A stretch of 64,000 nt of DNA, taken from positions 1 to 64,000 of the forward strand of contig JAKPNN010000008.1 of NCBI GenBank assembly GCA_029548365.1. The letters run 5' to 3'. Every line of letters starts with the position of its first letter. The first letter of the stretch is position 1. This DNA comes from Chloroflexota bacterium (lineage in GTDB: Bacteria; Chloroflexota; Anaerolineae; Anaerolineales; Anaerolineaceae). Position numbers and translations under genes: made by a program. Shown here one piece after another: positions 1 through 64,000 of this stretch. The notes beneath the pieces are model-generated. The model searched no databases, was not told where the DNA came from, and saw nothing but the letters and a program-made list of their open reading frames with translations.

Positions 1-50
1 CAAGCAAAGACTCCCGAGGTTATGAGGAACGTGCGCCTGGCAAGCTGTAA
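1..50 (+). CDS. Possible 3' end of an upstream gene (fragment)
   Basis: One frame is open from position 3 to a TAA at 48-50, giving 15 residues that end in RAPGKL. The downstream neighbour is ubiX, and ubiD-family decarboxylase genes are often found next to ubiX, so a UbiD C-terminus is one possibility. The fragment is too short to identify and could be chance. No promoter or ribosome site can be judged because the window starts here. Confidence 0.25.
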   Translation, partial: SKDSRGYEERAPGKL

Positions 51-145
51 AACCCCGGGGGTCTGAAAGAAGAATGTGTTTGTTATTCACAAATCCCTAA
101 TCTCTAATTCCCAACTCCTTTCCCATCAGTCAACCACTATCACAG

Positions 146-151
146 TATAAT
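146..151 (+). promoter_or_regulatory. -10 element TATAAT of ubiX, leaderless arrangement
   Basis: A perfect TATAAT ends 6 nt before the ATG of ubiX at 158. Transcription normally starts about 6-8 nt after the -10 box, so the mRNA would begin at or within a base or two of the start codon. No Shine-Dalgarno sequence is visible. No convincing -35 box is seen around 123-128. Confidence 0.6.
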
Positions 152-157
152 ATCCGC

Positions 158-733
158 ATGACCCAAAACAAACGCATCATCCTTGCACTCACAGGCGCCA
201 GCGGCGCGATTTTTGGATTGAGGGCGCTTGAAATTTTACGTGCGCACCCGGTTGAAGTTCACCTGGTGATCAGCGCCATGGGAGAACGGGTACTGAAAGC
301 AGAGACGGGGAAAACTGCCGGTGAGGTCTCGCGCCTGGCGGATTACAGCTATCCGCCAGAAGACCTGGCTGCACCGATCGCCTCCGGTTCTTTCCGGGTG
401 GATGGAATGCTGATTGTCCCCTGTTCGATCAAGACTCTTTCTGCGGTGGCTAACAGCTATGCCGACAGCCTGATCCCGCGTGCAGCCGATGTGTGCCTGA
501 AGGAGGGTCGTCCACTGCTGCTGGCGGTGAGAGAGGCGCCCCTGCACAGCGGTCACCTGGAGTTGATGGGCAGGGCAGCCCGGGTAGGCGCGATCATCTT
601 CCCGCCGGTCCCGGCGTTTTACAGCCAGCCGAAAACGATTGACGATCTGGTGAACATGACGGTGGGTAGAATGCTGGCACGGGTTGGGGTTGAAAACAGC
701 GCCTATCTCCCGTGGCAGGGCAGCCGTAAATAA
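158..733 (+). CDS. ubiX: Flavin prenyltransferase UbiX
   Basis: This 191-residue protein matches the UbiX family along its whole length. UbiX joins a dimethylallyl group to reduced FMN to make prenylated FMN, the cofactor of UbiD-type decarboxylases, in the cytoplasm. Visible family features are the N-terminal flavin-binding strand and loop with TGASGAIFG (about residues 12-20), the VPCSIKTLSAVANSYAD segment in the middle, and the REAPLH segment (about 126-131). The length is normal. The ATG at 158 is preceded by a TATAAT box and no ribosome site, which suggests a leaderless message. Its UbiD partner is not in the window unless it lies just upstream of base 1. Confidence 0.93.
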   Translation: MTQNKRIILALTGASGAIFGLRALEILRAHPVEVHLVISAMGERVLKAETGKTAGEVSRLADYSYPPEDLAAPIASGSFRVDGMLIVPCSIKTLSAVANSYADSLIPRAADVCLKEGRPLLLAVREAPLHSGHLELMGRAARVGAIIFPPVPAFYSQPKTIDDLVNMTVGRMLARVGVENSAYLPWQGSRK

Positions 734-943
734 CTATCCCTGAGTTAATTCGCATCATACAGGGGATTGTGCGGGGGCATGATCACCGGCGGGCGCTGAT
801 TGCCTTCAATTTTTAGTTTTGTCTCGTGTTGTTTGCTGGTTAAATCACTGCGCTTGTTTTAACCGATTACCCAGGATTGATTAAATCGAGGAGGGATACG
901 GTGTTACACGCCATAACCGTGTGGGCGGAAGCCCAACTCATGC

Positions 944-949
944 TATAAT
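944..949 (+). promoter_or_regulatory. Extended -10 promoter in the ubiX-M48 spacer (734-1030)
   Basis: The spacer between ubiX and the M48 protease contains TGCTATAAT (941-949), a TGn-extended -10 box. Transcription would start near 956 and give a leader of about 75 nt before the ATG at 1031. Extended -10 promoters do not need a good -35 box and none is obvious. I see no gene or other structure in the rest of the spacer. Confidence 0.5.
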
Positions 950-1030
950 CGATCTGACTCAGGCATTGACGAAAGGTCTTCGCGCAGGGTCGATGGTTAA
1001 CGAGGCTTTCCAACACAGAGGTATTCCAAA

Positions 1031-2167
1031 ATGACTCAACTTGATCTCGAACGACAGAAGCAAGCAAAACAATATGGTCGCATTAAACGCCAATTGTGGC
1101 TGGTTGACCAGGGGATCACGCTGTTGTATGCCCTCCTGTGGTTGGCCACCGGCTGGTCGGTTGCGCTGAGGAGCTGGCTGGCGAACATGGTCAACAATGA
1201 TTGGTTCATTGTGGCGGGGTTTGCCGCGGTCTTTAGCGGGATTTTCTTTATAATCAGCTTGCCGATGGGATATTACACGGGTTATATCCTGCCGCATCGC
1301 TTCGACCTTTCCACGCAATCGCTCAAAGACTGGGTGATTGACCAGTTGAAGAGCCTGGTTGTGGGGGCAGTCCTGGGGTTGATCTTAATTGAGCTGGTGT
1401 ACCTGATCCTGCGCCTGGCCGGGGATTACTGGTGGTTGTGGCTGACGGGCGGCGTGTTGTTTTTCAGTGTGTTGATGACAAACCTGGCGCCGGTTTTACT
1501 GATGCCGATTTTCAACAAGTTCACCCCCCTGGACGAGGAGCATGCTGACCTGGCGGAACGGTTGGTAGCCCTGGCTGAAAAGGCGGGCACAAAAGTGAGG
1601 GGTGTGTTTAAGATGGATATGTCTCGCCGCACCAAGCAGGCTAATGCCTCGCTGACTGGGTTGGGCAATACCCGGCGCATCATCCTGGGCGATACCCTGA
1701 TTAGCGAGTTCAGCGCTGATGAGATTGAAACCGTGCTGGCGCACGAACTGGGACACCATGTCAACCACGATGTTGCCTGGCTGATTGGCGGCGGCACGGT
1801 GTTGACCGCACTGGGTTTATTCCTGGTCTCACGGGCGATGGTCTGGGCGATTGCTGTGTTTGGTTTTACAGGGGCGTCCGACCCTGCCGGTTTTCCAGCT
1901 TTGATGATCCTGTTTTCCCTGTATCAATTGATCACCATGCCCATCGAAAACGCATTTTCACGCTGGCGCGAGAATAAAGCCGACGATTATGCCCTGCAGG
2001 CTACGAATAAAGCCGAAGCGTTCTCCTCAGCCTTTAAACGCCTGGCCAATCAGAACCTGAGCGACGTTGACCCGGAATCGTGGGTGGTGTTTATGTTTTA
2101 CAGTCACCCCCCATTGCAGGCGCGGATTGCCAAAGCCGAGGGCTGGCAAGAGACCGCGCCCGGTTAA
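1031..2167 (+). CDS. M48 family zinc metalloprotease (Ste24/CAAX prenyl protease 1 type)
   Basis: The 378-residue protein is an integral membrane zinc protease of the M48A (Ste24) group. The zinc site HELGHH lies at about residues 238-243, and the downstream ENKADDYAL segment (about 314-322) supplies the third zinc ligand. Several long hydrophobic stretches occur before the catalytic site (about 30-50, 63-85, 105-128, 145-165) and two after it, as in Ste24. The GYILPHRFDLSTQS segment is typical of this group. In bacteria such enzymes degrade misfolded membrane proteins; the prenyl-protein substrate of eukaryotes is not implied. AGAGG 10 nt before the ATG is a plausible ribosome site. The gene ends 2 nt from the convergent permease gene. 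Confidence 0.9.
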   Translation: MTQLDLERQKQAKQYGRIKRQLWLVDQGITLLYALLWLATGWSVALRSWLANMVNNDWFIVAGFAAVFSGIFFIISLPMGYYTGYILPHRFDLSTQSLKDWVIDQLKSLVVGAVLGLILIELVYLILRLAGDYWWLWLTGGVLFFSVLMTNLAPVLLMPIFNKFTPLDEEHADLAERLVALAEKAGTKVRGVFKMDMSRRTKQANASLTGLGNTRRIILGDTLISEFSADEIETVLAHELGHHVNHDVAWLIGGGTVLTALGLFLVSRAMVWAIAVFGFTGASDPAGFPALMILFSLYQLITMPIENAFSRWRENKADDYALQATNKAEAFSSAFKRLANQNLSDVDPESWVVFMFYSHPPLQARIAKAEGWQETAPG

Positions 2168-2169
2168 AA

Positions 2170-3168
2170 CTATTCACGTTCGAAAGGCGTTCCCAACGCT
2201 GCCGGTGCTTGAGATCGCAGCGACCGGATCAGCTTTTTTACCCGCTCCCTGACACCATCTGGCAGAGTTGCCAGCAGCCTGGCGACCCATTCGGTATTGC
2301 CCAGATTGACCAGTAACAGCGTCAGGATCATCAGGGGGAATGGCGCTACCTGTAATACCTGCGAGGGAATAAAGGTCCATGACGATTGCAGCACCAGCCC
2401 CAGCCACTGCAGGAAGGCAAAAAAGTAAGCCCCAAACGCCACCCTGATCGGATTCCAGCCGCCAAAGATGGTGATGGCGAGGGCGATCCACCCAATGCCA
2501 TCCAGGCCGGTAATGGTGCCCTTCCACCCCGCCTTAACGCTGAGGGTAAACAGAGGGCCTGCCAACCCCACCAGTGTGCCGCCCAGGATGGTGTAAAAAT
2601 AGCGCATCCGCCCCACATTGGCGCCCCGCACATAGGCTGCGGAAGGTTTTTCACCAATACCCTGCAGCATCAAACCGGGCCTGGTTTTGTAGATCCAGAA
2701 CCAGACGATAAAGATCAAAATGATGCTGGCGTAGGTCATGATGGATTGCTGAAAGAACAGCGGACCCAGGATAGGGATTTGGCTCAGCAGGGGGATCGGC
2801 GTGGAGAGCATGATCGGTCCCTGGCGCCCCATGATGGGGTTACCCAGAAAATACGCCAGATCGCGGGTGGTGATGGCGAGGATAAACCCTACAGCAACCT
2901 GGGATTGCTTGAGGGTTATGCTGCTGAAGGCGACAATTGCAGAAACCAATGCGCCAACCAGCGCGCCTGTTAGAAATCCTAAAAACAAGCTGTCTGTTTC
3001 CACTGCCACCCAAAAGCCCATCATGCCAGAAAAAATAATTAATCCATTTAAGGACAGGTTGGTTACCCCGGCGCGTTCAGAGATGGTTTCGCCAATGGAA
3101 GCCAGCACAATCGGCGCGCCAGACGCGATCACGCCGGCTAAACCCAAAAGAATAAAATCTCCTGACAT
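2170..3168 (-). CDS. ABC transporter permease, nucleoside/purine type (NupQ/YufQ-like)
   Basis: The 332-residue, strongly hydrophobic protein belongs to the BPD_transp_2 (RbsC/LivH-like) permease family. It is the second permease of a BMP-type importer. Motifs around ITTRDLAYFLGNP, GRQGP and the GxxMRYFYTILGG segment fit the nucleoside branch (NupQ/YufQ). About eight to nine transmembrane helices can be counted. It follows the first permease by 8 nt in the same direction, in the order ATPase, permease, permease. The C-terminus has a short charged tail (RERVKKLIRSL). The adjacent adenine deaminase points to a purine nucleoside or base as the cargo. Confidence 0.88.
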   Translation of the reverse strand: MSGDFILLGLAGVIASGAPIVLASIGETISERAGVTNLSLNGLIIFSGMMGFWVAVETDSLFLGFLTGALVGALVSAIVAFSSITLKQSQVAVGFILAITTRDLAYFLGNPIMGRQGPIMLSTPIPLLSQIPILGPLFFQQSIMTYASIILIFIVWFWIYKTRPGLMLQGIGEKPSAAYVRGANVGRMRYFYTILGGTLVGLAGPLFTLSVKAGWKGTITGLDGIGWIALAITIFGGWNPIRVAFGAYFFAFLQWLGLVLQSSWTFIPSQVLQVAPFPLMILTLLLVNLGNTEWVARLLATLPDGVRERVKKLIRSLRSQAPAALGTPFERE

Positions 3169-3176
3169 AAGGTCTC

Positions 3177-4220
3177 CTACTTCTTTCCCAAAACCCGTTG
3201 TTGGACGCCCTGCATGAGCAGGATGAACAATACCAGGCTGCCCTGCATTACGCCGGATAGGGTGGAATCAAGTTTCATGATGATGGGCAATTGAATGCCG
3301 CCAATATTTAACGCGGCAAAGAACAGGGCAACCGGCGCCACCCAGATTGCCTGGTAATTGATCAGCATACCGATCATCATCCCCATAAAACCATACCCGC
3401 TGGAGATGGCGGGGATCAGCCGGTGATACACTGCCACCACCTGCAGGGCGCCAGCCAGCCCGGCAAACAGACCACATACCAGGAAAGCCAGCATCATATA
3501 CTGCCAGGTGGGAATACCCAACCGATAGGCGGATTTTATGCCCTTGCCAACGGCTTTAAGCTTGAGGCCAAAGTGAGTATTCTGTAGCAAGAAATAGATC
3601 ACCACTAGCCCGATTAATGTCAGAGCGATGGAATACCAGCTAAAACGAAAGCTCCCTACTGTGGGCAGCCAGTAGATTTCAGGGAAAGGTTCTGTGCCGC
3701 TCATCGATGCCACGCCCGGGCGGCTCCAGGCGCCAAAAATCAAACCGATGTTCAGCGCGGTGGCAATAAAATTAAGGCCCAGGCCGCCAAATATTTCGTT
3801 GACGCCGCCGAACACTTTTAACACACCAGCCAGCATTGCCCATAGAATCCCGCCGACTACCCCAGCTAAAACTGCGATGATGATGACCAGTACGGGGTTG
3901 ACGGAGGTGTTCAAAAATAGGCGGATCACGCCGGTGGTAAAGATGGCGCCCAGGGTGATCTGTCCTTCGATGCCGATGTTCCATAGTCCGGCGGTAAAGG
4001 TCGCCAATACGCCGCAGGTAACCAGCGCCAGAGGCACCCAGGCAACAACCACATTGGCAATACGGGTCGGGTTGCCAAATGCACCCTGCCAGATCAGGCT
4101 GAAAGCCTGAATGGGGTTGGCATCAACCAGCAGCAGGATGACGGTAACAAACCCGAGGGATAGTATCAATCCCCCGAATTGGAATAATATCGATAAACTA
4201 CGGTTGCGTGATTGCTTCAT
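3177..4220 (-). CDS. ABC transporter permease, nucleoside/purine type (NupP/YufP-like)
   Basis: The 347-residue protein is the first BPD_transp_2 permease of the BMP-type importer. It carries the typical NIGIEGQITLGAIF segment (about residues 80-93) and KAVGKGIKSAYRLGI (the cytoplasmic loop that touches the ATPase), with about nine to ten hydrophobic helices. The start codon at 4220 lies 23 nt inside the end of the ATPase gene, so translation is probably coupled. Length and motifs fit YufP/NupP of Bacillus. The exact substrate is inferred from context only. Confidence 0.88.
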   Translation of the reverse strand: MKQSRNRSLSILFQFGGLILSLGFVTVILLLVDANPIQAFSLIWQGAFGNPTRIANVVVAWVPLALVTCGVLATFTAGLWNIGIEGQITLGAIFTTGVIRLFLNTSVNPVLVIIIAVLAGVVGGILWAMLAGVLKVFGGVNEIFGGLGLNFIATALNIGLIFGAWSRPGVASMSGTEPFPEIYWLPTVGSFRFSWYSIALTLIGLVVIYFLLQNTHFGLKLKAVGKGIKSAYRLGIPTWQYMMLAFLVCGLFAGLAGALQVVAVYHRLIPAISSGYGFMGMMIGMLINYQAIWVAPVALFFAALNIGGIQLPIIMKLDSTLSGVMQGSLVLFILLMQGVQQRVLGKK

Positions 4221-5712
4221 AGGTTTCCTCGTCAGTCAGAGTTCGATCCCAGCCTTTTCCGCCGATCATCTGGCCCAATTGCTCCAGGCTTATTTTGGAT
4301 GAGTCCTGAGGATCGGAGACATGCCCGCTGAAGAACACCAGGATGCGGTCGCTGTAGCGTATGATTTCTTCTAAATCGGCAGAAATAAAGAAGATTGATG
4401 TACAACCCGCGCAGCGTTCTTTTAGCTTGTCCCACATATAGATTGCTGATTCAATATCCAATCCCCGGGTGGGGTGTTCTAACAGGATGATGGAAAGGGA
4501 ATCCTTTAACATGGATAAAGACGCCCTCTGCTGATTGCCGCCCGATAAGGCTTCAACGGGTGTTTCAGGCTGACCGACGATGCGGTAGTCATCAATCTTC
4601 TGTTTAGTTTTGTCGTGAAAGAAGGGTTTATCAATGAATAATTGCTTTTTATGGGACGTTACCAGGGTAAAGTGCTCAGCCAGGGTCAGTTCAGGGACCA
4701 GACCTTCTTCCAGTTTTGAAGCCGGCAGAAAGGCTACCCCGTGGCGCATGAAGTCATGATAGGTCTTTCCTGTCAGGTCTTTCTCATTGACGATCACCCG
4801 CCCTGATACGGGTCGCAGAAGGCCTGCACAAGCCCTGAGAAGCACGTCCTGTCCGCTGCCTTCCATGCCTGCCAACCCGATCACCTCGCCTGCACGCATG
4901 CGAAAATGGACGTTTTCAATCGTGATGGGGTATTGCTCAATACATAAATTATCTAATTCAAAGACAATCTCTTCTGTGACCAGTGATTTGGGCTCGTTGA
5001 TTACAATTTGCTTCCCAAACATCATTTCCACCAGTTGATTGATATTGTACGGAGCGACAACCTCTCCCACCAACTGACCTTTTCTAAGAATGGCCACTTT
5101 GTCGCACATGATTTCGACATCTTCCAGTTTATGCGAGACGAAGATAATGGTCTTTCCCTGTTTAGCTAACACTTTTAATGCAGCAAATAACTTCTCTTTT
5201 TGTTGCACGCTGATGCCCGTGGTGGGCTCATCCAGGATTAATACCTCGGCGCCCAGCCACAACAGGCGTAAAATCTCCAGTTGCTGGCGTTCACCGACGG
5301 TCAGAGCATCGACATAGGTGTAAGGATCGAGGGAAAAGCCAAACTGGTCCTGTAATTCTTGAAATTCGTTGATCACAGTTTTGTGTGAGAGTAAAAACTT
5401 CCCACCCTGGCCGACGATAAAATTATCAATCACCAGCATGGGCGGAAAGTCCAGCGGATCCTGATGCAGCATGCCGATGCCGAATTTAATGGCGTCCGCC
5501 GGGGAATCAATTCTGACCTGCTGACCATCCAGCAAGATTTCTCCGGAATCGGGATGGATAAAACCGGAAAGGATTTTCATCAAGGTGCTCTTGCCAGCGC
5601 CGTTTTCGCCCAGAATTCCGTAGATTGTGCCGCTGTTGATGTTAAAGTCAATATCCGCATTCGCATGCACAGCGCCAAAATGCTTGTTAATATTTTTGAA
5701 TTCGATATTCAT
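4198..5712 (-). CDS. ABC transporter ATP-binding protein, tandem NBD (NupO/RbsA-like)
   Basis: The protein has two ATP-binding cassettes in one chain, as in NupO and RbsA. The first has a full Walker A (GENGAGKST, near residue 35), signature LTVGERQQLEI and Walker B LILDEPTTGIS. The second has the degenerate Walker A GMEGSGQ usual in this family, signature LSGGNQQRAS and EHPTRGLDI, so only one site is expected to hydrolyse ATP efficiently. I chose the ATG at 5712 (MNIEFKNINKHFG); an in-frame TTG at 5736 lies inside an intercistronic hairpin and is unlikely. The gene overlaps the next permease gene by 23 nt. Confidence 0.92.
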   Translation of the reverse strand: MNIEFKNINKHFGAVHANADIDFNINSGTIYGILGENGAGKSTLMKILSGFIHPDSGEILLDGQQVRIDSPADAIKFGIGMLHQDPLDFPPMLVIDNFIVGQGGKFLLSHKTVINEFQELQDQFGFSLDPYTYVDALTVGERQQLEILRLLWLGAEVLILDEPTTGISVQQKEKLFAALKVLAKQGKTIIFVSHKLEDVEIMCDKVAILRKGQLVGEVVAPYNINQLVEMMFGKQIVINEPKSLVTEEIVFELDNLCIEQYPITIENVHFRMRAGEVIGLAGMEGSGQDVLLRACAGLLRPVSGRVIVNEKDLTGKTYHDFMRHGVAFLPASKLEEGLVPELTLAEHFTLVTSHKKQLFIDKPFFHDKTKQKIDDYRIVGQPETPVEALSGGNQQRASLSMLKDSLSIILLEHPTRGLDIESAIYMWDKLKERCAGCTSIFFISADLEEIIRYSDRILVFFSGHVSDPQDSSKISLEQLGQMIGGKGWDRTLTDEETYEAITQP

Positions 5713-5735
5713 AATGAATGCTTTTATATATAACA

Positions 5736-5763
5736 ATGGGGAAGATGGTTAGATCTTCCCCAT
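5736..5763 (-). terminator. Intercistronic hairpin between BMP lipoprotein and ATPase genes
   Basis: A perfect 11-bp stem (ATGGGGAAGAT / ATCTTCCCCAT) with a 6-nt loop lies in the 73-nt gap after the lipoprotein stop codon. On the minus strand it is followed by TTGTTATATATAAAA, only moderately U-rich. It could act as a partial terminator or as a 3' stabiliser, giving more lipoprotein than ATPase and permeases. Confidence 0.65.
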
Positions 5764-5785
5764 CCATAGTTTCGATTATCCGAAA

Positions 5786-7051
5786 TTACTCGGAACGTCC
5801 TTCCATACCTTCCAGCAATTGCGGGAGATACCAGACCTGGGTATCGGTTGCAAATTCGCCAGCAGCCAGCCACGGGGAGCCATCCTGCAGGTTCAGAGGA
5901 CCAGCCCACAGGTTCAGCCCACCAGCGAGTTCATCGATAAACGACTCCAACAAAATAGCGGCATTGGGTTCAACAGCCGGACCGGTGAGGTAACCAACGT
6001 TTGTGGTGTCGAAATTGTTGAGGTCTTCCCAAGAAGGTCCCAGCCACTCATAAACAGCTTGCCAATTCCCTGTCGTCGCATTGGTAATATGGCGCAGATA
6101 GGCAGGACCCCAGTTGAACCACGGCACACCAAGGCAGACTTCGGGAGCTTCATCACAGGCGCCGATATAATCGTAGGGGATGGCGAATACCCTGGCGCCT
6201 TCACCGGCCGCCTTGCGGGCTTCGATCAAACCTTCGGTTGTGTCGATGCCGGAGATGATCACATCCACGTCGGAGTTGATAAATTCTTGCGCCACCAGGG
6301 TGGGATCTTCCGTGAAGCCGGGGATATTGAACCAGAACCCGATCCAGGTCACCCGGAAATTCAGGTCAGCGGGATCAAGCTCGAGGTATTCTTCCCAGCA
6401 GTACCTGGCGCCCAGGTAAGCTGCAGCAGCTAATCGACGTGTCTCCTCGTTGATTAATGGGCCAAGGTAGCCAATGGAACCCGTTTCGCTGTGAAGGGCA
6501 GCATCACAACCGCCGATCATCTTGCCGTACTCCATCCTGCCCATCACGTTAACCATGTTGTCGAGGGGGATGTAATTCTCACCGTCAGACCACTGCGTAT
6601 CGCCCGAAGCATGGATTACGAAGATATCAGGGTTGTTCTTGGTGAATTCAATGGCGTCATCCTTCATATCGTCAGAGTTAAAGATCACCATTTTCGCGCC
6701 CTGTGCCACCAGTTCTTCACCCAGTTGGGCTGCGGTGGTACCCGGGCGGTCAGCGGTATTAACCGAGTCTAAATAGATCATCCGCGTACCGGGTAGGTTT
6801 TCTTCCACGTATAAACCCGCCTCATAATGCGCCTGGCTATAGCCGCGATCATTGTAGGGGCCGACCATCAAAATACCGAAGACGAATTCCTCGGGCTCTT
6901 CGACTGGAGCGGCAGGTTCCTCAACTGGAGCGGCAGGTTCCTCAACTGGAGCGATAGGTTCCTCCGCTGGGGCTTTAGGTTTGCAGGCTGTCAGGACCAG
7001 GGCACTGATCATCAAAACAGCAATTATAAATAAAACAGACTTCTTCAGCAT
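5786..7051 (-). CDS. BMP-family (basic membrane lipoprotein) substrate-binding protein
   Basis: The 421-residue lipoprotein is the solute receptor of the ABC importer encoded just downstream. The N-terminus has a signal peptide ending in the lipobox LVLTACKP, so the mature protein starts at Cys22 and is lipid-anchored. It is followed by a linker of APVEEPA-type repeats encoded by a 21-bp DNA repeat near 6900-6965. The BMP fold is recognisable from YNDRGYSQAHYEAG, GTTAAQLGEELVAQGAKMVIFNSDD and the YKTG-like middle segments. Family members bind nucleosides, consistent with the upstream adenine deaminase. The start has AAAGGAG at good spacing. Confidence 0.9.
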   Translation of the reverse strand: MLKKSVLFIIAVLMISALVLTACKPKAPAEEPIAPVEEPAAPVEEPAAPVEEPEEFVFGILMVGPYNDRGYSQAHYEAGLYVEENLPGTRMIYLDSVNTADRPGTTAAQLGEELVAQGAKMVIFNSDDMKDDAIEFTKNNPDIFVIHASGDTQWSDGENYIPLDNMVNVMGRMEYGKMIGGCDAALHSETGSIGYLGPLINEETRRLAAAAYLGARYCWEEYLELDPADLNFRVTWIGFWFNIPGFTEDPTLVAQEFINSDVDVIISGIDTTEGLIEARKAAGEGARVFAIPYDYIGACDEAPEVCLGVPWFNWGPAYLRHITNATTGNWQAVYEWLGPSWEDLNNFDTTNVGYLTGPAVEPNAAILLESFIDELAGGLNLWAGPLNLQDGSPWLAAGEFATDTQVWYLPQLLEGMEGRSE

Positions 7052-7331
7052 TCAATTTTCTCCTTTATAACTAATGGATTAGATGGGATTGTTTAAAAAA
7101 TTATTGGTTATTGACCTGTGGGCACCACCTCCGTTCTATCTTGGAGACCAGAAAAGTTTGATGTGGGATGATCCGTATTCTGGTTCATATCACTCAATGT
7201 TTCAGTATGTTGTAAATAACACGACAGGCGCATCATTGAGGTCATCCATAATTGTACATGAAAAATGCATGAAATACAGATTTAATGTCAAATTAAAAAG
7301 AAAACCATCCTCATCCCTGACAATCATCGAT
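7052..7331 (-). promoter_or_regulatory. 280-nt gap and structured leader upstream of the BMP lipoprotein gene
   Basis: The gap between the adenine deaminase stop and the lipoprotein start has no credible gene. On the minus strand it contains TTGACA at 7284-7289 but no clear matching -10. Two successive hairpins follow: ACCAGAA/TTCTGGT with a 24-nt loop (7147-7184) and CTCC/GGAG with a 10-nt loop (7129-7146). The second begins where the first ends, which fits a structured 5' leader. The sequence does not fit the purine (xpt-type) riboswitch consensus that I know. Whether it binds a ligand is unknown. Confidence 0.35.
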
Positions 7332-9155
7332 TCATTCTATCAGCAAGTCAACAATTCTCGGTTTTTCTCCGGGTTTTAATGCCACCAGGCCACGGTTAGA
7401 AAGGTGCAACTCTTCGATGACGATCAGGCTTAACAGGCTGAGTGTCATCTCAAAGGCTTCATGCGGGCAGCCGGCTTTCTTTAGCGCTATTTCAATGGCT
7501 TCAACCTGTTGAGCAGCCGTGGAAACCGATTCCAGGGACATGATGCCAGCCAGGGGAAGGGACATTAGCGTTTCAACCTCGCCATCGACAACAATACAAA
7601 TCCCGCCGCCTGTTTGAATGAGAGCGTTGGCAGCTTTGACCATCGCATCGTCGTCACTGCCGATTACTAACAGGTTGTGACTGTCATGCGCCACGGTTGA
7701 GGCGTAGGCGCAACGTGGGTTGAACTGGGTTCCGCTGACAAAGCCCAAACCTTTGCGACCGTCGATACCAGAATGCGGCTCGTGGCGGTAGAAGACTGCC
7801 GCCTTCAAGATGTCCCGGTTAGGGTCAGAGACCAGCTCTCCATTGTTGGGCTGCATTTCCACAATTTCCTCTTCGGTGTGCACCATACCCGGGAATACCC
7901 GCATCACACGCACTTTTGCGGGGCTGTTTTTAGCGGGGATGGAAAAATCTTCCACAGTCAACGGTTCCAGGTGGAGCGAATTTACAGCCCAGTCAGGGTA
8001 AGCATACGCCGGGATGTCAATCATCAACTGTCCCCCCTGTGCAACCAGGATTCCATCGGCAAACACCTGGTCAATGGTCACGGCTTCTAAATCGCTGACC
8101 ACCAGGATATCCGCAGCTCGTCCCGGAGAAATTGAACCGATCCAACGGGCTTTTTCCAGCAATTGTGCAGCGTTGATGGTTACCATCTGGATGGCAAGGA
8201 TGGGCGGCAAGCCCAATTCGATGGCTTTGCGCACCACCCTGACGATGTGACCCTCTTCATAAATGGTTGCTGCGGTGACGTCATCCGTAACCATGGTGAA
8301 AAAGCGGGTGTCAATGTGGGGGTTTTCCAGCACAGCAGGGAGTAAATTCGGCAGGTCCAGCCAGGCGGTGCCATAACGCTGCTGGGCGTACATGCCCAAT
8401 TGTGCGCGGCGCAGCGTGCCCTCAGCCGTGGTGCCTTCGTGGCAGGCTGTTAAGCCAGCGGCAATGAAGGCGTTCAATCCCTGGTTGAGATCTAAATTGG
8501 CATAATGCCCGGTGAGCACAAAGCCATCCTTCAGTCCCTGCGCGGTGATTGCATGAACCTGCGGGTCTCCGTAGATCACGCCGGGAAAATTCATCTGTTC
8601 ACCCTGTAGTTGTGCCCATCCCTGTTGATAGGCGATAGCGACATCGGCTGCATTAATGCTGGCGCCAGAATCCTCAAAGCCGGGAATCGATGGCACACAC
8701 ACCGGCATCGCTAACAGGACTTTTAGCGGTAGCTCTCTGGCAATATTGTGAAATAATTCCACAGCACGCAGCCCCAGCACGTTGGTGATCTCGTGGATGT
8801 CGGGGCAGATGGTGGTCGTCCCGTGGGGCAGGACGCCTGCCGTAAAACTGGGCAGATCGACCATGGCGCTTTCAATGTGCATATGGCTGTCGATGAAGCC
8901 CGGCACAAGGTACCGGTCGGCGGCATCGACCTCCTGTGTGTGCTCATCGACCAGCACTCCACTGGCATCGCCGACCAGGGCAATCCAGCCGTGGCGCACG
9001 ACCACATCGATGCCTGTTTGCACCTGGGCGGTGTTGACGTTGACCAGCCTCCCGTTGCGGATGATCAGGTCCGCGGGTTGATTTCCCATGGCCGTGGCAG
9101 CCAGGTCCTGGGTGATCTCGTGGTGGAATTTACGTTGGTGCAGGGAATTTGTCAT
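7332..9155 (-). CDS. ade: Adenine deaminase
   Basis: The 607-residue protein matches bacterial adenine deaminase (Ade), which converts adenine to hypoxanthine and ammonia in the cytoplasm. It has an amidohydrolase fold with the metal motif DSHMHIES, then GTTTICPDIHEITNVLG, the TGHYA and HEGTT segments, MVTDD, and GSISPGRAADILVV, followed by the C-terminal domain typical of Ade (VAHDSHNLLVIGSDD). Length is normal for the family. The start is preceded by GGAGGAAAG. It lies directly upstream of, and codirectional with, the BMP-type importer, so imported purines would be fed into salvage. Confidence 0.95.
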   Translation of the reverse strand: MTNSLHQRKFHHEITQDLAATAMGNQPADLIIRNGRLVNVNTAQVQTGIDVVVRHGWIALVGDASGVLVDEHTQEVDAADRYLVPGFIDSHMHIESAMVDLPSFTAGVLPHGTTTICPDIHEITNVLGLRAVELFHNIARELPLKVLLAMPVCVPSIPGFEDSGASINAADVAIAYQQGWAQLQGEQMNFPGVIYGDPQVHAITAQGLKDGFVLTGHYANLDLNQGLNAFIAAGLTACHEGTTAEGTLRRAQLGMYAQQRYGTAWLDLPNLLPAVLENPHIDTRFFTMVTDDVTAATIYEEGHIVRVVRKAIELGLPPILAIQMVTINAAQLLEKARWIGSISPGRAADILVVSDLEAVTIDQVFADGILVAQGGQLMIDIPAYAYPDWAVNSLHLEPLTVEDFSIPAKNSPAKVRVMRVFPGMVHTEEEIVEMQPNNGELVSDPNRDILKAAVFYRHEPHSGIDGRKGLGFVSGTQFNPRCAYASTVAHDSHNLLVIGSDDDAMVKAANALIQTGGGICIVVDGEVETLMSLPLAGIMSLESVSTAAQQVEAIEIALKKAGCPHEAFEMTLSLLSLIVIEELHLSNRGLVALKPGEKPRIVDLLIE

Positions 9156-9181
9156 GTTCTTTCCTCCATTTTTCTTTATTT

Positions 9182-9187
9182 AGTATA
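9182..9187 (-). promoter_or_regulatory. Probable -10 box of the adenine deaminase gene
   Basis: On the minus strand TATACT lies about 27 nt upstream of the GTG/ATG start region of ade, with the GGAGGAAAG ribosome site in between. The -35 region is weak. The rest of the gap up to 9577 contains only a 77-codon minus frame with no family resemblance, which I do not regard as a gene. Confidence 0.4.
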
Positions 9188-9577
9188 ATCGAAAACCGTT
9201 TGGTAGCATGACCAAATTATGGAAGTGGCGATGTGAACACTCTATCTTTTGGCAGGGGGATCGCAGGATTTGATTAGCGTTTAGGTGGATATGAAAGCGG
9301 AGACACGTGGATTGATTAATCAAGTTTTCGCCCGGGTTAACGTGGTGCATCTGATCATCTACTGATGCCCGATCTGAAAATTTTCTTTTGTCGATCAGGG
9401 CGTTTTCAACCATTAACCGACTTTCACTAAGATCGCATAACGTTTATTAAAGTTAACCAACAATTTTACCAGAAATTTGCCAGGTGGAAAAAGAAAATTT
9501 TTTAAAATGCCAATCCCGAGGATTTGCCACATGCTGCCCAGAACGGGACAAAAATCCGTTTCAAAGCTCATCTCGAG

Positions 9578-9583
9578 TATAAT
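9578..9583 (+). promoter_or_regulatory. -10 element TATAAT of dinG, leaderless arrangement
   Basis: A perfect TATAAT ends 7 nt before the ATG at 9591, where the exonuclease domain begins. No ribosome site lies between them. The layout is the same as for ubiX and implies a leaderless transcript. Confidence 0.6.
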
Positions 9584-9590
9584 CTTTCTT

Positions 9591-12389
9591 ATGCCCATCA
9601 TTGTTGCTGTAGATATTGAAACCACCGGCTTGAACCCGGATGAGGATGCAATCATTGAGATCGGCGCCGTCAAATTCAACGGGCGCCGGGTTGAGGAAGA
9701 GTGGTCCACCCTGATCAATCCGCGCCGCCCCATCCCTGCCTTTATCACCCAGTTGACCGGCATCACTAACTCGATGGTACGCCATGCCCCCTTTTTAGTA
9801 GACGTGATGGCGGACCTGATCGAATTTATTGGTGATGCGCCTATCGTTGGGCACAATATCGGGTTTGACCTCAGCTTTCTGCAGCAAACCGGGGCATTGC
9901 GCCATAATATGAATATCGATACCTATGAACTGGCCGCTGTGCTGATGCCGACGGCCAGCCGCTATAATCTCTCTTCCCTGGCACATCAGCTCAATATTCT
10001 TCTGCCTGCTACCCATCGCGCCCTGGACGATGCCCGGGTGACCCATGCTGTATTCAATACGCTGATGCAAAAAGCCCAGGAACTGCCTCTGTCGCTATTG
10101 GCAGAGATTGTGCGCATGGGTGAACCGCTGGATTGGAAGGCGAATTGGGCTTTTCAGCAGGTGCTGAGGCAACGCGCCAGGGAGCACATTCAGGCGAAAA
10201 AAGACCTGGGCGGCGCGTCCGGTCCGCTGTTTGAGAAACCCAAGGAAATAGAAGGGGAACCGGTGGGCGCTGAAAGCGGCGAAACACAGCTTGATGTGGA
10301 TGATGTCGCTGCGGTGCTGGACCGTGGCGGTCAATTTGATCAGTTCCTGGAGCAATTTGAATACCGTCAACAGCAAGTGGACATGCTGTGTTCGGTTGTC
10401 GAGGCTTTCAATGGCTCTCAACATATGATGGTAGAAGCGGGCACCGGCACGGGAAAATCCCTGGCTTACCTGATCCCGGCTGCTTACTGGGCGCTGATAA
10501 ACAATACCCGCGTGGTGATCTCGACCAACACCATCAACCTTCAAGACCAGTTGATCAACAAGGATATCCCCGACTTGCAGCAAGCGTTGAACCTGCCAGT
10601 CCGTGCTGCGGTTCTCAAGGGTCGCTCGAATTACCTGTGCCCGCGCCGGCTGGAGGTTGTGCGTCGGCGTAAGCCCGAATCAGTCCCTGAGGCGCGTGTG
10701 CTGGCCAAGGTGCTGGTATGGATGCAGGAAAGTCGTACGGGGGACCGCTCGGAGATCAACCTGAACGGAAACATTGAACGCATGGTGTGGTCTCGCCTTT
10801 CTGCTGAGGATGAGGGCTGCCGGTTGGAGGTATGTCTGAAACGCACCGGGGGTCGCTGCCCGTTTTACCGGGCTAAGGTAGCGGCTGATCATGCGCACCT
10901 GTTGATTGTAAACCATGCGTTGCTGCTGGCGGATACGGTTACGGGCAACCGGGTGCTACCAGCTTACAGCTACCTGATCGTCGATGAAGCCCATCACCTT
11001 GAATCGGCTACAACGTCGGCGCTTTCTTTTAGTGTTCGTGCGGGTGATATTTCCCGCCTGGTGCGCGAACTGGGCGGAATAAAAAGCGGATTGCTGGGTC
11101 GGTTTGTGGACCTGTGCGAGGAACTGCTCAAACCTGCCCAAATGGCGGCTTTAAGCCAGCTGGTGGGTAACGCCGCTGACCTGTCCATGCGGTTTGACAG
11201 CCAAATGACAGCGTACTACCAGGCGCTGGACACCTTCCTCAATGATCAACGCGATGGACGTCCGTTGGGCACCTATCCACAGCAGGAACGGATCCTGCCT
11301 TCCACGCGTACACTGCCGATCTGGCTGGATGTTGAAATTGCATGGGAAGCAGCGCATGCAACGCTGGAGCGCTTATTGGCAATCTTACGGGAATTACGCG
11401 CACCGATGCGGGAACTTGCTGATCAGGAGAACGAGGAAGCTGAGGATATGTGGGGCAGTTTGGGGAACATGTTCACGCGCATTGAAGAAATTCAGCGGAA
11501 CATTAACGGGCTCACCCTTGAAGCAGATAATGATACTGTATATTGGGTGGAGATCCATCCAAAAGATTTGAACATCACCCTGAACGCAGCCCCGCTTCAT
11601 ATCGGGCGCATGATGGAAAAGCATCTCTGGCATCAAAAGGAAAGTGTGATTCTTACCTCAGCGACATTAACCACCCACGGCGAGTTTGATTACCTCCGGC
11701 GCCAGTTGAACGCCGTCGAGGCTGATGAATTGGTGGTGGGATCACCCTTTGATTTTGAGAAATCAGCCCTGGTGTACGTGATCAGTGACATCCCCGAACC
11801 ATCGGATGCTGGCGGGCATCAGCGGGCGGTGGACGCTGCCATGGTGGATGTAGCCAGGGCTTCCGGGGGGCGTATGCTGGCGTTGTTTACCTCTTATGCT
11901 CAGCTTCAGCGCACCTCCAGCAAGTTATCACTGGCGCTGGCAGGTGATGATATCCAGGTGTATGAGCAGGGGGAAGGTGCATCTGCGAGCAGCCTGCTGG
12001 AGACCTTTCGCGATACCGATCGCGCGGTTTTACTGGGGACGCGGGCTTTTTGGGAGGGTGTGGATGTACCCGGCGACGCCCTTTCTGTGCTGATGATCGT
12101 TAAACTGCCCTTTGACGTTCCCTCCGATCCGATCGTAGCGGCCAGAGCCGAGACCTATGAAGACCCCTTCAATCAATATGCCCTACCGGAGGCGATTTTG
12201 CGCTTCAGACAGGGATTCGGCCGCCTGATCCGCACGCAGACCGATCGGGGGGTTGTGGTGGTGCTGGATAAGCGCGTGCTGACAAAAGCTTATGGTCGCA
12301 TGTTCATGGAATCGCTGCCCCGTTGCACCTTTCAGCAGGGGTTATTGGCAGACTTACCGAAGGCCACCGCACGCTGGTTGAATTTATAA
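9591..12389 (+). CDS. dinG: DinG-family ATP-dependent helicase with N-terminal DnaQ-type exonuclease
   Basis: This protein of about 932 residues joins a DEDDh 3'-5' exonuclease domain (DIETTG near residue 8; HNIGFDLSFL; HRALDDA) to an XPD/DinG superfamily-2 helicase. The helicase has Walker A AGTGTGKS (about 283-290), the DEAH box VDEAHH (about 464), SATL and the arginine-finger motif FRQGFGRLIR near the end. Four cysteines between motifs Ia and II (about 348, 408, 413, 421) are placed like the iron-sulfur cluster ligands of XPD and E. coli DinG. The frame stays open upstream to a TTG at 9477, but the exonuclease fold begins at MPIIVAVDIETTG, so the ATG at 9591 is preferred. The likely role is unwinding of R-loops and recombination or replication intermediates. 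Confidence 0.92.
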   Translation: MPIIVAVDIETTGLNPDEDAIIEIGAVKFNGRRVEEEWSTLINPRRPIPAFITQLTGITNSMVRHAPFLVDVMADLIEFIGDAPIVGHNIGFDLSFLQQTGALRHNMNIDTYELAAVLMPTASRYNLSSLAHQLNILLPATHRALDDARVTHAVFNTLMQKAQELPLSLLAEIVRMGEPLDWKANWAFQQVLRQRAREHIQAKKDLGGASGPLFEKPKEIEGEPVGAESGETQLDVDDVAAVLDRGGQFDQFLEQFEYRQQQVDMLCSVVEAFNGSQHMMVEAGTGTGKSLAYLIPAAYWALINNTRVVISTNTINLQDQLINKDIPDLQQALNLPVRAAVLKGRSNYLCPRRLEVVRRRKPESVPEARVLAKVLVWMQESRTGDRSEINLNGNIERMVWSRLSAEDEGCRLEVCLKRTGGRCPFYRAKVAADHAHLLIVNHALLLADTVTGNRVLPAYSYLIVDEAHHLESATTSALSFSVRAGDISRLVRELGGIKSGLLGRFVDLCEELLKPAQMAALSQLVGNAADLSMRFDSQMTAYYQALDTFLNDQRDGRPLGTYPQQERILPSTRTLPIWLDVEIAWEAAHATLERLLAILRELRAPMRELADQENEEAEDMWGSLGNMFTRIEEIQRNINGLTLEADNDTVYWVEIHPKDLNITLNAAPLHIGRMMEKHLWHQKESVILTSATLTTHGEFDYLRRQLNAVEADELVVGSPFDFEKSALVYVISDIPEPSDAGGHQRAVDAAMVDVARASGGRMLALFTSYAQLQRTSSKLSLALAGDDIQVYEQGEGASASSLLETFRDTDRAVLLGTRAFWEGVDVPGDALSVLMIVKLPFDVPSDPIVAARAETYEDPFNQYALPEAILRFRQGFGRLIRTQTDRGVVVVLDKRVLTKAYGRMFMESLPRCTFQQGLLADLPKATARWLNL

Positions 12390-12487
12390 TCAAATAATTG
12401 CAACCAGACTTTGCTGGCAAGTTAGGTAGGCTTTTTCAGCGATTCAAGCCCTGGTTCTTAATTTGGCGTGCGTATGAAGCATAACTC

Positions 12488-13015
12488 TTAATGACCCGGT
12501 TCGTCCGGGTTAGTTTGTTGAGAGATCAAATTGCCGGCGCTGTCCGGGGTTTCACAAGTCTGGATTTCCCGCTCGAGTATAAAGTTGAGCAGAGATCTGA
12601 GCAATACTTTCGTAAACAGGATCATAATTTCTGCTGTATTGGGGGCTATCGCCAGGCGCAAAATTTCACTGGCAATGGCAAATTCCAGGCCGAGGATCAG
12701 TACGTGCGCCAGGTGTGCACGAATATGGGTGAGGGAGGTAGTCTGATGTTCAGCTCGGGTAAATTGGAGGCGGATGTAACTGATGGTTGCGCGCAACAGC
12801 CCGATTAGGATCACTAAGGCGGTGGCGATTTCAACAGCAATGATTATATACCCAACCACCAGGTCGATTTTGTGCTCTTGAGGGATAAGGGGGGCATGAT
12901 CCCCTAAATGCTGGTCTTTGAAAATTGCCATCAACGCAACCAGCCCTGCAAATAGGATCAGCGGTAGAAAATAATCCTGCAGAGCGTTTTTAATTCTTGA
13001 GCCATTCTTTTCCAC
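12488..13015 (-). CDS. DUF1622 family membrane protein
   Basis: The 175-residue protein has an N-terminal hydrophobic helix (about residues 15-32), a second at about 48-72, and a third region around LAHVLILGLEFAIASEILRLAIAP, the signature stretch of DUF1622. Its function is not known. It starts at a GTG at 13015 with AAAGG about 9 nt upstream. The last 20 residues are polar. It is a single gene convergent with dinG and divergent from the next lipoprotein gene. Confidence 0.8.
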   Translation of the reverse strand: MEKNGSRIKNALQDYFLPLILFAGLVALMAIFKDQHLGDHAPLIPQEHKIDLVVGYIIIAVEIATALVILIGLLRATISYIRLQFTRAEHQTTSLTHIRAHLAHVLILGLEFAIASEILRLAIAPNTAEIMILFTKVLLRSLLNFILEREIQTCETPDSAGNLISQQTNPDEPGH

Positions 13016-13159
13016 AATGATTACCTTTCATTAACACAAAATAAGCTGAGCAATGATTCAATGTTAGTTTACCACAATCCCACCGGTTGGAAACTTCTCG
13101 CGGGTTGAGTAGAATCAGGATGTGTTCAATAAGCAGTGTAAGCTAAGGAGCGATATACG

Positions 13160-13870
13160 ATGAAAAAGGTATTTCTGATCCTCTTTTTGTTGATTTTTGT
13201 GGCCCTGTCGGCCTGTTCACCCTCACCCGTTGGGGACCCGATCTCCAGCGTCGATACGCAGATCGAGATTACCCCGATCAGCCCCGCTGAAGAACCGGGG
13301 GAAACGGGTTACCCGGTTGTCCCTGAGCCTGTGGCGCCAATATACGCTTACCCGGTGAGCATTGAGATAGATGATTTGCCATTAGAAAAAATCGCCGAGA
13401 TCGTGGTCCAGGCGCTTGCGACCAGGGATCTGGCGACCGTGGCTCAATTTGTTCACACGGAGGCAGGGATACGCTTTTCGCCCTACACTTATGTGAAAGA
13501 AGACTCTCCCGTCTTTTCACCTGATAAATTGCCCGAGCTGGTTGGTTCAACGGCGGTGTATTTGTGGGGCGATTTCGATGGCAGCGGCGAACCGATAGAG
13601 ATGACCTTTGACGAGTATTTTGACCGGTTTCTCTTCTCAGCAGATTTCTCCAACCCTGAAGTGATGGCAGTCAATGAGCAAATTGGACTGGGAAATACGA
13701 TTAATAACATTGCTGAATTTTTCCCGGGCAGCACTTTCATTGAGTATCATTTCAGCGGTTTTGAAGAGGAATATAGCGGCATGGATTGGGTCAGCTTACG
13801 CCTGATCTTTGTTCAGGAAAGCGGTCAATGGTACCTGGTAGGGCTGGTCAACGATCGGTGGACGACTTAA
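13160..13870 (+). CDS. Lipoprotein of unknown function
   Basis: The 236-residue protein has a signal peptide with lipobox VALSACSPS (Cys at about residue 20), a Pro/Glu-rich linker and a globular domain from about residue 70. The domain begins with an LATRDLATVAQFVHTEAGIRFSPY segment and ends in WVSLRLIFVQESGQWYLVGLVNDRW. Many Anaerolineae-type exported proteins share this short Ala-Thr-Arg-Asp start, but I cannot assign a function. AAGGAG precedes the ATG at normal distance. The stop codon is followed 4 nt later by a REP-like palindrome, which may double as a terminator. Confidence 0.75.
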   Translation: MKKVFLILFLLIFVALSACSPSPVGDPISSVDTQIEITPISPAEEPGETGYPVVPEPVAPIYAYPVSIEIDDLPLEKIAEIVVQALATRDLATVAQFVHTEAGIRFSPYTYVKEDSPVFSPDKLPELVGSTAVYLWGDFDGSGEPIEMTFDEYFDRFLFSADFSNPEVMAVNEQIGLGNTINNIAEFFPGSTFIEYHFSGFEEEYSGMDWVSLRLIFVQESGQWYLVGLVNDRWTT

Positions 13871-13874
13871 ATAG

Positions 13875-13900
13875 CAGGGGCACGGCATGCCGTGCCCCTG
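13875..13900. repeat. REP-like palindrome, copy 1
   Basis: A perfect 26-bp palindrome built on the arm CAGGGGCACGGCA. It lies between the lipoprotein stop codon and the end of the RAYT gene. The same 20-bp core (arm GGGCACGGCA) occurs twice more within 640 bp. Confidence 0.85.
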
Positions 13901-13909
13901 TTGTAATTG

Positions 13910-14437
13910 TTATCCCTTGAAACTGTTTTCATCATCTTCAAGCCAGTTGTATGGATTAGAAATGAGATAATCATAAACTGCCTGTAACCCATCGTCATTG
14001 CGGATAACATGTTCATAATAATTACGTTGCCATACTTTTCCACCTGGAGTGTTGCGGAATAGGTTTACTCGTCGGGTGACCTCTGACTTAAACGACCGTA
14101 CGATGGTTGGGATTGAACCGGGCACCGGTTTTCTGAATGTTTCAAGTAGGGGCACGGCATGCCGTGCCCCTACAAGTTCAATGATGCCATGGATGTGGTT
14201 TGGCATAATTACAAAATAATCCACATTTGCTTGTGAAAAATGTACAGGGATCGATTGCCAAACCTCTTTTACAATCAACCCGATTGGACTTAAGTCCATT
14301 TCTCCTTGATCAATTTTTCCAAAAAGGTGCTCTCTATGATAAGTTCCAATGGTGATAAAATAGGCTCCTTGCTGGGTGTAATCATATCCCTGTAAGCGAA
14401 TAGATTTTCGTTGTGGGTGGAACTTACTTTTTCTCAT
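13910..14437 (-). CDS. REP-associated tyrosine transposase (RAYT, Y1 family)
   Basis: The 175-residue protein is a Y1 (HUH) single-strand transposase of the RAYT type. Such enzymes cut and rejoin DNA at REP hairpins. Visible features are YFITIGTYHREHLFG near the start, the HUH motif in MPNHIHGIIEL (residues 78-88), WQRNYYEHVIRN (about 139-150), and the C-terminal helix with the likely catalytic tyrosine in YDYLISNPYNW. Residues 89-97 (VGARHAVPL) are the translation of a 28-bp REP-like palindrome inside the gene. The frame stays open through it. Two more copies flank the gene. Typical RAYTs are 150-230 residues, so the length is normal. Confidence 0.9.
   Translation of the reverse strand: MRKSKFHPQRKSIRLQGYDYTQQGAYFITIGTYHREHLFGKIDQGEMDLSPIGLIVKEVWQSIPVHFSQANVDYFVIMPNHIHGIIELVGARHAVPLLETFRKPVPGSIPTIVRSFKSEVTRRVNLFRNTPGGKVWQRNYYEHVIRNDDGLQAVYDYLISNPYNWLEDDENSFKG
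14146..14173. repeat. REP-like palindrome, copy 2, inside the RAYT coding sequence
   Basis: A perfect 28-bp palindrome with arm GTAGGGGCACGGCA. It begins with GTAG, the tetranucleotide recognised next to the REP hairpin by the E. coli RAYT. It encodes residues 89-97 of the transposase without breaking the frame, just after the HUH motif strand. Confidence 0.9.
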
Positions 14438-14489
14438 CAGGGATTTATTGCTAATGGTGTCAACAGGTTAATAGGTGGGTAAATAGAAA

Positions 14490-14509
14490 GGGCACGGCAT
14501 GCCGTGCCC
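14490..14509. repeat. REP-like palindrome, copy 3
   Basis: A perfect 20-bp palindrome with arm GGGCACGGCA, 53 nt upstream of the RAYT start and 24 nt after the end of the next lipoprotein gene. The flanking bases (AAAG / CCTG) show it is a shortened copy of the same element. Confidence 0.85.
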
Positions 14510-14533
14510 CTGTTATTAATCGATCAGGAAAAT

Positions 14534-15916
14534 TTACTCAAAACTTGTCCAGAAACCGGGGATCACCCAGGCTTTTACACTGGCAACCGTTTCGGAGTAT
14601 GGATAAGAGACCCAAATCTCGGCTTCTGCTGTGCCTCCAGCGGGGATCGGGTCTGATGTCCAGGTGTCTCCACCACCAATAATCTTCCCTTCAGCATTGT
14701 AAACCAAGACATACACATCCAGATCAGAAACCTGTTTACTGTAGGTGTTGGTGAAATTTACAATAATATCGCTGGAGGAATCGTCGCTAATGGTAACGCT
14801 GTTAACTTTGAAGGGGTTTGTACTCAATTCGTAGCTGGTGTCCGCCTTGCCGGGAAGCAGCAAAATATCATGGTGCGAATATATCGAGTCGTCGGGCAGC
14901 GTTGAAATCCAGGGCGAGATGCCGACAGAGTCACCGGGCAGCAAGACACTTAAAAATCCTGAACCGGTGGTGATGATATAGTCATCCTTATCATAAAAAG
15001 TGATCTTCACGTAGCTATCCTGTAGAACCGATTCGGTTTCGTTTTTCATAATCAGTCCGCCATAAAACCAAACCATGTTACTTCCATAAACAAAATTCTC
15101 CTCAACAATGCTGATCTCTGAGGTGAAATCTGTTTTGTCGATGACCTTTGTGTTGAAGGTGAGGGTTGGGTAAACTTCAACCCTGGCAACCTCACCATAG
15201 GTATCAACATAACTTGTAAATCCCGTATAATCGTTCAGATGAATGAAACTCATGTGTTCACTTCCACCGCCAACGATATTGTCATCATCGTCGAAACACA
15301 GAATATTTGCGGTAAGGTTGGTGTACGTTGTCGATGAGTTATTGACAGCTTTTCCCGTCACGATAGGGTAGCCTGAGTTTTCCCAATAACGCAATTTATC
15401 CGTCGTGAAAGGATTTTCAGAGGTGTCTGATGAAGTGCCTGAAAAAATCCAGCTGATTTCAGCGGATGCAACGGTTACGCTTTCATCAGGATAAATCGTG
15501 GCGGTGAAGCCATGGGTGGTGTTGGGGTAAAACAAGGGCAGGTACGAATAGGTACTATCGATTAATCCGCCAGCCGAGTTATAAAAATCGATGGTGAATT
15601 CTACTTCCTCATAGAGAATATCGCTGGAAGGGTTATTAATTAAATAGCCGATAAAAACCTCTGAATCCTCCTGGAATAAATCGCTCTGGTTCAGAACCAC
15701 TAATTCCTGACTGATCTCAGCCGGATGGGTGATGGGTTCTTCTTGTTTTTCCGGGCTTTTGCTTTCAGTTGGTATCACGGGGGGTTCGGTGGCAATTTCA
15801 ACCACAGGTTCTTCGGTTGGGGTGGCGGTGGGGTCAGCCTTGCCGGAAAAGCTGCATGCTAACCCTATTACCAGGGGGAAGAGAACGAAAAGAATGATGA
15901 GCGTCTTTTTGGGCAT
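14534..15916 (-). CDS. Lipoprotein with repeated FxLYD-like beta domains
   Basis: The 460-residue protein has a signal peptide with lipobox VIGLACSFS (Cys at about residue 21), a Thr/Pro/Glu linker, and three to four repeating units of about 110 residues. Each unit carries a pattern like VVNFTNTYSKQVSDLDVYVLVYNAEGKIIGGG, with a conserved glycine run and a hydrophobic-Asp-hydrophobic core, resembling FxLYD domains of surface proteins. The last unit ends in the sequence AWVIPGFWTSFE. The role is unknown; cell-envelope or adhesive function is only a guess. The SD-like AGGAGA precedes the start. Confidence 0.72.
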   Translation of the reverse strand: MPKKTLIILFVLFPLVIGLACSFSGKADPTATPTEEPVVEIATEPPVIPTESKSPEKQEEPITHPAEISQELVVLNQSDLFQEDSEVFIGYLINNPSSDILYEEVEFTIDFYNSAGGLIDSTYSYLPLFYPNTTHGFTATIYPDESVTVASAEISWIFSGTSSDTSENPFTTDKLRYWENSGYPIVTGKAVNNSSTTYTNLTANILCFDDDDNIVGGGSEHMSFIHLNDYTGFTSYVDTYGEVARVEVYPTLTFNTKVIDKTDFTSEISIVEENFVYGSNMVWFYGGLIMKNETESVLQDSYVKITFYDKDDYIITTGSGFLSVLLPGDSVGISPWISTLPDDSIYSHHDILLLPGKADTSYELSTNPFKVNSVTISDDSSSDIIVNFTNTYSKQVSDLDVYVLVYNAEGKIIGGGDTWTSDPIPAGGTAEAEIWVSYPYSETVASVKAWVIPGFWTSFE

Positions 15917-16349
15917 AGTTTTCTCCTTCTTGTTTGAACAATATTAAAGGATATTTCGGATTAAAATAGCACGGTTGGTCAATTGAAATCTAAAGACGTT
16001 TTTCTAGCGTGCGATTTTTTAAGTATAACATCAATGTAATAATTTTTGGTTACTTGAATGGTTCACTACCATGCCAACGAATCAACCGTGTCCCACCAGG
16101 ATTTAGCCCCCAAAAGGGTTTCGATCGTGTTGATAAATTTTGCCGGCACCTTATTTGCACACCTTCAGTCCAATGGCAACATACTGAACTTCTCGCTCTG
16201 GCTGCTGCCACAGGTTCAACAGCGCAGAGGCTAGGTCAGCCAGGCTTGGCAATTATTTACCAAACAGATGCTTTCCACTAAAACTGTGGGTTTGGGCAGG
16301 TAATACCTGTTCCAGATGTTTAATCCGTCATAAAATTTGCTCGTTCGTT
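15917..16349. other. Non-coding stretch before the tRNA pseudogene
   Basis: I see no gene here. The first 100 bp are AT-rich and would carry the promoter of the leftward lipoprotein gene. The remainder has no open frame with recognisable family features and no strong hairpin. Confidence 0.5.
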
Positions 16350-16438
16350 GGGCATGTGGGAGTTGAATCCAGGCGGTTGTACTACCGAAGGATTTTAAGT
16401 CCTGTGTGTGTGCACTTCCTGCGGTTGCCCGCTGCCCC
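16350..16438 (-). pseudogene. Degenerate tRNA-Leu(UAA) copy
   Basis: This stretch aligns with the intact tRNA-Leu(UAA) at 16595-16677. The 5' GGGGCAG of the acceptor stem, a 20-nt block covering the anticodon loop (16384-16403, identical to 16631-16650) and the T-arm remnant are preserved in order. The D-arm region is unrecognisable, the T-stem has mismatches at two of five pairs, and the 3' acceptor strand no longer pairs with the 5' strand. It is therefore a decayed duplicate rather than a working tRNA. Confidence 0.75.
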
Positions 16439-16594
16439 AATGGGGTGAAATTGCTCAGCTTAAGATTGGCACCGATGAAATACCCGGATAGCTTCGTCCT
16501 GTCGGGCTCGTAATGACAGAATTTTTCTATTTCCCCATTCATAAATCGCGAGTATTAAACTAAAAAACGGCTGTAAGCCGCTCACCAAACACAA

Positions 16595-16677
16595 TAGGGC
16601 AGGTGGGAGTCGAACCCACACGGTATAAATACCGAAGGATTTTAAGTCCTTTGCGTCTGCCATTCCGCCACTGCCCC
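16595..16677 (-). tRNA. tRNA-Leu (anticodon UAA)
   Basis: On the minus strand the acceptor GGGGCAG pairs with CTGCCCU (one G-U pair), followed by discriminator A. The D-arm contains GGCGGAAUGGCAGACGC, the anticodon loop is CUUAAAA with UAA, there is a long class II variable arm (UUCGGUAUUUAUACCG), and the T-arm GUGGG-UUCGACU-CCCAC is perfect. CCA is not encoded. The length is about 83 nt. Confidence 0.95.
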
Positions 16678-17020
16678 AGATTCAGACATTATTTTACCAT
16701 GATCTGATTGCTTGGGAAGATGTGAGTTTTCGTGGAAACTGAAAGGTGGTAGAGCGTACAACTTAGAGCTTAGGGCTTAGAGTTTAACACTGATAACGAG
16801 GTTTTTAAGTTCTATTGCTGGCTCACCAATCACTTTTCGCCATCATCGTCCCTGAAGCGCAGCGGAACCCCTGTAGCGCAGCGAAAGGGGCTGAGCGTAG
16901 GCGCTCGATACCCTTGCAGGGCACAGGGAGTGCTGCGCGAAGCGGGATCACTATTCACCGTACACCCAATTCCCAATTCCTGCTTTATAATTTCATCACC
17001 ATTTTGAATAGAGTAAACAC
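16678..17020. repeat. Spacer with REP-like mosaic repeats before the lactate permease
   Basis: From about 16851 to 16955 the spacer is a mosaic of short repeats: AGCGCAGCGGAA and AGCGCAGCGAAA in succession, small hairpins (CCCCT/AGGGG, GAGCG/CGCTC), and at 16920-16941 a 22-nt unit starting GGCACAGGGAGTGCT. That unit recurs with one mismatch at 20451-20472. A TATAAT at 16986-16991 is the likely -10 of the permease gene. The words CCCAATTCCCAATTCC just before it belong to a degenerate intergenic repeat seen elsewhere in the window. Confidence 0.55.
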
Positions 17021-18610
17021 ATGACAACAATGACTTTATCTTTATCCTTCTTCAACTGGATTTTAGCCCTATCCCCTGTACTGGTGGTGTTAATCATGAT
17101 GCTTGGTTTTCGAGCCGGGGGGGCTTGGGCCGGGGGAGTGGGCTGGCTGGCTGCGGTTTTAGTCGCCGTGCTCTTTTTTGGGGCAGGCTTGGAGCTGCTG
17201 GCTGTCGCCCACGTCAAGGCGATTTTGCTCAGCCTGGACGTGTTTTATATTATCTGGATGGCGCTGCTTTTATTCCACGTTGCCAATGAAGCAGGCGCTA
17301 TCCGCATGATTGGGCGGGTACTGCCCCAATTAACCGAAGACCGGCTGATGCAGTCCCTGCTGATCGGCTGGTTGATGGTCACCTTTATCCAGGGCACAGG
17401 CGGCTTCGGGGTGCCGGTTGCCGTATGCGCTCCAATCCTGGTGGCGATCGGCTTCACACCCATCCAGGCTGTCGCCATGGCCTCACTGGGGGATACCTGG
17501 GCGGTCACCTTTGGCTCGCTGGGCGCCTCGTTTAAAGCCCTGATCGCGGTTTCCGGCCTGACTGCCGATGAACTGGCACGTTACACGGCGATCCTGCTGG
17601 GGGTTGTCAGCTTTCCCAGCGGCATGCTGGTGGCGGTGATCGGCAATGGCTGGAGGAGCGTTAAACGCGCGCTGCTCCCCGTTGCTGTGCTTTCGGCGGT
17701 AATGGCTGCCACGCAGTATTTACTGGCGACCAACGGGCTGTGGGCGCTGGGCACCACCGGCGCTGGTTTGGTTGGTCTGGGAGCAGGCTTGTTGCTGCTG
17801 AGGCTGCCAGCGTACCGTAATCGGTACAAACTGCACCCAGAACCCGCAGCTGCTGTAGGCAACCCGGATGAAGGCAAATCCCTGGGGCTGGTATTGATTG
17901 GATATCTGCTGCTCATTTTGCTGGCTTTTGGCGTCAACCTGTTTCAACCTGCAAACGCCTTTTTATCCCAGATAAAATTATCGCTGGATTTTCCGGAAGT
18001 CCGTACTGCTTTCGGATGGACTACTCCTGCCGGTCCCGGTCAGGCGATCAATCTGTTTGGGCACCCCGGCGCGATCCTCTTATACACCAGTATCATTTCC
18101 TTCATCATTTACCGTTCTGTGGGTTACCTCGAACCCGGCTCACTTAAGCGGATTTTCAACAAAGTGGCGAAAGTCGGCGTGAACTCCAGCCTGGGCATCC
18201 TGGCGATGGTAGGGCTGGCGACGATCATGCTGCACAGCGGGATGACCCATCTGCTGGCAGAGGGCCTCAGCACGAGCATTAGGCGAGATTTCTATCCCCT
18301 GGTGGCGCCGATCATTGGCGCGCTGGGCGCATTTATCACCGGCAGCAACACCAATTCCAATGTTTTGTTCGGCGCATTACAGCAAAGATCGGCTGAGCTG
18401 TTAACATTAAGCGTGCCCCTGATCCTGGCGGCGCAAACCGCAGGCGGATCGGTTGGCAGTGTACTGGCGCCGGCTAAAGTGATTGTGGGGTGCAGTACCG
18501 TCGGCATGGCGGGCGAGGAAAGCGGCGTCATGCGCAAGATCATCGGGTATGGGCTGATTCCCCTCGCCATTATTGCCCTGGCAGCCTGGATAATCCACCT
18601 GTTGGGATAG
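17021..18610 (+). CDS. L-lactate permease family protein (LctP)
   Basis: The 529-residue integral membrane protein belongs to the LctP/GlcA family (TC 2.A.14), which takes up lactate or glycolate with protons. About 12-13 hydrophobic helices are visible. Family segments include FIQGTGGFGVPVAVCAPIL (about residues 124-142), SLGDTWAVTFGSLG, MLHSGMTHLLA, and FITGSNTNSNVLFGALQ (about 445-461). Start alternatives are the ATGs at 17021 and 17030. The ribosome site is weak. It is followed after 6 nt by a small membrane gene in the same direction, so it probably heads a short operon. Confidence 0.9.
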   Translation: MTTMTLSLSFFNWILALSPVLVVLIMMLGFRAGGAWAGGVGWLAAVLVAVLFFGAGLELLAVAHVKAILLSLDVFYIIWMALLLFHVANEAGAIRMIGRVLPQLTEDRLMQSLLIGWLMVTFIQGTGGFGVPVAVCAPILVAIGFTPIQAVAMASLGDTWAVTFGSLGASFKALIAVSGLTADELARYTAILLGVVSFPSGMLVAVIGNGWRSVKRALLPVAVLSAVMAATQYLLATNGLWALGTTGAGLVGLGAGLLLLRLPAYRNRYKLHPEPAAAVGNPDEGKSLGLVLIGYLLLILLAFGVNLFQPANAFLSQIKLSLDFPEVRTAFGWTTPAGPGQAINLFGHPGAILLYTSIISFIIYRSVGYLEPGSLKRIFNKVAKVGVNSSLGILAMVGLATIMLHSGMTHLLAEGLSTSIRRDFYPLVAPIIGALGAFITGSNTNSNVLFGALQQRSAELLTLSVPLILAAQTAGGSVGSVLAPAKVIVGCSTVGMAGEESGVMRKIIGYGLIPLAIIALAAWIIHLLG

Positions 18611-18616
18611 ATAAAG

Positions 18617-18808
18617 ATGCCTGCACACAAGAATTCACCGCGTCAAAACCGGGAAAAGAGCTTAACGATACAAAGTGCGCTGCTGGTCGTACAGATGCTG
18701 CTGCCCTTTCGCCTGTATGCGGGTCTGCGCTGGTTGGGCACAGCAACTGCTGTGTTGATCGGTGCGGTCATGACCATCGGCAGGCTTTACCAGGTATGGT
18801 TGGGATGA
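18617..18808 (+). CDS. Small membrane protein of unknown function (63 aa)
   Basis: A 63-residue protein starts 6 nt after the lactate permease stop and ends with an ATGA overlap with the next gene. It has a basic N-terminus (KNSPRQNREK) and one or two hydrophobic helices (about residues 19-32 and 38-56). The tight spacing on both sides suggests a real coding gene in an operon. I do not recognise the family. It may help assemble one of the neighbouring membrane proteins, but that is speculation. Confidence 0.6.
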   Translation: MPAHKNSPRQNREKSLTIQSALLVVQMLLPFRLYAGLRWLGTATAVLIGAVMTIGRLYQVWLG

Positions 18809-19458
18809 GAAACAACACACGGAACAAAAAACAGCGCCTGGTGCAGTTTTTATACTTGCTCAGCCTGATATTTTTGGGGATCGGGCTGTTCAGCCTGGGC
18901 TGGGCACACTGGCCGACACCAATAGACGGCGTCCAACTCATCATCCCTGCAGGCGGACTGGCCGCTGCCCCGGGGGAGCACGAGTTCATCAGCCTTTCGG
19001 AGTATGCGCTTAATGTTTCCTGGTCGCGCCGGGTGCGCCGCGGCGAATCTGGCATACTGGAACTGCGCCTGACCGACGTGGACGCCGCGTCCACGGCAGA
19101 CGCAGACGCAACCCAGATTGTGCTGGCTGAGCCGGTGTTTTTCATGCTGCAGGTTGACCCATCCGGCGAAACCCGGTCTGCTTTGGGCGATGGCCAGATG
19201 CTGACCCTCAATTGGCGAGTCTCCGGGGATCAGCGCGGGGAATTTGCAGGTAAACTGTACGTGTCATTTGCCTTTTTTGAGCCAACAGAGAATGCGCTGG
19301 TCTCTGCCCCTGTGGCGGTGGTCGACCTGGATATCCAGGTCATCGAGCTGTGGGGCTTATCATCCGGGATGGTGACCTGGCTGGGGGTTATCAACCTGGT
19401 GCTGTGGGGCGCTGTGTTTGTGTTGGGGCGAGGCATTGAGGTTGGCATGAAGCTTTGA
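18805..19458 (+). CDS. Membrane-anchored beta-domain protein of unknown function
   Basis: The 217-residue protein starts at the ATG at 18805, which overlaps the previous stop codon. An earlier in-frame start would lie deep inside the lactate permease gene. It has an N-terminal helix (about 12-32), an extracytoplasmic beta-rich domain of about 140 residues (ISLSEYALNVSWSRRVRRGESGILELRL ... AGKLYVSFAFFE), and a C-terminal helix (about 185-208). The layout resembles an immunoglobulin-like domain held between two membrane anchors. I cannot name a family. Confidence 0.65.
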   Translation: MRNNTRNKKQRLVQFLYLLSLIFLGIGLFSLGWAHWPTPIDGVQLIIPAGGLAAAPGEHEFISLSEYALNVSWSRRVRRGESGILELRLTDVDAASTADADATQIVLAEPVFFMLQVDPSGETRSALGDGQMLTLNWRVSGDQRGEFAGKLYVSFAFFEPTENALVSAPVAVVDLDIQVIELWGLSSGMVTWLGVINLVLWGAVFVLGRGIEVGMKL

Positions 19459-19524
19459 GGATGGGTGTTGATCAAGCTTTGCCGTCGTAATAAGCTATGA
19501 GCGTTATTTAACTGAGGTTAACCT

Positions 19525-19812
19525 ATGAATGAAAATAATCATCTTGAGCCAAAAACAGCGCTGCGGCGCAACCCCAGCCGGGCGCCATTGGTCCCGCTTC
19601 AATCGGGCTGCCTGACCTTTACCATGGCGACAATTGCCATCCTGGTAGGGTTGTGGCTGGATTTACGGCTGGAAACATTCCCGCGCTGGACCCTGATTTT
19701 ACTGGTTGGCAGTGCTCCCATTGCGTTGGTGTGCGTGTATTTGGTCGTTCGGCGGACATTACGCGGGGTACAGGCTGAAACGAATGCCAGCGAGCCAGAA
19801 GATGAGGTTTAG
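19525..19812 (+). CDS. Two-helix membrane protein, AtpZ/AtpI-like
   Basis: The 95-residue protein has two hydrophobic helices (about 30-46 and 55-74) joined by a short LRLETFPR loop. The stretch TIAILVGLWLDLRL...P.WTLILLV resembles the AtpZ/AtpI-like family in which GLWLD is a common element. No ATP synthase genes are nearby, so the assignment is tentative. It lies 66 nt after the previous membrane gene in the same direction, followed by the ABC ATPase fragment, and may belong to the same disrupted operon. Confidence 0.55.
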   Translation: MNENNHLEPKTALRRNPSRAPLVPLQSGCLTFTMATIAILVGLWLDLRLETFPRWTLILLVGSAPIALVCVYLVVRRTLRGVQAETNASEPEDEV

Positions 19813-19911
19813 TTCAGCGCTTACTGATGTGCGGGTTAGCGGCGTAAAACAACGCCAGCGTTGGCGCTTATTGATCCGCTGTGTCCCTGTTAAACCGCCT
19901 GGAATAAAAAG

Positions 19912-20046
19912 ATGAATGGTTCACCGATGATTAAAGTTGAAGGTTTGACCCGCTGTTTTGGCGACCTGGTGGCCGTGGATCATCTTGACCTCGAAATCTT
20001 TGCCTTTCATAATCATGTTCCCCTCATTTCAACCATTTTCGCATGA
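19912..20046 (+). pseudogene. Truncated ABC transporter ATPase (N-terminal fragment)
   Basis: The frame reads MIKVEGLTRCFGDLVAVDHL then DLEIFA from the ATG at 19927, a textbook start of an ABC-type ATPase up to the point just before Walker A. The sequence then changes abruptly at about 19996 to the antisense of the acetyltransferase fragment and stops at 20046. Walker A, signature and Walker B are all missing. This is a broken gene, either from a genomic deletion or from an assembly join. Confidence 0.75.
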
Positions 20047-20293
20047 CAAACTCGCCATTCATCTCATCAACAACGGAGAAGCCTAACTTTTCGTACATTT
20101 TTGCTGGGCCCATAAAATTACGCGCGACATTTATAAATTCTTTTTTAGGATAACTCTCGACACAATCAAATTCCTCTGCTTTCGCATCTTCGCATACACG
20201 TTCAAGCAGTCTTGTTGCAATACCTTTTCTTTGCATATCGGGTGGAATTACAAAGCAGAAAACCGATTTCACTTTCAGTGGTGTTTCAAGGGT
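20024..20293 (-). pseudogene. Truncated GNAT family N-acetyltransferase (C-terminal fragment)
   Basis: The minus-strand frame TPLKVKSVFCFVIPPDMQRK then GIATRLLERVCEDAKAEEFD has the acetyl-CoA binding pyrophosphate loop motif (Q-R-K-G-I-A) and the usual C-terminal YEKLGFSVVDEMNGEFVMRK. The first strands and helices of the fold are missing: an in-frame TGA lies at 20294-20296 and the only possible start is a GTG at 20272, giving 82 residues against about 150-200 normally. It is most likely a dead remnant. Confidence 0.65.
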
Positions 20294-20296
20294 TCA

Positions 20297-20720
20297 ATCT
20301 TTTAATTTTGATATTCATCTTTCATTATCCATTGTCCATTCTTTGCACTACGGTATCACGCGTTTATTTTATCCTATACAAAAGTGTGTAGGATGAAACA
20401 ACACAACCAAAGTTTTTTTAGATAATGCTGCCTGCAGGAATATTCGAGTTGGCACAGGGAGTGCTACGCGAAAGTCCGCCCCTACGATGGGATTTTCTAT
20501 TTCCGGTCTTCAGTCTTCCGTCCCCGGTCTACTCTACGCCCATTCACTATTCACCACTCACTATTCACCATTCACCTATTCCCAAATCACGGATAACCAA
20601 TATTGCGCAATTAAACCTGCTCTCCCGCTGTGGAGAGCCATTATAATAAGGGCAGTAGTCAACCTGCATCCACTACGGTATCGAGGCTAATCGGCACCGA
20701 CCCACTTCAGGAGGTTTTTT
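20297..20720. repeat. Repeat-filled spacer upstream of tryptophanase
   Basis: The spacer holds a second copy (20451-20472) of the 22-nt unit found at 16920, here continuing to GCCCCTAC, the same end as the RAYT palindrome. It then has two degenerate word-like tracts: GGTCTTCAGTCTTCCGTC near 20497-20524, and a run of CATTCACTATTCACC-type words at about 20540-20577. No open frame with family features is present. Confidence 0.6.
20619..20647 (+). promoter_or_regulatory. Promoter of tryptophanase with inverted repeat over the -35 region
   Basis: TATAAT at 20642-20647 is a good -10 box, giving a leader of about 70 nt to the ATG at 20721. The expected -35 position is covered by a perfect 7-bp inverted repeat, GCTCTCC/GGAGAGC with a 6-nt gap (20619-20638). 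Such a repeat could be an operator. I see no tnaC-like leader peptide with a tryptophan codon. Confidence 0.45.
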
Positions 20721-22097
20721 ATGACGATCCCCTTTGTTGAACCCTTTCGCATCAAAGTTGTTGAACCGATCAAACAAACCACCCGCGCCGAGCGCGAAAG
20801 CATCCTGGCTTTTGCCCACAACAACCTCTTCGGGGTGCCCGCCGAGGATGTGTTTATCGACTTTCTTTCCGATTCCGGCACCAACGCCATGAGCGACCGG
20901 CAGTGGTCGGCGATGATGGTTGGCGATGAGGCTTATGGCGGTGCGCGCAGCTTCGCCCATTTCGAAGCTGCCGTTCGGGAGGTGCTCGGTTTTCCCTGCG
21001 TGCTGCCCACGCATCAGGGCCGCGGCGCTGAAGGCATTCTCTTTAAAACCCTGGTAAAACCCGGTCAATCGGTGCCCAACAACCGCCACTTCGACACCAC
21101 CCAGGCCAACCTGCTGGCATTGAATGCCAACCCGGTCGACCTGGCGGTGGATGAAGCATCCGACCCTGACAGCCTTTTACCCTTCAAAGGGAATATGGAC
21201 CTGGACAAGTTAGAGCGTTTTATTGACCAAACGGGCGTTGAAAACATCCCAATTGGCATGCTGACGGTCACCAATAACTCTGCCGCCGGTCAGCCCGTAT
21301 CGATGGAAAATATTAAAGCCACTTCCGAGGTCTACCGCCGCTACGGGATCCCCTTCTTCTTCGACGCCTGCCGTTTCAGCGAGAATGCCTGGTTTATCAA
21401 GCAGCGCGAGCCCGGCTATGCCGACCGTCCTGTGGCTGAAATTGCATTGGAGATGTTTTCTTATGCCGACGGCTGTACGATGAGCGCCAAAAAAGATGCC
21501 ATCGTCAATATGGGCGGATTTATTGCCTGCCGTGATGAAGACCTGAAACTGAAATTGGCTCAACATTTGATCATCCAGGAGGGCTTTATCACCTACGGCG
21601 GCCTGACAGGGCGTGACCTGGAAGCGATTGCGGTCGGGTTGCATGAGGGCATCAGTGAGGATTACCTCGACTACCGTGAGCGCCATACTCGCTACCTGGG
21701 TGAGGTGCTCCAATCTGCCGGGTTGCAAGTCTACCAGCCCACCGGCGGTCATGCGGTCTACGTGGATGCAGCCCACACCCTGCCCCATATTCCACCCGCT
21801 CAATTCCCAGGCGTTGCCCTGGCAAATCAGCTCTACATCGCGGGGGGCGTACGTACGGTGGAGATCGGCAGCTTGATGTTCTCGCACCCCGATCCGCTCA
21901 CCGGTGAGGTGATCCCTGCGCCCAACGAGTTGGTGCGGTTTGCCATCCCGCGCCGGGTGTATACCCGCAGCCACCTGGACTACGTGGGCGAGGTCGCTCG
22001 CGAAGTGGTAAAAAATGCCGCAGATCTGCGCGGACTGGAGATCACCTGGGCGCCGGAACTGCTGCGGCATTTCATTGCCAGGCTGGCATGGGTTTAA
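20721..22097 (+). CDS. tnaA: Tryptophanase (tryptophan indole-lyase)
   Basis: The 458-residue PLP enzyme of the beta-eliminating lyase family cleaves L-tryptophan to indole, pyruvate and ammonia in the cytoplasm. It matches E. coli TnaA along its whole length: FRIKVVEPIKQTTRAERE, IDFLSDSGTNAMSD, PTHQGRGAE and MSAKKDAIVNMGG (PLP lysine at 257 or 258). Specificity points favour tryptophanase over tyrosine phenol-lyase: Asp in HFDTTQ where the latter has Thr, Ile in GGVRTVEIG where the latter has an arginine-containing MERG, and the C-terminal LLRHFIARL. CAGGAGG lies 8 nt before the ATG. Confidence 0.92.
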   Translation: MTIPFVEPFRIKVVEPIKQTTRAERESILAFAHNNLFGVPAEDVFIDFLSDSGTNAMSDRQWSAMMVGDEAYGGARSFAHFEAAVREVLGFPCVLPTHQGRGAEGILFKTLVKPGQSVPNNRHFDTTQANLLALNANPVDLAVDEASDPDSLLPFKGNMDLDKLERFIDQTGVENIPIGMLTVTNNSAAGQPVSMENIKATSEVYRRYGIPFFFDACRFSENAWFIKQREPGYADRPVAEIALEMFSYADGCTMSAKKDAIVNMGGFIACRDEDLKLKLAQHLIIQEGFITYGGLTGRDLEAIAVGLHEGISEDYLDYRERHTRYLGEVLQSAGLQVYQPTGGHAVYVDAAHTLPHIPPAQFPGVALANQLYIAGGVRTVEIGSLMFSHPDPLTGEVIPAPNELVRFAIPRRVYTRSHLDYVGEVAREVVKNAADLRGLEITWAPELLRHFIARLAWV

Positions 22098-22160
22098 TCA
22101 GCGGGCAGACTTGATGTGAAAAATGTATTGCTGATTAAAATAAAAAACTATCATTGCACA

Positions 22161-22166
22161 TATAAT
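22161..22166 (+). promoter_or_regulatory. -10 box upstream of the GPH symporter gene
   Basis: TATAAT lies 52 nt before the ATG at 22219, with AAAGGAG as ribosome site in between. The -35 region is AT-rich without a clear hexamer. It suggests the symporter-hydrolase pair is transcribed separately from tnaA. Confidence 0.4.
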
Positions 22167-22218
22167 GGATCGTGAAACCAATTCTTTAATTCCTCATAAT
22201 ACCAAAGGAGACCGCCTC

Positions 22219-23541
22219 ATGAAAACCGAACGCTGGAAATCATTTAATTATGCCATCGGTATGTTTGGCACGTCCATACCGATCAATATGCTCAAAACTT
22301 ATGCAGCCATTTATTATGTTGACCAGTTGGGCTTAAAAACCACCCAGTGGGCCTTAGTTTTGTTCATTTACACTTTTATTGACGCCCTTGACAACCCGGT
22401 TTACGGCTTTTTGTCGGATCGCACCCGCTCAAAATGGGGCCGCCGTCGTCCGTGGCTGGTGATCGGCACACCCCTGCTGGTGCTGGGATTAATTGCCTTT
22501 TATAATCCGCCGGCTTTTCACAGCGGGGAAGCCCTGTTTGCGTACGCGATGTTGTTCTACATCTTCACCGGCACCCTCGATTCGGTCATCAACGCCAATT
22601 ATGGCGCGCTTTTCCCGGAGATCTTCCCGGATGATGCCAGTCGGGCTAAAACCAATGCCTTGCGCCAGGCTTTTCAACTGGTGGCGATGATCATCAGCAT
22701 TGCGCTGACGCCTATGGTGACCGGTTGGATCGGTTACGGCTGGACCTCGATCGTCTATGGCATCCTGGGTGGGGCGGTGATCCTTTACATGTCGCTGACC
22801 AGCAAGGAAAAGGAAGTTACGGAGGAAGAAGAGAAACCCCAACTGTGGCACAGCTTAAAAAGCCTGTTCATCAACCGCAAATTCTGGATTGCCGGGTTAG
22901 CCAATGCGTTTTACAGTGCCGCCATGTCCCTGGTGCTGGCAGCGTTACCCTTCTTTGTGAAATACCGCCTGGAAATTCCCGATGCGCAAGCCACCATCCT
23001 GTTTGCCTCGGTGCTGTTGATCGCCATTGCCAGCGTCGCCATCTGGGCGAGCTTCGTGCGAAAATATGACCTTATGTTGGTCTGGCGTGCTGCCCTGGGC
23101 ACCCTGGCGCTGGCTTATGTTCCCCTGTTTTTTGCCAACTCGCTGATCACAGCCATCATCAGCGCGGCATTTGTCGGTTTTGGTTTTGCCGGCGTGATCA
23201 CCACCATGGATCTGATCGGCGCCCGGGTAATGGATGAAGACACCGAAAAATACAACCTGCGCCGTGAAGGGATCATCTCCAGCGCACTCGGGTTCATGAA
23301 CCGCCTGAGCGGCTTGTTCACCAGCGCAGCCTTCTACCTGATCTTTATCTTCTTTGGCTTCGAAAGTGGCGATAATCCCGGCCTCCAACCCGGTAATGCC
23401 TCCCGCTTTTTGCTGACGGTGTTCCCCTTTGTGCTGATGCTGATCAGCCTGCTGTTTTCTTTCTTCATTGATTTTAAAGATCGGAAACCCCGTATTTCTG
23501 AAGATAACACGTTAGGTTTGGATAATTATTTGGACGGATGA
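22219..23541 (+). CDS. GPH family (MelB-like) cation symporter, MFS superfamily
   Basis: The protein of about 440 residues has about 12 transmembrane helices and the GPH-family pattern: WKSFNYAIGMFG at the N-terminus, IDALDNPVYGFLSDRTRSKWGRRRPW (about residues 53-78) and a central acidic loop (KEKEVTEEEEKPQLW). The ATG at 22219 has AAAGGAG upstream; the in-frame ATG at 22165 has no ribosome site and adds residues unlike the family. GPH proteins carry sugars, glucuronides or similar solutes with Na+ or H+. The stop overlaps the start of the PHP hydrolase gene, so the hydrolase may act on the imported solute. Confidence 0.85.
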   Translation: MKTERWKSFNYAIGMFGTSIPINMLKTYAAIYYVDQLGLKTTQWALVLFIYTFIDALDNPVYGFLSDRTRSKWGRRRPWLVIGTPLLVLGLIAFYNPPAFHSGEALFAYAMLFYIFTGTLDSVINANYGALFPEIFPDDASRAKTNALRQAFQLVAMIISIALTPMVTGWIGYGWTSIVYGILGGAVILYMSLTSKEKEVTEEEEKPQLWHSLKSLFINRKFWIAGLANAFYSAAMSLVLAALPFFVKYRLEIPDAQATILFASVLLIAIASVAIWASFVRKYDLMLVWRAALGTLALAYVPLFFANSLITAIISAAFVGFGFAGVITTMDLIGARVMDEDTEKYNLRREGIISSALGFMNRLSGLFTSAAFYLIFIFFGFESGDNPGLQPGNASRFLLTVFPFVLMLISLLFSFFIDFKDRKPRISEDNTLGLDNYLDG

Positions 23542-24887
23542 TGACAGAAAAAATCAAACAAAAATACGGTCTTAATTCAGTCACAATGGAGATTTTCATT
23601 GAAGCTGAACGGCAGGGTGACTATATCACCGTGCCCTTTGAGGTCCCGCCGCATACCGTCGCGCTGAACCTCCGTTATCGTTATACCCGTCATACCCACC
23701 CCGAGACGAAAACGAAAGCTGGGCTGTTCACGGGGCGAGACCAGGTCAATGTCATTGACCTGGGAATAATTGCGCCTGATGGGAGCCAGGCGGGCGCGTC
23801 GGGCTCGGATAAAACGGAAATCTCGATCAGCGAAGCCCACGCCACCCCCGGGTATCGGGCGATGTCCCTGGCGCCAGGGACCTGGCAGATTTTGATCGGC
23901 GCCTACCGGGTTGCGCCACAGGGCGTACAGGTGACGTACGAACTTGAATTTATACCAAAAGCCATGCGCCTGCTGAAGGGCGATCTGCATACGCACACCC
24001 TGGCATCGGATGGCGTTTTGACCCTGGGAGAGCTGGGCCGCCATGCCCTGCGCCACGATCTAAACTTCGTGGCTGTTACCGATCATAACCAGATGGTCAA
24101 CAAGGATGCCTTGCCTGATATTGCTGGATTGACAATGATCCCCGGGGTGGAATGGTCACATTACCTGGGGCACGCCAATTTTATCGGTGTGGACAAGCCC
24201 TATGACGGGCCTTATTTCACCAATAGCCTGGCAGAGACCCGCAAAATCTTCGCCACCGCCCGTGAACGCGGCGCGTTGATCGTCCTCAACCACCCCTTTG
24301 AAGAATCGTGCCCGTGGGCGTTTGAGCTGGACGCGCTGCCCTTTGACGCGCTTGAAATATGGAACGGCCCGATGCGGGAGTCTAACCTGCGCTCGCTTGC
24401 CCTGTGGCAGGGATGGCTGGCTGAAGGGAAGAAGGTGCCCATTTGCGGCGGCAGCGACTATCACCGCGATCGCTTGTTCCAGATCCTGGGCGGACCGACG
24501 ATGTGTGTCTATGCTCAATCCAATGCAGCCTCGGATATCCTGGAAGCGGTACGCAGCGGCTGCGGTTTTATCACCTTCTCGCCTGAGGGGCCGACCCTGG
24601 ACATGCGTTGTGGGGATGCGCGCATGGGTGAGAGTCTGACCTTTACAAACGGTCAGTCGGTGAACCTGGATTTTAGAGGTTTGCACAAGGGCGACATTCT
24701 CAAGCTGATCACCGCCGACGATATTGTCGATTTCTTCACCGCACCGATGGATGGCGAATACCGCTGTGAGCTGCCGGTGGCAGCGCCGGGTTTCATGCGC
24801 GTGGAGATCTGGCGCACCTTCCTGCCCGGCGTTCCGCCGCTGCCTGCGCTGATTTCTAACCCGCTTTATTTTGACCATGCCATGTAA
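23538..24887 (+). CDS. PHP-domain metallohydrolase (CehA/McbA-like)
   Basis: The protein of about 449 residues has an N-terminal beta-sandwich domain (about residues 10-140) followed by a PHP metal-dependent hydrolase domain. Metal motifs are HTHTLASDG (about 152-160), TDHN, VEWSHYLGHANFIG, LNHPFEE and GGSDYHRDRLF. This is the layout of the CehA/McbA group, named after carbamate hydrolases, but the group is broad and the substrate is unknown. The start ATG (23538 or 23541) overlaps the symporter stop, a sign of translational coupling. A C-terminal beta domain of about 100 residues follows the PHP barrel. Confidence 0.82.
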   Translation: MMTEKIKQKYGLNSVTMEIFIEAERQGDYITVPFEVPPHTVALNLRYRYTRHTHPETKTKAGLFTGRDQVNVIDLGIIAPDGSQAGASGSDKTEISISEAHATPGYRAMSLAPGTWQILIGAYRVAPQGVQVTYELEFIPKAMRLLKGDLHTHTLASDGVLTLGELGRHALRHDLNFVAVTDHNQMVNKDALPDIAGLTMIPGVEWSHYLGHANFIGVDKPYDGPYFTNSLAETRKIFATARERGALIVLNHPFEESCPWAFELDALPFDALEIWNGPMRESNLRSLALWQGWLAEGKKVPICGGSDYHRDRLFQILGGPTMCVYAQSNAASDILEAVRSGCGFITFSPEGPTLDMRCGDARMGESLTFTNGQSVNLDFRGLHKGDILKLITADDIVDFFTAPMDGEYRCELPVAAPGFMRVEIWRTFLPGVPPLPALISNPLYFDHAM

Positions 24888-25028
24888 GCAAATGCTGTGT
24901 TGATTATAAATATTCACTGTATCGATATAATATTAAAACAGGGTCAATGGAACGGCAGTGTTGACAGAAAATGAGCGAAGCGAACCGCGTATTGTACACA
25001 AAAAATATAAAAATTCATTGGAGGAACC

Positions 25029-25514
25029 GTGATCAACAAGAATGATTTAGCCAATTTGCTGCTTGTAGAGCAGGATCTAATGCTCAAACAGGTGGACGGA
25101 CTCAGCCATGCGGACAGCCTGCTGCAACCGCAGCCCGGCGGCAACTGCCTGAACTGGGTCATGGGTCACCTGGTGGGGAACCTTGCCGATATCCTTCAAT
25201 TCCTGGGCGCAGAACCGCCGGCAGACTTGCCCAACCTGGAGCACTACGGGTTCGGGTCACAGCCCGTTCTGGGTGATGGCCCTGGCGTGCTGGAGCTGAA
25301 CTTGCTGGTCGACACCTACCTTCGCTTAAACGCGCTCGTCACCGAGCGGCTGGCGAAGATGGAAGATGCAGAATTTGATGAAGAGATCGAGTTCTTTCAA
25401 GGAAAGAGCCGCCGCGGTTATGTGGTCTTTTTCTTCTTTTACCATCACAGCTATCATCTCGGGCAGTTGGAGCAACTGCGCAACCTGGCCGGGCGGACTG
25501 AGAAAATTGTGTAG
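25029..25514 (+). CDS. DinB/YfiT-like four-helix protein
   Basis: The 161-residue protein belongs to the DinB superfamily (four-helix bundle with a metal site). The three metal-binding histidines are at the expected places: His47 in MGHLVG, and His139 and His143 in YHHSYHLGQLEQL. Family members include thiol transferases (bacillithiol or mycothiol dependent) and proteins of unknown role. The start codon is GTG with GGAGG upstream. A TATAAT at 24926-24931 gives a leader of about 95 nt. It is a single gene. Confidence 0.78.
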   Translation: MINKNDLANLLLVEQDLMLKQVDGLSHADSLLQPQPGGNCLNWVMGHLVGNLADILQFLGAEPPADLPNLEHYGFGSQPVLGDGPGVLELNLLVDTYLRLNALVTERLAKMEDAEFDEEIEFFQGKSRRGYVVFFFFYHHSYHLGQLEQLRNLAGRTEKIV

Positions 25515-25703
25515 AGCGTGGCGCGTGGCGCTCAGGAAATAGGAATTAGGAACCAGGAATTAGGGAACAGGTATTAGGCGCTCAGGAACCAGGGATTAGG
25601 GGAGTGAATGGCACAATGACCGGGGACTGGAGACCGGGGTCCCGTCTTCCGTCTTCGGTCATTTCCCCCCCCTGAAGGGTGGAGAGTTTGTCCAGGCACA
25701 GGG
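25515..25703. repeat. Degenerate word-like intergenic repeat
   Basis: This gap is built from short purine-rich words: several versions of CAGGAATTAGG and AACCAGGAATTAGGG (25533-25602), then GACCGGGGACTGGAG and GTCTTCCGTCTTCGGTC (25618-25662). The second block resembles 20497-20524 in the tnaA spacer, and the first is the complement-style counterpart of CTAATTCCCAACTCC near 100-120 and the tract near 62390-62440. Confidence 0.6.
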
Positions 25704-28700
25704 TTATTCCCCCTCCACAATTTTGATTTCCTCCTCGGTCAGTCCGTAGAGTTCGTACACCAGGCGGTCGATCTGGGCGTCGGTGGCGTCAATTTCGCGC
25801 TGCAGAAGTTGCTTCTCGTGTGGGGTTTGGGGAGTGCGTTTGTGGAGTTCTAACATATGTTCAACCAGTGACACAATACGCAAGTAACATTCATTATCAT
25901 AATTATTAGATAAGTTAATAACATGTATGGGTGTTCGTTTTAACACATTTCCATTTATTTCAAGTCCTACCCCTCGTCTTTTAGCATTGTGAGAAAACCA
26001 GTTCCATAATAATTTCGAATTCAATAACCCTGTTAGATAATAGATATTATCTTTTGTTTGTTCATAAGGTACAAAGACATTTACACTAAATGGCACATAA
26101 GTTTGCGCTAGTGCTGGAACGAAACTAGGTCGTTTTCCCATTTGTATTGATAATATTTTTGAAGATCTCCATAATGATTCCTCTCTTGGCCAATGAAGAT
26201 GCCACCATTTTATTGAACCTTTTTTTGTTTCCCTTCTTTCATCCATAATTGATTTAAATTGCCTGAGATGATCCTTGATAATTGGATAATTATTAATATT
26301 TGGGCAAGTCTCTTTAGTTGAATAAATAATAGAATACTTGGGATCATCTGATAAATAATATCTACCCATATCCTCCAACCTATAGTAGGTTCGTAAAAGG
26401 CGTTTTTCATTAAATGGAAGATTTAAATGGAAGATTTCTTCTTCAGATAAAACAAATACACCTTTTCCTATCATACTCTTTAGGTTATATTTCTCACTAG
26501 TTCTTTTATTTATTATTGATGGATTTTCAGCTATACCTTGCCTTATAGTTCCTAGATCCTCCAATGAAATTGAATTTTCCGAAATTTTTAAATATAATCC
26601 TCCTTGATATGGCATTATATTAATCTTGCCCTGGAAATATAGATGTTCTTTCTTTTTGGCAAATCTGTTGATTTTTCCCGATCCTGTAAAAAAAGGCTCA
26701 GCATTCTTTTCATTGGTTAATTCTATTAATTTTATTTCAGTTGTGGCTTCGTTATTTCTTCTTTTCCTCAATCTAAATATCATATGTTGTCCAGAAACAG
26801 AATTGAACACATTTGCCTTTCCTAAAAAGAAAATCTCTTCTATATGTGTTGTATCTTTTAATGTGTTAATCAATTTTTCTGATCCTGTCCCAGATATCCA
26901 ATAAGAATTAACAATGAATGATAATAATCCTTGATCACATAATATTTCTAATCCTCTATGGACAAAGTAATACCAAAAGTCCATCCGAGGTCTTCGATAT
27001 TTCTTTCCTAATGGGGATTTAGCAATTTCATCCATTAATTCTTTGTAATCTAGCTCTCTACGATACGGCGGATTGCCAATCACCGCATCAAAGCCACCTT
27101 TTGCAAACACCGCAGGGAAGCCCCTCTGCCAGTCAAAGGGATTGACGCGTTCAACCTCTTTTTCATCGCGGATGAGCTGCCCCTCAAAATAATCCCAGCC
27201 AATCAGCGAGTTGCCACACTTGATGTTATCCCCCAGGTCGGGCAGGGCGCGCTCAAAGCCCAGGCTCAGCTGCCCGGTCTCCTCCTCCAGCACCTTCAGC
27301 AGCAGGCTCAATTTGGTCACCTCCACCGCCTGCGCGTCGATATCCACCCCGTAGATATTGTTCAGCAGGATGCGTTTTTTCTCCTCGGTGGTCAGCCGCC
27401 AATCGCCCTCCGCCGTGTGGACCAGCGCCGGTTGTTTGCCGCGCGTCCACCCCTCGGGGTCGTGCCCCAGGTACCAGCTCTCGTGCCAGTCCAGCAAGTA
27501 CTGATAGGCGCCCAGCAAAAACGAGCCTGAACCGCAAGCCGGGTCAACGATCGTCAACTGGGCGGCCTCTTGCGGCGTTTTATCCTCCAGCAGCTTGCCC
27601 ACGGTATTTTCAACAATATAGTCCACAATGTACTTGGGGGTGTAATACACGCCGCCGGCTTTGCGCACCTCGGGCTTTTCCTCGATCTTCGCGTGGCGGG
27701 CGGGCGTCAGGCGGATCACCTTGCCTAAAAAGCGTTCATACACCTGCCCGAGGATCTCCACCGGGATTTCTTTAAACACATAGGGTGAGGGGTAATACAG
27801 GGAAAGGATGATCGTTTTAATCACCTTATCGTCAATCATCAGCCCGGGCGTGAAGGTGTCAACACTGTTGGGTTTGCCAACCTCAGGTCTAAAGTGGAAC
27901 AACCCGGAATTGTATTTTTGGTCTGCTTTCATATACAGGGCGACCAATTGTGGGTAGATCTCCTTGCCCTGGCTCAGCTCGAGCAGTTGGTTCTGGGGTT
28001 CAATGCCGCGATCTTCACAAATACGCAGGAAGATGACCCGACTGATGGTCATCTGCACAGCGTAGTTTAACTGGCGTTCGTTAGTGATTTGTTCATTGCG
28101 CAGGGCGATGTTGCGTGCCAACAGGGTACGCCAGGTTTCAATCTCCTGCAAAAAGGCATCATCCACCTTGATGGTGCCCTTTTTTGCGGTATTATCCTCG
28201 GCGTACTGATCAAAGGCGCCCTTGCGGATCGCATCAGGCGAAAAAATGCCCGCAATCTCATCCCAACGGTCGATATATTCATCATACCGGATGAACATCA
28301 CCCGCCCCGTAGCCGGGCTGTCGGTGGGTTTGGGTTTATTGCGGCAATCATAGACGGCAAAGCCCTCGAAATCGGTCAGGATGGAAAGTGGTAAGCCCAG
28401 GTTCCAGGCATACACCTTAAGCTGGTAGGCATATTCGCGGGTATTCTCGATATCCTCAGCGGGTTTTTTGGCTTCAACAAAGAACTTGCGCACCCCGCCC
28501 AGCCTGAAGGCATAATCAGGCGCTTTGGCATTCGGGCTGCCTTTGATGTGGATCGAATCCTCGTGGACAACCTCTCGGTACTGCACAGCATAACCCTGCT
28601 TGTTGGCTACATCCCAGCCAAGGGCTTCAAAGAAGGGGTTGAGAAATTCCTGGCGCAGTTGCGCTTCTAAATAAGCAGGCGATAGATAGGCGCGTTTGTG

Positions 28701-28748
28701 TTCTTCAAAGCGCTCAACAAGCTGGCGAACGACTTCCGGGGCAGGCAT
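25704..28748 (-). CDS. Type IIG-like restriction-modification enzyme (Eco57I/BREX-type N6-adenine methylase with N-terminal nuclease-like domain)
   Basis: The 1014-residue single-chain protein has an N-terminal domain with a PD-(D/E)xK-like site (PDYAFRLGG...EAKKP, about residues 78-96), a helical connector, and a gamma-class N6-adenine methyltransferase with motif I DPACGSGSFLLGAY (about 400-413) and motif IV NPPY (about 556-559). After NPPY comes a target-recognition region of about 400 residues and a short coiled C-terminus (KQLLQREIDATDAQIDRLVYELYGL). The recognition region (about 25860-27060) is far richer in A+T than the rest of the gene. No separate restriction, specificity or BREX/DISARM genes are nearby, so it probably works alone. 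Nuclease activity is inferred from the motif only. Confidence 0.85.
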   Translation of the reverse strand: MPAPEVVRQLVERFEEHKRAYLSPAYLEAQLRQEFLNPFFEALGWDVANKQGYAVQYREVVHEDSIHIKGSPNAKAPDYAFRLGGVRKFFVEAKKPAEDIENTREYAYQLKVYAWNLGLPLSILTDFEGFAVYDCRNKPKPTDSPATGRVMFIRYDEYIDRWDEIAGIFSPDAIRKGAFDQYAEDNTAKKGTIKVDDAFLQEIETWRTLLARNIALRNEQITNERQLNYAVQMTISRVIFLRICEDRGIEPQNQLLELSQGKEIYPQLVALYMKADQKYNSGLFHFRPEVGKPNSVDTFTPGLMIDDKVIKTIILSLYYPSPYVFKEIPVEILGQVYERFLGKVIRLTPARHAKIEEKPEVRKAGGVYYTPKYIVDYIVENTVGKLLEDKTPQEAAQLTIVDPACGSGSFLLGAYQYLLDWHESWYLGHDPEGWTRGKQPALVHTAEGDWRLTTEEKKRILLNNIYGVDIDAQAVEVTKLSLLLKVLEEETGQLSLGFERALPDLGDNIKCGNSLIGWDYFEGQLIRDEKEVERVNPFDWQRGFPAVFAKGGFDAVIGNPPYRRELDYKELMDEIAKSPLGKKYRRPRMDFWYYFVHRGLEILCDQGLLSFIVNSYWISGTGSEKLINTLKDTTHIEEIFFLGKANVFNSVSGQHMIFRLRKRRNNEATTEIKLIELTNEKNAEPFFTGSGKINRFAKKKEHLYFQGKINIMPYQGGLYLKISENSISLEDLGTIRQGIAENPSIINKRTSEKYNLKSMIGKGVFVLSEEEIFHLNLPFNEKRLLRTYYRLEDMGRYYLSDDPKYSIIYSTKETCPNINNYPIIKDHLRQFKSIMDERRETKKGSIKWWHLHWPREESLWRSSKILSIQMGKRPSFVPALAQTYVPFSVNVFVPYEQTKDNIYYLTGLLNSKLLWNWFSHNAKRRGVGLEINGNVLKRTPIHVINLSNNYDNECYLRIVSLVEHMLELHKRTPQTPHEKQLLQREIDATDAQIDRLVYELYGLTEEEIKIVEGE

Positions 28749-29138
28749 GGCTTTCCTCCGTTTTTCACGTGCGGTTAGTGTTATTTTAACATGAAATCAT
28801 GCGACTCTTAGCGCCATTTGGCAGTCAAAATCAAACCCCTCAAAGACCCATCCTGCAGATCACCGCTTCACATCGGCGCAGGTGGAGATGCCGCCGATGA
28901 TCAAGGCACCTGGGTGTCAAAAAGTGCTTCGCAAAGCCTTGCCCACATTCAGGGTTTTTGTCAACAATCTTTTTTATAAATGACCATTACAGAACTTCAA
29001 TGGTTGTTAAATTTACAATAATCTTTTTTCGAAATTATCTATTAACAGATTGACATAAAATTTAATTCTCAATTATAATGTTCTCAAGTGTAATTTTTTT
29101 CCAAGATTTGGCTATCAAATGCCAGGAAGGCTCATTTT
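28749..29138. other. Non-coding gap between the type IIG and peptidase genes
   Basis: The right half is AT-rich and should hold the promoter of the peptidase gene. In the left half, the minus strand at about 28863-28918 reads HPGALIIGGISTCADVKR before a stop, which looks protein-like but is only 18 codons between stops. It may be a gene relic or chance. I see nothing else. Confidence 0.4.
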
Positions 29139-31397
29139 ATGAAGAAATCACTCTTTTCCCTGATTCTATTATTTATTGTCCTTTCTCTAAGCGTTCCCAA
29201 TCAATTGATGTTTGTGCAAGCCGAACCATCGGCGCAAATGGATTCCCCGGATGAAGAAATAAGTACCCTGCCCGATGGCGCTGTGATCACATCCATTGAA
29301 GAGGTCAATCCTTACTTTACAGTGGAAAATTATATTCTGACTGATGGCACCCGCCTTTCAAGAGGCATTATCAATGGCCCTTCCAAGCCCCCCGCTGGTT
29401 ATGAAGCCGAACGAGAGGCATCCATCCAACCCCTCCCCAGCCGGGGAACCATACCCGATTTCCCATCATACAACTGGGTGTTTGGCTGTTCGGCGGTGTC
29501 AGGGGCGATGATCGCTGCCTATTACGACCGGAACGGGTATCCCAACATGTACGCTGGCCCAACGAATAGCGGCGTGATGCCAATTACAAATACCTCTTGG
29601 GGAACCTGGTCCGATGGTTATGAAAACTATCCCAACAACCCGCTGGTTGCTTCAAAAAATGGGGTGGACGGGCGCTCAAGCCGCGGCTCAATTGATGATT
29701 ATTGGGTTCGTTATGGCAGCTCAGCGAATGACCCCTACATCACGAACGGTTGGTCTCAGCACGCCTGGGGTACCGCCATTGGCGACTTCATGAAGACCAG
29801 CCAATCAGCTTATGGGAACACAGACGGCTCAACATCGTTTTGGAACTACACAAGCCATCCTGCTAAGTATACCTGCGCCACAATGGAAACAGAATCAGCT
29901 GGTGGTGGAAAGATGATTTCCGAGGTTGATGGAACCTACGGCAGGAAACTTTTCTATGAAGCGCGCGGCTATACCGTCACGGAGTGTTACAACCAAAGAA
30001 CAGATGTTGCGGGTGGATTTTCACTGGCCAATTTCCAGGCCGAGATTGACGCCGGGCACCCGGTGATGATCAATGTTGAGGGACATACGATGGTCGGTTA
30101 CGGTTATGAAGGTTCCACGATCTACATCCGTGACACCTGGGATTCTGACCCGAGTGAAACCTACACCATGCCCTGGGGCGGATATTACCAAGATATGAAA
30201 ATGTATGCCGTCAGCGTGGTCAAGCTGGCGCCAATTACCTCTCCGCCTGCCGTCCCAACTGGAGTTGCTGCCAGCGATGGGACATATACAGATAAAGTTC
30301 GGGTCACCTGGAACGCGAGCAATGGCGCCACCTATTATAGGGTGTTTAGAAATACCAGCAATACCCACACGGGTGAAACCGTGCTGGTCAGCAACCATCC
30401 CGCCAGCCCCTTTGATGACACCACAGCAACGCCGGGTACATCCTATTATTACTGGGTTAAATCCTGCAATACGGTGGGGTGTTCAGATTACTCAATTGTT
30501 GATACAGGGTATCGCGCGGTCAGTATGACAACTCCTGCACCGCCCAGCGGGGTAGACGCCAGTTTTGGGACATATACCAACAAGGTACGAGTATCCTGGA
30601 ACCCAAGCGATGGCGCCGCCTATTATCAGGTGTTTAGAAATACCAGCAATACCCATGGGGGTGAGGTCGTGTTGGTCAGCAACCATCCTGCCAGTCCTTT
30701 TGATGACACCACAACAACGCCGGGTATATCCTATTATTACTGGGTTAAAGCCTGTAATGCGGTAGGGTGTTCAAATTATTCAAGTTCTGCCATTGGGAAG
30801 CTCGGCACCTCGACAGGTTTTGAGCTCTTCGTGCCATTGATCATCAACGGTGGTGGTAGTCAGACTTATCCTCTCCGGAACGGAAATTTTGAGGCTGGTC
30901 GCGATGGAAGTTGGACAGAATACTCAAACTATAGTGAACCGATTATTGTTCAATTTCAACCTGGTATAGTGCATAGTGGGGTTTGGGCGGCCTGGATGGG
31001 TGGATTACACAATAGCGTTGACCGCTTATCCCAAACGGTCACAATCCCAACTTCAACACCTTACCTGCATTTTTGGTACTGGATTGTTTCAGATGATGTC
31101 TGTGGTTTTGATTATGCCCGGGTGAAGGTTAACGGCACAACAATAAAAACCTTCGATCTCTGCGTTGCTAACAATACCGGAAAGTGGGTATCCTCAGTAG
31201 TGAATCTTTCCGGCTATAAAGGCAGCACAGTTACCCTGATGTTTGAAGAGACCACAGATGGCTCACTTATATCAAATTTTTACCTGGATGATGTTTCCCT
31301 GTCCTCACGCGGTACAGCAGCGACGAGTAACCCCATCCAGAGTGAAATCCACTTTGATGGTACAACCAACAGGCTTCAGTTTGGTGAATCGAAGTAA
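29139..31397 (+). CDS. Secreted C39-like cysteine peptidase with two fibronectin type III repeats
   Basis: The 752-residue exported protein has a signal peptide (about 1-29), a propeptide-like segment, a C39-like papain-fold domain (about 105-365), two FN3 domains (about 371-455 and 467-548), a linker with FELFVPLIING (about 558-568) and a C-terminal beta-sandwich domain (about 575-735) resembling carbohydrate-binding or MAM-like domains. The likely catalytic Cys117 is in VFGCSAVSGAMIAAYYD, the His at about 316 in VEGHTMVGYGYE and an Asp at about 329-333 in IRDTWD. The FN3 units are nearly identical in sequence. The FVPLI linker is reminiscent of YLPLV-type motifs common in exported Chloroflexota proteins. 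Composition is more AT-rich than neighbours. Confidence 0.82.
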   Translation: MKKSLFSLILLFIVLSLSVPNQLMFVQAEPSAQMDSPDEEISTLPDGAVITSIEEVNPYFTVENYILTDGTRLSRGIINGPSKPPAGYEAEREASIQPLPSRGTIPDFPSYNWVFGCSAVSGAMIAAYYDRNGYPNMYAGPTNSGVMPITNTSWGTWSDGYENYPNNPLVASKNGVDGRSSRGSIDDYWVRYGSSANDPYITNGWSQHAWGTAIGDFMKTSQSAYGNTDGSTSFWNYTSHPAKYTCATMETESAGGGKMISEVDGTYGRKLFYEARGYTVTECYNQRTDVAGGFSLANFQAEIDAGHPVMINVEGHTMVGYGYEGSTIYIRDTWDSDPSETYTMPWGGYYQDMKMYAVSVVKLAPITSPPAVPTGVAASDGTYTDKVRVTWNASNGATYYRVFRNTSNTHTGETVLVSNHPASPFDDTTATPGTSYYYWVKSCNTVGCSDYSIVDTGYRAVSMTTPAPPSGVDASFGTYTNKVRVSWNPSDGAAYYQVFRNTSNTHGGEVVLVSNHPASPFDDTTTTPGISYYYWVKACNAVGCSNYSSSAIGKLGTSTGFELFVPLIINGGGSQTYPLRNGNFEAGRDGSWTEYSNYSEPIIVQFQPGIVHSGVWAAWMGGLHNSVDRLSQTVTIPTSTPYLHFWYWIVSDDVCGFDYARVKVNGTTIKTFDLCVANNTGKWVSSVVNLSGYKGSTVTLMFEETTDGSLISNFYLDDVSLSSRGTAATSNPIQSEIHFDGTTNRLQFGESK

Positions 31398-31462
31398 TTA
31401 ACGAATTGTTCACAAAGAAGAATGCTCATAGAGCAGATTTATCGGTAAATCGTATCACCAGG

Positions 31463-31500
31463 GGCAGGATTGAGAGGAGCTAAATCCTCTCAATCCTGCC
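31463..31500 (+). terminator. Strong hairpin after the peptidase gene
   Basis: A perfect 16-bp stem (arm GGCAGGATTGAGAGGA) with a 6-nt loop lies 66 nt after the peptidase stop codon. No clear T-tract follows, so it may stabilise the 3' end rather than act as a classical terminator. Confidence 0.6.
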
Positions 31501-31783
31501 TCATGTGCCAAAATACTAATTTTTCAGTAGAATCTTTTAATAATAATCAACGTGTGAATCCCAACTGATAGGCTTGGCAGCAGCGCCCAAAATATCCACA
31601 ACAGATTTTATCAACACATCAGCCCGAGCTATTACTCTAAAAAGGGGGGTTTTTAGAAAATCTCGACCTTAATCCGACTACTCTAGCAAGCTCTCAATTC
31701 TTCCGCCTGCCAGCTTGAAGGTGATTATCGAATCCAGCAATCCAAATCTGCAGAAAGTGTCACGGGTATGGGTTAAAGACAAA
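31501..31783. other. Gap with possible gene relics
   Basis: On the minus strand two protein-like runs without start codons are visible: one ending LLDSIITFKLAGGRIESLLE before a TAG at about 31681-31683, and one reading TPLFRVIARADVLIKSVVDI then LGAAAKPISWDSHVDYY before a TAA at about 31540-31542. They could be remnants of one or two decayed genes. I cannot identify a family and chance is possible. Confidence 0.3.
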
Positions 31784-31807
31784 CCCCCAGGCGAGTGTGC
31801 CTGGGGG
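31784..31807 (-). terminator. Rho-independent terminator of the sugar ABC operon
   Basis: On the minus strand, 40 nt after the binding-protein stop codon, a 9-bp GC-rich stem (CCCCCAGGC/GCCTGGGGG) with a 6-nt loop is followed by TTTGTCTTT. Confidence 0.8.
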
Positions 31808-31847
31808 CAGGTCGTTAATTGGATTCTGCGATTAAAACCTGGTAAAA

Positions 31848-33224
31848 CTACTGCGAAATTTCTGCAACCAGGTCATTGGCGGTTACCGTCAGCCTGGCCA
31901 GGATTTCTTCAATCTCAGCCTGGGAGGTAGCGTTGTGAAGTTCCGCAGAAAAATCGTTGATTGCCCGCCGCACTGAAGACCAGGCGGGGAACGTCTGTGG
32001 TTCTGATGGGCCAATGGCGGCCAGTCTCACACCGGATTCCCATACGGGATTTGCCAGGGCATAATCTGCCAACAGGGCTTCGGTGGAGTACTGGGTGCCG
32101 TAATAGCCGCTGGCGGGTATCCAGCGCGCCTGGATTTCAGGCGAGGTTAGCCATTTGACGAACAGCCACGAAGCCATTTCTCGCTGCTGTGTGCTTGGGA
32201 TGACGCCCAGCATCTGCTGAAAAGCATTTACGGCCAGGGTTCCATCCGGGCCCGGGGCAGCAATCCAACCCCAGACATCATCGTTGTCGGCTTCTTCGAA
32301 AGCGGCCTCGTAAAAAGGCGCACCAGCGGTAGAGCTCATGGTGATGATAGCCCTGCGTTGGCCCTGTTCAGGATTGGGGTAGCTTTCCGTCTGCCAGGCG
32401 CAGCCCTCGTTTTTCAGATCCAAAAGATACATGGAGGTATCGATTGCTTCCTGGGTGTTGAAGTCATAGGCATCACCAGCATCATTGAGTTCCTTGCCGC
32501 CAAAAGCATACAACATGTGAAGCCAGTTAGTGGTGTTGGGGAAATACACGATACCGCCCGTACCGGCAAAATCGCCGCCAATGGCATCATTATCAGCGGC
32601 TGCTGCGCAAACCAGCTCCTTCAGCTCTGCAGATGTGGTGGGAGGTTCATCAAAACCTAATTCCTCTGCCCAGGTGAAGTTATACACCAGCACATTGGCA
32701 GACTGGGTCATCGGGTAAGCAATCCAGGAGCCATCGGGCGCGCTTCCAGCTTCTCTCAAGTGGGGGTACAGGTCTGCCTGTTGTTCTGCGGTTAACCCGT
32801 ACTCTGCATCATCAATATAGGGATTCAAATCTGCGACAAATCCAACAGAATACCAGTCCGCCAGGGCATTGGTATAGGCCATCACCACATCTGGCAAATC
32901 ACCAGATTGAATACCGGCATTAACCTTATCTTCAATATCACTGTAACTACCCTGATTGAGGGAATCGACGACGATACCATAGGGATTGTCTGCATTGAAC
33001 TCATCCACCAGGGCCTGCAAAGCATCACCGGGCGCATCAGAATAAACGTGCCAGAATTGAACCGTCACACCTTCAAAGGGAGGCACTTCTTCAACCACAG
33101 GTTCTTCAACCACGGGTTCCTCAACCACGGGCTCCTCGACTGGCGGTGTTTCAGTTGGGGCGCACGCTGCCAGTACCAGGGAAAACAATATCAAAATCGA
33201 TAGTAAAACGCTTAACTTTTTCAT
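31848..33224 (-). CDS. Extracellular solute-binding lipoprotein (family 1, sugar ABC type)
   Basis: The 458-residue protein is the receptor of the importer encoded by the two upstream permeases. It has a signal peptide with lipobox LVLAACAPT (Cys at about 21), a linker of three PVVEE repeats encoded by a 15-bp DNA repeat near 33090-33140, and a SBP_bac_1 domain: VTVQFWHVYSDAPGDALQALVDEFN, GDLPDVVMAYTNALADWYSVG, MTQSANVLVYNF, and the C-terminal FVKWLTSPEIQARWIPASGYYGT. Such proteins bind glycerol-3-phosphate, maltose-type or other oligosaccharides; the cargo is unknown. AGAGGAG precedes the ATG. It is the last gene of the operon, unlike the other ABC operons here. Confidence 0.9.
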   Translation of the reverse strand: MKKLSVLLSILILFSLVLAACAPTETPPVEEPVVEEPVVEEPVVEEVPPFEGVTVQFWHVYSDAPGDALQALVDEFNADNPYGIVVDSLNQGSYSDIEDKVNAGIQSGDLPDVVMAYTNALADWYSVGFVADLNPYIDDAEYGLTAEQQADLYPHLREAGSAPDGSWIAYPMTQSANVLVYNFTWAEELGFDEPPTTSAELKELVCAAAADNDAIGGDFAGTGGIVYFPNTTNWLHMLYAFGGKELNDAGDAYDFNTQEAIDTSMYLLDLKNEGCAWQTESYPNPEQGQRRAIITMSSTAGAPFYEAAFEEADNDDVWGWIAAPGPDGTLAVNAFQQMLGVIPSTQQREMASWLFVKWLTSPEIQARWIPASGYYGTQYSTEALLADYALANPVWESGVRLAAIGPSEPQTFPAWSSVRRAINDFSAELHNATSQAEIEEILARLTVTANDLVAEISQ

Positions 33225-33251
33225 GAAATTATCAACTCCTCTAAGTCATTA

Positions 33252-33265
33252 TTTGTCTTGACAAA
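33252..33265. promoter_or_regulatory. Inverted repeat in the gap before the binding-protein gene
   Basis: A perfect inverted repeat TTTGTC-TT-GACAAA lies 28 nt upstream of the binding-protein start in the 102-nt gap after the malG-like gene. It could be an operator for a separate promoter of the binding protein; on the minus strand no clear -10/-35 pair is visible. Confidence 0.3.
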
Positions 33266-33326
33266 ATACGAATATCGTCTTTGTTTTATATCAGGCCTAT
33301 CAACCTCCTCTCAAAAATCGTGACTG

Positions 33327-34193
33327 TTAACCTTTCAATCCTGACCGAGCAATGCTATCTGTGAATTGCCGTTGGGTAAAGAAATAAATGATCAGGATTG
33401 GGATAATGGTGATAAAAGCGCCTGCCATCGTTAGATTGAGCAGTTGCCCGGCTTCATCCACAAAGTTCATCAGACCTACGGAAATTGGTCGCCAATCCGG
33501 TGTGTTCGTCACCAGCATCGGCCAGGCGAGTGAATTCCATGTGCCGATAAAGGATAAAACCAAAATAACCATCAACGGAGCTTTGGACAAAGGCAGCACC
33601 ACCTGGAACAGGAAGCGCAAATGTCCAGCCCCGTCGATTTGCGCGGCGTCAAATAGCTCATTGGGTACCTGCGCAAAGAATTGCTTGAGTAAAAAGATCG
33701 AGAAAATACTGCCCATAAACGGGATCGTCAGTGCGGGCCAGTTGTTAATCCACGGGATCGGACCGATGCGTCCCAACCAGGTTACCGTGAGGAAATTCGG
33801 GATGATCAACACCATCGCCGGGATCATGATCGTGCTCAACATAATGCCGAAGATCAGGTCTCGCCCGGGAAATTCCATGCGGGCAAAGGCATAGGCGGCA
33901 AAAACGCTGAACGTAATTTCACCGGATAGGGTAATTAAGGTAATTAACAGGCTGTTGACAAAGTATTGTGAGAACTCCGCCCGCTGCCAGGCAATTACGT
34001 AGTTCTCAAATTTTAAGGAAGAGGGAAAAAAAGCTGTTCCCAGGGCTTCTCCCAGGGTCATCAAAGAAGTTGAAATCATCCAGATGAAGGGGAGCAACGA
34101 GATGAAGGCGCCGACGAATAAGATAATGTAGGTGATCACCTTACGGCGCGTTGAAACGGAGAAAGAATGTTTTTTAATTTTCTTATTATCCAT
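33327..34193 (-). CDS. ABC transporter permease, MalG-like
   Basis: The 288-residue protein has six transmembrane helices and the EAA loop in [29 protein letters not shown] (about residues 177-205), the site that docks the ATPase. It is the second permease of a carbohydrate importer. The start overlaps the malF-like gene by 8 nt. No ATPase gene lies in the cluster, so a shared MsmX-like ATPase encoded elsewhere is expected, which is common for this importer class. Confidence 0.92.
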
Positions 34194-35856
34194 AAAACAC
34201 CCGTGAGCCTTGAATACGATTATTGACCAGGGTTAAGGCTAAGATAATCCCAAACAAGACAAACGCCATTGCTGAAGCATAACCATACCTGGTTTTTTCA
34301 AAAAACTCAATAAAGATCACCAAACTGAGGGTGTCTGTTGTTCCCAGCGCCAGGTTACTTCTGAAAATCCAGATGGTATTAAACGCCTTGAATGTGCCAA
34401 TAACACCAATTAAAGACAGGAAATAAGTTGTGGGTGAGAGCAGCGGAAAGGTGATGTGGCGAAAGACCTGCCAGCCGCTGGCGCCATCAACTTCAGCCGC
34501 GTCATTCAACTCTTTAGGGATGTTGCCCAAGCCCGCCAGGTAGATGACGGTGTTGTAACCGACAAAAGTCCAGATCGAATGCAAAATGATGACACTCATC
34601 GCCAGACTGGGACCGGCAGCCCAGGCAGGAATGGTTTTACCAAGGTGGTCGGCAATCAGGGTAAAAACACCGCGCGGTTCAAATAGCCACTGCTGAGCCG
34701 GCAACCCCAATGCCTTCAGAAGCATGTTCACCGGAGCAGAGTGCCGGTTTGAAAACATCTGCTGAAACACTGCCGCGCTGGCAATTGCTGGTGTTACATA
34801 AGGAATGAAGTAAATAATCCGAAATATATTCGAGCCGACCAATTTTTGAAACAGCAATACAGACAGGAAGATAGAAATAATCAATTGCAGCGGTACAGTT
34901 CCTAACGAGAAGAACGCCGTCACCTTCAGCCCGTCCCAAACCTTCTTATCCCCGTTGGCAAGGATCATCGGGATCTCGCCAATCAGCAGCCAACCGCCAA
35001 CCAGTAATATCAGGGCAGCCAGTATATGCAGCCAAAAACTGCGGTCTGTATGCTGTTTTTCAGCCCTGCGCCAGAAGAGCCAGCCCGCGACAAGCAAAAT
35101 CACACCACTGGTTATCGAGATCACCTGCGGCCAAATGCCCGGGTCGATGCCAGTCTCCAGTGCGGTGGCATAAGCTGCACTGACCTCCTTCAGCGTGAAA
35201 GCCAGCAATCCAATGCTAACACCGAGAGCGATAAAACCCAGTGAGAAAAAAGCTTGATAATCAATATTTCTGCGATTACGCCACACGCGCAAGATGATCA
35301 AGCTAACGGCCACACTCACCAGGAAGGTGATTAATAATATCCGCCAGGCAGGCAGTACATTTTCCGACCGTAAGGCTTCAAGCAGGAAATCCATAAACAC
35401 TATTTCATTCCGCTCTAAGCCGCGTAATTTAAAAGCGATATCCAGCACTTCAGGCAAGGCGCGATAAAACCAGTTAAGAAACGCGAACACCATTAGCGCG
35501 TATGTCAGACCCGGGAAAATCGCCGGCCAGGGCTGGTCGCCCTGCTCTCGTTTCATTTTTAGAATGTGTTTAACAATGAAATAAATGCCTGCCAGGGCGC
35601 CCAGGCCTAAGAAAAAAGCCACCACATACGCGAGGTTGCCGATTGATGTAACGTAATTTTGCAACCCGATCATATCACCGCGGACGATACGCCAGCGGTG
35701 CAAACTCACGTAAAGGGCAAAAAATACCGGGAAAATGCCAAAAATAAAAATCAGGATGGAAGCAGGAGCAATAAAAATGTAGGCGGTCAGGTGTTCTTTT
35801 AAACGTCTCCCCCGGCGTGTGGTAAAGGTTCTGCGTAAAAAGTTTTTCTTTTCCAT
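34186..35856 (-). CDS. ABC transporter permease, MalF-like, with six extra helices
   Basis: The 556-residue protein is a MalF/UgpA-type permease. The C-terminal half from about residue 305 is the standard core, with the EAA loop in [31 protein letters not shown]. The first helix is at about 25-48. Between it and the normal second helix lies an insertion of about 250 residues with roughly six more hydrophobic segments (about 75-96, 113-131, 170-190, 203-220, 243-261, 275-292). E. coli MalF also has an insertion here, but that is a soluble periplasmic domain. The purpose of the added membrane block is unknown. The frame is uninterrupted. Confidence 0.88.
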
Positions 35857-36160
35857 TGTTTTCCAATCAATTTGATTGTTGTGGATTTGCCATTTATTGA
35901 AAAACGCCTTATGTGTTTATCGACACAAAGTTCCTGTTTCTGCTATCAAAGCAAACCAAACATTAACTGATTACATGTCATTCCTTCTCTTCACCTGATA
36001 TAGGATTATACCAAATAATTCAAAGGACTGGCTTCATACGGAGTATTTTAAGCCGCAATTATTAAAACAGAAACGCCAAAGCCTGTGTTCATCTTAAACA
36101 CTAAAAACCTGGCGACACAATGCTCATCAATGTTGAATAAAGCCCGGGTTGAGCTTAATT
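35857..36160 (-). promoter_or_regulatory. Promoter region of the sugar ABC operon
   Basis: On the minus strand TGGTATAAT (TATAAT at 36005-36010) is an extended -10 promoter about 150 nt upstream of the malF-like start. Downstream of it, GTGT-6 nt-ACAC at 35913-35926 is a small inverted repeat that might bind a regulator. No gene is seen. Confidence 0.45.
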
Positions 36161-37321
36161 CTACTGGCTCATTCGCAATATTTCCGCAACGGTATCCGGA
36201 TCGATTTGATTGCGCTCACCCAGTAAAACCTGGCGAGATTCAAAACGTGCCCGTACGCGTTCGGCTGCCTCATCCGGGTCGATGTGGAAGTCCGTCAATT
36301 TGGTGGGCATTCCCAGGCGGTTGAAAAACAGGATCATTTTGTCAACAGCATCCCGAATAACCGCTTCGCCATCACCGTGCAACCCCCATACCCGTTGGGC
36401 AAATTGCACCAATTTGTCTGCCTTTTGCTGACGTTGGTGCCATAGCAAATATGGCAAGACTACCGCCAGCGATTCAGCGTGGTCAAGACCGTAAAACGCG
36501 GTCAGCTCATGGCCAATCCTGTGGGTCGCCCAATCCTCCGGTACGCCCTTGTTGATCAGCTTGTTGAGAGCACTGGTTGCAGCCCACATGAAATTTGCAC
36601 GCGTATCGTAATCCGGCGGTTGTTTGAGCGCATCTTCTCCCACTGTTTGGAGGGTGATTAAAATTCCCTCCGCCTGCCGGTCCTGCAACAGAGCGTTCAC
36701 CGGGTAGGTGGCATACTGCTCCATCGCATGGATATAGGCGTCCACAACTCCGTTGCGTACCTGTTTGATCGGCAGGGTGAAAGTGGTTGTTGGATCTAAA
36801 ATTGAAAACACCGGGAATGCGGCTTCGGAGAACCAGGCCAGTTTTTCCTGAGTGGATCGTCGCGAGATTACAGAAGTGCCGTTCATTTCGGAAGCCGTTG
36901 CTGGCAGGGTTAACACCGTCCCCAGGGGCAGCGCGTCACCCAGCCTGAGCTTGGTATCCATGGTCACAATGTCCCAAACATCACCCTGTTGATACGGGAT
37001 TCCCGCTGCAATCAGTTTCGCACCGTCGATCACCGAGCCGCCGCCTACCGCCAGGACGAAATTAATCCCTTTATCGCGGCCCAATCGAATTGCGTGCATC
37101 ACGGTGTCGAAATCCGGGTTGGGTTCAATCCCGCCAAATTCGATTAACTCCCAGCCTGCCAGCGCGGTAAGGACCTGCTCGTACACCCCATTACGTTTGA
37201 TAGATCCGCCCCCATAGCACAATAACACCGATGCCCTCTGTGGAACAAGGTCTCTCAACCTTGAGATTTGACCTTCACCAAAAACAATCCGGGTGGGGTT
37301 GAAATATTCAAAATTGTTCAT
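36161..37321 (-). CDS. Iron-containing alcohol dehydrogenase (butanol dehydrogenase/YqhD-like)
   Basis: The 386-residue enzyme belongs to the group III iron alcohol dehydrogenases, which reduce aldehydes to alcohols with NAD(P)H. It begins FEYFNPTRIVFGEGQISRL, has the nucleotide-binding GGGSVIDGAKLIAAG (about residues 93-107), the TLPATASEMNGTSVI segment and the metal ligands in NGVVDAYIHAMEQY and WATHRIGHELTAFYGLDHAESLAVVLP. Length and motifs fit BdhA/YqhD. It is separated by 105 nt from the YihY gene upstream and by the promoter region from the ABC operon downstream. A fermentative role is plausible. Confidence 0.93.
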   Translation of the reverse strand: MNNFEYFNPTRIVFGEGQISRLRDLVPQRASVLLCYGGGSIKRNGVYEQVLTALAGWELIEFGGIEPNPDFDTVMHAIRLGRDKGINFVLAVGGGSVIDGAKLIAAGIPYQQGDVWDIVTMDTKLRLGDALPLGTVLTLPATASEMNGTSVISRRSTQEKLAWFSEAAFPVFSILDPTTTFTLPIKQVRNGVVDAYIHAMEQYATYPVNALLQDRQAEGILITLQTVGEDALKQPPDYDTRANFMWAATSALNKLINKGVPEDWATHRIGHELTAFYGLDHAESLAVVLPYLLWHQRQQKADKLVQFAQRVWGLHGDGEAVIRDAVDKMILFFNRLGMPTKLTDFHIDPDEAAERVRARFESRQVLLGERNQIDPDTVAEILRMSQ

Positions 37322-37426
37322 AATCAGAATCCTTCCGATTGTTGATATTTAAACAAGAGATGATCGATGATTACCCTCGATTCCACGCGACGCCTGGAGG
37401 CGCGTTCAACTCCCGGGTCATTGTCT

Positions 37427-38320
37427 TTATTTTCGCCGCGAAGCTTGAATCGCTGCCGTCAGATGTGCACCGATCAACACAATAATCCCGGTCAGGTAAA
37501 CCCAGAATAATAAAGCCACAATCGTCCCCAGGGAGCCGTAAATCAGTTGATACTGGCTGAGCCCGCTGCTCAGGTACCAGGTGAAAACGTTATTGAGCAG
37601 CACCCAGGCCACACCGGCGATCAGCGACCCAATTAACGAAGCCTTGCGGCTGACTGGCACGGTGGGCACCCACTGGTACAGCCCCCAAAACATCAACCAG
37701 TTTAGAAAAACAGGCACTAAAAACCCACCAATCTGCCAGAGGATGGTTTCGTGCAAATAAACCCCATTGATGGGTATCTCAATTACAGGGATCAAACCAA
37801 TCAACGTCGAAGCTACCAAAGACAGCAACATCAGAAAGCCAATCCCAAAGAAGATCATTAATCCCCGCAAACGACCCTTAAAGAAATCCAACAAGCCTGC
37901 ATCTGGAAAGGCGCGGTTGACATTCCTGGCTAGGATATTGAAAACACTGGTAGCAGACCAAACCAGCGTCAATAATGCTACAAATGACACCGCGCCGCGC
38001 AGCCTGAGCACATGGTTGATATTTTGAAACACCAGGTTTTCAGCCCCCGGGATGACGCCGTCCAGAATGTTTGACAACTGGATTTGAACCACCTCGGCAT
38101 CCAAAAAAAAGCTGCCCACCACGATGAACACCAGCAGCATCGGAAAGATCGAAAAGAACGCAAAGTAAGCCAGGCTGGCTGCGGTTTCAGAACCGCGTTC
38201 TTCGGTAAACCTTTCCGTGGTGGTGCGGATAACCCCTAAAGCCCCACCGCTGAAATCATCAACGCGATGATAGAGGTTTTTTATCCACACTATTGCTTTT
38301 TGAAAATTGTCTTTAAACAT
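37427..38320 (-). CDS. YihY/BrkB family inner membrane protein
   Basis: The 297-residue protein has about six transmembrane helices and the family pattern AASLAYFAFFSIFPMLLVFIVVGSFF (about residues 45-70), LVWSATSVFNILARNVNRAF (about 120-139) and the C-terminal YGSLGTIVALLFWVYLTGIIVLIGAHLTAA. It was once annotated as ribonuclease BN, which is incorrect. Its real role is not established. The minus-strand TATAAT at 38356-38361 is the likely -10 box. Confidence 0.88.
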   Translation of the reverse strand: MFKDNFQKAIVWIKNLYHRVDDFSGGALGVIRTTTERFTEERGSETAASLAYFAFFSIFPMLLVFIVVGSFFLDAEVVQIQLSNILDGVIPGAENLVFQNINHVLRLRGAVSFVALLTLVWSATSVFNILARNVNRAFPDAGLLDFFKGRLRGLMIFFGIGFLMLLSLVASTLIGLIPVIEIPINGVYLHETILWQIGGFLVPVFLNWLMFWGLYQWVPTVPVSRKASLIGSLIAGVAWVLLNNVFTWYLSSGLSQYQLIYGSLGTIVALLFWVYLTGIIVLIGAHLTAAIQASRRK

Positions 38321-38355
38321 CCTGACTGTATGCTTTTTACATGAATTCTGGCATT

Positions 38356-38455
38356 ATTATACCGTTTTTTACTGCAGGCGACGGCTGCGAGCCTTTCATC
38401 AAGCCTCACTGACCCACTTCAAGCCTGCATCACCGCCATCCTCAAGGAGTATAAT
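38356..38455. promoter_or_regulatory. Divergent -10 boxes for yihY and the MazG-like gene
   Basis: A minus-strand TATAAT (38356-38361) faces yihY with a leader of about 30 nt. A plus-strand TATAAT (38450-38455) faces the MazG-like gene with a leader of about 30 nt. The -35 boxes are not obvious. Confidence 0.45.
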
Positions 38456-38491
38456 AGCCACTGGAAGTCAATATGGCACGAAGGAGCGCTC

Positions 38492-38887
38492 ATGGATATT
38501 CAAACCATCAAGAACTACTATGCTGCACGCGGCCTGCAATGGCCCTGCGCCAAGGATGCCTTATGGTTTTTCCTGTCAGAAGTGGGCGAACTGGCTGAAG
38601 CCTACCTGGCGCACCACTCAGATGAACTCACGGCTGAAGAAGTTGATATGCTGAAGACCTTCTCTGCAGAAGGTTTTCACGCTGATGAGATTGTCTCGCG
38701 TGTGCAGGGTTGGATCCGCAATAATGACCGGGTGAAAAAAGAGGATATCAGCAAAGAAGTAGCTGATTGCGAAATGATGCTTTCTGTTTTCATGTACAGC
38801 CAGACTCAGAGCACGCCGGACGAGGCCTTATTAATGAAGATGAAGGAAAAATTGGGCGGAAATGCAGATGTGCTTACCGGCGAATAG
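38492..38887 (+). CDS. MazG-like nucleotide pyrophosphohydrolase
   Basis: The 131-residue all-alpha protein has the metal-binding ExxE...ExxD pattern of the MazG/dUTPase superfamily: SEVGELAEAYLAH (about residues 29-41) and KEVADCEMMLSVF (about 88-100). Such enzymes hydrolyse NTPs or modified nucleotides to NMP and pyrophosphate. The insertion between the two helix pairs (about 45-80) is longer than in minimal MazG domains. AAGGAG precedes the ATG. It is a single gene. Confidence 0.75.
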   Translation: MDIQTIKNYYAARGLQWPCAKDALWFFLSEVGELAEAYLAHHSDELTAEEVDMLKTFSAEGFHADEIVSRVQGWIRNNDRVKKEDISKEVADCEMMLSVFMYSQTQSTPDEALLMKMKEKLGGNADVLTGE

Positions 38888-39010
38888 CCCTGAATGATCT
38901 GCTCGTGACCCGCAAAGCATACAGTAACACACAGACCGGTAAAGGGCATGGATTGAATCGCTGGTATTATTACAGCAATTTCAAGGTATGTGAAATCTGA
39001 ACAAAGTACC

Positions 39011-39049
39011 GCCAGTTAAAAAATAAGCCCCCGGCGGGTTTTACCGGGG
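39011..39049 (-). terminator. Rho-independent terminator of the lipoprotein gene
   Basis: On the minus strand a stem CCCCGG/CCGGGG with a 9-nt loop (39029-39049) is followed by CTTATTTTTTAAC. It lies about 26 nt after the stop codon at 39076. Confidence 0.75.
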
Positions 39050-39075
39050 ACTTCCTGGTATTTAAGCAAAAGAAG

Positions 39076-40086
39076 TTATTCTTCCTGCAAATAGTTGTAC
39101 CGTGCGTTCAATGTATACATGATATAGTTTTGCCACAGATCGGTCATAGCCTGGGTTTTGTAATCATGGGTCGAGAAGGTTTGCCAGATCATGCGTCCCT
39201 CCAGGCACTCCGCCAGTAACCCGAATTTTGACGCATCTTTAGGCAGGATTCCACCCAGCAAACGCGCCTCAGAATCTGGTTTGACCTTCAGAAAATCGCC
39301 CGCGTCACCGTACCAGATCACACCATAGGGAGTTAACATGCTGATCGTATTGGGTTCAGCAAACAGCGGATGTTCCGGGTCGAGCAGGTACACCACATAC
39401 AGGTTCAGGTTATCGTCAATATCCCGCTGCCAATCCTCCTGGAAGGCAATTCCACAGCGCTGCATCAACGTCTGGATGCGCCCATAAGTCACATCATCGA
39501 TATACCAGATCTCCAGGATGATGCTGGCGCCGCGGTCAAGCTGAATGTCAAGCGCATCAAAGTACTCGCCGGAAATATTATCCCTGGATTCAGCGCCAAT
39601 AATGATCAGATCCCAGTCAGTGGCTGAATTCAAATTGGAGAGTAAATTGCCCATGGCATCATGCACATTGGTCGTGTTTCTTGCCAATCTCAACCCATCG
39701 ATGGCATCTTGAATCACCATCGGCTGCCCCGAGCCGAACATATCATCATAATACAGAATTCGAACATCCTTCAGCCATTCCTCAAAGGTTTTCGGAGTTT
39801 CAATTTTAGTTTCAGTCACAGCCACAATGGGAGTTGGTTGTTCAAGGGTCACCGCTGTCGGCTCAACATCCGTCGGCTGGGCAGGCGGCTCTGTTTCAGC
39901 GAGCGTCGGTTCAACCTGCGCCTTGCTCGTTTGCTCAATGGCGATGCTGGTTTGTTGGATAGCCAGGGCTATACGGGTGCTCTCCAAATCCTGGCTTTCA
40001 TTAGAGAAAGAATTCAATAAACTACAGGCCAACAGAATGGGCACAATCACCAATACACCCAACAGAATCAGTAAACGCTGTTTCAT
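39076..40086 (-). CDS. Lipoprotein of unknown function with Rossmann-like domain
   Basis: The 336-residue protein has a signal peptide with lipobox PILLACSLL (Cys at about 21), a linker rich in Gln, Thr, Glu and Pro (about 35-95), and a globular domain starting at DVRILYYDDMFGSGQPM. The pattern of strands (ILYYDDM, WDLIIIGAES, GASIILEIWYID, YVVYLLDPEHPLF) resembles the glutamine-amidotransferase-like or flavodoxin-like fold of proteins that begin with a DDM motif. No catalytic residues can be assigned. The gene has its own terminator. Confidence 0.7.
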   Translation of the reverse strand: MKQRLLILLGVLVIVPILLACSLLNSFSNESQDLESTRIALAIQQTSIAIEQTSKAQVEPTLAETEPPAQPTDVEPTAVTLEQPTPIVAVTETKIETPKTFEEWLKDVRILYYDDMFGSGQPMVIQDAIDGLRLARNTTNVHDAMGNLLSNLNSATDWDLIIIGAESRDNISGEYFDALDIQLDRGASIILEIWYIDDVTYGRIQTLMQRCGIAFQEDWQRDIDDNLNLYVVYLLDPEHPLFAEPNTISMLTPYGVIWYGDAGDFLKVKPDSEARLLGGILPKDASKFGLLAECLEGRMIWQTFSTHDYKTQAMTDLWQNYIMYTLNARYNYLQEE

Positions 40087-40379
40087 TTTTAGCTCCTATT
40101 ATTATTTACTGAAGGTTATTGTTACATCAATTATACACCTGAAGGCATTAATTTTATTTATTGCTCATCTGTTAAATATATATGCCCGATTTCTGAAGAA
40201 TGCCGATGCGGAAATATCCTGCCCGTGAAGTTCAGACGCTAAACCCGGTAGAAATCGCCATTATCGTTCGAAATTTTAAAGTACAATGAATAATAATTTG
40301 GGGCAGGAAAAGACGTGTTGGTAAAATTAGGCCCGGTTAAATACATTCAATTAACCAGGCTCAGGATGAGGTAACAAAT

Positions 40380-41291
40380 ATGATACAAAAAAAAGAACTT
40401 AACAGGATTTACTGGTTTATCACCCTCTCGTTTGGAATCTCCTGGGCAACCGCCATGGTGATCTACCTGACCGGCGGATTGGAAGACAGCCCCTTTCTGA
40501 TCATCGCGAACATCCCTGTCAGCCTGGCGCTGCTCCTGATGGCTACATTTTACATGTTCGGCCCTGCCCTGGCGAATATCATCACCCGTGTCATCACCAA
40601 AGAAGGCAAACAAAACCTGTACCTCAAACCAAATTTCAGACAGGGGCGCTGGCTGTATTTTCTGGCTGCATGGTTGCTGCCAGGTCTATTCACCATCATC
40701 GGTATGGGAGTATTCTTTGTGCTGTTTCCAGGAAATTATGATTCCAACCTCAGTTTGCTGACAGCAGAAATGAAAGCGGCTGGCGCTGAGAATTTTAGCC
40801 CATGGTTCGTGGTTGGAGTGCAAGCCTTGCAAGCCACCCTCATTGCCCCGGTGTTGAACGCACTGCCATCCTTTGGTGAAGAGTTCGGATGGCGTGGTTA
40901 TCTGCTGCCCAAACTGCTGCCCCTGGGCGGACGCAAAGCCAGCCTGCTAACAGGCGTCACTTGGGGAGTGTGGCATTGGCCGTTAATCCTGATGGGCTAC
41001 AACTACGGTTCAGGCTACTTCGGTGCGCCCTTCCTGGGCCCCCTGGCGATGGTCTGGTTCTGTATCGTTACCGGTGTCGTGTTCGGGTGGATGTCAATTA
41101 AAGGGGGCAGTATCTGGCCAGCGGTCATCGGTCACGGTGCGCTGAATGGGATCGCTGCCCTCAGTTTGCTGTTCGTTCAAGGGGAACCCAACACGCTCCT
41201 CGGACCAACACCCGTGGGCTTAATTGGCGGAGCCGGATTCACCATCCTGGCGGTGATTCTTTTCCTTGTCCCCAACGCGTTCGAACATTAG
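40380..41291 (+). CDS. CPBP family intramembrane glutamic endopeptidase
   Basis: The 303-residue membrane protein carries the CPBP/Abi (Rce1-like) catalytic motifs: EEFGWRGYLLPKL (about residues 164-176), the GVWHWPLILMGYN histidine motif (about 197-209) and GHGALNG near the C-terminus. About eight hydrophobic helices are visible. Bacterial members are involved in protein maturation or self-immunity to bacteriocins; no bacteriocin gene is nearby. The preceding 293-bp gap is AT-rich and includes TACAAT at 40284-40289 as a possible -10 box; nothing else is seen there. It converges with pcm. Confidence 0.88.
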   Translation: MIQKKELNRIYWFITLSFGISWATAMVIYLTGGLEDSPFLIIANIPVSLALLLMATFYMFGPALANIITRVITKEGKQNLYLKPNFRQGRWLYFLAAWLLPGLFTIIGMGVFFVLFPGNYDSNLSLLTAEMKAAGAENFSPWFVVGVQALQATLIAPVLNALPSFGEEFGWRGYLLPKLLPLGGRKASLLTGVTWGVWHWPLILMGYNYGSGYFGAPFLGPLAMVWFCIVTGVVFGWMSIKGGSIWPAVIGHGALNGIAALSLLFVQGEPNTLLGPTPVGLIGGAGFTILAVILFLVPNAFEH

Positions 41292-41329
41292 ATCGGGAGG
41301 AACACACGCCTAACACCGCTTGTGCCAGG

Positions 41330-41974
41330 TTAGCCGCTCCAGCCCTCCTCGCCAATCAGTGGAACAAATATCACCGGGATGTCTACAGACTGGATGAATT
41401 GATCATCTTTGCGCGTCCAAACCTCTAAATGCTGCGAAAAGCGGGCTCCCACCGGGAGCACCAAACGCCCATCGGGTGCTAACTGGTCTAACAACGCCTG
41501 CGGTGCCGCTGGTGCAGCCGCAGCCACCAGGATGCGGTCATAGGGTGCAGCAGGTCGATAGCCCAGGCTGCCATCGCCGACAACCACCTTAACATGCTGA
41601 TAGCCCAGGCTTTCCAGAGTCTCTCTGGCTCTTTGCGCCAGTTCAGGGCGCCGCTCAATCGAGACCACCTCAGCAGCTAGTTCCCCCAGAATTGCAGCCT
41701 GGTAGCCCGAGCCAGTGCCCACGTCCAGAACGCGGTGCTCGGCATGTACTTCCAGGAGTTCCGTCATCAAAGCCACAATAAAGGGCTGCGAAATAGTTTG
41801 CCCGCTGCCAATCTGTACCGGGCTGTCGGCATAGGCAGCAGTGCGCGCATCCTCCGAGATAAAAAGATGCCTGGGCACTGTGCGCATGGCTTCCAGCACC
41901 CGTTCATCGTTAATCCCCCGCCTGGCGATCTGGTGGGTGACCATACGTTCACGTTCATCCTGGTAGCGTTTCAT
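41330..41974 (-). CDS. pcm: Protein-L-isoaspartate O-methyltransferase
   Basis: The 214-residue SAM-dependent enzyme repairs isoaspartyl residues in damaged proteins. It shows ERMVTHQIARRGI, the VPRHLF segment, SPVQIGSGQTISQPFIVALM (about residues 52-71) and the SAM loop LDVGTGSGYQAAILGELA (about 83-100), then VSIERRPELAQRARETLESLG. Length is typical. Its start lies 20 nt inside the end of mutY, so the two are translationally coupled. It is the last gene of the MBL/100-aa/mutY/pcm row. Confidence 0.95.
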   Translation of the reverse strand: MKRYQDERERMVTHQIARRGINDERVLEAMRTVPRHLFISEDARTAAYADSPVQIGSGQTISQPFIVALMTELLEVHAEHRVLDVGTGSGYQAAILGELAAEVVSIERRPELAQRARETLESLGYQHVKVVVGDGSLGYRPAAPYDRILVAAAAPAAPQALLDQLAPDGRLVLPVGARFSQHLEVWTRKDDQFIQSVDIPVIFVPLIGEEGWSG

Positions 41975-43040
41975 TTTCGTCCTCCCCGATCAATCGCCTG
42001 GAAATCAGGCGGTCCACTTTGCCCATGGGATAATCCGGCAGGGATTCGATTTTCACCCACGCCAGATCCTGACCTTCCAACGGCTGGGGCTCAGCACCGG
42101 GTGACAGGCTGCACAAAAATGCATGCAAAGTAATCTTGAAGTGCGAATATGCGTGCCGATAGCATCCAAAGGCTTGCCCCACGTTGATTGCTACACCCAA
42201 TTCCTCCCGGATTTCTCGCTGCAGACAGGCGGATAAATCAGCATCGCTCTCTTCCAGGGTGCCCCCTGGAAATTCCCATAAACTCCCGAGCAGAGCACCT
42301 GGAGGGCGCTGCGCAAGCAGTACCTGGTCGCCCCGGCGGATAACAGCCGCTGTCACCGTGAGATGCGGCGTTTTCTTGCCCGGAGCTGTTACCGGTCGCA
42401 GGGCTTGCAGGTCGTAAAGGTATGCCCTGCACCCTTCTACAATTGGGCAAGCACTGCAAAGCGGGTTTTTCGGCCGGCAAATCAACGCACCAAGCTCCAT
42501 CAGCGCCTGGTTGTAGTCGCCTGCCCTGCCAGGTGGAAGATGCGCTTCAGCCAACCGCCGGAGTTCTTGCGCACCGCTGAAGCTGCGTGCAGGCAGGCTG
42601 ACGTCAAAATATCGCGCCAGCACCCGCCGAACATTGCCGTCAACAGCCGGCACGTCCTCTCCAAAGGCGATCGAAGCGATCGCGCCTGCCGTATAATCCC
42701 CGATACCGGGCAGGCTTTTTAGCAACTCGCTGCTTCGGGGCAACTGCCCACCGAAGGTTTCCACCACGTGTTTCGCAGTCCGGTGCAGGTTACGCGCCCG
42801 GCTGTAGTAACCCAGACCCTCCCAGGCTGACAATACTACCTGCTCATCAGCAGAAGCCAGTGTGTAGATATCCGGGAATTGATCCATCCAACGGTTGAAA
42901 TATGGGATCACCATCTCAACCCGGGTTTGCTGAAGCATAATTTCAGAAATCCAGGTCTTATAGGCAGATGTATCAGAACGCCAGGGTAATTCCCTGGCGT
43001 TTTTACCATACCATTCCAATAAGTGCTGCACAAACTCCAT
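41955..43040 (-). CDS. mutY: A/G-specific adenine glycosylase with C-terminal Nudix-type domain
   Basis: The 361-residue enzyme removes adenine mispaired with 8-oxoguanine. The N-terminal part has the helix-hairpin-helix LPGIGDYTAGAIASIAFG (about 109-126), the catalytic Asp region VDGNVRRVLARYF and the [4Fe-4S] ligands C-x6-C-x2-C-x5-C in ICRPKNPLCSACPIVEGC. The C-terminal domain (about 225-350) begins HLTVTAAVIRRGDQVLLAQR and contains WEFPGGTLE and REIREELGV, a nearly complete Nudix box; in most MutY proteins this box is degenerate. The start overlaps the preceding 100-aa gene by one base. Confidence 0.93.
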   Translation of the reverse strand: MEFVQHLLEWYGKNARELPWRSDTSAYKTWISEIMLQQTRVEMVIPYFNRWMDQFPDIYTLASADEQVVLSAWEGLGYYSRARNLHRTAKHVVETFGGQLPRSSELLKSLPGIGDYTAGAIASIAFGEDVPAVDGNVRRVLARYFDVSLPARSFSGAQELRRLAEAHLPPGRAGDYNQALMELGALICRPKNPLCSACPIVEGCRAYLYDLQALRPVTAPGKKTPHLTVTAAVIRRGDQVLLAQRPPGALLGSLWEFPGGTLEESDADLSACLQREIREELGVAINVGQAFGCYRHAYSHFKITLHAFLCSLSPGAEPQPLEGQDLAWVKIESLPDYPMGKVDRLISRRLIGEDENETLPG

Positions 43041-43342
43041 TAAAATTGAAATCCACCTTCTAAAGGCGCCATCTTAAGCTGGTAATTCTCAACGAAAACC
43101 AGTAAATTATCATTCAAGCTTTCCCAGTCTTCAGAACGGATAATATGCTGTGCTTTTTGCAAGCCGGGTACCACTGCACTGACCATAATCTGAGGATGAT
43201 CACCGTAGATTGTCACCCACGCATCGCTGATAGCCATGCCCATTTTTTGGACCCCAGGCATAAAATGACGCACAACAAACTCAAAATACTCCTGTTCTTG
43301 ACCTTCTTTGATATCCCAGGACATGATGACTTTGACGTTCAT
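43040..43342 (-). CDS. Small conserved-looking protein of unknown function (100 aa)
   Basis: The 100-residue protein has no signal peptide or membrane helix. The pattern of strands and helices (VKVIMSWDIKEGQEQEYFEFVVRHFMPGVQKMG, DAWVTIYGDHPQIMVSAVV, LNDNLLVFVENYQLK) suggests a ferredoxin-like dimeric alpha-beta barrel, as in many small monooxygenase-like or stress proteins. The function is unknown. It shares one base with the mutY start and follows the MBL-fold gene by 31 nt, so it is cotranscribed with repair genes. Confidence 0.7.
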   Translation of the reverse strand: MNVKVIMSWDIKEGQEQEYFEFVVRHFMPGVQKMGMAISDAWVTIYGDHPQIMVSAVVPGLQKAQHIIRSEDWESLNDNLLVFVENYQLKMAPLEGGFQF

Positions 43343-43373
43343 AGTTCATTCCTTTACAACATGGGTTTCTTGA

Positions 43374-44024
43374 TTAAAGGCTCAAATCAAGCACCATGAC
43401 CCGTACTTCCTCAGGCAAGGATGCGCTACTCTGGAGTTTAATCGACTCTTCAGTTTCGATAGAGGTCAAACCCATTTCCTTGAGGAATTTGGAAAGTGGG
43501 TCCAGTTTGATTAAGGAATTGCTCATCCCGTAATGCATGGGGATTGCGATGCCCGGTTCGAGCAATCGGATCACTTCGGCCGCTTGAGCTGCATTCAGGC
43601 TGGCACCCCCTCCAATCGGCACCAGGGCGATTTTTACCTCACCTAAGCCCTCAACCTCTGTCTGGCTGGGCACACTGTTCAACTCGCCAAGATGGGCGAC
43701 GGTCAGACCGTTATAGTCGATCACATACACCGTATTACGAGCGGATTCAGCCGCGGTTTTTCTGCCTTTGCCATTAATCCGCACGCCGGTGATGAACACA
43801 CCGCCAATTTCATATTCACCAGGCTCGGTGATTTCAAAAGCCTTGCCACGGATTGCGTTAAGGTAATTATGCGCTGGGTCTTCACAACTGACCGTCACCA
43901 CATCTGCACGCAGTTTACCGGGGTCAATTCCAACAACAGCCGGATCGTAAGGGTCTGTCACCACCGATGCCATACCGCGCTCCGTGATCCTGAAGCAAGA
44001 ATGTCCGTGCCAGGTAATTTCCAT
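43374..44024 (-). CDS. MBL-fold (UlaG/UPF0173-like) protein
   Basis: The protein of about 216 residues starts at the ATG at 44024, with GGAGG 10 nt upstream. It resembles UlaG/UPF0173 hydrolases at ITWHGHSCFRITERG, GEYEIGGVFITGVR and the C-terminal PMHYGM. The usual HxHxDH metal motif is not present: the region reads VTVSCEDPAHNYLN, and the later aspartate position reads HLGEL instead of HLGDL. The metal site is therefore degenerate and catalysis is doubtful. A structural or binding role is possible. It heads the row with mutY and pcm. Confidence 0.78.
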   Translation of the reverse strand: MEITWHGHSCFRITERGMASVVTDPYDPAVVGIDPGKLRADVVTVSCEDPAHNYLNAIRGKAFEITEPGEYEIGGVFITGVRINGKGRKTAAESARNTVYVIDYNGLTVAHLGELNSVPSQTEVEGLGEVKIALVPIGGGASLNAAQAAEVIRLLEPGIAIPMHYGMSNSLIKLDPLSKFLKEMGLTSIETEESIKLQSSASLPEEVRVMVLDLSL

Positions 44025-44290
44025 ACAAGCCTCCAATCTAATCTATTGAATTATACAACGTCCTGCCGAAATACGGTTAGGGCGGTGATAAGCGATAAAA
44101 TCAATGACTTCCTGCAGGTAAAGGGAAGTGGGGGCAGGAGTCAGGAAGGGTGATCATAGGCTTGCTCTTTGTTAAACTATGCGAAATCATATAACGATGA
44201 CGGATGACTGAGAAATGCTAATCCGCCCTTCTTGCCAGATTTCGCCTTCAAGTCACAACCAGCCAGATCATTGCTTCACCCTGGAGGTCT

Positions 44291-47284
44291 TTAAAACCCT
44301 TCCAGGTAGCTGAGATTAGCGATGCCTTTAGCCAGGCCAGCGATGCGCTGCATCAGCGCCAATCGGTTCTGACGCACGACCACATCCTCCGCCATCACCA
44401 GCACTTCATCAAAGAAGCGGTTGATGGTAGGCACCATAACCGTGATAGCGCCCAGGAAAGCATCCACTGAATCAGAGCCCTGCAGGCTTGTTTCTGCCTG
44501 GCTGAGGTCAGCAAACAATGAATGTTCAGCTTGTGTTTCAAAGCAAGATGGGTCTACGCGGTAGGTTTCCTCAAGGCTGCGGATGATGCGCACACAGCGG
44601 CTGAAAGCCGGCAAGATAGCCATCCAATCTTCGCGCGTAACCCAAGCGCTGAGTTCCTCCACGCCCTGCACGGTTGCATAGGGGTCTGTACCTTTTTCAG
44701 CCAGTACCGCATCAATCACATCATGAGAGTGACCCATCTCCAGCAGCATCACCTGCAACCGCCGCTGGATAAAATCTAAACAGGCGTCCACATCCTCTTC
44801 AGCTACGGGAACCGGCAGCTCGTTGGCTGCCGCTTCCAGCCCCCAGCGCAGGTCAAACGGGGTCTGCCAGGCGATCAAATTTTGACAAATACCCAGTGCT
44901 GCCCGCCGTTGAGCGAAGGGGTCTTTCGTTCCGGAGGGCGGTAGTTTTACCGCAAACAAGCCCATCAGCGTATCCAACCGGTCTGCCAATCCGACCACCA
45001 GGCCCGGCCTGGTTTTGGGCTGTAAATCATCGTCGAAGCGGGGCAGGTAGTGTTCAAAGATCGCCTCAGCCACAGCCGGGTTTTCATCGCTGCGCAACGC
45101 GTAATACCTGCCCATCACGCCCTGCAGGGAGGTCATCTCAACCACCATATCCGTTGCCAGGTCAGCTTTGGACAGCAAAACCGCCCGCAAGGCAGTCTCC
45201 ATTTCAAATTCGGTCAGACCAAGCCGCTCTCCCACCAAATTAGCCAGTTTAATCAAACGCTGGGTTTTATCGTAAAACGAACCCAATTGAACCTGGAAAG
45301 TGAGGGTGGTCAACCGTTTTACAAAGGATTCCAGCGGCTGCTCAAGATCCTTTCGGATGAAAAATTGGGCATCAACAAAGCGCGCCAGGATCACCTGTTG
45401 ATTGCCATCGGCAACCACAGCGGGGTCCTCCTGAATGCCATTGCTGACGGCAATAAAATAGGGCATCAGGCCTCCCTGGTCATCCTCCACCACGATATAC
45501 CGCTGGTGCTTCTTCATCACCGTGGTCAAAACCTCGGGCGGTAAGGTTTCTAAAAACTCACGGTCAAATTCACCGCGCAGCGCATGTGGGCTTTCCACCA
45601 TTTGTGTCACCTCAAGGATGATGTGTGGATCGTTCTGTATCCGTCCCCCCACTGCTGCTGCCAGCGCCTGAGCTTGCCTGCGGATCTCAGCTTCGCGCGC
45701 CTGCGGGTCGAGGATAATGCCCTGACCTTCAATTTTTGCCAGGTACTCCTGGGGTGATGCGACCGAGAATTCCGCTTCGGCTGCCAACCGCAAACCGCGT
45801 GTCACCCGTCCGCTGGTAGAGCCAGCAAAGCTGAACGGAACCACGGTCTCGCCGTGCAACGCCAGCAGCCAGCGAATAGGCCGCGAGAAAGACACCCCGG
45901 ATTCATTCCAGCGCATGGACTTGGTAAAACGCATCCCGGCGATCAAATTCGACAGGGCGCTTTCTAAAACCTGGTAAGCCGCCGCGCCCTGCTGGCTGAC
46001 CTTTGCTGCGACATAACGACCGCCATCGATCTCTTCCACCCTGAGCTGTCCCACATCAATGCCCTTGCTGCGGGCAAAGCCCGCGGCAATCTGAGTTGGG
46101 TTGCCATCGGCGTCAAAAGCCCGATCCGCGGGCGGCCCCTTAATCACCAGGTCGAGATCGGTCTGGCGTGCTGCCAGGTCCTCCACCAGAACCACCAGGC
46201 GCCGGGGTGTACCCATCACGTGCACCGCTCCATGTTCCAGGCGCAGATCCGCCAGCAGCGCCGGGACCTTCACCTCAAGCTGCGAAAGCGCACCTGAAAG
46301 GTCCGCTGCGGGAAGTTCTTCGGTTCCGATTTCAAGCAAAAACGTGGCTTTTTCAGTCGCAATTTCAACCCCTACCTCCGCGACAGCCTCCGCTTTGAGG
46401 GCGGATTGATCCAGCCAGGGAAACCCAGCCTGTTTACGCTGTTCATAGTAGGCTGTTGCCACCCGACGTGCCAGGTCGCGAGTGCGGGCAAATAGCGCCT
46501 GGCGTTCCGTCACGCCCACTGCGCCGCGTGTATCGAGGATGTTAAACGTATGCGATGTTTTCAGAACATAATCGTGGGCAGGCAGCGCCAGGCCAGCGTC
46601 GATGGCCCGAATCGCCTCGCTTTCAAACAAATTATACATCTGGCGCATGCTGTCCACATCAGCCACATCAAAATAATAGGTGCTGTGCTCGCGCTCACCC
46701 ACCAGGTTGACATCGCCGTTGGTGCGATCGGAATTCCACTGGATATCCTTAAAATGCCGCGCACCCTGCAGCGTCATCGCAATGCGTTCCAGCCCATAGG
46801 TAATTTCAATCGATACAGGCTCCAGATCAAAACCGCCGCATTGTTGAAAGTAAGTAAACTGGGTGATCTCAACACCATCCAGCCAAACCTCCCAGCCCAA
46901 TCCCCAGGCGCCGATAGCTGGCTGCTGCCAGTTGTCTTCCACAAAGCGGATGTCGTGCCGGGCAGGGTCAATGCCGATGGCTTGCAGAGATTCCAGGTAA
47001 ATCTCCTGCGGGTTGCCCGGATCGGGTTTGAGGATCACCTGGAACTGGTAGAACTGCTGCAGCCGATTGGGGTTATCACCATAGCGTCCGTCATCCGGGC
47101 GGATTGAAGGCTCAACATAAGCCACCTTCCAGGGTTCAGGACCCAAAACCCGTAAAAAAGTAGCCGGGTTCATCGTCCCCGCCCCAACCTGGGTGTAATA
47201 GGGCTGCCAGATCAGGCAGCCTCTGTCTGCCCAAAACTTCTGCAGCTTCATGATGATCGATTGGAAATGGATGGATTCCTTCAT
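44291..47284 (-). CDS. glyQS: Glycine-tRNA ligase, alpha and beta subunits fused
   Basis: The 997-residue protein joins the two subunits of bacterial heterotetrameric glycyl-tRNA synthetase. The alpha part (about 1-295) has [44 protein letters not shown] and [12 protein letters not shown]. After a linker of about 20 residues the beta part begins [16 protein letters not shown] and ends with the anticodon-binding domain ([17 protein letters not shown]). Fused forms are known in several bacterial groups. The frame is continuous, so this is a true fusion. The gene has its own extended -10 promoter upstream. Confidence 0.96.
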
Positions 47285-47357
47285 AAGATATCTAACTCCA
47301 GTGGTTTTCCCACGATATCAGGATACAGCCCTGATTGATGTTAAATTTAACCCCATT

Positions 47358-47363
47358 ATTATA
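47358..47363 (-). promoter_or_regulatory. Extended -10 promoter of glyQS
   Basis: On the minus strand TGGTATAAT lies about 75 nt upstream of the glyQS ATG. The leader shows no T-box-like structure. Confidence 0.5.
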
Positions 47364-47467
47364 CCATCTGAAAGCGGTATCCATTGAGACACTGTGGGCG
47401 ATCATGGGGAAACCCGGCAGGCTCTCCAGGCGCAACGGGTAGCAAGCAGAACCCCTAATCGCCAGTT

Positions 47468-48241
47468 TCACGTCTCATCATTTGCCCCCTGGATTTTCCG
47501 CATAAATTCTGGTGTGTTCAAATGACTTTCGAGTAAATAGGAAAAATACGCCTCTGTCAAGGTGGACATTGCTTGATTGATCTCACCTGGGATCACAACC
47601 TGGGCGATGGACTGCCAATCTGAACGTTGCAAATGGCGCAGGTACCGTAAAACGTCTGTCTCAATCGGCCAGGCTTCTGTGCGACTTCGCCCGCAGGTCG
47701 GGCAGGCCACCCCGCCACCCAGCGGTGAGATAAATTGATCCTGTGCGCGGATATCAGCGCTACAATCGATGCAGTTAAATAATTGCGGTCGGTAGCCCAA
47801 TAATTCCAGCAGGCGAAGTTCGTAATAGCGCACAGCAGTTTCCAGGTTTTCCTGGGTTTCCAAACGTTCTAGCGTCTGTGCCAGCAGTCGATACAGACCG
47901 GGGTTCGGCCCCTCCTCATAGGTGAAGCGATCCAGCAATTCCACCACATAAGATGCCAGTGACATTCGGTGCAAATCTGCCCTTAATCCCGACATGGGCT
48001 TGAGGGCTTCAGCCTGGGTGATGATGTCCAGGTCGCGCCCGCTGGCGAGGAATAAATGCACCTGGCTAAAGGGCTCTAAATGTCCGGCTTTACGAGAACT
48101 AATCCTGCGGACTCCTTTAGCGATGGCGGAGATTTTGCCTTTCTCCAGCGTAAACAGCCTTAAGATCCGGTCTGCTTCGCCGAATTCGTAATGTCTCAGC
48201 ACAATTGCCCGGGTTTGATATGTGCGGCTTTCTCTGGGCAT
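47468..48241 (-). CDS. recO: DNA repair protein RecO
   Basis: The protein of about 257 residues helps load RecA in the RecFOR pathway. The N-terminal OB fold begins RTYQTRAIVLRHYEFGEADRILRLFT, the central region has LEPFSQVHLFLASGRDLDIITQAEAL, and the zinc ribbon is present as CIDC...CPTC. Two starts are adjacent (GTG at 48244, ATG at 48241), with AGGTGAGG upstream. It is the last gene of the glmU-corC-cdd-recO run, 75 nt after cdd. Confidence 0.93.
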   Translation of the reverse strand: MPRESRTYQTRAIVLRHYEFGEADRILRLFTLEKGKISAIAKGVRRISSRKAGHLEPFSQVHLFLASGRDLDIITQAEALKPMSGLRADLHRMSLASYVVELLDRFTYEEGPNPGLYRLLAQTLERLETQENLETAVRYYELRLLELLGYRPQLFNCIDCSADIRAQDQFISPLGGGVACPTCGRSRTEAWPIETDVLRYLRHLQRSDWQSIAQVVIPGEINQAMSTLTEAYFSYLLESHLNTPEFMRKIQGANDET

Positions 48242-48319
48242 CACGCCTCACCTGGATGAAATAGAAAAAACGCGCCTGCTGGCAATCCAACACGCGCGCA
48301 ACATTTGGCATTTGGCATA

Positions 48320-48739
48320 TCAGTCCCTGGCGGCATCCAGGTCCGCCTCTCCAAAGGCATGAGGCAGCAGGTCAGCCACCGTCAACTCGTGCAAGAGATT
48401 GCCCTGCAGGTCTGCTATCAGCACAGCCGTATCGAGGCCGAACTCAGCCAGCACCTGCCGGCAGGCGCCGCAGGGCGTGCCCCCATTCCTGGTGACAACG
48501 GCAATGGCGCGAAAAGACCGCTCCCCTTCAGACACCGCTTTAAACACGGCTACCCGCTCTGCGCATACCGTCAGCGGGTAAACTGCATTTTCAATATTGA
48601 CCCCTTCATAAATCTTGCCGGTGTCCGTTAGCAGTGCAGCGCCAACAGCATACGTTGAATAAGGCGCGTACGCGCGTTGCCAGGCATCCTGCGCTTTTTG
48701 AATTAATAGGCTGCGAAATTCATCCGTTAACATTTTCAT
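48320..48739 (-). CDS. cdd: Cytidine deaminase
   Basis: The 139-residue tetrameric-type cytidine deaminase converts cytidine and deoxycytidine to uridines. Zinc ligands and catalytic Glu are in TVCAERVAVFKAV (C-A-E) and PCGACRQVL, and the substrate loop is NIENAVYPLT. Length is normal. The start lies 20 nt inside the end of the corC-like gene. Confidence 0.95.
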   Translation of the reverse strand: MKMLTDEFRSLLIQKAQDAWQRAYAPYSTYAVGAALLTDTGKIYEGVNIENAVYPLTVCAERVAVFKAVSEGERSFRAIAVVTRNGGTPCGACRQVLAEFGLDTAVLIADLQGNLLHELTVADLLPHAFGEADLDAARD

Positions 48740-49997
48740 GATCCTGTTTTATGCTCTCTGTGAGATGCTTTTTCGCGCGCACCTTGACGATCCTGCGCCC
48801 GTCCACTTGCTCGACAATCAAGGTCAGGCTGTCAAAATTTAATTGCTCGCCGCCGGTGGGCACATCACCGATCTCACTGTAAATAAAACCGCCGATGGTA
48901 TCTGCTTTGTCCGTAGCGATATCTGTTCCCATCACCTCGTTGAAAATATCTAAATCAACCCGGCCCTGAAACACATATTCATCTTTGCCAACCTGCAAAT
49001 AGGGCATTTCTTCGCTCTCATCATATTCGTCACGGATCTCACCGATGATCTCCTCAACAATATCCTCCAGGGTGACCACGCCAGCCACCCCGCCGTACTC
49101 ATCGACCACAATAGCCATGTGCATGCTGCGCGCTTGCATATCAGCCAGGACCTCATCAACCTTTTTTGATTCTGGAACGAAATAGACCAGCCTGAGCATA
49201 TCTCGATGGTCCGAGATCAGGTCATCATCCTGCTGCAAACCCAGTATGTCCTTGGCGTACAGCAAGCCAACCACGTTATCCACGGTCTCTTCATATACCG
49301 GCACCCGCGAATGCCCGCCCTGGATAAATGCCGTGCGTGCCTCTCCCAGGGTGCTGTCAATATCCAGGGTGATCAAATCGATGCGCGGCACCATGATCTC
49401 CTTAGCCAGGGTATCCCCAAATTGAAAGATGGAGTAGATCATTTCCCGCTCACCCTTTTCCAATGAGCCTTCATGCTGACCGACCTCAACCCATTCTTTC
49501 AAGTCTTCCTCGGTCATCGATGCCAGGGCGACCCGTTTGGCATTCGGACCAAGGATAGCCAGGATAACCGACGACAGGGGGTAAAACAGGGCTTTTAGCA
49601 CGATGGCGAATCCTCTGAAACGGAGCGCATTCTCTTCTGCGTTTTTCATTATTTGGGCTTTAATAAAATACTCAAGAATAACCACCAGGACCATGCCGAT
49701 GATAAAATAAACAACCAGCCACCCCAGGCTGAGGTCAGGCAGGGCTAAGCGTAAAACATTCACCCAAAAGCATGCCAGCGCAAAATGCAGCAAGGTCTGG
49801 GCAAAATTTAATCCCACGTGCAAACGCGAATCTTCAGCCAGGTTCACGGTCATTTCAACGGTTTTCTCACGCCCTTCGCGCAGGTTTAACAGGTACGGCA
49901 GCCTGACATGGGTATAACTGGCCTTAATCGCAACGACCAGCAAGTTAAGGAGCAAACTGATGGTCAACAGGATCCACAACAACAGGTTATTTGTCAC
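48720..49997 (-). CDS. CNNM/CorC-like membrane protein with CBS domains
   Basis: The 425-residue protein belongs to the HlyC/CorC family (UPF0053). The N-terminal half has a CNNM-like membrane domain with about three to four helices, which differs from typical members in being poorly conserved at the start. A CBS pair follows (about 200-320; EIMVPRIDLITLDIDSTLGEA, HSRVPVYEETVDNVVGLLYAKDIL, VVDEYGGVAGVVTLEDIVEEIIGEIRDEYD) and a CorC_HlyC domain at the end. Roles proposed for the family include magnesium or cobalt efflux. The start overlaps glmU by 11 nt. Confidence 0.88.
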   Translation of the reverse strand: MTNNLLLWILLTISLLLNLLVVAIKASYTHVRLPYLLNLREGREKTVEMTVNLAEDSRLHVGLNFAQTLLHFALACFWVNVLRLALPDLSLGWLVVYFIIGMVLVVILEYFIKAQIMKNAEENALRFRGFAIVLKALFYPLSSVILAILGPNAKRVALASMTEEDLKEWVEVGQHEGSLEKGEREMIYSIFQFGDTLAKEIMVPRIDLITLDIDSTLGEARTAFIQGGHSRVPVYEETVDNVVGLLYAKDILGLQQDDDLISDHRDMLRLVYFVPESKKVDEVLADMQARSMHMAIVVDEYGGVAGVVTLEDIVEEIIGEIRDEYDESEEMPYLQVGKDEYVFQGRVDLDIFNEVMGTDIATDKADTIGGFIYSEIGDVPTGGEQLNFDSLTLIVEQVDGRRIVKVRAKKHLTESIKQDHENVNG

Positions 49998-51342
49998 TTC
50001 TCTCCAATTTTCGAATTATTCTTGCTGGAACACCGATCACCAGCGTGTCTTCGGGGACGTCATGGGTTACCACCGCACCCGCCCCGGTGATGCTGCGAGC
50101 GCCGATTTTCACCGGCGCGACCAGCATGGTATCGCTGCCAATAAACACCTCATCGCCTATTTCAGTTGGATTTTTTGCTTTACCATCAAAATTGCAGGTG
50201 ATGGTCCCCGCACCAATATTGACATTTTTGCCAATTTTTGCATCGCCGATATAGGAAAAGTGTCCCACCCTGGTGCCCGGTCCTAAATAGGAAGCCTTGA
50301 CCTCTCCAAAATTGCCCAAATGGACGCCCTCATCAAGTACCGCACCCTTACGCAGGTGGCAATAAGGACCCATGGTGACGTGATCGCGCACTTCAGCGTG
50401 TTCAAGCACGGATGCCAGCAAGTGCACATGATTGCCAACCGTTGAATTAATCACAGTTGTATCGGGCCCAATTTGACAATCCTCGCCAATAACCGTGTCG
50501 TCGCGCAGATAGGTGTTGGGTAGGATGACCGTATCGCGCCCAATGTGTACACCGGCTTCGATATAGGTGCGCTCCGGGTCAATGATAGTCACACCTGCCA
50601 GCATCCAGCCTTCATTAACGCGTTTCCCCAGCACTTTTTCAGCCTCTGCCAGGTGGACGCGGGTGTTCAAGCCGATGGCTTCCTCTGGATCGGCCAGCAC
50701 CAGCGATGCCACCTGGAAACCCTCTGCAACAGCCAGGCTGACCACATCCGTCAGGTAATATTCGCCTTTGGGTGAGGCAGGGATGCGCATCAGGGCTGTC
50801 CAGAGCCAGCCGGCATCAAAGCAATACGCGCTGACGTTGTACTCACAAATGGTCAGTTGTTCCGGGGTGGCATCTGCCTGTTCAACGATCCCAACGACGT
50901 GCCCCTGGTCATCTCGCACGACCCGTCCAAAGCCACGCGCCTCATCACCGATGATGCTGGTCATCGTTACCGGGCTTTTTGAAGATCTGTGCAGATCAAT
51001 TAATTGCTTCAGCGACTCGTTTCGCAATAAGGGCATATCTCCAAAAGTCACCAGCAGTGTATCCGCTTTTGATTGCAGTAAGGGCTGAGCCATCAGCACG
51101 GCGTGCCCTGTGCCTAATTGCTCTGCCTGAAGAGCGTACTCAACGGCATCCCCCACCGTGGCTCTGACCTGATCAGCGCCGTGTCCGACAACCAGCACGG
51201 GCACCAGATCTACCAAACCTTCCACAGCTTGTAAAGCATGCCAAATCAGGGGCTTGCCTCCCAGGAGGTGCAGCACTTTAGGGAGTTTTGAGCGCATACG
51301 GGTGCCTTCACCCGCAGCCAGTATGATGGAAGCTATTGTCAT
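49987..51342 (-). CDS. glmU: Bifunctional GlmU (UDP-GlcNAc pyrophosphorylase / GlcN-1-P acetyltransferase)
   Basis: The 451-residue enzyme makes UDP-N-acetylglucosamine for cell-wall and glycan synthesis. The N-terminal uridyltransferase shows LAAGEGTRMRSKLPKVLHLLGGKPL (about residues 8-32), GTGHAVLMAQP and GDMPLL. The C-terminal left-handed beta helix has hexapeptide repeats ending with GPGTRVGHFSYIGDAKIGKNVNIGAGTITCNFDGKAKNPTEIGDEVFIGS. Length is normal. It heads a run of overlapping genes (corC, cdd, recO). Confidence 0.95.
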   Translation of the reverse strand: MTIASIILAAGEGTRMRSKLPKVLHLLGGKPLIWHALQAVEGLVDLVPVLVVGHGADQVRATVGDAVEYALQAEQLGTGHAVLMAQPLLQSKADTLLVTFGDMPLLRNESLKQLIDLHRSSKSPVTMTSIIGDEARGFGRVVRDDQGHVVGIVEQADATPEQLTICEYNVSAYCFDAGWLWTALMRIPASPKGEYYLTDVVSLAVAEGFQVASLVLADPEEAIGLNTRVHLAEAEKVLGKRVNEGWMLAGVTIIDPERTYIEAGVHIGRDTVILPNTYLRDDTVIGEDCQIGPDTTVINSTVGNHVHLLASVLEHAEVRDHVTMGPYCHLRKGAVLDEGVHLGNFGEVKASYLGPGTRVGHFSYIGDAKIGKNVNIGAGTITCNFDGKAKNPTEIGDEVFIGSDTMLVAPVKIGARSITGAGAVVTHDVPEDTLVIGVPARIIRKLERSDK

Positions 51343-51506
51343 CAGCGCGCATCCTTTATTGCTTTAAAATTTACGGGGGCTGGCAAGCAAAAGCCACCCT
51401 GATTAAAGGCCAGCATTCCGGTAGGGCAATCCTTATTTTGGGCTGCCTTTCTCGCAATGGGTCTATCAGGGTTGGATTCTTGATCAGTCAAAGTTTGTAT
51501 TCAAAA

Positions 51507-51580
51507 TGGCCGGGGCACCAGGATTCGAACCTGGATCAACGGATTCAAAGTCCGCTGTGCTGCCATTGCACCATGCCCCA
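51507..51580 (-). tRNA. tRNA-Gln (anticodon UUG)
   Basis: On the minus strand the acceptor UGGGGCA pairs with UGCCCCG (one U-G pair). The D-arm contains UGGUGCAAUGGCAGCA, the anticodon loop is CUUUGAA with UUG, and the T-arm is CCAGG-UUCGAAU-CCUGG. Discriminator G and an encoded CCA follow. Total length is 74 nt including CCA. Confidence 0.95.
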
Positions 51581-51698
51581 GAATTGTAGCCATGATTCTA
51601 ACACATTTTTAGCGGATGTCCAACTGGCGCAGAGTGTCGATTTCTTTAACCTCTGCCGTTTCTCAAGCAGCAATGGTCATTTTATTCGTTTCGGAATT

Positions 51699-51736
51699 AA
51701 AAAACGAGGTTGACTAATATATTAATCAACCTCGTT
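51699..51736 (-). terminator. Terminator of the peptide-type ABC operon
   Basis: On the minus strand an 11-bp stem (AACGAGGTTGA/TCAACCTCGTT) with a 12-nt loop (51703-51736) runs into TTTTTTAATTCC. It lies about 16 nt after the stop codon of the last small gene. Confidence 0.85.
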
Positions 51737-51752
51737 ACGGCAGTAAATTGAG

Positions 51753-51983
51753 TTACTTGAATTGGTCTTTAAATTTTTCTTTTGCCCGCCCAATCCTGAC
51801 CATGGTTACAATTCCAATGAAACCGATCAATAACCCTGATACCGACAAGCCATAGGCCAAAAAGTTCAGAAAGAACGAAGACCGCAAAATTTGCAGTACC
51901 ATCAATAAAGGCAGGATCACGCTTACCAGCAACATACTGCCACCCAGCAGGATTGTCTTCCAGGGTTGCCATTTAATAATCAT
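51753..51983 (-). CDS. Small two-helix membrane protein at the end of the ABC operon
   Basis: The protein of 76 residues starts at the ATG at 51983, whose ATGA overlaps the stop codon of the upstream ATPase gene. It has two hydrophobic helices (about residues 11-33 and 39-62) and a basic, lysine-rich tail (GRAKEKFKDQFK). It is the sixth gene of the operon, directly before the terminator. Peptide/nickel importers do not usually have such a subunit. I do not recognise a family. Confidence 0.7.
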   Translation of the reverse strand: MIIKWQPWKTILLGGSMLLVSVILPLLMVLQILRSSFFLNFLAYGLSVSGLLIGFIGIVTMVRIGRAKEKFKDQFK

Positions 51984-53026
51984 CTGTAAAGCCAACAAGC
52001 CACCATTTGGCCTGGTTTCGGTGTGAAATGCGGCGGCTCTTCAACCTCGCACAATCCATGGATTATTTTCGGGCAGCGGGGGTGGAACCGGCAACCTGTG
52101 GGAGGATTGACCAAACTGGGCGGTTCTCCGGGCGGCACATCGCGAAAGCGGGTGGCATTTTCAGCATCCGGGTCGGATGTGGCTTCCATCAGAGCCTGTG
52201 AGTAGGGATGAAGCGGGTCGTGTACGATGGCGTCAATCATGGTTTTCTCAACAGCCTGTCCGGCATACATCACAAATACACGCTCTGAGAAGTACCGTAC
52301 TGTCGAAAGGTCATGCGTGATGTAAATCACCGCCAGATGGTGCTTTTCCTGCAGAGATTGCATCAGTCGCAGAATTTCAACCCGGACAGACGCATCCAGC
52401 ATCGAGACCGGTTCATCCGCAACGATCAGTTTGGGTTCGAGCATCATCGCGCGAGCCAGCACAACCCGCTGTTGCTGCCCGCCGCTGAGCATATGGGGGA
52501 ACTTCTCCAAAAAGTCTTCTGGCGGGCTCATTTTCACTTCTTCCATGGCCCGGTAAATTCTTTCGCTCCGCTCTTCTTTACTTTTTATACCGTTAATGAT
52601 CATCGGTTCAGCAAGAATTGTTTGCACGTTCATAAATGGGGGCAGTGCACCGTAGGGGTCTTGCTGCACATAACCCACATTAGAGCGAAAGGCTCGCATT
52701 TCTGATGCTTTAAGTTTGCTCAGCGGCTGACCTTCAAAGATGATGTCACCTGCCGTAGGCTGGTATAGCCCCAGGATGCTCTTCATCAGGGTTGTTTTTC
52801 CACAACCGCTTTCGCCCACAATTGCTATCGTTTCGCCATAGTGCAGATCAAAGTTGACTCCATCGACTGCGTGAACATAGCCAGAAATGCCAAAACCAAA
52901 TCGCCGCAGCTCAAACCAGACCTTCAGGTCCTGCACAGATAGCAACACCTCATCTTTACGATTGGTCTTTTGCATTCCTTCCACCGACGCCTCATGTGAT
53001 TCTGTCAATGCTTTATCCATCATCAT
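51980..53026 (-). CDS. ABC transporter ATP-binding protein, OppF/DppF-like
   Basis: The 348-residue protein has Walker A GESGCGKTTLMKSILG (about residues 74-89), signature LSGGQQQRVVLARAM, Walker B LIVADEPVSMLDASVR and the C-terminal oligopeptide-transporter extension with three cysteines near GCRFHPRCPKIIHGLC, as in OppF/DppF that hold an iron-sulfur cluster in some members. It pairs with the OppD-like ATPase 9 nt upstream. The N-terminal 35 residues are a polar extension. Confidence 0.93.
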   Translation of the reverse strand: MMMDKALTESHEASVEGMQKTNRKDEVLLSVQDLKVWFELRRFGFGISGYVHAVDGVNFDLHYGETIAIVGESGCGKTTLMKSILGLYQPTAGDIIFEGQPLSKLKASEMRAFRSNVGYVQQDPYGALPPFMNVQTILAEPMIINGIKSKEERSERIYRAMEEVKMSPPEDFLEKFPHMLSGGQQQRVVLARAMMLEPKLIVADEPVSMLDASVRVEILRLMQSLQEKHHLAVIYITHDLSTVRYFSERVFVMYAGQAVEKTMIDAIVHDPLHPYSQALMEATSDPDAENATRFRDVPPGEPPSLVNPPTGCRFHPRCPKIIHGLCEVEEPPHFTPKPGQMVACWLYR

Positions 53027-53035
53027 CGTTTCTCC

Positions 53036-53995
53036 TTATTTCACATGCAGCCAGCATTTAACCGTGCGGCCTTCGACATTAACGGTCGGGGGATCTTCAA
53101 CACAAGGCTCAAAACGAGAAGGACAGCGGTCATAAAAACGGCAGCTTGTAGGTGGGTTGAGCAAGCTGGGCGGCTGGCCGGTAATAAAGTCGGGTTCCTG
53201 ACGGGCCCTGAGCCGCGGGACGCTGTTCATCAGTTTGATTGAATAAGGATGCAGCGGCGCAGCGAAAAAGCGGTGGGCATCTCCGGTTTCCACGATCTGC
53301 CCGGCATACATCACAGCCACATCATCCGCCAGCTCACTGGAGGTAGCAATATCATGGGTGATGAGGATGAAGCTCATGCCCAGCTCTTTCTTAATCCTCT
53401 TAAGCACATTAAAGATGTTTGCCTGCGTGAGCACATCCAGAGCCGAGGTCGGTTCGTCTAAGATGATCAGCTCGGGCAGCGAAACTAACGACATGGCAAT
53501 CGCCACGCGTTGACGCATACCGCCGCTCAACTCAAAGGCATAGCGGTTAAGAAAATCAAGGGGTACGCCCACATGCTGGAACATCGTCCTGGCCTGCTCC
53601 ATGGCGACATCTTTGCTCATGTCATTGTGGATAATCGCGGGTTCAGCCACCTGGTCGCCCACTTTCAAAACAGGGTTGAGCGAGTTCATGGCGGCTTGCG
53701 GTACCATCGACATCTTTACCCAGCGCATTTTAAGGCGGTATTCCTCTTCCTTCAATGCCATGGTGTCTAATCCGTTTAACAAAATCTTTCCGGAATAGGT
53801 ATCCACATTCTTCGGCAGCAAGCGCAAGATCGCTCGAGCCATCGAAGTCTTACCACAACCCGATTCGCCCACAATGACCACGGCGCGGTTGCGGCCTAAA
53901 TCAAAGTCAACCCCATCCACCGCGCGTACAACGCCCTTGGTGGTGCGGAAGAACAGTTGCAAATCTCTTACACTTAATACTGTATCAGCAGACAT
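53036..53995 (-). CDS. ABC transporter ATP-binding protein, OppD/DppD-like
   Basis: The 319-residue protein has Walker A GESGCGKTSMARAIL (about 38-52), signature LSGGMRQRVAIAMSL, Walker B LIILDEPTSALD and the C-terminal cysteine cluster SCRFYDRCPSRFEPC. It starts 5 nt after the OppC-like stop codon. Together with the OppF-like subunit it forms the heterodimeric motor of the importer. Confidence 0.93.
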   Translation of the reverse strand: MSADTVLSVRDLQLFFRTTKGVVRAVDGVDFDLGRNRAVVIVGESGCGKTSMARAILRLLPKNVDTYSGKILLNGLDTMALKEEEYRLKMRWVKMSMVPQAAMNSLNPVLKVGDQVAEPAIIHNDMSKDVAMEQARTMFQHVGVPLDFLNRYAFELSGGMRQRVAIAMSLVSLPELIILDEPTSALDVLTQANIFNVLKRIKKELGMSFILITHDIATSSELADDVAVMYAGQIVETGDAHRFFAAPLHPYSIKLMNSVPRLRARQEPDFITGQPPSLLNPPTSCRFYDRCPSRFEPCVEDPPTVNVEGRTVKCWLHVK

Positions 53996-54000
53996 CGATC

Positions 54001-55341
54001 TTATACCTCCCTCAATTTGGGATTAAAGATACGGTCGAGCGCAAAACCGATCATCGCAAAACTTAAACCAGTGATCATCAACAGGACTGCTGGCTGTAAA
54101 ACCCAGTAATAATACCCGTTGTAGAGGGCGCCTTGCATCTGGGCATCGTTGATGACCTTCCCCCAGGTGGGCAAGATTGGGTCGCCCAGACCCAGCACCG
54201 CTAATGAAGCTTCCAAGAAGACATACGATGGAATCGCACTGACCAATCCAGGGATCAGGATGGGGATGATGCGGGGCACCAGGTAGCGGTTGATGATCCG
54301 CCAGTTACCTGCACCATAGGAACGGGCAGCCTCAATATAGGCTGCTTCTTTAATCTGCAGGAAGATGGCACGGAAATTCTTGATGCCTGCGCCAAACAGG
54401 CTGATCAAAATTACCACCCACAACATCGTCCAGATACTGCGACTATAGAATACACCCACCATAATCAGGATTGGCAAGAAAGGCAAAAGCATGTAGATCT
54501 CAGTGATCCGCTGAATGATCTCATCAGTCAAACCGCCGAACCACACACCAATTGCGGCGATAAACATGGTGGTGAAAGTTGTCCCAATTGCGGCTAAAAA
54601 TCCAAAGGAAAGGGCAATCGGCGCACCCCATAACAGGGGCAGCATAAGGTCGCGTCGGCGGTGGTCGGTGCCAGCCCACCCGTGCACCTGCCCAAAGCTG
54701 ACAAATTTGGCTTCGATATCCGAGCCTTCCTCAAACACAATCGTATCCACATGCAGCTCGTAGGCGCCCTTCTGCACCTCATAAGGTTCTTCATCTGGTA
54801 CTCGCAGCAAACCAATCCGGGGAAGAACCCCGTCCAGCTTACGAACCAGCTTATCTTGCAGATCAAAACGGACGACTTCATGCTTCTTGGCAGTGATATC
54901 AGCAACTTTGATCTTTTCGCCACCCGGCGTAAACCAGGTCAAGGTGACAAAAGGAGATTTTTCTTTATAAACTGAAGTTAATATCACTTGCAGTTCCTGC
55001 GGGAAATCATCAAATGGATAATCGAACTTAAACACCATCTGTATGTCCCACATGTCAGCGGCAACTTCAGTGACCGTTTTTTCAACCTCGTCCTCGGGGT
55101 TGGTGCTGTCGATTATGATCGTTTCCGAGTATTTTTTTGTCCGGAACCAGTTAACATATAATGGGCGAGCATTCCTTGGCGCCGTACCTTGGATTTCTTC
55201 GCTTCCTCGCCATTCGTAAATGGCTTCGCTGTAAGGGATGGCAAATACAACATAAATCGCCACTGCAACCAGGAGGATGATCATGATCGAGCCAAAAATG
55301 GCAGAGGGGAATTGTTTAATGTTGTCAATGAAATTCTTCAT
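54001..55341 (-). CDS. ABC transporter permease, OppC/DppC-like, with extra extracytoplasmic domain
   Basis: The 446-residue protein has the OppC core in its C-terminal half: GTDHRRRDLMLPLLWGAPIALSFG, and the EAA-type loop EAARSYGAGNWRIINRYLVPRIIP. The first helix (about 14-36) is followed by about 185 residues (40-225) before the core, where typical OppC proteins have about 50-60. The insert is predicted beta-rich (EDEVEKTVTEVAADMWDIQMVFKFDYPFDDFPQELQVILTS) and should face outside, near the binding protein. The start overlaps the OppB-like gene by 4 nt. Confidence 0.9.
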   Translation of the reverse strand: MKNFIDNIKQFPSAIFGSIMIILLVAVAIYVVFAIPYSEAIYEWRGSEEIQGTAPRNARPLYVNWFRTKKYSETIIIDSTNPEDEVEKTVTEVAADMWDIQMVFKFDYPFDDFPQELQVILTSVYKEKSPFVTLTWFTPGGEKIKVADITAKKHEVVRFDLQDKLVRKLDGVLPRIGLLRVPDEEPYEVQKGAYELHVDTIVFEEGSDIEAKFVSFGQVHGWAGTDHRRRDLMLPLLWGAPIALSFGFLAAIGTTFTTMFIAAIGVWFGGLTDEIIQRITEIYMLLPFLPILIMVGVFYSRSIWTMLWVVILISLFGAGIKNFRAIFLQIKEAAYIEAARSYGAGNWRIINRYLVPRIIPILIPGLVSAIPSYVFLEASLAVLGLGDPILPTWGKVINDAQMQGALYNGYYYWVLQPAVLLMITGLSFAMIGFALDRIFNPKLREV

Positions 55342-56480
55342 GCTTTCGGCCCTCCACTTCCCATCCGCACACGGGGGTCAACCAGTGCGTAAATAAAATC
55401 TAAGATAAAGACCGTAATGGCCAGCAAATAAGCATAAATCACATTCGAGCCAACGATCACGGGCGTGTCAAAAGTCTGCACGGCCCGGTAAAGCATGCGC
55501 CCCAAGCCGGGCCAGTTGAAAATTGTTTCGGTGAGGAGGGCACCCTGCCACAAGCCAATCAACATCAAAGCAAAACTGGTAATGATATTGGGCAAGGTAG
55601 GGCGCAAAATATATCGCCGTTCAATGTCTCTTGCAGAAAGACCCTTCGCTCGCGCCAGTTCAACATAGTCTTCCATTGAAAAGATCAAGAAAAAAGTGCG
55701 CGATGAATAAACGCTGGCAAAAAAGCCGCTCATCAGCCAGGCCGCTACGGGTAAAATCAGGTGCCGGCCCAGGCTGAGGGCATACTTTATCGGGTCTTCC
55801 GGAGGTGGTGCGTCAACCATACCACCGAAAGGCAGCCAGCCTAAAAGCGCCGCAAAAATAAGCAGTAAGAAGATGCCGTAAAACCAGGGGGGTGCGGAGG
55901 AGGTCGGTGAAAGTGCAATGACTAATTTATCTATGAAACTGCCATAATTCCTGGACAAGAACAATGCAAACACAAGGCTGATAAAAAACAGGCTGAAACT
56001 GGCGGTAGTCATAAATAATAATGTGGGGGGTAAGCGCTCCAGAATGATCAGACGGACGCTTGCAGAACCACTATCACTGGTCAGATGCTGTGCCCGGCCT
56101 AAATTTAAAGTCATCGCGTTGAACAAAAACCGGAAACTCCGCCCAATAAAGGGCTTATCCAACCCCAGGCGATGTTCTTCGACCGCCACCAGCTCATTGA
56201 TCAATTGCTGGCGTTCCTCTGGTGGTCGTCGTCTGAGTTCTGGGTCCATACTGACCTGCAGACCAATGCCATCTCGTATTTGGGCTTTCATAATCTGATC
56301 TACATAACCGCCCATATTGGCAATTAAGACCACCAGGTACATCCCAATTAGCACCGCCAAAAAGAGAGAGAAGAATTTTCCAACCGAATAGCGCAGCATC
56401 CGTAAAACAGTGCCCGGTTTTTTTTGTGCTGTTACCACTGGCTTTGAATTTTCTTCAGATGAATACGTAGTATCTGTCAT
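55338..56480 (-). CDS. ABC transporter permease, OppB/DppB-like
   Basis: The 380-residue protein has the OppB-type core with FLSRNYGSFIDKLV, SAPPWFYGIFLLLIFAALLGWLPFGG and the EAA loop ELARAKGLSARDIERRYILRPTLPNIITSF, and ends VDPRVRMGSG. The first periplasmic loop (about 60-130) is longer than usual, with RRRPPEERQQLINELVAVEEHRLGLDKP. The gene follows the binding protein after a 101-nt gap that holds a strong hairpin. Confidence 0.93.
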   Translation of the reverse strand: MTDTTYSSEENSKPVVTAQKKPGTVLRMLRYSVGKFFSLFLAVLIGMYLVVLIANMGGYVDQIMKAQIRDGIGLQVSMDPELRRRPPEERQQLINELVAVEEHRLGLDKPFIGRSFRFLFNAMTLNLGRAQHLTSDSGSASVRLIILERLPPTLLFMTTASFSLFFISLVFALFLSRNYGSFIDKLVIALSPTSSAPPWFYGIFLLLIFAALLGWLPFGGMVDAPPPEDPIKYALSLGRHLILPVAAWLMSGFFASVYSSRTFFLIFSMEDYVELARAKGLSARDIERRYILRPTLPNIITSFALMLIGLWQGALLTETIFNWPGLGRMLYRAVQTFDTPVIVGSNVIYAYLLAITVFILDFIYALVDPRVRMGSGGPKA

Positions 56481-56520
56481 AGCGGTTCTCGCTTTCCATA
56501 AACAGATCGAAATTTAAGGA

Positions 56521-56554
56521 TACTGGGGGCGTGGCGTACACCGCGCCCCCAGTA
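56521..56554 (-). terminator. Intercistronic hairpin between binding protein and OppB-like genes
   Basis: An 11-bp stem (TACTGGGGGCG/CGCCCCCAGTA) with a 12-nt loop lies 27 nt after the binding-protein stop codon. On the minus strand ATCCTTAAATTT follows, which is weak as a terminator. It may protect the binding-protein message or cause partial termination. Confidence 0.65.
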
Positions 56555-56581
56555 ATAATCATAGGTTAAAAAACTTTTTTA

Positions 56582-59191
56582 CTAGTCAACGGTCACGAAT
56601 GTGAGCCCATCAGAGACAGGGACAGCCACCAGGTTGGAAACAACCACAACCTCGAGGGTGTTAGAGCCTGCTGACAGGGCGCCGGTGATCTCAGGTGTCA
56701 GAACAATCTCGAAGAGACCGTCTTTCACACCAACAGCCTTGCCCACGTGGGCAATCTGGTTGTTTGCATCAACCACCAGGAAGTTCACACTAGTGATGTC
56801 GTCAAGGGCATAAGGAACACCCTCGAAGGTCACTGTAACCTCGTAAACCTCTTCGTCACCAATGGTCACGCGTGCGGAACCATCAACTTCGACAACCGGG
56901 ATAGGCGCATTCGCAAAGCGGTCCCAGCGAGTTGAAAGATCCGGGAAGAATGGGTTGTTATTCAAGATGACGGTACCCTCAACCGGGAAGGCGCGCTGCA
57001 GGTAGTAGGGGCCGGTGCCAAGCCAGAAGTGCCCGTAACGGCGGTACCATTCGGTCAGATTCTCAAGGCGCAGAGCCACTTCAGCCTCATCAACAAATTC
57101 GCTGAAGATCGGTTCGTAAGGCATACCGCCTTCTTCTGTCCATTGATCCAGCTTGCCTTTCATGATCTCAACTGTCGGGCCAGCGATGTAGCTCAGGCGG
57201 TCGACATCCAACTCGGCAGCTTTAGCCTGCGAGAAGACAGATTCGTGGTCGGCTTCAGCCAAAAGGCCGAGATACAGGTTATGCCAGGCGCCAGGGCCCT
57301 GATCGTAGTAAGGCCACCAGGTGCTCACGTTCAGTTCAGCATCCTGATAGTAGACATCAGAGTAGGTTTCGATAACCAGTGGATCGGTGGAGATAATCTT
57401 GACGCCCTTGAATGAGCCCAAGAACGAACGTAATGTCGGGGCAGCAGCTGCATCATAGATGGCACTATCCTCTTTACCACGATCAAAGGTCAAGATAATA
57501 CCCATCAAGATATCACCCACGGAGAACGGGCTGCCATCGTGCCATTTGACCACATCGAACAGGTCTTCCTGGTAGTAGGCTACACTCTTGCGCAGAGCGG
57601 TGACGGGGCCGGGGGTTTCAGCTTCTTCATCTTCGGCAGCAGCTTCAACAGCAGCAGCGTGCAATTCACCAACGGTGATGAAACGCATTTCAACTGGATC
57701 CCAGTCAGCCCAGGCATCCTCAGGAACGAGAATCTCAGGGGCGTAGGACAGCTCAGCCCAATCCAGATTCTGGAATACAGGCAAGCCTTCCTCAACGACG
57801 ACTTCAGCGCGGTCGATGCGGTTAGGCAGGTACAGACCGGTGAAGGGATCCGGGTAGGTCGCGGATTCCGAGGTACCACGGATCAAGGTCATGTCATAAA
57901 TCCAGTTGGAGCCAGCAATCGGGTTCCAGGGCTCGGTGAGAATGCTGGGCATAGCCATTGTCAGAGAACCACCCTCTTCGCCAGCGCGCTGGATGGTCAG
58001 CGCCCACAGATAACCGCCGCCCACGTTACCGTACAGGTCAGCCGCAGCGGAGATGTTCGTCTGCTTGGGTGTAATGGAATTCTGGTCATACAGCCACAGG
58101 CGGGCGGAGTCTTTCATCGCCAGATCCAGAGCTTTTCCAATCAATTCTGCACGTTCTTCAAGCGAGGTGAAGTCCTGATAGGCAAGCTTTTCGGCAACAT
58201 CGTAGAATTCCGGATCGTTTTCATAATTCATCCACAGCGGAGCGGGCAGGCCTAAATCGGTGTAGAAGTAGGCAAAGTTGTCGCCCAGGTCGCGTGGGAT
58301 CACAGTGGTGATCCAACCGCCGGTGTAAATGTGGAACAAACCATCGTTCGGGTCGCCACTGTACCAGATCGGTGAAGCATCAGCAGCAGATTTGTAATCG
58401 CGGATGACGGTGAAGCCAATGTCCTCAAGCTGGTTGGAAACATAGTCACCAATTTGCAGGCGCTCGTCTTCGATACGGATTAAGACGCTGATCTCGACGG
58501 GTTCGCCTTCATAGGTCCACTTGCCGCCTTCCAAGGTCGCGCCCAGGGCTTCCATCTCAACGCCAATCAACTCACCAGCCAGTTCTTTGTTGTAACCATA
58601 GGCCAGCTCGATCGCGCGAATTTCAGCAGCAAAGGCAGCCGCGTCATTGGAGGCGCTGTTGAAAGTGGTCCAACGGGGTGTGCCCAAACCACCAACGATC
58701 TCCTGCACCATGTAATCGCGATCGATGAGGATGTTCATGGCTTCGCGAATTTTTGCAATACCGAAGGGATTCAGTTTGCCGTTTTCCCATACGGGGCCGG
58801 TGGTGTTGAAGCTCAGCTCATTGTAGGAGCCTGAGGAGGCGTATGAATCGAGGTTGGGGGCTGCTTCGACTTTTGCAGCTGATTCGGGGTTGGAAACGGT
58901 ATAGACAAAAATGTCAATTTCCTCAACCTCAAGGCGGGTAATGGCAGCGTCGGTGTTGGGCTCTTCGATCACGATGATCGTGTCAAACCAGCCACCTTTG
59001 CGGGTTGATTCCGCGACTTCGGGAACGACCTCAACCTCAACCGGAACCTCAACCTCAACCGTTTCGACAACAGTTTCGACAACGGTCTCGATGATTTTTT
59101 CAGGTTCAAGGACTGCAGCCGGTTCACACGCGGTCAAAACCATAGCCAGCGCCATAATAACAGCAATTACAGCTAACAGTTTCTTTTGCAT
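56582..59191 (-). CDS. ABC transporter substrate-binding lipoprotein, family 5 (peptide/nickel type)
   Basis: The 869-residue lipoprotein is the receptor of the importer. The lipobox is VLTACEPA (Cys at about 22), followed by a linker of repeated VVETV and EVEVPVEVE words. The SBP_bac_5 domain has IREAMNILIDRDYMVQEIVGG and the KWHDGSPFSVGDILMGIILTFDRG segment. It is much longer than OppA (about 540 residues): a middle duplication-like region and a C-terminal beta domain (about 770-869, VDGSARVTIGDEEVYEVTVTFEGVPYALDDITSVNFLVVD) are added. The cargo is unknown. Confidence 0.88.
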   Translation of the reverse strand: MQKKLLAVIAVIMALAMVLTACEPAAVLEPEKIIETVVETVVETVEVEVPVEVEVVPEVAESTRKGGWFDTIIVIEEPNTDAAITRLEVEEIDIFVYTVSNPESAAKVEAAPNLDSYASSGSYNELSFNTTGPVWENGKLNPFGIAKIREAMNILIDRDYMVQEIVGGLGTPRWTTFNSASNDAAAFAAEIRAIELAYGYNKELAGELIGVEMEALGATLEGGKWTYEGEPVEISVLIRIEDERLQIGDYVSNQLEDIGFTVIRDYKSAADASPIWYSGDPNDGLFHIYTGGWITTVIPRDLGDNFAYFYTDLGLPAPLWMNYENDPEFYDVAEKLAYQDFTSLEERAELIGKALDLAMKDSARLWLYDQNSITPKQTNISAAADLYGNVGGGYLWALTIQRAGEEGGSLTMAMPSILTEPWNPIAGSNWIYDMTLIRGTSESATYPDPFTGLYLPNRIDRAEVVVEEGLPVFQNLDWAELSYAPEILVPEDAWADWDPVEMRFITVGELHAAAVEAAAEDEEAETPGPVTALRKSVAYYQEDLFDVVKWHDGSPFSVGDILMGIILTFDRGKEDSAIYDAAAAPTLRSFLGSFKGVKIISTDPLVIETYSDVYYQDAELNVSTWWPYYDQGPGAWHNLYLGLLAEADHESVFSQAKAAELDVDRLSYIAGPTVEIMKGKLDQWTEEGGMPYEPIFSEFVDEAEVALRLENLTEWYRRYGHFWLGTGPYYLQRAFPVEGTVILNNNPFFPDLSTRWDRFANAPIPVVEVDGSARVTIGDEEVYEVTVTFEGVPYALDDITSVNFLVVDANNQIAHVGKAVGVKDGLFEIVLTPEITGALSAGSNTLEVVVVSNLVAVPVSDGLTFVTVD

Positions 59192-60093
59192 TATTTCTCC
59201 TTCTTAATAAATTTTGCTTTATTAAAAGTCTAATGGGTCAATTGATCAATCTTGGATAAAACTTTATTGTTATCGTGCCGGGGTACCATCACCTCCTTTA
59301 ATTCACTAAATTGATCATTTGCAGACAAATGACTTAAAAATCTTGATTCAACCGCAATCATACCACAACTGGTAAATATCGTCATTTACTTGAATAAGAA
59401 ATATAACATACTTCCATTTTCCCGTCAAGAATTATTTCCGCCATCCAAGTCTATCTCGCAACGTTATATTTGGTGAAAAACACGCTCTTTTTGCGAGATA
59501 TTTCGTCACCTTGTTTTAATTGTTGAGTATTTTATTATAATTCTTCAATATTCTTAAGAACTGCTTGCAGAAATTCGGTTTAGGGTGAATAGAGGCTGTA
59601 AACGGGTTAAACTTTAAAGTTGATTGAGCGCGGCTATTATGAGGAGATTATAATGGCATCCGGGCTGGTGGATGGCAAAAAATGAGCTCCAGAGTTTGGG
59701 GGTTTGGGATTAAATATTTACATGGCAATCAAAATTGTCTGGATACAATCGCATTACGGCAGAGACCTGCTAAATTATAACCAGAGACTCAATGATTATA
59801 TACGAAGCATGCGCGTTGCTCTTCGTGTGAGACCCCATTCGGAGAAATCATTTATATTATTTAAATAAAATAGATTAAGCTGTATATCGAACAGTATTTC
59901 ATTTATATTTAATAATCGCTTGACAAATTTCAAGCAATTCCTGTATACTAAAAGTTATCCCTGACAATTTTTCGATCAACGTTGAAGTTTAACTTTTTTC
60001 AAAGAATTACACACTAAGAGCGTTGAATAATGTTCACCAGCGCTTTTCATGCTTACAGAAATACGTCTTAAAGTGAATGTTTTTGGAGGAATT
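59192..60093. other. Divergent regulatory region between the ABC operon and amidohydrolase
   Basis: This is the longest gene-free stretch of the window, about 900 bp and AT-rich. On the minus strand TGGTATGAT (-10 at 59357-59362) is an extended -10 promoter for the ABC operon, with a leader of about 160 nt. The plus strand holds the amidohydrolase promoter at 59920-59949. A weak hairpin CGAAG...CTTCG lies near 59800-59822. No open frame with family features is present. Confidence 0.5.
59918..59949 (+). promoter_or_regulatory. Sigma70-type promoter of the amidohydrolase gene with inverted repeat at -35
   Basis: TTGACA (59920-59925) and TATACT (59944-59949) are separated by 18 nt. An inverted repeat GCTTGA-6 nt-TCAAGC (59918-59935) covers the -35 box and would suit a repressor. 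The leader to the ATG at 60094 is about 137 nt. Confidence 0.7.
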
Positions 60094-61227
60094 ATGTTAT
60101 TTAAACCCATTAAAATCATTGACAGCCATATTCACTTCCCGCACCATTCACACGGCGATCGATTAATGGCCATTCTGGCAGAAGCCGGGATCGAAAAGCT
60201 GGCTTTGGTCTGCACCCCTGACGAAAAACGACTCAGCCTGGTGCCGGATGCCCTGCATTTGAAAGGCAAATACCCCGAGCTGGTCTATCTGTTTGGCGGG
60301 CTGGATATCTCACCCCTGTTTATCACACCATCTACTGCCGGAGAAGCCTTTGCCCACTATGTCGATGTACTTTCTGAATTGGGTGCTGATGGGATCAAGA
60401 TGATTGAAGGCAAAGCAGAGATGCGCAAACGCCTGCCTATCCCCGATTTTGACAGCCCGGTTTACGCGCCGTATTGGGCGAAAATGGCAGAGCGACAAAT
60501 CCCGCTGATCTTCCATGTCAATGACCCGGAAGAATTCTGGGATTCTGAAAAAATCCCTGTCTGGGCACGAGAGATGGGCTGGTATTATGGCGATGGCACT
60601 TTCATCGACAATGAAGCACAGTACCGCCAGGTACTGAACGTTCTGCAACGACACCCGGATCTCAAAGTAATTTTCGCTCACTTTTTCTTCCTTTCAGCGC
60701 AACTCGAACGCCTGGCGGATTACCTTGACCGCTATCCCAACATGCACGTTGATCTCACCCCGGGCATTGAAATGTATTTTAATTTTGCAGTTGAGCCTCA
60801 AAAAACTCGCGATTTCTTTATTAAATACCAGGACCGCATTATCTATGGTACCGATATCGGTGCGCGAGCACTCCTGGCGGATTCTGGAGCCGGCATCGAA
60901 CCTGAAGAAAGCCTGGCACGTATTGAGGTTGTGCGAGGTTTTCTTGAATTTGAGGGTCCCTTCCAGTTAACCCATGAAGGTTTCCTGTTTGGCGGTCCGC
61001 AGACTTGGTTCTACGGTATCAATTTGCCCGATCAGGTTCTGAAGAAGATTTACCATCAGAATTTTGAACGTTTTGCAGGAAAGACGCCCAAAGCGTTAAA
61101 TCACGCAGCGATCCTTGAAGAATGCCAGCGTTTAGAAGCAACAATCAAAGCTATGGCTGCTGTGACACCCAGCATGTCCGGGGATACCAGCTCGGTAGCT
61201 GTGGTTCGAGAATTTTTCAGCTATTAA
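60094..61227 (+). CDS. Amidohydrolase family 2 protein
   Basis: The protein of 377 residues starts at the ATG at 60094, preceded by GGAGGA; the in-frame ATG at 60049 has no ribosome site. It is an amidohydrolase-2 TIM barrel: IIDSHIHFPHH (metal motif, about residues 8-18), GADGIKMIEG, PLIFHVNDPEEFWD (metal His), VIFAHFFFLSAQLERLADYLDRYPNMHVDLT, and IIYGTDIGAR (metal Asp). This family includes decarboxylases and hydrolases acting on aromatic or lactone substrates. It is divergent from the ABC importer and may process its cargo. Confidence 0.85.
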   Translation: MLFKPIKIIDSHIHFPHHSHGDRLMAILAEAGIEKLALVCTPDEKRLSLVPDALHLKGKYPELVYLFGGLDISPLFITPSTAGEAFAHYVDVLSELGADGIKMIEGKAEMRKRLPIPDFDSPVYAPYWAKMAERQIPLIFHVNDPEEFWDSEKIPVWAREMGWYYGDGTFIDNEAQYRQVLNVLQRHPDLKVIFAHFFFLSAQLERLADYLDRYPNMHVDLTPGIEMYFNFAVEPQKTRDFFIKYQDRIIYGTDIGARALLADSGAGIEPEESLARIEVVRGFLEFEGPFQLTHEGFLFGGPQTWFYGINLPDQVLKKIYHQNFERFAGKTPKALNHAAILEECQRLEATIKAMAAVTPSMSGDTSSVAVVREFFSY

Positions 61228-61422
61228 CTGTGTAAATCCAACTCGTTTTTCTGTAATCCCGGCGGTGACAGCATTATAAAAACCCTGGAACAATGGCACG
61301 AGTCCATTCAGGCTCCTGGCGGGTCCGCGCCCAGATTCAGGGTTCAAATGATAATGACTATTCTGCCGGATGATTACCACCCGGCGCTACACATCACCTG
61401 GGAAACGTTTTTTCAGCCACAG

Positions 61423-61428
61423 TATAAT
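61423..61428 (+). promoter_or_regulatory. -10 box of the PflX-like gene, very short leader
   Basis: TATAAT ends 10 nt before the ATG at 61439, so the transcript would have a leader of only about 3-5 nt. No ribosome site is visible. Confidence 0.45.
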
Positions 61429-61438
61429 TGTGTTGATC

Positions 61439-62362
61439 ATGGCTACCACCAGTCCTGCTTATTTAACTTTACTTGAAACCGGTCAGCTCTCCCAGCGTGT
61501 CAGAGATGCATATGCACACCTGGAATCCTGCGATGTCTGCCCGCTGCGCTGCGGCGTGAACCGCCTGGCGGGCGAACTGGGCATCTGCCAAACCGGCGCC
61601 CTGGCCCAGGTGAGCAGTTACGGATCCCATCCAGGCGAAGAACGCCCACTTAGCGGATGGCGCGGCTCGGGGACAATCTTTTTTGCGCGCTGCAATTTGC
61701 GCTGTGTGTTCTGTCAGAATGCCGATATCAGCCAGTTGTCCACAGGGCGTGAAGTAAGTCCAAATGAATTAGCAGCGATGATGCTCAACCTGCAAAAACA
61801 GGGCTGCCACAACATCAACCTGGTCTCACCCAGTCATGTGATTCCGCAAATCCTGGCAGCAATTGAAATCGCTGCAAGTAAGGGGCTGATGCTCCCAATT
61901 GTTTACAACACCGGCGGGTATGACTCCCTCGAGATGTTGTCTCTGCTGGAAGGCGTCATCGATATCTACATGCCGGATATGAAATACGCTGACCCGGACC
62001 TGGCGTTTAAATATTCTCGCGTCAGGGATTACCCACGGGTCAACCAGGCTGCGGTTTTAGAGATGCAGCGTCAGGTAGGCGATTTGCAGGTCGATGAGCG
62101 TGGCCTTGCCTGGCGGGGTTTGCTGGTACGGCACCTGGTGCTGCCAGAGGGTCTTGCCGGCAGTGAAGAAATCTTCAAATTTCTGGCGGAAAAGGTCTCT
62201 AAAAGTGTATACCTCAATATCATGGCGCAGTACCGCCCGGCATTCAAAGTACGGGAATTGCCGGGAAGCTACCCGGAATTAAACCGATACATCCACCTGG
62301 GGGAGTACCAGGCCGTAATTAATGCGGCTAAAAAGCTTGGCCTGACTCGATTAGATTTATAA
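61439..62362 (+). CDS. Radical SAM protein, PflX-like (COG1313)
   Basis: The protein of 307 residues matches the PflX group of radical SAM proteins related to pyruvate formate-lyase activating enzyme. The N-terminus has extra cysteines (CDVCPLRCGVNRLAGELGIC), then GSGTIFFARCNLRCVFCQN with the C-x3-C-x2-C cluster motif. NLVSPSHVIPQ, VYNTGGYDSLE, DIYMPDMKYAD and RHLVLPEGLAGSEEI follow. The target protein is unknown. The start was placed at MATTSPAYL rather than the upstream frame start at 61370. It converges with the M42 peptidase gene. Confidence 0.9.
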   Translation: MATTSPAYLTLLETGQLSQRVRDAYAHLESCDVCPLRCGVNRLAGELGICQTGALAQVSSYGSHPGEERPLSGWRGSGTIFFARCNLRCVFCQNADISQLSTGREVSPNELAAMMLNLQKQGCHNINLVSPSHVIPQILAAIEIAASKGLMLPIVYNTGGYDSLEMLSLLEGVIDIYMPDMKYADPDLAFKYSRVRDYPRVNQAAVLEMQRQVGDLQVDERGLAWRGLLVRHLVLPEGLAGSEEIFKFLAEKVSKSVYLNIMAQYRPAFKVRELPGSYPELNRYIHLGEYQAVINAAKKLGLTRLDL

Positions 62363-62437
62363 CCCCAAAGCAGAGCGGGGACATTCGCCGTTCTCTGATT
62401 CCAATTCTCTGATTCCAAATTCCTGCTGCCTGATTCC

Positions 62438-63484
62438 TCAATTCAACAGGTACGCCAGGCACCATTCAGCCGTAGCAATCAGGGCTTCGGTGTGAGTGCG
62501 TTCATAATTGTGAGAAGCATCAACCCCCGGTCCGATCAGGGCTACCGCTACATCACCGCCTGCACGCCAGAAGGCGCCGCCATCCGATCCATAAAATGGA
62601 TAAATATCAACTTTATAGGGGATGTCGTATTCTTCCGCCAGGGCACGCAGGCGCTGGCTGAGCCCGTGATGATAGGGCCCGCCTGAATCTTTAACGCATA
62701 GAGTGGCATAAAACTCATCCGAGGTTTGCCCGTCGCCCACCGCAGCCATATCGACTGCCACCAGCTCGCTCACCTGGGGTGGAATCCCGGCTGCTGCACC
62801 ATGACCGACCTCTTCGTAATTGCTGATGTGCAGGACAGTGTTCACTTTGGGTTTTTCGCCAGCAGCAGCGATGGCTTTGGCTGCGTAGATCACGCAGGCC
62901 ACGCAGGCTTTGTCATCCAGGTGTCGCGAGCGGATAAAACCCGCCGTTCTCTCCACCCGGGGGTCAAAGGCGACAAAATCGCCGACCTCGATTCCTAATG
63001 CCCGGGTCTCATTAGCGCTGCTTGTGCGTGCATCCAGGCGCACCTCCATGGTGTCATCGTTGCGTTCTGATTTGCTCACATCCTGGCCGTGGATATGGAC
63101 AGAGGCTTTGGCGAGAAGCAGGCTGCCCCGCAAAGTATCTCCAGCCCGAGTGAACACGTTCACGCCCTCACCTTCAACGGTGTTCCAAGCAAAACCGCCC
63201 AGTTTGGTCAACTTAAGTCTGCCGTTGTATTTAATGTCTTTAACCATCGCGCCCAGGGTGTCCACATGGGCGGTTAATGCGCGCCAGGGGCCGTCCGTCT
63301 CGCCAGGAAGCGTGGCGACCAGGGCGCCTTTGCGGGTTCTTTCCAATGCGATTCCCGGCAGGTGGGTGAGTTGGTCTTCGCAAAGTTGAATCGCCTGCTC
63401 GGTGAAGCCGGTTGGGCTGGGTGTCTCCAGGAGTTCAGTCAGGAAGCTGATCATCCCATTCAGGTCAAGTTCAGGTAGGTTCAT
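62438..63484 (-). CDS. M42 family metallopeptidase (glutamyl aminopeptidase/endoglucanase-like)
   Basis: The 348-residue dinuclear zinc aminopeptidase has the M42 residues in order: AHVDTLGAMV (His, Asp), RHLDDKACVA (bridging Asp), SNYEEVGHGAAAG (catalytic Glu and Glu ligand), VAVDMAAVG (Asp) and DASHNYERTH (His near the end). Enzymes of this family trim peptides in the cytoplasm as large tetrahedral complexes. The start overlaps the thioesterase stop by 4 nt. Confidence 0.93.
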   Translation of the reverse strand: MNLPELDLNGMISFLTELLETPSPTGFTEQAIQLCEDQLTHLPGIALERTRKGALVATLPGETDGPWRALTAHVDTLGAMVKDIKYNGRLKLTKLGGFAWNTVEGEGVNVFTRAGDTLRGSLLLAKASVHIHGQDVSKSERNDDTMEVRLDARTSSANETRALGIEVGDFVAFDPRVERTAGFIRSRHLDDKACVACVIYAAKAIAAAGEKPKVNTVLHISNYEEVGHGAAAGIPPQVSELVAVDMAAVGDGQTSDEFYATLCVKDSGGPYHHGLSQRLRALAEEYDIPYKVDIYPFYGSDGGAFWRAGGDVAVALIGPGVDASHNYERTHTEALIATAEWCLAYLLN

Positions 63485-63918
63485 GATTCTCCATTCTGCT
63501 CTTCAAATTGTGTCATTTTTTCCCGCCAGTCATCGGGCAGGGGAATGCTTTTTCCAGTTTGGGGGTCATATGTGACCATCACACAGGTACCGCGAGCCAG
63601 GGGGTTGTGCTCTGGTGTTGTTTCGATCTGGAAGGTCAGGGTGAAACTCTTATTACCCAAACGTGTCATACGCAGTCCAACCCTGAGCGCCTGTCCAAAG
63701 AAGATTGGCGCCAGGTAGTCGATATCGATATGCGCCACGAACATCCCGGTGTGCATCGCACGGTTTGGGCTCCAGATTCCAGCTTGCTGATAATAGCCCA
63801 GACGAGCGCTCTCGAGGTAGGTCAGGTAGATGGTATTGTTGACGTGGGCTTGCGGATCCAGGTCTGCAAAACGCACGTTGATGGGGTGGTAATAAGTGTA
63901 GTTTTCATAAATGTTCAT
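63481..63918 (-). CDS. Acyl-CoA thioesterase, 4HBT hotdog fold
   Basis: The protein of 145 residues (ATG at 63918; MNIYENYTYY) is a hotdog-fold thioesterase of the 4-hydroxybenzoyl-CoA/YbgC type. The catalytic Asp is in VRFADLDPQAHVNNTIYLTYLESAR, and HTGMFVAHIDIDYLAPIFFG is the central helix and strand. It hydrolyses acyl-CoA esters; the chain specificity is unknown. It overlaps the M42 peptidase gene by ATGA. The remaining 80 nt to the window end show no gene. Confidence 0.88.
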   Translation of the reverse strand: MNIYENYTYYHPINVRFADLDPQAHVNNTIYLTYLESARLGYYQQAGIWSPNRAMHTGMFVAHIDIDYLAPIFFGQALRVGLRMTRLGNKSFTLTFQIETTPEHNPLARGTCVMVTYDPQTGKSIPLPDDWREKMTQFEEQNGES

Positions 63919-64000
63919 AAGTGGTACCCAGGTTGATTGATATGGAATCACCGTCTAAGTGCAACCAGGCTGGCCGTCATCAAATCCGTTGCAGTCAAAA

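Follow-up and report, generated by a model that had tools for sequence, protein, structure and literature searches.

A REP-type palindrome read in frame within a RAYT-like gene of Anaerolineaceae, and enzyme residues that track its inner stem

The 64,000-nucleotide stretch of a Chloroflexota genome analyzed here (the window) contains a gene for a RAYT-like protein that carries a perfect palindrome in frame. We predict from sequence comparisons that this internal palindrome is most likely a real REP of the window enzyme, and it appears to be cognate because its inner bases fit the enzyme's recognition residues. The innermost bases of such hairpins appear to be predicted by two patches of the protein, one on either side of the insert (residues 63, 66, and 67, and residues 111-119). 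RAYTs and REPs are already known; the embedded target and the code that relates it to the enzyme are apparently undescribed in the open-licence literature.

The RAYT-like gene and its palindromes

An earlier note on this DNA had proposed a RAYT gene, and the HUH, Tyr, and Asn residues and the fold of the encoded protein bear this out at the level of RAYT-like. The protein has both histidines of the HUH motif (His81 and His83), Tyr157, and Asn161; an HUH motif and a Tyr with an Asn four residues on are the marks of RAYT (TnpA_REP) proteins. We take Tyr157 to be the catalytic tyrosine by comparison with the E. coli enzyme. Among 27 aligned sequences H80, Y156, and N160 are invariant and H82 nearly so (A1 numbering, which is the gene numbering minus 1). 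The best fold match of the predicted structure is 4er8 (rank 1, E 2.7e-7, TM 0.60/0.63), which shows E. coli TnpA_REP in complex with a REP hairpin and is also the sole structure found by a profile of the protein sequence; TnpA_REP and IS200/IS605 transposases make up the fold matches. NF047646, the RAYT model of NCBIfam, matches the protein at E 1.6e-18 and 67 bits, below its curated equivalog cut-off of 80, and in a control search it gave matches in 6 of 14 genomes, above the cut-off in one. The name "RAYT-like" is therefore based on the fold and the REP association, not on this cut-off.

The three copies of a perfect palindrome claimed around and inside the gene are exact: the 20-bp GGGCACGGCATGCCGTGCCC occurs at 13878-13897, 14150-14169, and 14490-14509, and this triplet was found in none of 100 dinucleotide shuffles of the window. 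About 2e-6 perfect 28-mer palindromes are expected per gene of this size, which together with the shuffles rules out a chance origin. REP-type palindromes flank the gene on both sides, as had been described and as is characteristic of RAYT genes; 8 nt separate the downstream copy from the stop codon, and 52 nt the upstream copy from the start codon. The flanking copies have the ends CAGGGG..CCCCTG and AAAGGG..CCCCTG. The GTAG noted next to the hairpin is thus present in the internal copy only, and both flanking copies are without this foot.

The internal copy lies in frame, as the earlier note had it (Table 1). As single-stranded DNA it is predicted to form a 12-bp stem with the loop CATG (z about -7 on both strands), and its inner stem class is the one that matches the recognition residues of its gene. 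Its placement in the loop that directly follows the HUH strand agrees with the predicted structure, where model confidence is below 50 in the middle of this loop and the next helix spans residues 109-128 of the gene product (108-127 of the model).

Table 1. Positions of the RAYT-like gene, its motifs, and the associated palindromes in the window
Feature	Position	Strand	Remarks
RAYT-like gene (REP-associated tyrosine transposase), 175 aa	13910..14437	-	ORF, profile, fold
First recognition patch, codons 63-67 (IPVHF)	14237..14251	-	residues 63, 66, 67 track inner stem
HUH motif His-Ile-His, codons 81-83, strand directly before internal-REP loop	14189..14197	-	
Internal REP, 28-bp perfect palindrome GTAG-N20-CTAC, codons 89-98 (VGARHAVPLL)	14146..14173		inner stem class GCA
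Second recognition patch, codons 111-119 (TIVRSFKSE), helix after loop	14081..14107	-	residues 111, 114, 115, 118, 119
Downstream flanking palindrome CAGGGGCACGGCATGCCGTGCCCCTG, without GTAG foot	13876..13901		
Upstream flanking palindrome GGGCACGGCATGCCGTGCCC, without GTAG foot	14490..14509		

The palindrome is a low-copy repeat in its own genome (48 contigs, 71% complete). Eight places lie within 3 mismatches of it, three in the window, four in a tandem array on contig C33, and one on C15, so it is found elsewhere, a point on which its standing as a repeat had been said to depend. The array on C33 (L004, 1406-1887) consists of a 107-bp unit repeated 4.5 times with window-type REPs. The second RAYT gene of this genome (L010, 1318-2100, on contig C48) contains a different element of about 104 nt with two hairpins, read in frame twice, once close to the N-terminus and once in the post-HUH loop. 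These two copies are 87% alike, and a 69-base piece of the element has 20 matches in the genome.

A hot spot after the HUH strand

Within its order, 186 of 301 genomes encode relatives of the window protein. The first set was drawn from the listed matches to about E 5e-34 and from further loci including the best 80 of 499, and is not a random sample; after exclusion of 5 of 136 and 4 of 80 loci for stops or lost starts, and of 4 more as repeats, it holds 203 genes. The later set holds 81 (112 loci minus 20 repeats of training genes, 6 with stops, and 5 without a usable HUH), with 60 of its stretches drawn among the matches listed. Three relatives from viral contigs were added to the later pool and are not among the 30 genes used to test the predictor described below; five plasmid records with relatives were left out of the counts. 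Pooled, these are 284 distinct relatives from the window's order and phylum and from named genomes of many phyla.

Hairpins with exact arms of at least 10 bp occur in the post-HUH loop of 167 of the 284 genes, compared to 21 before the loop and 8 after it. In the first set the loop has them in 130 of 203 genes (24.1 kb), the part before the HUH in 14 (48.6 kb), and the part after in 3 (25.3 kb); the later genes give 37, 7, and 5. Only 30 of 4060 codon-shuffled loops have such arms. Of the 130 loop hairpins, 103 have a short loop and 27 a longer one, some of the latter being REPIN-like pairs by eye. A palindrome (score at least 9) lies 5-40 residues downstream of the HUH in 75 of the 133 first-set genes where this motif is recognizable.

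A scan of one genome per species across many phyla (best 80 of 499 candidates) found a loop palindrome with a score of at least 10 in 38 of 80 loci, including Desulfuromonas, Nitrospira, Brocadia, Microcystis, Chlorobiaceae, Melainabacteria, and Fluviicola. Relatives across the order, the phylum, and other phyla rule out a peculiarity of the window's own genome. A loop hairpin with arms of at least 10 bp is missing from 73 of 203 and 44 of 81 genes, so the hairpin is not required. The earlier note had asked whether homologues without the palindrome carry the same loop encoded by other DNA; their loops differ widely in length (8-45 aa, one 88 aa) and are thus not one loop written in unrelated DNA.

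A few internal REPs are located elsewhere in RAYT genes, in a beta hairpin, the N-terminus, or a C-terminal extension (L146, L048, L176, and L110). In six loops (L092, L114, L120, L124, L127, and L191) the arms of hairpins GGGCGAAGC... are 33-46 nt apart, which gives the impression of DNA inserted at the tip.

Conservation of the DNA and turnover

A best-centre scan of the 203 loops gave 151 with a score of at least 7; 80 of these have perfect 14-bp arms, 16 have such arms with 1-2 mismatches, and 55 have shorter arms or more mismatches. GTAG..CTAC feet occur in 79 of the 103 short-loop hairpins, with lengths of 28 (58 genes), 29 (20), and 27 (1), and there are 46 distinct half-stems among these 79 genes. 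The GTAG is in frame 0 in 50 genes, in frame 1 in 29, and in frame 2 in none, because a TAG stop would arise there. The window 28-mer itself is read as VGARHAVPL in the window gene and as RGTACRAPT in L016, L022, L028, and L170. The varied stems and the two reading frames of one 28-mer therefore indicate that the DNA is conserved rather than the peptide, and the latter observation led us to reject a conserved peptide.

Decayed or partial internal copies are common. A left GTAG foot is found in 116 of 203 loops, with all 13 of 13 pairs in 65, 11-12 in 14, and 10 or fewer in 37, some of these 37 being long-loop hairpins. L044 (62% identity to the window protein) has the left half of the REP inside the gene and an intact 28-mer in its flank, and L047 has the right half only. 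In the post-HUH loops of L035 and L064 the right half of the internal REP is duplicated in tandem and in frame. At L070 (801-1927; genome G168, contig C38) there are tandem RAYT genes, an intact one with an internal REP and one with a stop codon, which reads VGARHAVPQ at the matching place without an intact palindrome.

Between the window gene and its nearest relative, L015, the REP is identical at 27 of 28 bases and the third positions of shared residues elsewhere at 48% (nucleotide values from L251 onward are unreliable in this comparison, and the pair L009/L015 alone was used). On the tree the internal REP shows at least 44 presence/absence changes (shuffled mean 59) and the stem type 52 changes (shuffled 68). 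The internal REP thus appears to be partly inherited and partly turned over. Within the stem we counted 137 compensated, 16 one-sided, and 2 uncompensated changes, a biased count restricted to copies that retain 11-13 of the 13 pairs, with non-independent gene pairs and some REPs at different places. Some compensated changes occurred in place, as in L098/L100.

Residues associated with the inner stem

Residues 63, 66, and 67 and 107-119, all outside the REP codons, show an association with the inner stem of the internal palindrome. The association is concentrated at residues 50-77 and 104-127, and there is hardly any along the HUH strand, in the C-terminal helix, or in the first third of the protein. 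An association of residues 91-94 was disregarded, their codons belonging to the REP itself. Residue 115 is Ser with GCA in 23 of 24 cases, Ala with GCG plus one unpaired base in 8/8, Gln with CCG plus one in 6/6 and with CCA in 3/3, Thr with ATA in 3/3, and Gly with CGG in 6/6. Met118-Asn119 goes with TCA (10/10) and Phe119 with TCT plus one (6/6). A single residue is insufficient, as Ala115 is also found with TCG and TCT, and the TTG and even-length GCG classes are mixed at 115.

In a leave-one-out prediction from eight sites, which were chosen from those same data, 60.2 of 102 stems were right when training genes were below 60% core identity. The nearest relative gave 8 of 102, and random core sites a mean of 8.3 and a maximum of 13.6. 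With training genes below 50% the result was 38.5 of 102. Unselected spans of 12 residues gave 41-46 of 102 at 104-121, 28-32 at 58-75, 16-17 at 122-139, and 5-12 within 10-57, 70-87, and 134-169; spans overlapping the patches were in between.

With sites and method fixed beforehand, the predictor was right for 26 of 30 new genes, compared to 2.6 at random and 2 by the nearest relative. The advance statement named the phylum sample only, and the other test loci had been fetched earlier and not yet looked at; the phylum sample gave 22 of 24 and the additional loci 4 of 6. The test genes include near-twins (L343/L347, L254/L263, and L253/L255). Three of the four misses were one base off the prediction. 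Stricter identity limits gave 23/30 and 13/30 (nearest relative 5 and 3), the latter reflecting a drop in accuracy below 50% core identity. Phylogeny as the whole cause of the code is ruled out, given that the nearest relative by the rest of the protein was right for 8/102 and 2-5/30.

For genes without a short-loop internal REP the code fits the flanking palindromes in 6 of 19 cases (random 1.5). Supported independent pairs numbered 2-4 per test, a number too small for significance, with no contrary pair in most draws. In the E. coli enzyme K82 of the corresponding helix contacts the REP stem, according to the part of the biochemical study consulted (PMC8266576); it aligns with residue 118 in one MAFFT run and with 114 in the other.

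The gene's own REP family

For 29 of 79 genes the variable half-stem of the internal REP is found again in the 700 bp on either side of the gene, compared to a permuted mean of 5.5 and maximum of 11 (a variant permutation ignoring identical REPs had a mean of 4.6 and a maximum of 12). Among the best 80 of 499 loci, REP-type palindromes with a score of at least 12 number 22 in 42.6 kb of the gene (0.516/kb) and 18 in 70.6 kb within 500 bp of it (0.255/kb), and fall to 0.00-0.05/kb farther away; gene and near flank differ at p 0.03 on small counts. The genomes of twelve relatives have 5-35 GTAGGGGC..GCCCCTAC pairs each, 188 in total over about 43 Mb, at least 11 of which are inside RAYT genes by a hand tally among the matches listed, where well under 1 is expected by length.

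In about 1.03 Mb of other ORFs of at least 100 aa (same best 80 of 499 loci) we found 15 GGGGC-type palindromes with a score of at least 12, against 38 of 80 RAYT loops at a score of at least 10. This rarity in other ORFs, with the density near RAYT genes, rules out REP insertion into genes generally. Neighboring ORFs of 1278, 794, and 590 aa at L179, L150, and L189 hold REPs that share the stem of the nearby RAYT.

Mosaic genes

In some gene pairs both ends are 67-89% identical and the patches 10-31%. Where both ends are at least 65% identical, the stem class is shared by 0 of 115 pairs with patches below 40%, 2 of 32 at 40-60%, 21 of 49 at 60-80%, and 13 of 15 above 80%. Third-position identity of the HUH strand is 0.52 in 21 mosaic pairs versus 0.70 in 52 matched pairs, all of them non-independent. 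Block exchange of codons 50-125 is only suggested by these comparisons.

Proposed explanation and alternatives

We consider it probable that the internal palindrome is a genuine REP, that it is the cognate target of its own enzyme and is read at the tip, and that it is kept by the linkage of target and reader. Once single-stranded DNA has folded into the hairpin, the RAYT would read its tip, made up of the loop and the innermost 3-5 stem bases, by way of residues 63, 66, and 67 and 111-119, and the GTAG foot would serve cutting, by analogy to the enzymes of E. coli, Stenotrophomonas, and Marinomonas. REPs may frequently enter and leave the site between the HUH strand and the recognition helix, either moved by the enzyme itself or carried along when segments of the gene are exchanged. 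An internal REP would be retained where the adjoining target and reader are inherited, transferred, and exchanged together, and the loop peptide may be dispensable.

The main rival is that insertion is passive and happens where an active enzyme and a tolerant loop coincide: REPs hop mostly near the RAYT gene, this loop accepts about 10 additional residues more readily than the rest of the gene, and the internal copy serves no function, being cognate only because the enzyme mobilizes cognate REPs. This is a real possibility, though on balance we do not expect it. It fits the enrichment of REP-type palindromes within 500 bp of the gene, the partial copies and frequent gain and loss on the tree, the REPs in neighboring ORFs and the few at other sites of RAYT genes, and the highly variable loop length. 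It accounts less well for a gene denser in REPs than its unconstrained flanks (a weak point at these counts), for the excess of perfect over slightly mismatched 14-bp arms (80 to 16), and for a REP almost unchanged between the window gene and L015 while third positions elsewhere have diverged. The earlier note left the palindrome as either tolerated or used; the fit of inner bases to recognition residues favors a real REP and goes some way toward settling that choice.

A strong hairpin on both strands, inside the coding region and of a class that fits the encoded enzyme, could also act in self-regulation, with the enzyme binding or cutting its own hairpin in single-stranded DNA or mRNA and so limiting its synthesis or activity. 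We regard this as unlikely, as many intact genes are without the hairpin and we know of no RAYT that binds RNA. Imperfect palindromes can be corrected by template switching during replication, a neutral process that would be expected to yield in-place compensated changes such as those of L098/L100; as the source of the stem covariation it seems rather improbable to us, and it leaves the site preference, the GTAG foot, the length of 28 or 29, and the fit to the recognition residues unexplained. Selection on the encoded peptide is very improbable: the intact genes counted keep the insert in frame, but one 28-bp sequence is read in two frames, half-stems are of 46 kinds, and model confidence is low in mid-loop. 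Our preferred reading remains that of a cognate REP kept beside its reader.

Relation to known systems

The window system resembles the RAYT (TnpA_REP) and REP systems of E. coli and Stenotrophomonas (REPtrons) in its HUH/Tyr enzyme, its REP hairpins adjacent to the gene, and its best fold match, 4er8. Unlike in a REPtron, the target here is within the coding sequence, beside the recognition helix; within E. coli rayT, no hairpin has exact arms longer than 6 bp. Group 3 REPs are perfect palindromes, as here, and the contacts of group 3 RAYTs can only be speculated about according to the consulted part of the 2021 biochemical study (PMC8266576), whereas here a residue-to-stem code is readable. 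REPINs are paired REPs, and by eye the loops of L119, L137, L140, L193, and L205 have inverted hairpin pairs with GTAG feet; unlike REPINs, these are in frame within the RAYT gene. A term search of the text of PMC3116915 on REPINs returned no mention of a position inside genes.

Rickettsia palindromic elements and intragenic REPs are likewise palindromic repeats read in frame (PMC3733652, PMC10969869, in the parts consulted). They occur in many unrelated genes, and RAYT genes are unnamed among the interrupted genes in those parts, whereas here the repeats are concentrated at one site of the gene for their own enzyme. Insertion of the Rickettsia type, in many unrelated genes, is not the pattern here, given the counts in other ORFs and in RAYT loops above.

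The closest working analogy is found in plasmids of the pT181 family, where, in the part of PMC5703833 consulted, the nick site is within the coding region of the initiator, the peptide encoded at that place can be dispensed with, and origin specificity is governed by a determinant of six residues. An own-gene target, a dispensable peptide, and a short specificity determinant are what the two would share. The pT181 system is a Rep_trans initiator with its replicon and the window fold is instead that of TnpA_REP/IS200/IS605, so we draw an analogy only and claim no homology. In the open-licence RAYT, REPIN, and REPtron literature we found no RAYT genes with internal REPs and no such code; an earlier mention elsewhere is possible.

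Implications for RAYTs and REPs

These findings bear on how RAYTs recognize diverse REPs and how new REP families arise. Genes that carry their target provide 132 labeled enzyme-target pairs (102 + 30) from many phyla, single out eight residues, and make unseen targets predictable at the rate of 26/30. The enzyme and its target may evolve as one unit. A further reading, to which we give slightly less than an even chance, is that this class of RAYTs consists of self-contained specificity cassettes, with the hairpin target between the halves of the recognition surface, that are swapped between similar genes, create new enzyme/target pairs in one step, and have a target readable from sequence. 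If true, it would explain how specificity changes without loss of the target, and would point to hairpin-specific single-strand nucleases of readable specificity.
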